A stretch of 33,466 bases of DNA from Prevotellaceae bacterium (GTDB taxonomy: Bacteria > Bacteroidota > Bacteroidia > Bacteroidales > UBA932), in contig JAITGD010000167.1 of NCBI GenBank assembly GCA_031280885.1, positions 1 to 33,466 on the forward strand, read 5' to 3'. Both the position numbers and the translations under genes were made by a program. Shown here in pieces: positions 1 to 33,466 of this stretch. A model generated the notes under the pieces. It ran no database searches, was not told the origin of the DNA, and saw only the letters and a list, made by a program, of their open reading frames with translations. How positions within the stretch are numbered: position 1 is the first letter of the stretch; each line of letters begins with the position of its first letter.

Positions 1-3
1 ATT

Positions 4-21
4 CCGTCCCTAACGGGACGG
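4..21. repeat. Short inverted repeat CCGTCCC-TAAC-GGGACGG; its core (CCGTCCCTAACGG) recurs in reverse orientation at ~10647-10659
   Basis: Direct reading of the 7-bp stem and 4-nt loop. Confidence 0.6.
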
Positions 22-160
22 TGCTTGTTATCTAAGGGAATCTTGGGAAATAAGGGTTTTGTCATCGATAAAAGGGAAGAAGATATTTTTACCCCAAGTC
101 ATATTTTTTACACCCCACCATACGGGCATTTTTTGGAATTATGAATCCAGCCTGCGAGCC

Positions 161-213
161 AATTCATAATTCATAATTCATAATTCATAATTCCGAACAA
201 TTCATAATTCATA
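161..213. repeat. AT-rich 7-bp tandem repeat (AATTCAT)n next to an 'ATCCAGCCTGCG' dispersed-repeat fragment
   Basis: aattcataattcataattcataattcataattcc read directly. Confidence 0.75.
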
Positions 214-633
214 TTCGGCGTATGAGGAGGCGGTTTCGTGCAGGCGGAGGCTATGAAGTTTTACTCCTTGCGGGAGTTTATCTTTCAGATTTTCGGCGAA
301 TATCAGCAGCAGATTTTCGCAGGTAGGTTGTACGGAGGTGTACACTATACGTCCGTAGTTCGCGTGCAGTTCGGCAGATAGGGGGGCGTTTTCGCGCAGA
401 ATCAAAGCATGGTCGAATCGGCTCAGGATATGTTTTTCGACTGTGTGTTTCAGGTCGCCAAAGTCCATTACCATACCGAGTTTAGGGCTGTTTTCGTCGG
501 TGCATGGGAAGCCCGATACGGTAACATACAGAATATACGAATGACCGTGTATATGTCGGCAAAGCCCGTCGTAGCCTTCCAGAGCATGAGCAGCTTCGAA
601 GGTAAAGCGTTTCGTTAATCTAATTTTATTCAT
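202..633 (-). CDS. queD: 6-pyruvoyl tetrahydropterin synthase / 6-carboxytetrahydropterin synthase family (QueD-like)
   Basis: FTFEAAHAL, CRHIHGHSY, MVMDFGDLK and FDHALIL motifs; ORF opens at 714 but the family N-terminus fits the internal Met at 633. Confidence 0.88.
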   Translation of the reverse strand: MNKIRLTKRFTFEAAHALEGYDGLCRHIHGHSYILYVTVSGFPCTDENSPKLGMVMDFGDLKHTVEKHILSRFDHALILRENAPLSAELHANYGRIVYTSVQPTCENLLLIFAENLKDKLPQGVKLHSLRLHETASSYAEYEL

Positions 634-800
634 ACAAATCGCAAGTTTTGGCGCGAAAGTAAAAAATATTTTAAAATTCACCTTTTTTGGTGTATTTTGT
701 CTGAATTGGAGCATATACTTTTGCGTTGTAAAAAATCAGTTAAAATCTGTCTCGCAAGGGGCAAAAAACGTAAATAATTAATTAATTAACAACATCTAAA

Positions 801-1505
801 ATGAAAAGAACAGTAATTATTTTAGTCCTTTTGACGAGCTTCGCAAGTTTTGCGCAGGCTCAATTTTCGCAGTTTCATGTAGGCGGCGCCTTCCCTACAA
901 GCAAGTTTGGCGATGGAGACGCCGGAAGCGACCGTCTTCCGGGCAGCGACAAAGGCTTTGCAAAGACAGGTTTCACTGTCGGATTCAAATACTACGGTCC
1001 ACTTCAGGTCGAAAACCTTTCGTGGGTCTTTGCTCTGCAAGGCTTTTACAACGGTCTCAATTCCGACGTTAAAGATTACATTGAAGAAAGCAACTTTGAG
1101 GATATTACCCTTTCGAAGTATCTGAACTTCCCTGCAACTGTCGGAGCGAACTATGCCTTTCCGGTAACAGAAACAGTAAAAATATATGGAGAGGCTGGTA
1201 TAGGCGCAAACTTTTCGATGCCGACTAAAACAAGCCGCAAAAATCATTCGACTTATGCAGACGATGAATACAAGATAACGCCAATGTTCGCTTTCGCATA
1301 CGGTCTGGAGGCTGGTCTGTTTATCAATGGTAAATATTCACTTGGAGTGAGATACAACAATCTCGGAAGTTACAAATACAAGTATGAATACCATGCCGAG
1401 GGATACGAGGTCGATAAACGTAAATATTCTCGCGCTTTGCCTATTACCATTGTTTCTCTTTGCGTTGGAGTTTTAATATCGCCAACAAAAGAGAAAAAAC
1501 AGTAA
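801..1505 (+). CDS. Outer membrane beta-barrel protein with signal peptide
   Basis: Signal peptide MKRTVIILVLLTSFASFAQAQ; alternating beta-strand pattern and GVRYNNLG-type barrel features. Confidence 0.7.
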   Translation: MKRTVIILVLLTSFASFAQAQFSQFHVGGAFPTSKFGDGDAGSDRLPGSDKGFAKTGFTVGFKYYGPLQVENLSWVFALQGFYNGLNSDVKDYIEESNFEDITLSKYLNFPATVGANYAFPVTETVKIYGEAGIGANFSMPTKTSRKNHSTYADDEYKITPMFAFAYGLEAGLFINGKYSLGVRYNNLGSYKYKYEYHAEGYEVDKRKYSRALPITIVSLCVGVLISPTKEKKQ

Positions 1506-1538
1506 TCATTTAAATAATATTTAAATAATATCAACAAT

Positions 1539-2228
1539 ATGAAAAGATTAGTACTTATCTTAGGATTTATGACGAGTTTCGCAAGTTTTGCGCAGGCTCA
1601 AGATCAGGAGTTCCGGAAATTGTTTCTGGGACTGGGACTTGGTGCAAATATGGTCGGAGATGAAACGTTTCCGTATTTTCAGCTGAATTTCGGGTATCGT
1701 CTTTCGCCGAAAAGCCAGCTCGCGCTGGAATTTGGCATGGGAAGTGTTACCGCAAAGCAGATTGGCTCCTTCACTTACGGCGGTGGAGGCCATACCTACA
1801 CCGACGGCAAAATTAACTACACCTACAATCTGTTTGCTCCCAGCCTGTCGTGGAGTTATTTTCTGGGCGACGTGTCGAAGAGTGTTTTGTGGCGTGTGGG
1901 GCCGAGCATAGGAGTGCTGCAGGTAACAGGAACGGACTCATATACGCCAACGTCGAAAGACGGAGCCGAAATAACCGGTATTCCCGACCCGCAATCGATC
2001 AGCAAAACCGCCGGAGTTTTCGGAGCGCATGTCGGAATGACCTGGAATTTTGCACGGCGATGGTTCTTAGACCTTGAGTATCGACTGTCGGCAAATACCG
2101 GAAATCTGAAATTTGAAGAACGCACTGTGAGCATAGGAACCCAAAATGCACCTATCGACGCCAAAGAATTCGGCGCGATTTGCAACAAAATAACTATTGG
2201 CGTGGGATGGCGTTTCGGTAAACCATAA
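1539..2228 (+). CDS. Outer membrane beta-barrel protein with signal peptide
   Basis: Signal peptide MKRLVLILGFMTSFASFAQAQ; ends GVGWRFGKP, typical of a barrel C-terminus. Confidence 0.7.
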   Translation: MKRLVLILGFMTSFASFAQAQDQEFRKLFLGLGLGANMVGDETFPYFQLNFGYRLSPKSQLALEFGMGSVTAKQIGSFTYGGGGHTYTDGKINYTYNLFAPSLSWSYFLGDVSKSVLWRVGPSIGVLQVTGTDSYTPTSKDGAEITGIPDPQSISKTAGVFGAHVGMTWNFARRWFLDLEYRLSANTGNLKFEERTVSIGTQNAPIDAKEFGAICNKITIGVGWRFGKP

Positions 2229-2302
2229 AATGAAATCGAAATTATCAATCAAAAATTTATAACAAATTATTAATCGCCGCAAGGCACAAAATTTTTATAA
2301 CA

Positions 2303-2902
2303 ATGAGTAAAAAAACTATTCAAATGATGGCGGCAATAAGCCTGATGCTCTTTGCCGCAATGTTTTCGTCGTGCAAAAAAGACGACAAAAAACAGGAAGA
2401 CGCCCGAAACACCTTCACGTGCGACGGCGAAACGTACTCCGTAAACACTGCCGCACAATTGTTTATGGGAGAAACTCCGTTTAACACTAATGGAGTTTCG
2501 CTTTTGCTTGCCGACGACAACGGTATTGGGATTTTGCTGGTACTTTTTGTGCCGACTAACAAAGATCGCCTTGTTGCGCATGACTATGTACAAAACAACA
2601 ATGGAGCAGCTTATACCATCGGTAATGCGGCCATCGTTGAGATTGATGAAGACGGCAACTCCGACCTTTTGTACGAGGTGGAGGACGTTACAGCCAAGGT
2701 CTCACTTACGGGAGGAACATACACAATAAACATTACCGGCTCGGTGGACGACTTGCCTCTTACGGGTAATTATACCGGAGAATTATCCTGGATTGACGGA
2801 AGCGACGAAGAATGGCCGTGGCTGGCACAAAACCGTAGCCAAAACAGCGATTTAAAATTGCAGTTCGGACAATTCAATTTCAAAACTGTCAGCGTTAAGT
2901 AA
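2303..2902 (+). CDS. Putative lipoprotein
   Basis: N-terminus MSKKTIQMMAAISLMLFAAMFSSCKKDDKK with lipobox-like FSSC. Confidence 0.65.
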   Translation: MSKKTIQMMAAISLMLFAAMFSSCKKDDKKQEDARNTFTCDGETYSVNTAAQLFMGETPFNTNGVSLLLADDNGIGILLVLFVPTNKDRLVAHDYVQNNNGAAYTIGNAAIVEIDEDGNSDLLYEVEDVTAKVSLTGGTYTINITGSVDDLPLTGNYTGELSWIDGSDEEWPWLAQNRSQNSDLKLQFGQFNFKTVSVK

Positions 2903-2981
2903 AGAACGTCAAAAAAAACGGGCAAACGATGAAATGGTTTTCGATAACAATGTATAACTATTGTATAACAACCGTATAACA

Positions 2982-4049
2982 ATGTATAACAACTGTATAA
3001 CGACATTCATCAGCATAGTTTTTCTATTAGGATGTTTTGCTTCGAAATCTCAGGACAGCCTGCAAAACCAGGTTGGAACAGTTTCTGATTCGTCCCTCGC
3101 TGAGTTACCGTCCAACTTTGCAAATCTCATTCCGAAGAAAAAGATTGCGATAGCAAAGATGGACGGAGAGCGCATTTCTCTCGAACAGCTTAAATCCATG
3201 AGTGTTCCTCTTGGTACGCACACTTTCGGACTTATATTTACACATGGATATATTGAATCGCGCGGCGGCGGCGGATTTTCGTCTCCTCCCGTCGCTCGTT
3301 CCGGCGGATTCAGCATGTCGATAGGCATTGCTGCTCCAACTGTCAAAACTCCAATAACATCCAAGCACGAAGTAAGTGGAAATTTCGAGGCAGGAAAATA
3401 CTATACCTTCGAGTATGAAGTAAAACCCGTAAAAGGCTTGTTGAAAAAAGACAGCGTATTTATTTCCATAGTCGAAGTAAGCGACGCCGATACAATTGCT
3501 GCCTTTGAGCAAACACGTCAGCGAGTTGCAGAGCTGTTGCAAGATTATAAATTCGGCGCCTCGGGCTCGGCATATTCAAGAGGACAAACGAAAATAAACG
3601 AGGCAATATGGTCGGGAAAATCCAAAAATCCGGCCGATCCGAGCGAGCTGGCTCCCGGAATTTCGTGGCGACTTGTCGGCGACACACTCGTGATAAGCGG
3701 CAAGGGCGAAATGCCCGACAAAAGGCCTTGGTACTCGCTACGAGCGTCGATTGCTGCGGTGCGGATAGAAGAGGGAATAACTAAAATCGTAGCGTTTGCT
3801 TTTACAAACTACAAAGCATTGGTTTCGGTATCGATAGCTGCGAGTGTTGAAGAAATCGGAGCTTCCGCTTTCAACACCTGCAAAAATCTTACTTCGGTCG
3901 AAATCTTTGCAACGAAACCTCCTAAAATGTCCGGCAACTCATTCAACAAACTAAAAGCCACGCTGACAGTGCCTGTTGAAACAAAATCGGCATACAAGGC
4001 CGACAAACATTGGTCGAAATTTACCACAATCGTAGAACGCGAACAGTAA
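2982..4049 (+). CDS. BspA-type leucine-rich repeat (LRR_5-like) surface protein, putative lipoprotein
   Basis: LLGC lipobox; C-terminal 'ITKIVAFAFTNYKALVSVSIAASVEEIGASAFNTCKNLTSVEIFA' LRR_5 pattern; ORF reaches a TTG at 2961 but ATG 2982 is the likelier start. Confidence 0.7.
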   Translation: MYNNCITTFISIVFLLGCFASKSQDSLQNQVGTVSDSSLAELPSNFANLIPKKKIAIAKMDGERISLEQLKSMSVPLGTHTFGLIFTHGYIESRGGGGFSSPPVARSGGFSMSIGIAAPTVKTPITSKHEVSGNFEAGKYYTFEYEVKPVKGLLKKDSVFISIVEVSDADTIAAFEQTRQRVAELLQDYKFGASGSAYSRGQTKINEAIWSGKSKNPADPSELAPGISWRLVGDTLVISGKGEMPDKRPWYSLRASIAAVRIEEGITKIVAFAFTNYKALVSVSIAASVEEIGASAFNTCKNLTSVEIFATKPPKMSGNSFNKLKATLTVPVETKSAYKADKHWSKFTTIVEREQ

Positions 4050-4080
4050 AATCAGTAAATCAAAACGAATAACCATCGAT

Positions 4081-4110
4081 AAGCCTGCTTGTAGCAGGCT
4101 TATTTCTTTT
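4081..4110 (+). terminator. Rho-independent-like terminator
   Basis: AAGCCTGC-TTGTA-GCAGGCTT stem-loop followed by a T-rich run. Confidence 0.75.
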
Positions 4111-4178
4111 AATCTTGCCCCGAAATGTCGCAAATCTTTACTACTTTTGCGACAAAAATAAGGAATAATTGTTATGAT

Positions 4179-4379
4179 ATGAAAACAGACACACTTATCC
4201 GGAATGAAGGAATGGAAGCCCTGTATCGTAAATTAGGTTTGGTTGATGCGGAACGGTTTATTATGTTGATACAGAAAGAGAGGTTTGATTACACGAAATG
4301 GCAAAAGTATTTATTTGAAGATACTCCCGTTGAAGAATTGAGCAAAAAAGCAATGGAGTTTCGAGCAAATAATGTATGA
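4179..4379 (+). CDS. Small conserved protein (66 aa), possibly antitoxin-like
   Basis: MKTDTLIRNEGMEALYRKLGLVDAERFIMLIQKERFDYTKWQKYLFEDTPVEELSKKAMEFRANNV; upstream TACTTTTG box at 4142-4149. Confidence 0.5.
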   Translation: MKTDTLIRNEGMEALYRKLGLVDAERFIMLIQKERFDYTKWQKYLFEDTPVEELSKKAMEFRANNV

Positions 4380-4534
4380 TACATAAACAAAACACCAGCG
4401 ATGATTTAACCTGGCGTAAACTCGGATTGTGAAAACACAACTAATCAAAGTATTAAATGGCGATTATCGTTGCCGCGATAATAACATCAGTAATTCTGCG
4501 TATGGAACATCAATATAAAAATATAAATTCTTCC

Positions 4535-4911
4535 GGCCGGCGTATGCTACGCCGGCTGTTGATTTTACAAAACTGCTGTCAGCGTACGCTGCGACGACCG
4601 GAAATTAGAAAAATCTCCGACCGGCGTACGCTACGCCGATGGCTCTTTCTGATATTTCCGACTGCTGTACGCTACGCCGAAGGAATTTTTGGGAATTTCC
4701 GACCGGCGTACGTTACGCCGAAGGGATTTTTGGGAATTTCCGACCGGTGTACGTTACGCCGGATAGTCCTAAGATGAATTTCCGACCGGCGTACGCTACG
4801 CCAGACGCTCACAAGAGAAGTTTCCGATTGGTGTACGCTACGCCAGGCAGAGACAAGAGGAGTTTCCGACCGGCGTAGTGTACGCCAGACGTCGGTTTTT
4901 TATGAAAACAT
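4535..4911. repeat. Nine-unit ~41-43 bp tandem array centred on the palindrome GGCGTA-CGC-TACGCC
   Basis: Unit starts at 4535, 4578, 4619, 4660, 4701, 4742, 4784, 4826, 4868; shared TTTCCGACCGGCGTACGCTACGCC, variable ~17-19 nt tails. Confidence 0.9.
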
Positions 4912-4986
4912 AGGTCGCTGGCGTATCTGTTTCCAGACCTGCAGTTGCTGCGGTCGAAGTGTGAGACGATGATGGGTGAAATAAAT

Positions 4987-5019
4987 TTTGAATCATTAGA
5001 AATAAATTTTCTACCTTTG
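4987..5019 (+). promoter_or_regulatory. Bacteroidetes-type promoter (TTTG -33, TACCTTTG -7)
   Basis: TTTG 4987-4990, 21-nt spacer, TACCTTTG 5012-5019, start codon 5034. Confidence 0.6.
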
Positions 5020-5033
5020 TAAATAATTATTTG

Positions 5034-7274
5034 ATGAATAGAATGAATGAAGTTAGAAGGATTTGTATCGGTATTCCGCGTGTGTTGAATATGTTCGATA
5101 ATTATCTGTTCTGGAAAACGCTGTTTGTAAACTGCGGTTTTGAGACTGTCTTGTCGCCGGAATCAACCGTAGAACTTTTTCAGAAAGGAGCTGGAAGTAT
5201 AATGTCTGAAAATATTTGCTTTCCGGCCAAACTTGTTCACGGTCATATCGTCGTACTGCTCGAAAAGGGCGTCGATCGTTTGTTTTACCCGTTGGTTCCT
5301 AAGGCTGAGCAAGAATTTACTCATGCTTCCAATTCGTACAATTGTCCGGTGGTAAGCGGCTATCCCGACGTTATTCGTAGCGCAATCGACCCGGAGGGAC
5401 GGTTCGGGACGCCGTTCGATACGCCGGTCATTGGGTTCAACAATCGTAGTACGCTCAAGAGTGGCTGCCGCAAGTACTTCAAAAGTCTTGGAGTGAGGGT
5501 TGCGACTTTCGACAGGGCCTTCGACGAGGCTTGCAGGGTCAGCGAAAATGCGAAAACGGACGATATTATGTTGCAACGGCAGATTCTGGATGAAGCTATC
5601 AGAAAAGGAAGTTTGATTTTTATTGTCGCTGGACGTCCTTATCATTCCGATCCTTTGATTCATCAGAAAACAGGCCAAATTCTGTCGGATCTTGGTGTTG
5701 ATGTGCTTAGCGACGATGTTTTTCGTGCTTGTAGTGATGAGGGTGGCTATGGAAAATTAAACTTTGTGTCGCAATGGTCGTATCCTAACCGTGTTGTTCA
5801 GGCCGCCTTGCAGGTGGCGAAGCTTCCTCGATGCGTCCAAATGATTCAGCTTAATTCCTTCGGATGCGGGCCGGATTCTTTTCTCTCCGACGAGGCGTCG
5901 TCTATATTAAAGTGTGCCGGAAAGAATCTCACTGTGGTGCGGATTGATGAGATTGCGAGTCCCGGCTCTGTTCGCTTGCGGCTTCGCTCGCTGGTTGAGT
6001 CTTTTAAATCGCTTTCTGAAGGGAATCAAGATAAAACTCGTCCTTATGAAGGATACGGCGTGAGTTTCGAGAAGAAGGATCGCACGAAACTCATTCTCAT
6101 TCCTTGGTTTGCCGATTTCCTGTCGCCTTTCATCCCCGGCATCGGTAAGCGAGCTGGTTATCGTTTCGAGAATCTCCCTCAATCCGATTCGCTATCAGCA
6201 GAAATTGGGCTTAAATATGGACACAACGAGGTGTGCTATCCTTCGACGCTGGTTTTAGGCGACCTCATAAAGGCTTTGCAGTCGGGGAGGTACGATGTCG
6301 ATGATGTGGCTGTTGCAATCACTCAGACGGGTGGGCAATGCCGCGCAACGAATTATATATCGCAAATTAAGATGGGCTTGATGCGTGCCGGTTTTGGCCG
6401 CGTTCCGGTGATTGCGGTGGCGTCGGGTAAGACTTTTCAGAGCGAGCAGAGTGGTTTCCGAGTGCCGCAGAAGCGTCTGGCTAATATCACGATTTATGCC
6501 GTGTTGTATGGCGATGCGCTGTATCGAATGTATAATGTTTTGGCTGTGCGGGAGGTGGAGAAAGGGGCTGCAAAGCGTTTGTTCGACAAGTTTATGGAGC
6601 TGGGACGTGAAGCTATCGAGATGAACCGTCCGAAGGATTTGCTTTCACTGCTAAAACAGGCTGTGGATGGCTTTAACGAGCTTGCGGTGCGCGATGGCGA
6701 TTTTGTGAAGGTGAGATTGGTTGGCGAGATTTTCGTTAAGTATAACGATCATGCTCAGGCGCATATAGCATCGTGGCTTCGCGAGCGAGGAATGGAGGTG
6801 GTGATTCCTCCGCTGATCGATTTTATTATGCAGTACTTTGTGAATGTGCGTGTGAATGACGAATATGGTATCGAGAAGATGCCGACAGCCGAGCGTCTGA
6901 TGCAAGGCATATATTGGACGTACTTGAATTCACGGATTCTGCGCGTCGAGCAGGTTATGAAGGGCTTTAGATATTTTGTAGAGAATGAGTCTATTTTTGC
7001 GAAAGCGCGTCATGCAAGGGAAGTTCTGCATCTGTCGAATCAGTTTGGCGAGGGATGGTTGATTGCTGCCGAGATTGCTGGTTTTTCGCGGCATGGAGTA
7101 AATAAAGTAGTGTGCCTCCAGCCTTTTGGCTGCATAGCGAATCATGTGGTAGCCAAAGGAATCGAAAAGCGCCTGAAGCAACTTTATCCGACGGTCGATT
7201 TGTTGTATCTTGATATAGATTCGGGGGTTGCAGAGGTTAATCTGCAGAATCGTCTTAGCCTTATGCTTGATTAG
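5034..7274 (+). CDS. Acyl-CoA dehydratase activase-related protein (DUF2229 + HgdB/2-hydroxyglutaryl-CoA dehydratase D-component-like), lacking the N-terminal BcrAD/BadFG ATPase domain
   Basis: IGIPRVLNMFDNYLFWKTLFVNCGFETVLSPES; SENICFPAKLVHGHI; PFGCIANHVVAKGIEKRLKQLYPTVDLLYLDIDSGVAEVNLQNRL. Confidence 0.8.
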   Translation: MNRMNEVRRICIGIPRVLNMFDNYLFWKTLFVNCGFETVLSPESTVELFQKGAGSIMSENICFPAKLVHGHIVVLLEKGVDRLFYPLVPKAEQEFTHASNSYNCPVVSGYPDVIRSAIDPEGRFGTPFDTPVIGFNNRSTLKSGCRKYFKSLGVRVATFDRAFDEACRVSENAKTDDIMLQRQILDEAIRKGSLIFIVAGRPYHSDPLIHQKTGQILSDLGVDVLSDDVFRACSDEGGYGKLNFVSQWSYPNRVVQAALQVAKLPRCVQMIQLNSFGCGPDSFLSDEASSILKCAGKNLTVVRIDEIASPGSVRLRLRSLVESFKSLSEGNQDKTRPYEGYGVSFEKKDRTKLILIPWFADFLSPFIPGIGKRAGYRFENLPQSDSLSAEIGLKYGHNEVCYPSTLVLGDLIKALQSGRYDVDDVAVAITQTGGQCRATNYISQIKMGLMRAGFGRVPVIAVASGKTFQSEQSGFRVPQKRLANITIYAVLYGDALYRMYNVLAVREVEKGAAKRLFDKFMELGREAIEMNRPKDLLSLLKQAVDGFNELAVRDGDFVKVRLVGEIFVKYNDHAQAHIASWLRERGMEVVIPPLIDFIMQYFVNVRVNDEYGIEKMPTAERLMQGIYWTYLNSRILRVEQVMKGFRYFVENESIFAKARHAREVLHLSNQFGEGWLIAAEIAGFSRHGVNKVVCLQPFGCIANHVVAKGIEKRLKQLYPTVDLLYLDIDSGVAEVNLQNRLSLMLD

Positions 7275-7347
7275 CCGGCAGGAGTAATTATTCAAATTGT
7301 GTTTTAAATAAACGCGCTATTATCAAAATTGTATTTTAAATAATTGC

Positions 7348-7355
7348 TACCTTTG
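7348..7355 (+). promoter_or_regulatory. -7 box TACCTTTG upstream of the DUF4143 ATPase gene
   Basis: TACCTTTG ~30 nt upstream of ATG 7385. Confidence 0.45.
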
Positions 7356-7384
7356 CACTCGTAATCGAAGATAAAAATGTTTTT

Positions 7385-8656
7385 ATGAATTCAACATTAT
7401 TACGTTTAAACCCACATTGGAGCGGCAAAAAATATCATTCGCTACAATGTCGGTCGGCTGTCGAGAACTTGAAACGGAAAAAAGATTTACCGCATATTCA
7501 GGTTCTTACAGGCATCCGGCGCAGCGGTAAGTCAAGCATTTTTCGTTTGATGATTAACGATTTGATAGACGGCGGCGCAGATCCAAAATCAATATTGATC
7601 TTAAATCTTGACGAACCGATTTTTACTTTCGTATGGGAAAATGTAGCAGAACTTTATAAAATAGTTGAGGCCGCCGAGCAAATCACGGGCATTTCTATAA
7701 AATATCTGTTTCTCGACGAAGTACAGCAACTTAGTGGCTGGGAACTGTTTGTTAAAGGAGCGTATGATACGCAGCGTTTTGCCAAGATCTATCTTACAGG
7801 ATCTAACTCTGATTTATTACAAAATAAATTTGCCACCCTGCTTTCAGGTCGTTATTTTTCTAACATAATTCGTCCTCTGTCCTTAAAAGAGATTTTCACT
7901 ATAAATGGATTAACAGATAGATATGCGGCGCTTTCACAGCGCTTAAAAATGTTGTCTTTGACAGAGAAATATCTGCAATGGGGTAGTTTTCCAGAAATTG
8001 CACTCAATGAAATTGAAAACAGCGTAAAAACAGAGCTTTTGAGCAGCTACTACGAATCCATTGTGCTGAAAGATTGTATTGTGTATAACAATGTACGCGA
8101 CAACGCACTGTTTTATAAACTTCTGCACTTTGTGTTATCGAATGTAGCCGCACAATTTCGCTACAACACCTTGGCAAAAGCCGTGAAAAGCAATGAAGTA
8201 ACTGTGCGTAATTATTTGAATTATGCTGCTCGTAGTTACATAATTACGGACGTTGCAAATTTTTCGTTTTCATTGAAAGAAGACAACCGTCCGCAGCATA
8301 AAATTTACAGCATTGATAACGGACTGACGAGTGCCGTTGGATTTCAATTCATGAATCGCGAAGGAATGTTGTTGGAAAACGCCGTTTATAACGAGTTGGT
8401 AAATAGTGGATACGTGGACATTGCGTTTGTGCGGTCAAAGGAAGAATGTGATTTTGTTGCCCGCAAAGACGGCGCATATCACGCATTTCAGGTTTGCCAC
8501 ACGCTAACTCCGCTCAATCGAGATAGAGAATTTGCAGGTTTTAATGTTTTAAATGGAATCTTGAAGGTCGAAAGTAAAACATTAATCACCTACGACGCAG
8601 GCGAGACGATCAACGATATTTGTGTGATTCCATTCTGGGATTTTTTTGGGATTTAG
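7385..8656 (+). CDS. AAA family ATPase with DUF4143-type C-terminus
   Basis: TGIRRSGKSSIFRLM (Walker A), KYLFLDEVQ (Walker B), YLTGSNSDLL sensor, C-terminal DFVARKDGAYHAFQVC nuclease-like region. Confidence 0.85.
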   Translation: MNSTLLRLNPHWSGKKYHSLQCRSAVENLKRKKDLPHIQVLTGIRRSGKSSIFRLMINDLIDGGADPKSILILNLDEPIFTFVWENVAELYKIVEAAEQITGISIKYLFLDEVQQLSGWELFVKGAYDTQRFAKIYLTGSNSDLLQNKFATLLSGRYFSNIIRPLSLKEIFTINGLTDRYAALSQRLKMLSLTEKYLQWGSFPEIALNEIENSVKTELLSSYYESIVLKDCIVYNNVRDNALFYKLLHFVLSNVAAQFRYNTLAKAVKSNEVTVRNYLNYAARSYIITDVANFSFSLKEDNRPQHKIYSIDNGLTSAVGFQFMNREGMLLENAVYNELVNSGYVDIAFVRSKEECDFVARKDGAYHAFQVCHTLTPLNRDREFAGFNVLNGILKVESKTLITYDAGETINDICVIPFWDFFGI

Positions 8657-8684
8657 AATTATTTTTGTACTAAAAAATTGATTG

Positions 8685-9467
8685 ATGTTTCTAAAAGAGG
8701 CTAAAATACTTAAATCGCACGGTACGCAATATATACGCGATTTGGACGGGGTGGTTTTGCACGAATTATTTCGCGGACGCCCCGAAATTTCTGCTGATAT
8801 TACCGAAGCGGAACTCGCTCGGCTTGTGTCGATATGTCCGTGTGAGGCAATCGATTCCGTCGATGCTTCGATAGACCTTGGGAAGTGCGTTTTCTGTAAG
8901 GAATGTGAGTTTGCTTTGCCCGGGAAGATTCGTTTCACGAACGATTATCGCATGGCAAGCAATCGGCGTGATCGACTTGTGGTTAAACCCGGATGTAACA
9001 GCGCGATATGCGTTGAACAGCAGTTTGTTCGTGCAGAAATAAAGAGTTTCTTCGGACGCGCCCTGAAGTTAAGACAGGTTTCGGCTGCTGGCGATAATTC
9101 CTGCGAGATGGAACTTAATGCAGCAGGCAATGTAAACTTCGACATGGGGCGGTATGGGATTGAGTTTCTGGCTTCTCCACGCCACTGCGACGGGATAGTT
9201 ATCACCGGTCCGATTTCCGAAAACATGTCCAAAGCCTTGCAGATATGTTACGAAGCGACTGCGCATCCGAAGGTAGTAATACTCGTTGGAAACGATGCAA
9301 TATCAGGCGGATTATTCGCATCGAGCAAGGCTCTCGACCGCGATTTTTTAACGCAGTACGGCGTCGATTTGTTTGTCCCCGGAAATCCTGTGCATCCGCT
9401 CACTTTCATTCACGGCGTTCTTGATATGATAAAAACGAATAAGGAATTAAAATCCAAAAAGTTATGA
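8685..9467 (+). CDS. NADH-quinone oxidoreductase subunit B / group-4 hydrogenase small subunit (HyfI/EchC)-like protein with N-terminal ferredoxin-like segment; proximal cluster ligands degenerate
   Basis: AGDNSCEMELNA, YGIEFLASPRHCDGIVITGPISENM, VGNDAISGGLFA, VPGNPVHPLTFIHGVL; CVFCKEC segment. Confidence 0.75.
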   Translation: MFLKEAKILKSHGTQYIRDLDGVVLHELFRGRPEISADITEAELARLVSICPCEAIDSVDASIDLGKCVFCKECEFALPGKIRFTNDYRMASNRRDRLVVKPGCNSAICVEQQFVRAEIKSFFGRALKLRQVSAAGDNSCEMELNAAGNVNFDMGRYGIEFLASPRHCDGIVITGPISENMSKALQICYEATAHPKVVILVGNDAISGGLFASSKALDRDFLTQYGVDLFVPGNPVHPLTFIHGVLDMIKTNKELKSKKL

Positions 9468-10081
9468 TTACACCACACAACAATTTGCAGTATTTGCCTG
9501 TTGTAGAAAGTTTCTACAGCATTCAGGGAGAGGGCTGTCATGCGGGTAAGCCTGCTTGTTTCATTCGTTTAGGCGGATGCGATGTTTGTTGCAATTTTTG
9601 CGACAGCCATTCAACTTGGAATGCGCGGCGGTTTCCGTTTGTGAGTATCGACGAAATAGTGCGTCGCGTGGCCGAAACTCCGGCTAATACAGTTATTATC
9701 ACCGGAGGCGAGCCGGGTATGCACGATCTTTCGCGCCTTTGCTCAATGTTGAAGGAAAGGGAATTGTCGCTTTTTATCGAAACCGCAGGAAATCACCAGC
9801 TGACAGGCGAGTGGGATTGGATTTGCCTCTCGCCGAAGCTCAAAAAACCTCCGCTTCCGGAGAATCTGTCGAAAGCTAACGAAATGAAAGTAGTAATTCA
9901 GCATCCATCTGATTTTGAATGGGCAGAGGAAAACGCTGCTCTAACCGAAAATTGTTTGCTTTTCCTTCAGCCCGAATGGAGTGTCCACGAACAAATGACG
10001 CCTGTAATAATAGAATACGTCAAACAAAACCCTTGGTGGAATTTGTCGGTACAATTGCATAAATATCTGGAGATACAGTAA
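9464..10081 (+). CDS. queE: 7-carboxy-7-deazaguanine synthase (radical SAM)
   Basis: ESFYSIQGEGCHAGKPACFIRLGGCDVCCNFCDSHSTWN with CX3CX2C; ITGGEPGMH; ATGA overlap with the upstream gene. Confidence 0.88.
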   Translation: MITPHNNLQYLPVVESFYSIQGEGCHAGKPACFIRLGGCDVCCNFCDSHSTWNARRFPFVSIDEIVRRVAETPANTVIITGGEPGMHDLSRLCSMLKERELSLFIETAGNHQLTGEWDWICLSPKLKKPPLPENLSKANEMKVVIQHPSDFEWAEENAALTENCLLFLQPEWSVHEQMTPVIIEYVKQNPWWNLSVQLHKYLEIQ

Positions 10082-10448
10082 CTTTTGGAGCTAGGATTTT
10101 TTTATCGTTCAAACTTTCTGAATCCTGATTCTCGCTATTCTGATTCAAGCTTTTACGGATGTTTGCAAGCCGTTCGGTAAAGGATTTGTTTCTTCGGCTG
10201 GTTTGTATGTCGTAATCGAATTGCATCCACACAAGCGGTTCGGCGTCAAGATCTAAGGCGGCTTCAAACAGCAAAGCATATTCGGTTGTAATTGGACGTT
10301 TGGCGTTCAGTATTCCGTTGATTTCCGAATAAGTTATCCCCATTTGCGCCGCAAGTTTGTGTTGCGATATACCACGATATTTTATTTCGTCCTTGAGTAT
10401 TTCGCCCGGATGTATCGGTTCGGACGGTTCAAGATTGTTTGCTATCAT
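10020..10448 (-). CDS. HigA-family XRE antitoxin-like protein with C-terminal extension
   Basis: EPIHPGEILKDEIKYRGISQHKLAAQMGITYSEINGILNAKRPIT; ORF opens at 10478, internal Met at 10448 plausible. Confidence 0.75.
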   Translation of the reverse strand: MIANNLEPSEPIHPGEILKDEIKYRGISQHKLAAQMGITYSEINGILNAKRPITTEYALLFEAALDLDAEPLVWMQFDYDIQTSRRNKSFTERLANIRKSLNQNSENQDSESLNDKKILAPKVTVSPDIYAIVPTNSTKGFV

Positions 10449-10683
10449 GCGGGGATCGACCCCTTTAATCTGAATCATCAGACATTTATTTATAATGGTT
10501 CGACAATTCTATGATATTACATATTGTTGCAATGGATTCAACGCCGTTATCTATATTTATATCGCATACTTATAACGGTGCAAAGATAAGTTTTTATAAA
10601 AGCACGGCGAAAAAGTTTGAGATGCTATTTTTTGAAGCAAGTCGTGCCGTTAGGGACGGTGATTGACCTTATAAACAGACACT

Positions 10684-10740
10684 AATTAATAATCCAGCCT
10701 GCGTAGCGTCCTGATTCTTGGTTCTTGCAATCCTGAATCA
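10684..10740. repeat. Dispersed repeat arm 'AATTAATAATCCAGCCTGCGTAGCGTCCTGATTCTTGGTTCTTGCAATCCTGAATCA'
   Basis: Near-identical copies at 22139-22199 (direct) and 21791-21851 (reverse); partial copies elsewhere. Confidence 0.85.
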
Positions 10741-10834
10741 TTCATAAAATTTAATTTTGATGATTATTCGTTATTCAAAAAAAAGGCGTACTTTTGGCCG
10801 TAATTAGTTTTATTTGCAATTAACGAAACAGCCA

Positions 10835-11839
10835 ATGTCCAAATGCGTTGCCATAATTTTAGCAATCTTGTTTCTGCCTTTTACAGCAAAGGCGCAGAGC
10901 GATTTTGACTTTACTCAACGCTGGTTTAATGAATCGCTATACAACCCCGCCGCTACGGGCAATAGCTTTGGTACTGACATCTTTTTGCACGGACGCGCTC
11001 AATGGATTGGGCTCGAAGGCGCGCCTACTACCGAAGCTGTATATGTGAATGCTTATTTCGAGGGGCTAAGATCGGGATTCGGGCTGGGGCTTACCGGCGA
11101 CCAGATTGGTTTTACGCACACTTACTCTTGCCGAGCGGCGTATGCTTACTTTGTCCCTACGGGTAAAGCCTCGTATATATCGTTTGGATTGTCGGCGTCG
11201 ATAGTAAGCCGCAACCGAAACGCATACGGCGCTCTGGTGGACGAACTCGACGACCCTGACTTGTTCTATGGAAACTCGTCGCACCTTACGCCCGACTTCG
11301 ACTTTGGCGTCGAATATAAAGGCCCGATAAAAATCGGCGCTTCTATCAGGCATCTTGGCACTATCCCTTCAACAGATTTCCTTGGATACGCTTACAATGT
11401 GTGGACTTACGCTTCGATGAGAATCAACGTGGCGCGTGGAATGAGCCTGGAACCGGTGGTGTCGTTTATGTATCGCGAAAAAATCAGCCGTTATGAAGCC
11501 GGCGCTATTCTGCGATTCTATCAACTTGATAGAAAAAGCGGATACGATTATAAAGACCGCTGGTGGATTGGCGCTATAAGCCGATTTCATGGGCAATTTA
11601 CCATCATGGCCGGAATGGAAATAACCAAAAACATTCGGGCTGGTTATTCCTTCGACTACGGCGCAAGCGACCTGGCGCGTATCTCCGAAAAAGGTTCTCA
11701 CGAAATATTTGTAGCCCTGAGTTTTAACCGGCTTTTCCAGAAAAAAGAATTATGCCCGGCTTTCAAAAACTCCGGCTATGATACTCGCGCTAAAAAGAAG
11801 TTTATGGATAGAATTAAATATAAATTTGAAATCTATTGA
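10835..11839 (+). CDS. Type IX secretion system membrane protein, PorP/SprF family
   Basis: RWFNESLYNPAATGNSFGTDIFLHGRAQWIGLEGAPTT; GLGLTGDQIG; position directly upstream of the gliding-motility CTD protein. Confidence 0.85.
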   Translation: MSKCVAIILAILFLPFTAKAQSDFDFTQRWFNESLYNPAATGNSFGTDIFLHGRAQWIGLEGAPTTEAVYVNAYFEGLRSGFGLGLTGDQIGFTHTYSCRAAYAYFVPTGKASYISFGLSASIVSRNRNAYGALVDELDDPDLFYGNSSHLTPDFDFGVEYKGPIKIGASIRHLGTIPSTDFLGYAYNVWTYASMRINVARGMSLEPVVSFMYREKISRYEAGAILRFYQLDRKSGYDYKDRWWIGAISRFHGQFTIMAGMEITKNIRAGYSFDYGASDLARISEKGSHEIFVALSFNRLFQKKELCPAFKNSGYDTRAKKKFMDRIKYKFEIY

Positions 11840-11906
11840 TCGGGACTGTTAGACTGTTGGACTGTTAGACTGTTAGACTGTTGGACTGTTGGACTATTGG
11901 ACTTTG
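11840..11906. repeat. GACTKTTR octamer tandem array flanked by a 19-bp direct repeat (11819-11837, 11907-11925)
   Basis: gactgttagactgttggactgttagactgttagactgttggactgttggactattggac; flanks TATAAATTTGAAA[T/C]CTATT. Confidence 0.9.
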
Positions 11907-11929
11907 TATAAATTTGAAACCTATTATAT

Positions 11930-14900
11930 ATGTTACCATTTTATTCCCCTAAAAACATGACGGCGGCAAGATTCGCCGGATTGTGCTTTTCGAGCCTATT
12001 TCTGTGGATTGCCTCACTCGACAAAGTTCATGCGCAGTGTGCTAATTTCACGGTGGAACTCGAATATGTAACTCATTCCGATTGCCAATCGAACGGAGTT
12101 ATCAAAGTGAAACTCTCCGGAGCAGATGTTGCTCAGTTGAGTAATCCCAAATTCAGCCTTAGTTCCGGCAGCCATGCGGTGCCGCTTTCCGATAACGGAG
12201 GGCTGTTCCAAAATTTGCCGCCGGGAACTTACACCGCAACAGTGCTGGCATACTGCAACAACACATTTCAGGTTACGAAAAACTCTGTGCCGATAACCGT
12301 AACCTCGTCATACGCCGTTCCAAATGTCGATGTGCTTGAACGCAACCCTTCGCTCGAATGTCTTCCCACAGGCTCGTTCAAGCTGCATCTCGCCGACGGT
12401 AAACCGCCATACAAGATCGTTATCACCTCGCCTCCCGCAGGATACGCCGGCTCCACTACATTCACCGGCCTGCCCGCAGGAGATTATATGCTCGATAATC
12501 TGACGCACGGATCATATAGCTTTTATGTGGAAGACGCTTGTCAGTATAGAATTATAAAGAACGATGGACTCGGAGTAACCAATCACAGTTACAATGTGCA
12601 AAAAACCAAAGATGCACATACTTGCCTTCCCGAAGGTCAGGTGCGGGTAACGATGAACAACGGCGCGCCGCCTTATACTATAACAGTGTCCGAATATCCT
12701 GCGGAATATGCCGGACCTTTTTCCTTTACCACTTCTTCGTCGCCTCATCTGATCGACGATTTGCCGCAGGGCAATTACAAGTTCAAGGTGCAGGATGTGT
12801 GTAGCGCTGTGGCCGATAGCTTCAATATTCGCATAGACAAAAAGCCTCTCTACTTCAGCGGCTCGCCCTCAGTAACGCCCACAAATATCTGCGACGCCGA
12901 TGGTACTATTCGCTTTACGCTGCCCGACGGAGTGCCGAAGTTCAAAGCCGAAATCGACCGTCCGGCCCCTCTGAGCGACACTACTATCATCCAAAGCAGT
13001 CCGGTGTTTAACCTTACGGGATTAATTTCCGGCGAATATCGATTCCTTATCACCGATTCATGCCATGTGGACACCGTCCGACTTACGGTGCAGGTCAATA
13101 CCGGCACTCTATCGGTATCGAACATCCGCACCGATATAACCCGAAACTGCGGCTCGCCTAACGGAGAAGTCAGCTTCAATATCAACAACGGAAAGAAGCC
13201 TTATAAGATAGAAATAAATTCAGCCACAGGTTCCACATATTCACATACCGAGCCGGCGCATAACGGCGGAAGCTATGCCCGCTACGACTTGCCTGCCGAT
13301 AGCTTTGCGCTGAAAGTTACCGACGATTGCGGAGTAATTGTCGATACTTCTTTTGTAATCAAAGCCAATGTATTTAAATCAATCAAGCTCGATTCCGTCG
13401 CTTCGCTTGGCTGCTTCGGCACGGGAGTATTCAAGATAGCAATCACCGACGGCGAACCGAACTACACTATAATCCTTACCGACGGCCCAACGAGCCACTC
13501 AGGATGGCCTTATCCCGATACCTTGGCTACCAATTTCGCAGGAGGAGCGTTCAACGATTATGTTTTAGGAGGATTGACGCCGGGTCATTATAAAGTTAAG
13601 GTAATTGACGCTTGTCTCAGCGTGTTAGAGGCCGAGTTTACTATCGATACCCTGAAAGCTGTTCAGGACGACATTCCATACAATCCCTTCGGAGATTATC
13701 TTTATCCGCCGGTAACAAATGATAATAATTGCCAGATAGTCCGCGTGCCGGTAAACAAGCTGCCATTTTATACCGAATGGAATAATAAGCCGGAGGATGT
13801 TTACGAAGTTGCCTTTTATATAAGCGACGACCCAGCTCACATTCCTTCGCCGAATTACGCTATCTTGCAATGGCGACCCGTTACACGCGACGCTAACGAT
13901 TTTATGCCCGACACACTTAGTCAAACGTACAAATATATGCGCGATAACGGAGCTTCGCTGGTGGCTGTGATTAGGCTCAAAAACGGAGGATCCTGCCCTG
14001 TGCCGGCTCCTATGGTAATCGATACCATCAAACTGCATCCGATAGAAGGATATGTTTATTCAGACCAAAATGCTTGCGATGGATTCAGGCTTGGATTCAG
14101 CCAAAATACCAACGAAAAAGGTCTGATATGCTATCCGTACAGCGTCGATTTGATGGCCGAAGACGGAACTACGCTTGTGCAAAGTCTCACAAACATTAAT
14201 TCTCCGGCGACTCAGTACTTTGCCGGCAAAATTCCCTTCGGAAAGTATTATCTCGATTTCACCGACAGCGAAGGAACCGTCTGGCGCGATAGCGTGGAAA
14301 ATCGTGTCTGGCACAGCCCGACGAGCATCAGCAATCCTCCCGGAACCAAAAATCTGCTTTGCAATTCATATACGGCGATGTTTTCCATAATTGAAATCTG
14401 TAAACCATATCAATGGAAACTCATCAACCAAAGCAACGTAGTGATAGACTCGCTTACCAATGTCAATGACGATAATATCGAAGTCGATTCTCTTGAATAC
14501 AACCATACGTACAGGCTGCTGCTTATCAGCAAAACCAACGATAGCACATATTCCCAGCCTTTCAGTTTTAATAGGGACATCCTTGCGAATTACGCAATCA
14601 ACCAAGGCGCGTCAATATGCACTCTTGGCACGGGATATATCCAGATAAACCGCACGGGAGCGTCGCAGGATCGGCTATTCCAGCCGGGTACGAAAATCAT
14701 ATATCTATCGGGGCCAACAGTTCCGGTAAACGATACCGTAGAAATCGTAAACACAGGCATAACAGAGGTCTTTCCCTTTAGCCTCGATCCCTTTACCAGA
14801 AATTACGACACCATCGCGCCGGGGATATACACCTTCAAAGTTATTGACGACTGCGCTCTGGAACATTCTCTTTCGATTGACTTCAAGGTCTATTCGTATG

Positions 14901-17713
14901 ATACGCTAACTTACATCGCATCGCCCGACTGCGAGCGCGGCACAACGGTCATTCCAAACACAACGCTATCGTATTTCAATGCCGGCGACGCCTCCGGCAG
15001 CGTCCGCTATACCATAGTGTCGGGGCCTACCGACGTCGGCTTGCGCATCGGAAACGGAGGCAACTTCCTTTTGAAGGTTTCGGGCGATTATATCATCGAA
15101 ATGAGTACCTTCGACGGTTCGCAACACTGTCCGCAGGATTCATTCAGCATCTCCTTCAAACTCCAAAAAGTAAGGCTCGACCTTGATGAAAAGAAATCAT
15201 ACATCTGCGGTTCTACGGGATACATCGAAGTGCAGGCTACGGAAGGAAGCGGAAACTATACCTACGATCTGTATGATGATAATGTAGCGCCGGGCCATTT
15301 AGTAGAAAGCAACACCACAGGAATATTCAATTACGGAAGACTCGGCGAAACATATATGATTTATGTTACCGACAATCTGTGCGGACGTTCCTTCCCCGAC
15401 TCTATCACCATGATCGACCTGCGCGATAAGATCGTCTCGGCCTCCACCGACGTCTGCGTCGGGCATCAAATCAGCCTTAGCTCTATGCCCGTAAGCGATA
15501 CTTATATGTGGACGGGGCCTAACGGATTCGTCTCGCACGCTAAGGACACAATCTTCGGGCCGGCAACTATGGCCGATTCGGGCTTATATACCATCACCGT
15601 TAAGCCAAAGGGATGCAGCATCCTTAATCAGGATGTTACTATCAATGTATATCAACCCGAAGAACCGAAAATCGACGACACCATAATAGTCTGCATCAAC
15701 ACTCCGACCGAGCAGCTCAACGCCATACCCCTGCCCGGGCATATAGTGCAATGGTTCGATAAAGATACCATAGCGCTGCCCGCCGCCCCGATTCCATCGA
15801 GAGCAAATGCGCCCGACACTACGACGTACTACGTCAAGCAATCGAATTACATAAACTGCGAGAGCGCCTTGCGGCAAGTGGTTTTCATCGTAGAGCAATT
15901 GCCCGATACGGTGGCGGTGGCTTTCGCCGGCGATATTTGCCGAGGTCAAAAGCCGCTTGTTATGATACCCGACGTTTATCGCGATTATGTTTACAGAATC
16001 TACGACAGCGGAGGCCGGCTTGCCGGAGCCGACACCGCACGCTCCGACACGATTACCATAGCAGGCGATTTCCCGCTGATAGCTTCGGAAATCTATAGCG
16101 TCGAAGTAGAAACTCGTCATGCTTGCGTAGCCTCGCAACGCTCGCAGGTTCCGGTGAAAGTAGTACATCCGCCTGCGCCGCCGGTTTACCCCGTATTGCA
16201 CTGCCACAACGCCGCCGGAGTTCCGCCTCTGCGCGCCGATTCCACCGCCGGAAATCGCTTGCAATGGTTAGACCTCGACGGACGAACTCATCTAAACTCA
16301 GCACCCACGCCGCCTACCAACGTGGTGGGTACTTTCACGTACAGCGTGGTGCAAATCGACACCCTGCTCGGATGCTACGGCGATACGGCCAACGTGCAGG
16401 TAACGATAGCCGCGCTGCCCGATACGCAGATCGACCCGCAGGCTCCCGACATTTGCCGCCGCACAGCCCCGCATATCATCATTAATACGACCAATAATCT
16501 GTATGGATACACAGTCTTCGACCGTCAGGGCGACACTATCATCCACACTCTTTTTGCCGATGGTTCTCCTTTGGATATGTATAATCCGAACTACATTCTT
16601 CAGGCCGACGACGAAGTGTATATTAAGGTAATCGACCATAATCAATGCGTATCGCCCGACAGCGCTCCGGTACCCATTACGGTGATAATTCCGCCTGTGC
16701 CGGAGGTCTTCGATACCTCGTACTGCCTCTACGCTTCGGCCAATCCGCTACGCGCTACGCCATCCGCAGGATACTATATTCAATGGTATGGCCTCGATAA
16801 GCGTCCGCTCACAAGCCCTCCCATACCGCCGACTTCTCCTTTGGATACCATAACTTACATGATTTCGCAAAGGCATAACACGCTTCATTGCGAAAGCGAT
16901 ACTCTGGAGGCTACGGTGCGAATCATGCCTTTGCCCGATACGGTGAGCATGGTGCGTGCGGCAGACATTTGCCCGGGACAGTATCCGACCTTCCGCATCC
17001 CGCAAACCGACGCCGGATATATTTATAATGTATATTCCGCATCGGGACGTATTGCCGCCACAGGCGTCGGCAACGGAGGCGAACTTCTGCTGAGGGGCGA
17101 CGAACAGCTCTTCATCCCCATAAGTTATTATTATGTAGAGGTGGTGAATCTGAACGATTGCGCTTCGGAACATCGTTCCACAGTGTCGGTAGCGGTGGTG
17201 AACAACGTTTATATCGAACCGGAGAGGATTCCTCGCTACGAGCGCGAGATACCATACAGCGTCCAGCTTATCACCAACGGAGTATCGCCCTACGAGTTTT
17301 CGTTACGCACTCCTTTGCCCAGCGGCTTCGACCTAAGTACGCAAGGATTGATAACGGGTTCGGCGCCACGCAATGGTAAAATCGACCCGGTGCCTTTTGT
17401 CGTCCAAGTTATCGACGCCGAAGGTTGCATTGCCGAAAGGGAGTATCTGCTCGAAAGCGACATCTTCATCCCGCAGGTATTCACCCCCAACGGCGACGGT
17501 AAAAACGACGTCTTTATGAAAGGTCGCCGCTTGGTAATCTTCGACCGCCTCGGCATAAAAGTCTTTGAAGGCGACGACGGCTGGGACGGTACCTACCGCG
17601 GCGGACAGCCCGCTCCTCCGGATACTTATTTCTACCTCCTTTTTTACGAGGACGAAAATCTTAATACCGAAGGACGAAAAAAAGGTTACATCACGCTTAT
17701 CCGTAGAAAGTGA
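11930..17713 (+). CDS. Giant SprB-like repeat protein with gliding motility-associated C-terminal (T9SS type B) domain
   Basis: Signal sequence; multiple DGxPPYxIxI / LPPGxYxxxVxDxC repeats; C-terminus IPQVFTPNGDGKNDVF...IFDRLGIKVFEGDDGWDGTYRGGQPAPPDTYFYLLFYED. Confidence 0.9.
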   Translation: MLPFYSPKNMTAARFAGLCFSSLFLWIASLDKVHAQCANFTVELEYVTHSDCQSNGVIKVKLSGADVAQLSNPKFSLSSGSHAVPLSDNGGLFQNLPPGTYTATVLAYCNNTFQVTKNSVPITVTSSYAVPNVDVLERNPSLECLPTGSFKLHLADGKPPYKIVITSPPAGYAGSTTFTGLPAGDYMLDNLTHGSYSFYVEDACQYRIIKNDGLGVTNHSYNVQKTKDAHTCLPEGQVRVTMNNGAPPYTITVSEYPAEYAGPFSFTTSSSPHLIDDLPQGNYKFKVQDVCSAVADSFNIRIDKKPLYFSGSPSVTPTNICDADGTIRFTLPDGVPKFKAEIDRPAPLSDTTIIQSSPVFNLTGLISGEYRFLITDSCHVDTVRLTVQVNTGTLSVSNIRTDITRNCGSPNGEVSFNINNGKKPYKIEINSATGSTYSHTEPAHNGGSYARYDLPADSFALKVTDDCGVIVDTSFVIKANVFKSIKLDSVASLGCFGTGVFKIAITDGEPNYTIILTDGPTSHSGWPYPDTLATNFAGGAFNDYVLGGLTPGHYKVKVIDACLSVLEAEFTIDTLKAVQDDIPYNPFGDYLYPPVTNDNNCQIVRVPVNKLPFYTEWNNKPEDVYEVAFYISDDPAHIPSPNYAILQWRPVTRDANDFMPDTLSQTYKYMRDNGASLVAVIRLKNGGSCPVPAPMVIDTIKLHPIEGYVYSDQNACDGFRLGFSQNTNEKGLICYPYSVDLMAEDGTTLVQSLTNINSPATQYFAGKIPFGKYYLDFTDSEGTVWRDSVENRVWHSPTSISNPPGTKNLLCNSYTAMFSIIEICKPYQWKLINQSNVVIDSLTNVNDDNIEVDSLEYNHTYRLLLISKTNDSTYSQPFSFNRDILANYAINQGASICTLGTGYIQINRTGASQDRLFQPGTKIIYLSGPTVPVNDTVEIVNTGITEVFPFSLDPFTRNYDTIAPGIYTFKVIDDCALEHSLSIDFKVYSYDTLTYIASPDCERGTTVIPNTTLSYFNAGDASGSVRYTIVSGPTDVGLRIGNGGNFLLKVSGDYIIEMSTFDGSQHCPQDSFSISFKLQKVRLDLDEKKSYICGSTGYIEVQATEGSGNYTYDLYDDNVAPGHLVESNTTGIFNYGRLGETYMIYVTDNLCGRSFPDSITMIDLRDKIVSASTDVCVGHQISLSSMPVSDTYMWTGPNGFVSHAKDTIFGPATMADSGLYTITVKPKGCSILNQDVTINVYQPEEPKIDDTIIVCINTPTEQLNAIPLPGHIVQWFDKDTIALPAAPIPSRANAPDTTTYYVKQSNYINCESALRQVVFIVEQLPDTVAVAFAGDICRGQKPLVMIPDVYRDYVYRIYDSGGRLAGADTARSDTITIAGDFPLIASEIYSVEVETRHACVASQRSQVPVKVVHPPAPPVYPVLHCHNAAGVPPLRADSTAGNRLQWLDLDGRTHLNSAPTPPTNVVGTFTYSVVQIDTLLGCYGDTANVQVTIAALPDTQIDPQAPDICRRTAPHIIINTTNNLYGYTVFDRQGDTIIHTLFADGSPLDMYNPNYILQADDEVYIKVIDHNQCVSPDSAPVPITVIIPPVPEVFDTSYCLYASANPLRATPSAGYYIQWYGLDKRPLTSPPIPPTSPLDTITYMISQRHNTLHCESDTLEATVRIMPLPDTVSMVRAADICPGQYPTFRIPQTDAGYIYNVYSASGRIAATGVGNGGELLLRGDEQLFIPISYYYVEVVNLNDCASEHRSTVSVAVVNNVYIEPERIPRYEREIPYSVQLITNGVSPYEFSLRTPLPSGFDLSTQGLITGSAPRNGKIDPVPFVVQVIDAEGCIAEREYLLESDIFIPQVFTPNGDGKNDVFMKGRRLVIFDRLGIKVFEGDDGWDGTYRGGQPAPPDTYFYLLFYEDENLNTEGRKKGYITLIRRK

Positions 17714-18267
17714 GTATTGCAGAGAGCCAAGATAGCAAGAACCAAGAGCCAGGACTATTTGACTGTCCGGAAGTCTTGGCTCTTGGTTCTTGTAATCATG
17801 GCTCCAAAGTCTTTCTTTCCCTCGGAAGCAATTCCGGCGACAGCCTGAGTACACTGTGCCGAGCTGCAACAGATATAGAAAAGTCTATCGGAAAGATTAA
17901 GGCCAAATCGTCTATATACGAATCGGAGCCGTGGGGATTCAAAGCCGAACAGAATTTTCTAAACGAGGTTCTGGAAATTGAAACCTCCCTGACTCCCGAA
18001 GAATTACTGCACAGAATCCACGCAATCGAAGCAGCACACGGACGAATCCGTACAGATTCGAGAGAATATTCCTCGAGAACTCTCGACGTCGATATAATCT
18101 TCTACGGCGACCTTGTGCTGGAAAGTCCCACGTTAGTCATCCCGCATCCGCTGATGCACCAACGTCTTTTTGTGCTCCGTCCCTTAGCCGAAATCGCTCC
18201 CGATTTGATTCACCCGATATTAAAACGCTCAATTAAAGAACTGCTCGAAACTTATGTGTGTGTTTAG
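17710..18267 (+). CDS. folK: 2-amino-4-hydroxy-6-hydroxymethyldihydropteridine pyrophosphokinase (HPPK); GTG start or internal TTG
   Basis: VFLSLGSNSGDS, SSIYESEPWGF, NFLNEVLEIET, RTLDVDIIFYGD, IPHPLMHQRLFVLRPLAEIAPD. Confidence 0.88.
   Translation: MSIAESQDSKNQEPGLFDCPEVLALGSCNHGSKVFLSLGSNSGDSLSTLCRAATDIEKSIGKIKAKSSIYESEPWGFKAEQNFLNEVLEIETSLTPEELLHRIHAIEAAHGRIRTDSREYSSRTLDVDIIFYGDLVLESPTLVIPHPLMHQRLFVLRPLAEIAPDLIHPILKRSIKELLETYVCV
17720..17815. repeat. Inverted repeat of the dispersed 'TGGCTCTTGGTTCTTG' arm within the predicted folK N-terminal coding region
   Basis: CAAGAACCAAGAGCCA on the left and exact reverse complement TGGCTCTTGGTTCTTG on the right. Confidence 0.85.
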
Positions 18268-18301
18268 ACTTTTGGACTTTTGGACTTTTGGACGGTTGGA
18301 C
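18265..18301. repeat. GACTTTTG octamer array beginning within the folK stop codon
   Basis: TAGACTTTTGGACTTTTGGACTTTTGGACGGTTGGAC. Confidence 0.85.
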
Positions 18302-18437
18302 AGTGCGTCATCCGCGTGCAAAACGATTGTCAAGCCAGCCTGTGTAGCTCTCTTAATTTTTAATTCATAATTAACTGCGTAGCGTCTTGATTCTTGATTC
18401 TTGCGGCAATCCTGAATCGGCTCTTAATTTTTTTTCC

Positions 18438-18445
18438 TACTTTTG
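18438..18445 (+). promoter_or_regulatory. -7 box TACTTTTG upstream of the 18479 CDS
   Basis: Consensus TAnnTTTG ~35 nt upstream of ATG. Confidence 0.45.
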
Positions 18446-18478
18446 TCAGCGAAAATAATTTAACAAGAGATTCAATAA

Positions 18479-19180
18479 ATGGATGAGGAACAGGATTTAG
18501 ATCCGGGAATAAAATCGAACATAGTGAACATTCTGCGCGATAAATCAAGCGTAAAACAGAAGGTTTACGACAATACTTTTGAGACCTTTTCGAGCCTGAA
18601 AGAGGTGTTGCATGAACTGATAAACGAAATAAACGACGACCTGACCGGCTCCGACCGCCGTATCAAATTGGATTATCGCGATAGAGGAAAATTTGAAGCC
18701 GAAGCTAAAGTTGCCGAAGATACTCTGATTTTTAGTATGCACTCGAATGTGTTCGAGTTCGACCGCGAACATTCCGTCTGGAAAACTTCATACGTAAAGG
18801 CAAATAAACTAAATTCATACTGCGGTATTATTTATATCTACAATTTCCTGGCCGATTCGTTCAAATACAATCGCGCCAATGATTTGGGATATTTAATCGG
18901 ACGTATTTTTATCAACAGAGAAATGCACTTCTTTGTGGAAGGTAAACGTCAGATGAATTATGTAAACGATTTCGGCTCGCAGATTATCAACGTAAATGAA
19001 CTGCGTAAAATCGTAGAAAAGACTATTCTGTATGCTCTGGATTTCGACCTGCTGACACCTCCATACGATACAGTGAAAATAGCCACCGTCGAACAAGTCA
19101 ATACCAAGATAGAAAGCGCCAAACTCCAAACCGGCAAACGTCTTGGATTCAGATTTAACTCAGATGATGTATTTGAATAG
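18479..19180 (+). CDS. Conserved hypothetical protein (233 aa)
   Basis: Long ORF with clear coding composition, promoter box upstream; family not named with confidence. Confidence 0.7.
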   Translation: MDEEQDLDPGIKSNIVNILRDKSSVKQKVYDNTFETFSSLKEVLHELINEINDDLTGSDRRIKLDYRDRGKFEAEAKVAEDTLIFSMHSNVFEFDREHSVWKTSYVKANKLNSYCGIIYIYNFLADSFKYNRANDLGYLIGRIFINREMHFFVEGKRQMNYVNDFGSQIINVNELRKIVEKTILYALDFDLLTPPYDTVKIATVEQVNTKIESAKLQTGKRLGFRFNSDDVFE

Positions 19181-19404
19181 ACTATTAGACTGTTGGACTT
19201 TTGTCCGGACTTTTGGACTGTTAGACTGTTGGACTGTTAGACTGTTGGACTTTCGTCCGGACTGTTGGACTGTTAGACTGTTGGACGTCTTGATAGTCCA
19301 AATGTCTAAAAGTCCGGACGAAAGTCCAAAAGTCCAAATGTCCAACAGTCTAAAAGTCCGGACAAAAGTCCAAAAGTCTAACAGTCTAACAGTCTAACAG
19401 TCCA
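19178..19404. repeat. Large imperfect inverted repeat built from octamers (forward GACTKTTR arm, reverse YAAMAGTC arm) with paired GTCCGGAC blocks
   Basis: Left TTTTGTCCGGAC...TTTCGTCCGGAC mirrored by right GTCCGGACGAAA...GTCCGGACAAAA. Confidence 0.9.
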
Positions 19405-19408
19405 AAAA

Positions 19409-20482
19409 ATGCTTCTCGAGTGTGTTCCCAATTTCAGCGAAGGTCGCGATTTTGATATAATCCGACAGATATGTAATGAAGTCGAGCGGCTTGCAGGTGT
19501 GAAACTGCTGAATGTCGATTCGGGATATAGCGCAAATCGCACCGTGCTTACTTTCGCCGGCAATCCCGAAGCGGTGTGCGAGGCGGCTTTCAGAGCTATG
19601 CAAAAGGCCGGCGAACTTATCGATATGAGCAAACATTGCGGCACACATCCGCGCACAGGCGCTACCGACGTCTGTCCGCTTATTCCCTTAGACGGCGCAA
19701 GCATGGAAGAGGCAGTAATATACGCTCGGAAACTTGCCGAGAAGGTAGGCGTAGAACTCGGCATACCGGTGTATTGCTACGAAGCTGCGGCTTTCGACCT
19801 CCGACGAAAAAATCTGGCATACTGCCGTCGGGGCGAATACGAGGGTCTGAAAACCCGCATATCGTCCGAAGAAGGCAAGCCCGATTTCGGACCTTCGGTT
19901 TTCGATGAACGAATTGCGCGTACAGGGCTTACTTCCATCGGCGCTCGCGACTTTTTGCTTGCCGTCAATTTCAATCTGAATACCACGTCCGCAAAGTTAG
20001 CAAAGGCTATCGCTCTTGATGTGCGCGAAAAAGGACGAATCAAACCATCCGCAGGAGAAATATCAAAAGATGCCGACGAAAAGCCGGCAAGAATCCCCGG
20101 CTCATTGAAGGCTACCAAAGCTATTGGATGGTATATCGATGAATATGGCATAGCTCAGGTGTCGATGAATATCACCGACCTTGCCGTATGCCCGCTGCAT
20201 GTTGCCTTCGATGAGGTGTGCCGAAAAGCAAACGAGCGCGGAGTAAGGGTTACAGGCGCCGAAATAGTGGGGCTGACGCCTAAACAAGCGCTGATGGAGG
20301 CCGGAAAACATTATCTATCCAATCGGAATGAGAAACCGAGTTCGGCATCAGAAGAGGAACTCATCCGTATTGCCATAGAATCAATGAGGCTCGACGAGCT
20401 GAGACCCTTCGTGCCCGATGAAAAGTTGATAGAATATCTGCTGGAAAATAATAGTTTAATCAAAAGAATATCCACTAATTAA
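19409..20482 (+). CDS. ftcD: Glutamate formimidoyltransferase
   Basis: LECVPNFSEGRD, NVDSGYSANRTVLTFAG, MSKHCGTHPRTGATDVCPLIPL, VGLTPKQALMEAGKHYL. Confidence 0.9.
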   Translation: MLLECVPNFSEGRDFDIIRQICNEVERLAGVKLLNVDSGYSANRTVLTFAGNPEAVCEAAFRAMQKAGELIDMSKHCGTHPRTGATDVCPLIPLDGASMEEAVIYARKLAEKVGVELGIPVYCYEAAAFDLRRKNLAYCRRGEYEGLKTRISSEEGKPDFGPSVFDERIARTGLTSIGARDFLLAVNFNLNTTSAKLAKAIALDVREKGRIKPSAGEISKDADEKPARIPGSLKATKAIGWYIDEYGIAQVSMNITDLAVCPLHVAFDEVCRKANERGVRVTGAEIVGLTPKQALMEAGKHYLSNRNEKPSSASEEELIRIAIESMRLDELRPFVPDEKLIEYLLENNSLIKRISTN

Positions 20483-20500
20483 TAATGTAATTCAAAGAGT

Positions 20501-21790
20501 ATGCTAACTTTAAAATTGATAGAGAATAAGCCTGAGGAAGTCGTCGCACGGCTGGCGGTGAAGGGCTTCGATGCTGCGCGTTTAATCGATGAAATAACGA
20601 TGCTTAACGATAAACGTAAAAATATTCAGGCTGAACTCGACGGCCTGCTGGCCGAACAGAATCGCATGGCCAAAGAAGCAGGAGTAGAAATCGGACGGCT
20701 CAAAAAAGAAGGCCGAATGGATGAGGCCGAATCGATAAAACTGCAAACTGCCGAAAAGACCAACGACCTCCGCGAAAAAAGCAAAGGCTTGGAATCCGAA
20801 GCAAAAACAAGCGAACAGAAATTGCACGAATCTCTTGTGCTGATGCCGAATCTGCCGCACGAATCGGTTCCTCGCGGACGCACTGCCGAAGATAATTTTA
20901 TGGTTCGCTCGGGTGGAATAATCCCGCCGAAAAGCGGCAAATTGCCTCACTGGGATTTGGCTGCGCGATACGATATTATCGACTTTGAATTGGGCAACAA
21001 ACTCACCGGCGCCGGTTTTCCGGTGTACAAAGGCAAAGGCGCAAAACTGCAACGCGCCCTTGTGTCCTTTTTTCTCGACCACAATATCGAAGCCGGCTAC
21101 CTCGAAGTTCAGCCTCCGTATATGGTAAACGAGGATTCGGCCTTCGGTACGGGACAGTTGCCCGACAAGGAGGGGCAAATGTATCACGCCACAGCCGACA
21201 ATCTGTACCTCATTCCCACAGCAGAGGTTCCGGTAACAAATATCCTGCGCGACTGCATACTGCAAAACAGCGATTTGCCGGTGAAATTAACCGCATACAC
21301 TCCCTGCTTCCGTCGCGAAGCCGGCTCGTATGGAAAAGACGTGCGCGGCCTCAACCGTCTGCATCAGTTCGACAAGGTCGAAATTGTGCAAGTGCGCAAG
21401 CCCGAAGAATCGTATCAGGCTCTTGACGAAATGGTGGCTCATGTGGAAAAACTGATCAATAAACTTGGTTTACCCTATCGGATAATGCGTCTCTGCGGAG
21501 GCGATATGAGTTTTGCTTCGGCTTTAACTTATGATTTTGAAGTATATTCTGCCGCTCAGGAGCGTTGGCTGGAAGTAAGCTCGGTGTCGAATTTCGAATC
21601 GTTTCAAGCAAATCGTCTGAAATTACGATACAGAAGCGAGAATAAAAAAACCGAACTGCTGCACACTCTCAACGGAAGCTCCTTAGCTCTCCCGCGAATA
21701 CTTGCCGCTTTGCTCGAAAATAATCAAACAGAAAACAGCATAATCATACCCGAAACATTGCAAACATATACGGGATTTTCTTCAATTTGA
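20501..21790 (+). CDS. serS: Seryl-tRNA synthetase
   Basis: MPNLPHESVPRG, HWDLAARYDIIDFELGNKLTGAGFPVYKGKGAKLQRAL, TAEVPVTNI, CFRREAGSYGKDVRGLNRLHQFDKVEIV, SSLALPRILAALLENNQ. Confidence 0.97.
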   Translation: MLTLKLIENKPEEVVARLAVKGFDAARLIDEITMLNDKRKNIQAELDGLLAEQNRMAKEAGVEIGRLKKEGRMDEAESIKLQTAEKTNDLREKSKGLESEAKTSEQKLHESLVLMPNLPHESVPRGRTAEDNFMVRSGGIIPPKSGKLPHWDLAARYDIIDFELGNKLTGAGFPVYKGKGAKLQRALVSFFLDHNIEAGYLEVQPPYMVNEDSAFGTGQLPDKEGQMYHATADNLYLIPTAEVPVTNILRDCILQNSDLPVKLTAYTPCFRREAGSYGKDVRGLNRLHQFDKVEIVQVRKPEESYQALDEMVAHVEKLINKLGLPYRIMRLCGGDMSFASALTYDFEVYSAAQERWLEVSSVSNFESFQANRLKLRYRSENKKTELLHTLNGSSLALPRILAALLENNQTENSIIIPETLQTYTGFSSI

Positions 21791-22199
21791 TGCAGGATTT
21801 CAAGAACCAAGAATCAGGACGCTACGCAGGCTGGATAGATAATGATTAATTATGAATTATGAATTATGAATTAGCTACGCAGTCTGGAACCAAGAAAGCA
21901 TCTTACATTCAAAAAAGATCTGCGTGCAAAATGACTATCGAACCAGCCTGCGTAGCCAATTCATAATTGCCTGCGTGCAGAATCATTGATGCTATTCACA
22001 AACGACACTGTTTGCGTGCAGCATCATTGATGCTGTTTACAAACGACACGGTTTGCGTGCAGCATCATTGATGCTATTCACAAACGGCGCGGTTTGCGTG
22101 CAGCATCATTGATGCTGTTTACAAACGGCGCGCTCAGTAATTAATCATTATCAATCCAGCCTGCGTAGCGTCTTGGCTCTTGGTTCCTGCAATCCTGAA
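21791..22199. mobile_element. MITE-like composite: ~60-bp inverted repeat arms (21791-21851 / 22139-22199) around a 4 x 41-bp tandem array
   Basis: Reverse complement of the left arm AATTAATCATTATCTATCCAGCCTGCGTAGCGTCCTGATTCTTGGTTCTTGAAATCCTGCA matches right arm AATTAATCATTATCAATCCAGCCTGCGTAGCGTCTTGGCTCTTGGTTCCTGCAATCCTGA. Confidence 0.6.
21972..22135. repeat. Four 41-bp tandem units TGCGTGCAGCATCATTGATGCTRTTYACAAACGRCRCGGTT
   Basis: Unit starts at 21972, 22013, 22054, 22095; internal palindrome GCATCA-T-TGATGC. Confidence 0.92.
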
Positions 22200-22293
22200 T
22201 CTCTCTTAATTCTTAATTTTTAATTCTTAATTGACTGCGTAGCGTCTTGTCTCCTGTAATTTTGGTTCTTGGTTCCAAATAATAAAATTTCAT

Positions 22294-22301
22294 TACTTTT
22301 G
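22294..22301 (+). promoter_or_regulatory. -7 box TACTTTTG upstream of secA
   Basis: TACTTTTG with a TTGG 21 nt upstream; ATG at 22332. Confidence 0.5.
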
Positions 22302-22331
22302 CGCGTTATTCAATAACTCAAAGCTGTTGTA

Positions 22332-25300
22332 ATGAATTTTATTAACTCGGTATTGGCAAAGATTTTCGGCACAAAGTCGGAAAAAGATTTAAAGACAATT
22401 ATGCCTCGCGTAGAAAAAATCAAAGAGATCTATGCGAGAATAGACAAACTAAGCAACGACGAATTGCGTGCTGCTTCAACAGAGTTGAAACAGAAAGTAA
22501 AAGACTATATAGCCGAAGACGAAGCCGAAATCGCCGAACTCAAAGCTCGAATGGAAGATCAAAGCATCGAGATCAAAGAAAAAGAAGAAATCTATACCAA
22601 AATAGATGAAATGACGGAGGCGGTTGATCACAAAATCGAAGAAATATTGCAGGAAGTTTTACCCGAAGCTTTTGCCATAGTCAAATCAACTGCGCGTCGA
22701 TTTACCGAAAATCCGGAATTGGAAGTGAAAGCAAACGATTTCGACCGAAACTTAGCTACTCAAAAAGCAAACGTAATTATCAAAGGCGATAAGGCTATAT
22801 GGCTCAATAAATGGACTGCCGGAGGAAATATGATTACCTGGGATATGATTCATTACGACGTCCAGCTGGCCGGAGGAATTGTTCTGCACGGGCCAAAATT
22901 GCAGTACGAAAATATGCCCGACGGCAAAAAGAAACTCATCGGTGCGGTAGCCGAAATGGGTACAGGCGAAGGAAAAACACTGGTGGCTACTCTCCCCGTA
23001 TTTCTGAACGCTTTGCCCGGTAAAGGGGTGCATATTGTAACGGTGAATAATTACCTCTCGCAACGCGACTCGGAATGGATGGGGCCAATTTACGAATTTC
23101 ACGGATTGACGGTGGATTGTATCGATAAACACGAACCAAACTCCGACGCAAGACGAAAAGCATATAATGCCGATATTACTTTCGGAACGAATAACGAATT
23201 TGGCTTCGATTATCTGCGTGATAACATGGTTTTCTCGCCCAGCGAACTTGTCCAAAGAAAACATCATTACGCAATAGTGGACGAAGTCGATTCGGTTTTG
23301 ATTGACGACGCTCGTACTCCTTTAATCATTTCGGGCCCTGTGCCGCGAGGCGACGACCAAATGTTTAACGACTATAAACCATACGTCGATAAACTCTATA
23401 ACGCGCAGCGAAATCTGGTAACGCGCCTGCTGAACGACGCTCGAAAACTTATCGCCGAAAATAAAAACGACGAAGGCGGGCTGCTGCTCTTCCGCGCTCA
23501 CAAAGGGCTGCCTAAATATAAACCACTCATCAAATTCCTTAGCGAACACGGAACAAAAGCTCTCATGCAGAAAACCGAAAATTTCTACATGCAGGACAAC
23601 AGCCGTAATATGTTTAAGGTTACTGATGATTTGTTCTTTGTTATCGACGAAAAACTGAACTCGGTCGAACTGACCGACAAAGGAATCGAACTAATATCGG
23701 GATTAGTAAACGACCAGAAATTCTTCGTCTTGCCGGATGTAGGTAGCGAAATCGCAACGCTCGAAAAAAGCAGCCTGTCGGAAGAGAAAAAAGCCGAACA
23801 AAAAGACCTCCTGCTCAACGATTACTCCATAAAAGCCGAAAGAGTACATACTGTAAATCAGCTCCTCAAAGCATACGCAATGTTCGAAATCGACGTGGAT
23901 TATGTAGTGATGGAAAACAAAGTAAAAATCGTTGATGAACAAACAGGACGTATTCTCGAAGGACGAAGATATTCCGACGGACTTCACCAGGCAATCGAAG
24001 CCAAAGAAAACGTCAAAATCGAAGCCGCAACTCAAACCTTCGCAACGGTTACGCTCCAAAATTACTTCAGAATGTACCACAAACTCGCCGGAATGACTGG
24101 TACTGCCGAAACCGAAGCCGGCGAATTATGGAAAATTTACTATCTCGACGTAATTGTAATCCCAACAAACCGTCCGGTTGTAAGAAAAGACAGCGAAGAC
24201 TTTGTATTCAAAACCAAACGCGAAAAATATACTGCCGTTATCGACGAAATCGTCAAACTAAGTAATCAGGATAAACGTCCGGTACTTGTCGGAACAACTT
24301 CGGTTGAAATCTCCGAACTGCTAAGCCGAATGTTGAAGCTGAGAGGCATCAAACACAATGTGCTGAATGCAAAAAATCATAAACGCGAAGCCGAAATTGT
24401 AGCCGAAGCCGGACACGCTGGCACTGTAACTATTGCCACAAATATGGCCGGACGCGGTACGGATATTAAACTCGGACAAGGAGTAAAAGAAGCCGGAGGA
24501 CTTGCAATCGTCGGTACCGAAAGGCACGAATCAAGACGAGTGGACAGGCAGCTGAGAGGTCGCGCCGGACGACAAGGCGATCCGGGAACTTCCCAATTCT
24601 ACGTCTCGCTCGAAGACAATCTTATGCGTCTCTTCGGATCCGAAAGAATCGCCCGAATGATGGACACGCTCGGCCTCAAAGAAGGCGAAGTTATTCAACA
24701 TTCGATGATCTCGCGTTCAATAGAACGGGCGCAACGAAAAGTAGAAGAAAATAACTTCGGAATCAGAAAAAGACTGCTCGAATACGACGACGTGATGAAC
24801 TCGCAACGAAAAGTGATTTACTCGCGACGTCAGCACGCTCTACACGGCGAAAGAGTTGATGTGGACATTGTAAACATGCTGGCCGACTATTGCGAATCGC
24901 TCTCGGAACAACTCGCCGGAACCGACTACGAATCATTCTACAACGAAATCATACGTAAACTGTTTGTCGCGCCGGCTATCTCGCCCGAAGAATATCCCGA
25001 CCTCCGGCACGAAGCTATCGCCGAAAAACTCGCCTCGCAAGTGCGCGAAGCATACGTCCGTCGAATGGATATGCTCGCAAAACAAGCCTGGCCGGTAATA
25101 AAAGACATCTACGAAACTCAAAAACATCTTTACGATAACATTCTTATCCCCGTTAGCGACGGATATAAAATGTTTAACATCACTATAAACCTCCGCGAAG
25201 CATACGAAAATCAAGCCCAAACGCTCGGAAAAGCATACAGCAAAACTATTATGCTGCTGATGATCGACGAACATTGGAAAGAACATCTCCGCGAAATGGA

Positions 25301-25673
25301 CGACCTCAGACAATCGGTACAAAACGCTTCTTATGAACAAAAAGACCCTCTGTTGATATACAAATTCGAATCGTATCAACTCTTTAAAAACATGCTCGAC
25401 CGCATAACTCACGACCTCACCGGCTCGTTGCTAAAAGCTCAAATCCCAACCTACGACAATCGCCCGATACGACGCAGCGAACCGCCGCGACGTACCGATA
25501 TGAGCCGCATGCAAGCCGGTCGAGAAGACCTCGCCGCTTCCGGCGGAGGCGAAAGCGGAGGACCTCAACAACACGCGCCTGCCAAAGTAGAAAAACGTCC
25601 GGGACGTAACGAACCTTGCCCCTGTGGAAGTGGAAAAAAATACAAAAACTGTCACGGTCGTACCGAAGGATAA
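22332..25673 (+). CDS. secA: Preprotein translocase subunit SecA
   Basis: [61 protein letters not shown]-terminal [15 protein letters not shown]. Confidence 0.98.
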
Positions 25674-25731
25674 AAAATATGATAAATGACGTGAAACAAT
25701 ATCGAAACTCAAGCTGAAACCACCCGAAACC

Positions 25732-26322
25732 ATGAATACTAAAAACTTTATGACCATCGCGCTTACCCTTTGTCTGACGGCGGGAATTGTTTCATGCGGA
25801 CAAGGCGGAGGAGACGAAGATTATCCTTACGACCGTATCGAAGGCGGAGGAAATTTTATGAGAGCAAACACACTCCGACTTTATTATATCGACGCTCAAG
25901 GTCAGGGTTTGATTGACCCCGACCAGCTTGCTTCGCTTCCTGTATCGTATAACAAACTTCCGGACGAAAATCTTCCCGACTCAATCCCCGCTCCCGACGA
26001 TTTCGACGGCGATTCGTACAACGCAAACCACAATCTCATCGCACTCGACCACGACCTGAATATGTATTACATGCAAACAAATACATACGGAGATATGAGC
26101 CGCCCGGATTATACCTTTTATATATGGTTCAACGGCGCTTTCGACGCCATGAACCTCTCTTACCGATATACCGACAAAAACGTCGTCGGAGGAAAATATC
26201 ACGCCAAAATAATCTCCTGGAAATTCAACGGAACTCATATATATTCCGACGACGAGGGAATGGATAAAAAAGTCTTTATCAAAAAATCAGACAATAACAC
26301 AACTATTTCTTTTAATAAATAA
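25732..26322 (+). CDS. Putative lipoprotein (196 aa)
   Basis: MNTKNFMTIALTLCLTAGIVSCGQGG lipobox. Confidence 0.65.
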   Translation: MNTKNFMTIALTLCLTAGIVSCGQGGGDEDYPYDRIEGGGNFMRANTLRLYYIDAQGQGLIDPDQLASLPVSYNKLPDENLPDSIPAPDDFDGDSYNANHNLIALDHDLNMYYMQTNTYGDMSRPDYTFYIWFNGAFDAMNLSYRYTDKNVVGGKYHAKIISWKFNGTHIYSDDEGMDKKVFIKKSDNNTTISFNK

Positions 26323-26354
26323 CAACAACACTTTACACTTTAATTATTCAAAAA

Positions 26355-27590
26355 ATGACGTTACAAATATTTAGAATTAAACTTTTGATCCTTGTCTGCT
26401 TCTGTGCCGCAACAGCCTGCGTAAGCAAAAAAGACAAATTTGTGAGCGAAAATATTCGCTTTGCAGCATCACAAACCGACTCCTTGCTGGCCAAAATCGG
26501 AGATCCCCACAGAAAAGAACCGAGAACAATCAACGCCGACGGCAAGGTCGCAATGGTCGGAATCTACGACTGGACAAGCGGATTCTTCCCAGGAAATCTC
26601 TGGTATATTTACGAATTGACCGGCGATTCTATCTGGCGTAAACGAGCCGAAGAATGGACTGCTATCCTCGAACCTTTGAAGACCTTCACCGGTCATCACG
26701 ACCTCGGATTTATGATGTTCTGCAGCTACGGAAACGGATTCCGACTTACAGGTAATGAGCAATACAAAGAAATCCTGCTCGAAACAGCTAACTCACTCGC
26801 ATCGCGATTCAGCCCTGCAACAAGCTGCATCAAATCGTGGAACGGATTCAAACCATGGACCGACACAATCAAATGTCCATTTCCCGTTATCATCGACAAT
26901 ATGATGAACCTCGAACTACTCCTTTGGGCTGCAAAAACCTCCGGAAATAACGAACTCCGAGACATTGCGCTCACTCACGCCAAAACAACAATGGCTAATC
27001 ATCTGCGTCCCGACTTCAGCACATACCACGTGGTGTGCTACGACACAATTACCGGTGAAGTTACAAACCGAAACACTCACCAGGGATTTGCCGATAACTC
27101 GACCTGGGCGCGAGGACAGGCCTGGGGAACATACGGATTCACTATGATGTTCCGCGAAACCGGCGATTCTGCTTATCTGCAAACAGCAAAAAACCTGGCC
27201 GACTTCTTTATCAACCATCCGAACTTGCCCGCCGACAAAGTGCCGTACTGGGACTTCGACGCCGGACGCGATGGCTTCGTTTCGGCTTCGCAATACAAGC
27301 CCGAAACATATCCCGAACAGCCCCGCGACGCTTCGGCTGCTGCTGTGGCCGCATCTGCTCTCTTTGATCTCTCGATTTTCTTGAAAGATCGCAAATATTT
27401 CGACGCCGCCGAAACCATACTGCACTCTTTGGCCTCGCCTGCCTACCGCGCACAGCTCGGCGCTAACGGAGGATTCCTGCTTGAACATTGCGTAGGAAGC
27501 ATCCCGCACAATTCCGAAATCAACGTCCCCTTAGTTTATGCCGATTACTATTTCCTCGAAGCTCTTGGAAAATATAAGAAAAGTAAATAA
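26355..27590 (+). CDS. Glycoside hydrolase family 88-like (unsaturated glucuronyl hydrolase) lipoprotein
   Basis: DWTSGFFPGNLWYIYELTGD, HDLGFMMFCSYGNGFRLT, IIDNMMNLELLLWAAK, STWARGQAWGTYGFTMMFRETGD, YWDFDAG. Confidence 0.88.
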   Translation: MTLQIFRIKLLILVCFCAATACVSKKDKFVSENIRFAASQTDSLLAKIGDPHRKEPRTINADGKVAMVGIYDWTSGFFPGNLWYIYELTGDSIWRKRAEEWTAILEPLKTFTGHHDLGFMMFCSYGNGFRLTGNEQYKEILLETANSLASRFSPATSCIKSWNGFKPWTDTIKCPFPVIIDNMMNLELLLWAAKTSGNNELRDIALTHAKTTMANHLRPDFSTYHVVCYDTITGEVTNRNTHQGFADNSTWARGQAWGTYGFTMMFRETGDSAYLQTAKNLADFFINHPNLPADKVPYWDFDAGRDGFVSASQYKPETYPEQPRDASAAAVAASALFDLSIFLKDRKYFDAAETILHSLASPAYRAQLGANGGFLLEHCVGSIPHNSEINVPLVYADYYFLEALGKYKKSK

Positions 27591-27608
27591 ACTCAAACCA
27601 TCGGGCGA

Positions 27609-27636
27609 TGCGCCGCATCAATCAAGATGCGGCGCA
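27609..27636 (+). promoter_or_regulatory. 11-bp perfect stem hairpin overlapping the hyfC-like start codon
   Basis: TGCGCCGCATC-AATCAA-GATGCGGCGCA; ATG at 27627 lies in the right arm. Confidence 0.6.
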
Positions 27637-28565
27637 AAACCCCGATAAAATCTCCCTCTGTGCTTTCATTAATATTTATAGTGATTTGCGCCGCCATCTC
27701 GCCCGGCCTCCTCAATCGCACTCGCAGCATACTTAGCGGACGAAAAGGCCCGAAATTACTGCAAGCAATCTACAACCTCGCCCTACTCTCGCGCAAAGGC
27801 GCCGTTTACAGCTCCGCTTCGGGATTTGTCTTCCGAGCCGCACCAACAGTAAGCCTTGCAGCGATTATAGTAGCAATGCTCATGGTTCCATTCGGCAAAT
27901 TCAACTCCTTAATATCCTTCCCCTGCGATTTTGTACTCTTCGCATATCTCTTTGCCGTCAGCCGTTTTGCAATGATACTCGGCGCACTCGACACCGCAAG
28001 CAGCTTCGAAGGCATGGGAGCCTCCCGCGAAGCATTGTACGGAATGTTGGTCGAACCGGCATTCTTTATCCTGGCAGGAACCTTTGCAATGATCTCGGGA
28101 TACAACTCATTTGAACAAATATTCGGCTTCTTCGACCCGCAAAATCTCGCCTCGATGATTCCGGGAACCTTAGCCGCTTTTACTTTCTTCTGCATGATGC
28201 TCGTGGAAACAAGCCGGCTTCCGGTGGACGACCCGCGAACTCATCTTGAATTAACAATGATTCACGAAGTAATGATTCTTGATTACTGCGGATTCGACCT
28301 CGCTGCTATACAAACTGCAAACTATCTGAAAGCGGCAATTTATGCAGTCCTCGCTTCGTTGTGCCTGCTGCCTTACAGCATGAATTTTGCCTTCTACAGC
28401 CCGCTTTTCATCTTTGTAGTCTTACTTTCGCCTGTAATTACAGGAATTTTTGAAAGTTTCCGCGCACGAAATCGCCTGCAAAGAAACCCTTCGTATATTT
28501 TGACCATCACAGCAATGGCTTTCGTAGCTTTCCTGACCGCCGCAATCCAAAATATGGAACATTGA
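27627..28565 (+). CDS. HyfC/HycD/NuoH-like membrane subunit (hydrogenase-4/formate hydrogenlyase subunit 4 family)
   Basis: GRKGPKLLQAIYNLALLSRKGAV, ALDTASSFEGMGASREALYGMLVEPAF, SRLPVDDPRTHLELTMIHEVMILDYCG. Confidence 0.88.
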   Translation: MRRKTPIKSPSVLSLIFIVICAAISPGLLNRTRSILSGRKGPKLLQAIYNLALLSRKGAVYSSASGFVFRAAPTVSLAAIIVAMLMVPFGKFNSLISFPCDFVLFAYLFAVSRFAMILGALDTASSFEGMGASREALYGMLVEPAFFILAGTFAMISGYNSFEQIFGFFDPQNLASMIPGTLAAFTFFCMMLVETSRLPVDDPRTHLELTMIHEVMILDYCGFDLAAIQTANYLKAAIYAVLASLCLLPYSMNFAFYSPLFIFVVLLSPVITGIFESFRARNRLQRNPSYILTITAMAFVAFLTAAIQNMEH

Positions 28566-28644
28566 ACGAAACACATCGAAATGAAACGCATCAAAATAGA
28601 AATAATACTTAATTTTGTGAGACAATTAAATAAAATTTACAAAA

Positions 28645-28962
28645 ATGCACACTAAAGTAGAACTCGTGGACATTATCGCTGCCGCCCTGCAAAATGGACA
28701 TAGCGATAATTTGGAAATCTCAATCAGAGAATTGAAAAACATAAGGTCGAAGATAGAAAACAAAAACAAATCTATCTATGTCGATATTACTTTTCCGTCT
28801 ATCGATGATATTATGGACAGATTTTACGACAAAATCCGCCTGTCGGAAAACAAAGTCGTAGTCGATGCTCTTACCGAACCAATGAGAAAGGCCATCGAAA
28901 GCCATTTTGACTCCCTGCCTGACGACTGTTCACAGACTGTTTTGGAAGTAGTCAAAATATGA
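28645..28962 (+). CDS. Small hypothetical protein (105 aa) translationally coupled to the HD-domain gene
   Basis: ATGA overlap at 28959-28962; TAATTTTG box at 28610-28617. Confidence 0.55.
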   Translation: MHTKVELVDIIAAALQNGHSDNLEISIRELKNIRSKIENKNKSIYVDITFPSIDDIMDRFYDKIRLSENKVVVDALTEPMRKAIESHFDSLPDDCSQTVLEVVKI

Positions 28963-30410
28963 AAAGTAAAAGTTTTCTCGACCCCGTACACGGATATATA
29001 AATATCCCGGAAGACATTTGCGATAAGATAATAGACACCGCAAATTTTCAACGCCTGCGGCGTGTAGAGCAAACTTCGGCTCGAACACTCTTTCCGGGCG
29101 CAAGGCACGACAGATTCATCCATTCGCTTGGCGTTTATCATATAGGATGCAAAATCAGCCGGCATATAGTACAAAACTCGGAAAATCTGCAATCAGTACA
29201 AAACCTTGAGACTATTGTCAAATCATACGAATTAGCATGTTTGCTGCATGATTGTGGACACGCCCCGTTTTCCCATACCTTCGAATCGTATTACGATTCA
29301 AACAGTATTCTAAGTACAGTTCTAAAAGAATGTTACGATGATGAATATTTTACCCAAGACCTTGAAGGCCCTCTTATGCCGGCAGCCCCACACGAAATTC
29401 TTAGTGCAATAATCGTACTGAAAGTTTACAGCAAAACTATTTGTGAATTAGGAGGCGATCCTCAATTAGTAGCAAGAATGATTACAGGTTATCGATATAT
29501 GGCGGAAGATGACAAAGGAATAGAAAATTGTTTCATCTCTCTGCTGAATGGTCAAGTTATCGATGCGGATAGAATAGACTACGTCTGTCGCGATAGATGG
29601 GCTTCGGGATATAAAGCAAATACCTTGGATATTGAACGCTTGGTCGGAGCAATGTCGATTTGCAAACACGACAACAAAGACATCGTCTGTTTTAACAAAG
29701 GTGCGATGTATGAAATCCAAAGTGTAATCGACATGAAGGACTTTCAACAAATGTACGTCTTTACACATCACAAAATCGTGTACGACCAATTTATTTTGAA
29801 GAAAGCAATAGAAGAAGTCGCTATGTTTTTGTCGCCAAACGAAGACTCGATAACAGCACTCAACATGCTTTTTAACTACAATACAATGCTCGAAACAGTA
29901 AACCTTGCTACATGCAAAATTTACTTGCCAGCAGACGACGATCTCGTCTTCCTGATGAAGCAATGCCTGATTACAAAAAACAATTCCGAAGAACATTCTT
30001 ACGCAAAAGAATGGCTAAATAGAGAACATGTGCTGATTCCGCTCTGGAAATCGCAAGCAGAATTTCTATCCTTCTTTGATGGTATATTACCCGACCATCT
30101 AACCGAAGCAGGATGGCTGTTTAAAAGATCCGGAGACGTCATTCAGAAATTTATAAAAGATGAATTCCCCAACAGAAAGCTCCCAAACTGCATATTTAGC
30201 AAAGCTACACCCAAAATCAAAATCATAAAACCAAACCAGATACACGTCAAAATAGGAAACAAACTCGTTTGCTACTCGAAATTGATTACAATGACAAAAA
30301 AACAAGTCATCGACTTTTTCTTCTACATATTTGTCCCTGCGGAAATCAAACCAAGAAAGCTGGAACTGATAGAACACCTCGTCTCGCACATGAAACGCAT
30401 CAATCAATAA
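28959..30410 (+). CDS. HD domain phosphohydrolase (dGTPase/SAMHD1/YdhJ-like)
   Basis: FLDPVHGYI, FQRLRRVEQTSARTLFPGARHDRFIHSLGVYH, LACLLHDCGHAPFSHTFE, LLNGQVIDADRIDYVCRD. Confidence 0.85.
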   Translation: MKSKSFLDPVHGYINIPEDICDKIIDTANFQRLRRVEQTSARTLFPGARHDRFIHSLGVYHIGCKISRHIVQNSENLQSVQNLETIVKSYELACLLHDCGHAPFSHTFESYYDSNSILSTVLKECYDDEYFTQDLEGPLMPAAPHEILSAIIVLKVYSKTICELGGDPQLVARMITGYRYMAEDDKGIENCFISLLNGQVIDADRIDYVCRDRWASGYKANTLDIERLVGAMSICKHDNKDIVCFNKGAMYEIQSVIDMKDFQQMYVFTHHKIVYDQFILKKAIEEVAMFLSPNEDSITALNMLFNYNTMLETVNLATCKIYLPADDDLVFLMKQCLITKNNSEEHSYAKEWLNREHVLIPLWKSQAEFLSFFDGILPDHLTEAGWLFKRSGDVIQKFIKDEFPNRKLPNCIFSKATPKIKIIKPNQIHVKIGNKLVCYSKLITMTKKQVIDFFFYIFVPAEIKPRKLELIEHLVSHMKRINQ

Positions 30411-30415
30411 CACCC

Positions 30416-31138
30416 ATGATTCATAAAAATGCAATCAAAACTCTTCTGATAGATTACGGAGGTACTATCGATTCCGACGGAGTGCATTGGTGCGCTGTCT
30501 TGAAAAATATGTACGACGAATTACTAATCGAAATAAACAACGAAGACTTTAAACTGGCTTACATACACGCCGAGAGAACTCTCGCAACAAATCCAACTGT
30601 CAAACCCGAACATAATTTCTACGACTTACTGAGGATGAAAGTAAACTTGCAAATGGAATATCTCAACAAAACAAATCGGTACGAAAAATATACACAAAAT
30701 AAAGACCTCGCAGAACAAATCGCTCAAGGATGCTACGACTTCGCACGTCGAACAACAAAACAAGCAAAATACACGCTCGACAAACTGTATGGAAAATTCC
30801 CAATGATTCTCGTCTCGAACTTCTACGGAAATATCAAAACAGTGTTGCACGATTTCGGACTGACAAAATACTTCGCAAACATCGTCGAATCGGCCACTGT
30901 GGGTGTGCGTAAACCCGATCCGAAAATTTGGATGCTCGGAGCAAAAGCCGCCGACGTCGATCCGAAAAATTGTCTGGTCGTCGGCGATTCGTACGACAAA
31001 GATATTGCCCCAGGTAAACTCGCCGGATGCCAAACCCTGTGGCTCGAAAACAAAGGCTGGAACAATGTAACAAACCGCGAAATGGCCGACCAAATTATTA
31101 AATCATTCCAAGACGTATGTGTCCTTTTAGACTTTTAG
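30416..31138 (+). CDS. HAD family hydrolase
   Basis: LLIDYGGTID, PMILVSNFYG, VGVRKPDPKIW, CLVVGDSYDKDIAPGKLAGCQTLWL; ORF track start 30269 overlaps the HD gene so ATG 30416 preferred. Confidence 0.82.
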   Translation: MIHKNAIKTLLIDYGGTIDSDGVHWCAVLKNMYDELLIEINNEDFKLAYIHAERTLATNPTVKPEHNFYDLLRMKVNLQMEYLNKTNRYEKYTQNKDLAEQIAQGCYDFARRTTKQAKYTLDKLYGKFPMILVSNFYGNIKTVLHDFGLTKYFANIVESATVGVRKPDPKIWMLGAKAADVDPKNCLVVGDSYDKDIAPGKLAGCQTLWLENKGWNNVTNREMADQIIKSFQDVCVLLDF

Positions 31139-31214
31139 ACTTTTGGACTTTTAGACAGGACTGTTGGACTGTTGGACTTTTAGACAGGACTTTTGGACTT
31201 TTGGACTTTTGGAC
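31125..31214. repeat. GACTTTTR/GACTGTTG octamer array starting inside the HAD gene C-terminus
   Basis: TTTTAGACTTTTAGACTTTTGGACTTTTAGACAGGACTGTTGGAC... Confidence 0.85.
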
Positions 31215-31267
31215 GGCCTTTTTGTACCGTACTTTTGAGCTGCGCAAGCACACTCAATCCAAAAACC

Positions 31268-31375
31268 TGCTTTCTGCGTTTTGCCTTCTGCTTTCTGCTT
31301 TCTGCTTTCTGCCTGCCGCTTTCTGCTTTCTGCTTTCTGCTTTCTGCTTTCTGCCTGCTGCACGCTGCTTTCTGC
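31268..31375. repeat. TTTCTGC heptamer array (~15 copies, some degenerate)
   Basis: tgctttctgctttctgctttctgcctgccgctttctgc... read directly. Confidence 0.9.
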
Positions 31376-31463
31376 ATACAATAAAAAAATATAATCTAAC
31401 ACAAATCGAAAACAAGCTTACGGAAAATATAAATCGTATTACAAATCATTAAAATTACATTTT

Positions 31464-32780
31464 ATGGATCAAAAAGTAACAAAAAAACCCGAAGGTAAAT
31501 TAGGCGTGCTTATTGTGGGAGCAAGCGGCGCGGTGGCTACTACATTCATCGCAGGAACGTATGCCGTCAGAAAAGGTTTGGCTAAACCCATCGGCTCGAT
31601 TTCTCAAATGGCAACAATGCGCTTAGGTAAAAGAAACGAAAACCGCTTCCCTTTAATCAAAGACGTGGTTCCGATTGCCGATTTGAACGACATTGTCTTC
31701 GGAGGATGGGACATCCGCGACGAAAACGTGTATGAATCTTGCCGAATCGCCGAAGTTCTCGAAGAAAAAGACCTCGCTGGAATCCGTAGCGAACTCGAAG
31801 CAATCCGCCCGATGAAAGCTGTCTTCGACCGTAACTATGTAAAACGGCTCGACGGCCAATGGGTGAAAACAGGCGACAATAAAATGAACCTCGCCGAGCA
31901 AGTTCGCCAAGATATCCGCAAGTTTCGCAGCGAAAACAAGTGCGACAGACTCGTAGTAATCTGGTGCGGAAGCACTGAAATCTACATCCCCGTCGGAGAA
32001 GTCCACCAAAACCTCGCCGCCTTGCAACAAGGCCTCAAAGAGAACCACCCCGACCTCGCACCAAGCCTGATTTACGCCTACGCTGCCATACTCGAAGGCG
32101 TTCCTTTCATCAACGGAGCCCCAAACCTTACGGTGGACATCCCCGCAATCTGGGAATTGGCCAAAGAATGTAAAGTCCCCATCTGCGGAAAGGACTTTAA
32201 GACCGGTCAAACCATGCTTAAAACCGTTTTAGCCCCAATGTTTAAAACAAGAATGTTAGGATTGAGCGGATGGTTCTCGACTAACATCCTTGGGAACCGC
32301 GACGGAGAAGTGCTTGATGACCCAGGCTCGTTTAAAACAAAAGAAGAAAGCAAGCTATCGGTCATCGAAACAATACTTCAACCCGAACTCTATCCGGAAC
32401 TTTACGGAGAGGTGTTTCACAAAGTTAGAATCAACTACTACCCGCCGCGAAAAGACAATAAGGAAGGATGGGACAATATCGACATCTTCGGATGGATGGG
32501 ATACCCCATGCAAATCAAAGTCGATTTCCTTTGCCGCGATTCCATCCTGGCAGCCCCGCTTTGTCTCGACCTGGTGCTTTTTACCGACCTCGCGCAACGA
32601 TGTGGTTTCTATGGAATACAATCGTGGCTGTCGTTCTACTTCAAAAGCCCCATGCACGACTACAATACCGTGCCTGAACACGACCTTTTCATCCAATCGG
32701 TAAAGCTAAAAAACACGCTTCGGACAATAATCGGCGAAAATCCACTCGATTTCCTCGACGAAACAGCCGACGCAGGCTAA
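31464..32780 (+). CDS. ino1: Myo-inositol-1(3)-phosphate synthase
   Basis: LIVGASGAVATTFIAGT, VFGGWDIRDENVYE, CGKDFKTGQTMLKTVLAPMFKTRMLGLSGWFSTNILGNRDGEVLDDP, DNIDIFGWMGYPMQIKVDFLCRDSILAAPLCLDL. Confidence 0.93.
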   Translation: MDQKVTKKPEGKLGVLIVGASGAVATTFIAGTYAVRKGLAKPIGSISQMATMRLGKRNENRFPLIKDVVPIADLNDIVFGGWDIRDENVYESCRIAEVLEEKDLAGIRSELEAIRPMKAVFDRNYVKRLDGQWVKTGDNKMNLAEQVRQDIRKFRSENKCDRLVVIWCGSTEIYIPVGEVHQNLAALQQGLKENHPDLAPSLIYAYAAILEGVPFINGAPNLTVDIPAIWELAKECKVPICGKDFKTGQTMLKTVLAPMFKTRMLGLSGWFSTNILGNRDGEVLDDPGSFKTKEESKLSVIETILQPELYPELYGEVFHKVRINYYPPRKDNKEGWDNIDIFGWMGYPMQIKVDFLCRDSILAAPLCLDLVLFTDLAQRCGFYGIQSWLSFYFKSPMHDYNTVPEHDLFIQSVKLKNTLRTIIGENPLDFLDETADAG

Positions 32781-32812
32781 ACTAACCCCCTTTGTAAACT
32801 AAACCAATACAC

Positions 32813-32854
32813 GCGAGCTGACGTTTATCGCAAACCTTAGCTCGCATTTTTTTT
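32813..32854 (+). terminator. Rho-independent-like terminator after ino1
   Basis: GCGAGCT ... AGCTCGC followed by ATTTTTTTT. Confidence 0.7.
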
Positions 32855-32856
32855 AT

Positions 32857-33090
32857 GTGGACGGTTGGACGGTTGGACGGTTGGACATTTAGACAGGACT
32901 TTTGGACATTTGGACTGTTGGACTGTTCCTTTGGACTGTTGGACTGTTCCTTTGGACTTTTGGACTGTTCCTTTGGACTTTTGGACTGTTCCTTTGGACT
33001 TTTGGACTTTTGGACTTTTGGACTGTTGGGTTTCTTTGGATGAAAATTAGCTTACGATGGACTGTTGGACTGTTGGACATTTGGACTGTT
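32857..33090. repeat. Octamer array with 21-bp higher-order unit GGACTKTTGGACTGTTCCTTT (x4) and a duplicated 34-bp block (33018-33051, 33081-33114)
   Basis: GTTCC motif spaced exactly 21 bp four times (CC at 32928, 32949, 32970, 32991). Confidence 0.88.
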
Positions 33091-33116
33091 GGGTTTCTTT
33101 GGATGAAAATTAGCCT

Positions 33117-33347
33117 ACAAATTCCTTTTGTGAGGTTACAAATTCCTTTTGTAAGGTTACAAAACACTTTTGTAAGGTTACAAATCCTTTTTGTAAGGTT
33201 ACAAAATGCTTTTGTAAGATTACAAAATGCTTTTGTAAGGTTACAAATCCCTTTTGTAAGGTCGCAAAACGCTTTTGTGAGATGACAAAACGCTTTTGTA
33301 AGATGACAAAACGCTTTTGTGAGATGACAAATCCTTTTTGTGAGGTC
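33117..33347. repeat. Eleven 21-bp units ACAAANNNCTTTTGTRAGRTK with internal ACAAAA...TTTTGT dyad
   Basis: 11 consecutive 21-bp units counted by eye. Confidence 0.92.
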
Positions 33348-33349
33348 GC

Positions 33350-33377
33350 GTAGGGGCGTTGCGCGCAACGCCCCTAC
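33350..33377. repeat. 28-bp perfect palindrome GTAGGGGCGTTGCGCGCAACGCCCCTAC
   Basis: Self-reverse-complementary over all 28 bp. Confidence 0.95.
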
Positions 33378-33402
33378 AAATCCATCCAAAAAAAATCCAA
33401 AG

Positions 33403-33430
33403 GTCTAACAGTCTAAAAGTCTAAACGTCC
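33403..33430. repeat. Reverse-orientation octamers (GTCTAACA/GTCTAAAA)
   Basis: gtctaacagtctaaaagtctaaacgtcc. Confidence 0.8.
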
Positions 33431-33466
33431 AAAAAAAATGATTAATTGACTGCGTAGCTAATTCAT

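Follow-up and report, generated by a model that had tools for sequence, protein, structure and literature searches.

What produced the short direct repeat that brackets an octamer array downstream of porP, and does it reveal how such arrays enter a genome? In the stretch of DNA analysed here (the window; 33,466 nucleotides from a Prevotellaceae bacterium), the last bases of porP recur on the far side of an array of GACTNTTN units, just ahead of a large type IX secretion cargo gene. A preliminary description, made from the window alone, took this arrangement for a target-site duplication or a templated insertion and proposed that it shows how the arrays arrive. Here we ask whether the repeat is genuine, which copy came first and what process best accounts for the second.

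The repeat pair itself is as first described. The left copy, TATAAATTTGAAATCTATT, and the right copy, TATAAATTTGAAACCTATT, agree at 18 of 19 positions and are offset by 88 bp, and between them TRF calls an octamer array of 7.6 copies at 11843–11903 (Table 1). As proposed, the left copy encodes the last residues of PorP: it is in frame (…KYKFEIY) and consists of the last six porP codons and the first base of the TGA stop codon at 11837–11839. Identity stops cleanly at both ends (A/G before, G/A after), beyond its 19 bases the right copy is followed directly by unique sequence, and no microhomology was found at either junction. With one position left free, the 19-mer has just two copies in the 2.66-Mb assembly, all other matches having at least three mismatches, which rules it out as a dispersed motif. 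We also mispaired left and right array flanks, using 20 random pairings per cluster, and scores this high arose in about 0.05 pairs per 78, compared with 2 of the 78 real clusters; the second real high scorer, C187, is a 63-bp/21-bp minisatellite. Given the genome-wide uniqueness of the 19-mer and the rarity of such scores in mispaired flanks, the duplication is genuine and beyond chance.

Table 1 Features at the porP–sprB-like junction (window coordinates).
Feature	Position	Strand	Basis and remarks
porP (type IX secretion, PorP/SprF family)	10814..11839	+	Pfam PF11751, E 1.4e-45; orthologues in relatives
Left 19-bp copy	11819..11837	+	In frame; F-x-I-Y-stop end conserved in G009, G010 and G002; read as ancestral
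69-bp spacer	11838..11906	+	Rest of stop codon, TCGG, then about eight GACTNTTN octamers in a single arm; sequence and TRF
Right 19-bp copy	11907..11925	+	18/19 identical; read as derived; nothing similar ahead of the sprB-like orthologue in G002 or G010
TAAATTTG, candidate -7 promoter box (TAnnTTTG) of next gene	11909..11916	+	Sequence; 18/47 edges versus 1.9 expected
sprB-like type IX secretion cargo gene	11930..17713	+	Ig_7 and CHU_C domains; SprB repeat below cut-off only

The direction of the duplication can be read from related species. PorP orthologues in three of them (G009, G010 and G002) end in F-x-I-Y with a stop directly after, and this conservation marks the left copy, together with its stop codon, as ancestral and as the original of the pair. 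The reverse order, with an ancestral right copy and a derived porP end, is ruled out by the conserved PorP C termini, and the right copy is also without any match upstream of the sprB-like orthologues. Moreover, the PorP stop is followed by TCGGGAC here and by the similar TCCGGAC in G009, a resemblance that weakly suggests that the bases between the stop and the array are ancestral as well. The gene on the other side was earlier labelled sprB; its SprB-repeat match is only sub-threshold, and it carries Ig_7 and a CHU_C type IX secretion signal. Its annotated start is the ATG at 11930, and the ATG at 11957 opens a signal-peptide-like sequence. Beyond it, at 17710–17800, the open reading frame (ORF) called for HPPK has a CCAAGAGCC/GGCTCTTGG-type inverted repeat at its beginning, and the true HPPK start may therefore lie further inside.

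The array belongs to a large family in this genome. A 20-base array pattern has 798 matches here and none for the reversed control, and it is essentially absent from 60 relatives (12 of the same genus). Only G002 has it and there, among the matches listed, on one contig, C178 (L098). The repeats on C178 match those on many contigs of the window's genome (G000) at 95–100% identity, often where a contig ends, so that C178 was probably misbinned and comes from the window's species; having nothing but repeats in common with G000, it offers no orthologous site and was dropped as a strain-level comparison. In 811 kb sampled as 60 stretches, selected partly for carrying arrays, we found 85 array clusters, 78 of them with both flanks. 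All 31 clusters with two orientations run plus then minus and form long hairpins (the cluster at about 19178–19406 folds at -81 kcal/mol, z = -16.4), whereas the porP array is single-armed, in plus orientation and without a fold. Short GACTNTTN arrays also occur in many unrelated genomes (L119–L221), among the matches listed mostly in Bacteroidota but also in Deltaproteobacteria, Planctomycetes, Paenibacillus, others and nine viral contigs. Clusters in these other organisms are plus–minus once and minus–plus four times among the matches listed, so the plus-then-minus pairing is no rule outside this genome. Our literature searches turned up no description of octamer arrays in Bacteroidota. Separately, the window (32857–33346) and another contig (L094:4878–5250) carry 63-bp higher-order units made of 21-bp repeats, in which octamer-like sequence is mixed with other sequence (32909–33118 and on L094).

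Array placement is precise: the arrays fit closely into the gaps between stop codons and promoter boxes. A gene 3′ end lies within 60 bases of an outer array edge (the 5′ end of GACTNTT) in 55 cases and of an inner edge in 6, with genes taken as longest-ORF calls rather than curated models. At 39 of the 55 outer-edge gene ends the stop codon is inside the array, supplied mostly by the TAG of TTTAGACT or the TGA of TGACT (for example at window positions 18267, 19180 and 31138). Of 47 array edges that face a gene start, 18 have a TAnnTTTG box beside them, where shuffling predicts 1.9, and many of these boxes are 1–15 bases off the array (for example L042:6660 and L094:16197).

The right copy at porP contains such a box. 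TAnnTTTG is the -7 consensus of the Bacteroidota sigma factor, with TTTG near -33 (PMC7366714; the -7 box also in PMC9723704), and the candidate box TAAATTTG sits 3 bases from the array. A TTG lies 17 bases upstream of it, but this match to the -33 part carries no weight because the array automatically supplies a TTG every 8 bases. From its sequence, the right copy may be the promoter from which the next gene is transcribed; if used, it would start transcription around 11921–11924 and give a leader of about 35 bases to the ATG at 11957. A TAnnTTTG box occurs within the last 30 bases of just 8 of 566 sampled ORFs, which makes porP unusual in having one to duplicate.

Other gene ends are also repeated beside arrays. 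The last 14 bases of upp (Pfam UPRTase; L073:15836) recur 58 bp on, with array units in register, the last 21 bases of metH (L075:18214) are present in four tandem copies with array units, and at C39 a 37-bp stretch flanks an array arm in the same way. Neighbouring sequence is thus repeated beside array units at porP, upp, metH and C39; the second copy runs on into array units at upp and metH, but not at porP. On their structure, the upp and metH repeats are tandem duplications, and because they include array units they point to local duplication during array growth. Such copies were found at 3 of 60 gene ends beside arrays, and some gene ends without arrays have downstream repeats as well. 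At other arrays, where the preliminary description suggested looking for comparable flank duplications, these gene ends are repeated in tandem; a clear flush pair was not seen again.

We favour, with a probability of roughly 0.6, a local origin of the 19-bp pair, in which slippage or template switching duplicated the 3′ end of porP as the array grew. In this scheme, the octamer array would grow between porP and the next gene; during replication the new strand would slip back, or switch template, to just ahead of the porP stop, copy 19 bases and then rejoin beyond the array. An equivalent order would start with a small tandem duplication, the spacer of which later expanded as octamers. Both the slippage or template-switch step and the order of events are our inference. 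Slippage in one step would be insufficient without a second switch, because the right copy enters unique sequence and the junctions are without microhomology. The right copy would then have been retained, possibly since TAAATTTG acts as a -7 promoter box right against the array.

A first alternative is that the junction is a rearrangement scar, at which porP and the sprB-like gene were newly joined in this lineage and the porP end and array units served as repair filler. In keeping with this, the two genes sit beside other neighbours in all relatives examined: downstream of porP there is an HU-like gene in G003, G004, G005 and G011 (its complete sequence being read in G004), and unrelated repeats take that place in G002 and G009; upstream of the sprB-like gene, G002 and G010 have other genes. 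The HU gene, 3′ of porP in those four congeners, likewise has a new upstream neighbour here, and in G002 and G010, too, a gene other than porP lies upstream of it. However, gene order varies at other array junctions as well, which leaves nothing special in the new porP–sprB adjacency: for eleven other junctions, a chimeric protein query over the genus returned, among the matches listed, no case of both flanking genes together. We consider a scar unlikely. The porP–sprB junction was not found in any relative examined, and so there is no empty junction among them; nor did the relatives examined show a copy of their own porP end downstream of porP, or of the window 19-mer. Relatives bearing the duplication without an array, which the preliminary description had named as one of the cases that would refute its reading, were likewise not found. 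Downstream of porP (L011, L021 and L023), congeners bear other short repeats, of the CACGAATTA type in G009 and the TGATTTnnGGATGATT type in G002, and G012 has AATTATG heptamers there, a pattern that looks like a separate repeat family after porP in each species.

Target-site duplication, the first of the original proposals, would have an array block enter a staggered cut in the porP end, with repair doubling the 19 bases. The geometry suits it, with the array flush against the right copy and direct repeats of exact length on both sides, and the array units at porP resemble those elsewhere in the genome. The reading frame does not. The implied pre-insertion join, the left copy followed by ATATATG, reads past the stop for eleven more residues (…EIYYICYHFIPLKT-stop), so that insertion with duplication needs a PorP ancestor without its conserved stop, restored by the insert at the same codon. 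The post-stop TCGGGAC, being like the TCCGGAC of G009, is in addition probably outside any insert, and none of the 77 other clusters has a comparable flush pair, bar the one minisatellite. With an ancestral PorP stop, no flush pairs as a rule and tandem repeats at the other gene ends, this explanation is disfavoured, and we regard it as quite unlikely; a templated insertion at the porP junction is possible.

The same survey bears on the wider claim that flanking duplication is the general route by which arrays enter the genome. A clear flush bracketing pair is present at only 1 of 78 clusters, which comes most of the way to the outcome, no flank duplication at any other array, that had been named in advance as speaking against a general mechanism. 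The next score rank is weakly enriched (4 clusters scoring at least 11, porP included, versus 0.7 expected), and the flank matches of that rank are partly promoter-like sequence. We rate as improbable a dedicated copy-and-insert spread of octamer arrays that duplicates its target, with porP as a recent insertion whose 19-bp copies have not yet eroded; were it true, the gene downstream would acquire a new promoter in the process. Finally, that the copies have no common origin, the right one being an independent promoter sequence with a chance likeness to the porP end, is hardly credible: the right copy does hold the promoter-type TAAATTTG, A+T-rich promoter sequences look alike and array C152 shows a 13/14 match between two promoter-like flanks, but 18 positions match here, 10 of them among the 11 not covered by the 8-base box, and neither the rest of the assembly nor the mispaired flanks readily yield such a match.

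The preferred reading, local duplication during array growth, can be set against known systems. Replication slippage and template-switch tandem duplication likewise leave local direct copies beside a repeat tract; at porP the right copy differs in being cut at 19 bases with no array units after it. Target-site duplications of transposons likewise consist of a short direct repeat that abuts a block on either side, whereas here there are no terminal inverted repeats and no fixed element, the pattern does not recur at other arrays, and the pre-insertion reading frame disagrees with the relatives. As for the arrays, the heptamer repeats found between genes in Xanthomonas (GGGAATC) and Nostoc (GGGGAYT) have their sense strand at stop codons or across them and their antisense strand upstream of genes, and form convergent inverted pairs; in two Xanthomonas species, 90% of the repeats are located between the same genes (PMC4692102). 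The octamer arrays are also intergenic, in sense orientation at stop codons and in convergent pairs; they differ in having a unit of 8 bases that is not G4-forming and, from the Xanthomonas repeats, in being nearly absent from congeners. Species-restricted bacterial satellites derived from heptamers or octamers (PMC6749651) resemble them in the multiplication of one short unit through a single species' genome, with other unit sequences; the exact fit to stop codons and promoter boxes that we found in the octamer arrays has no counterpart in the part of PMC6749651 used here. The arrays belong with these Xanthomonas/Nostoc-type and satellite short repeats, as a new member.

How short repeat arrays spread through bacterial intergenic space is poorly understood. 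The porP duplication alone is a small local event. Together with the upp and metH ends, it suggests that sequence next to an array is copied too as the array grows, and such growth could by chance relocate promoter elements, in a genome where hundreds of array units, absent from congeners, are packed between stop codons and promoter boxes.
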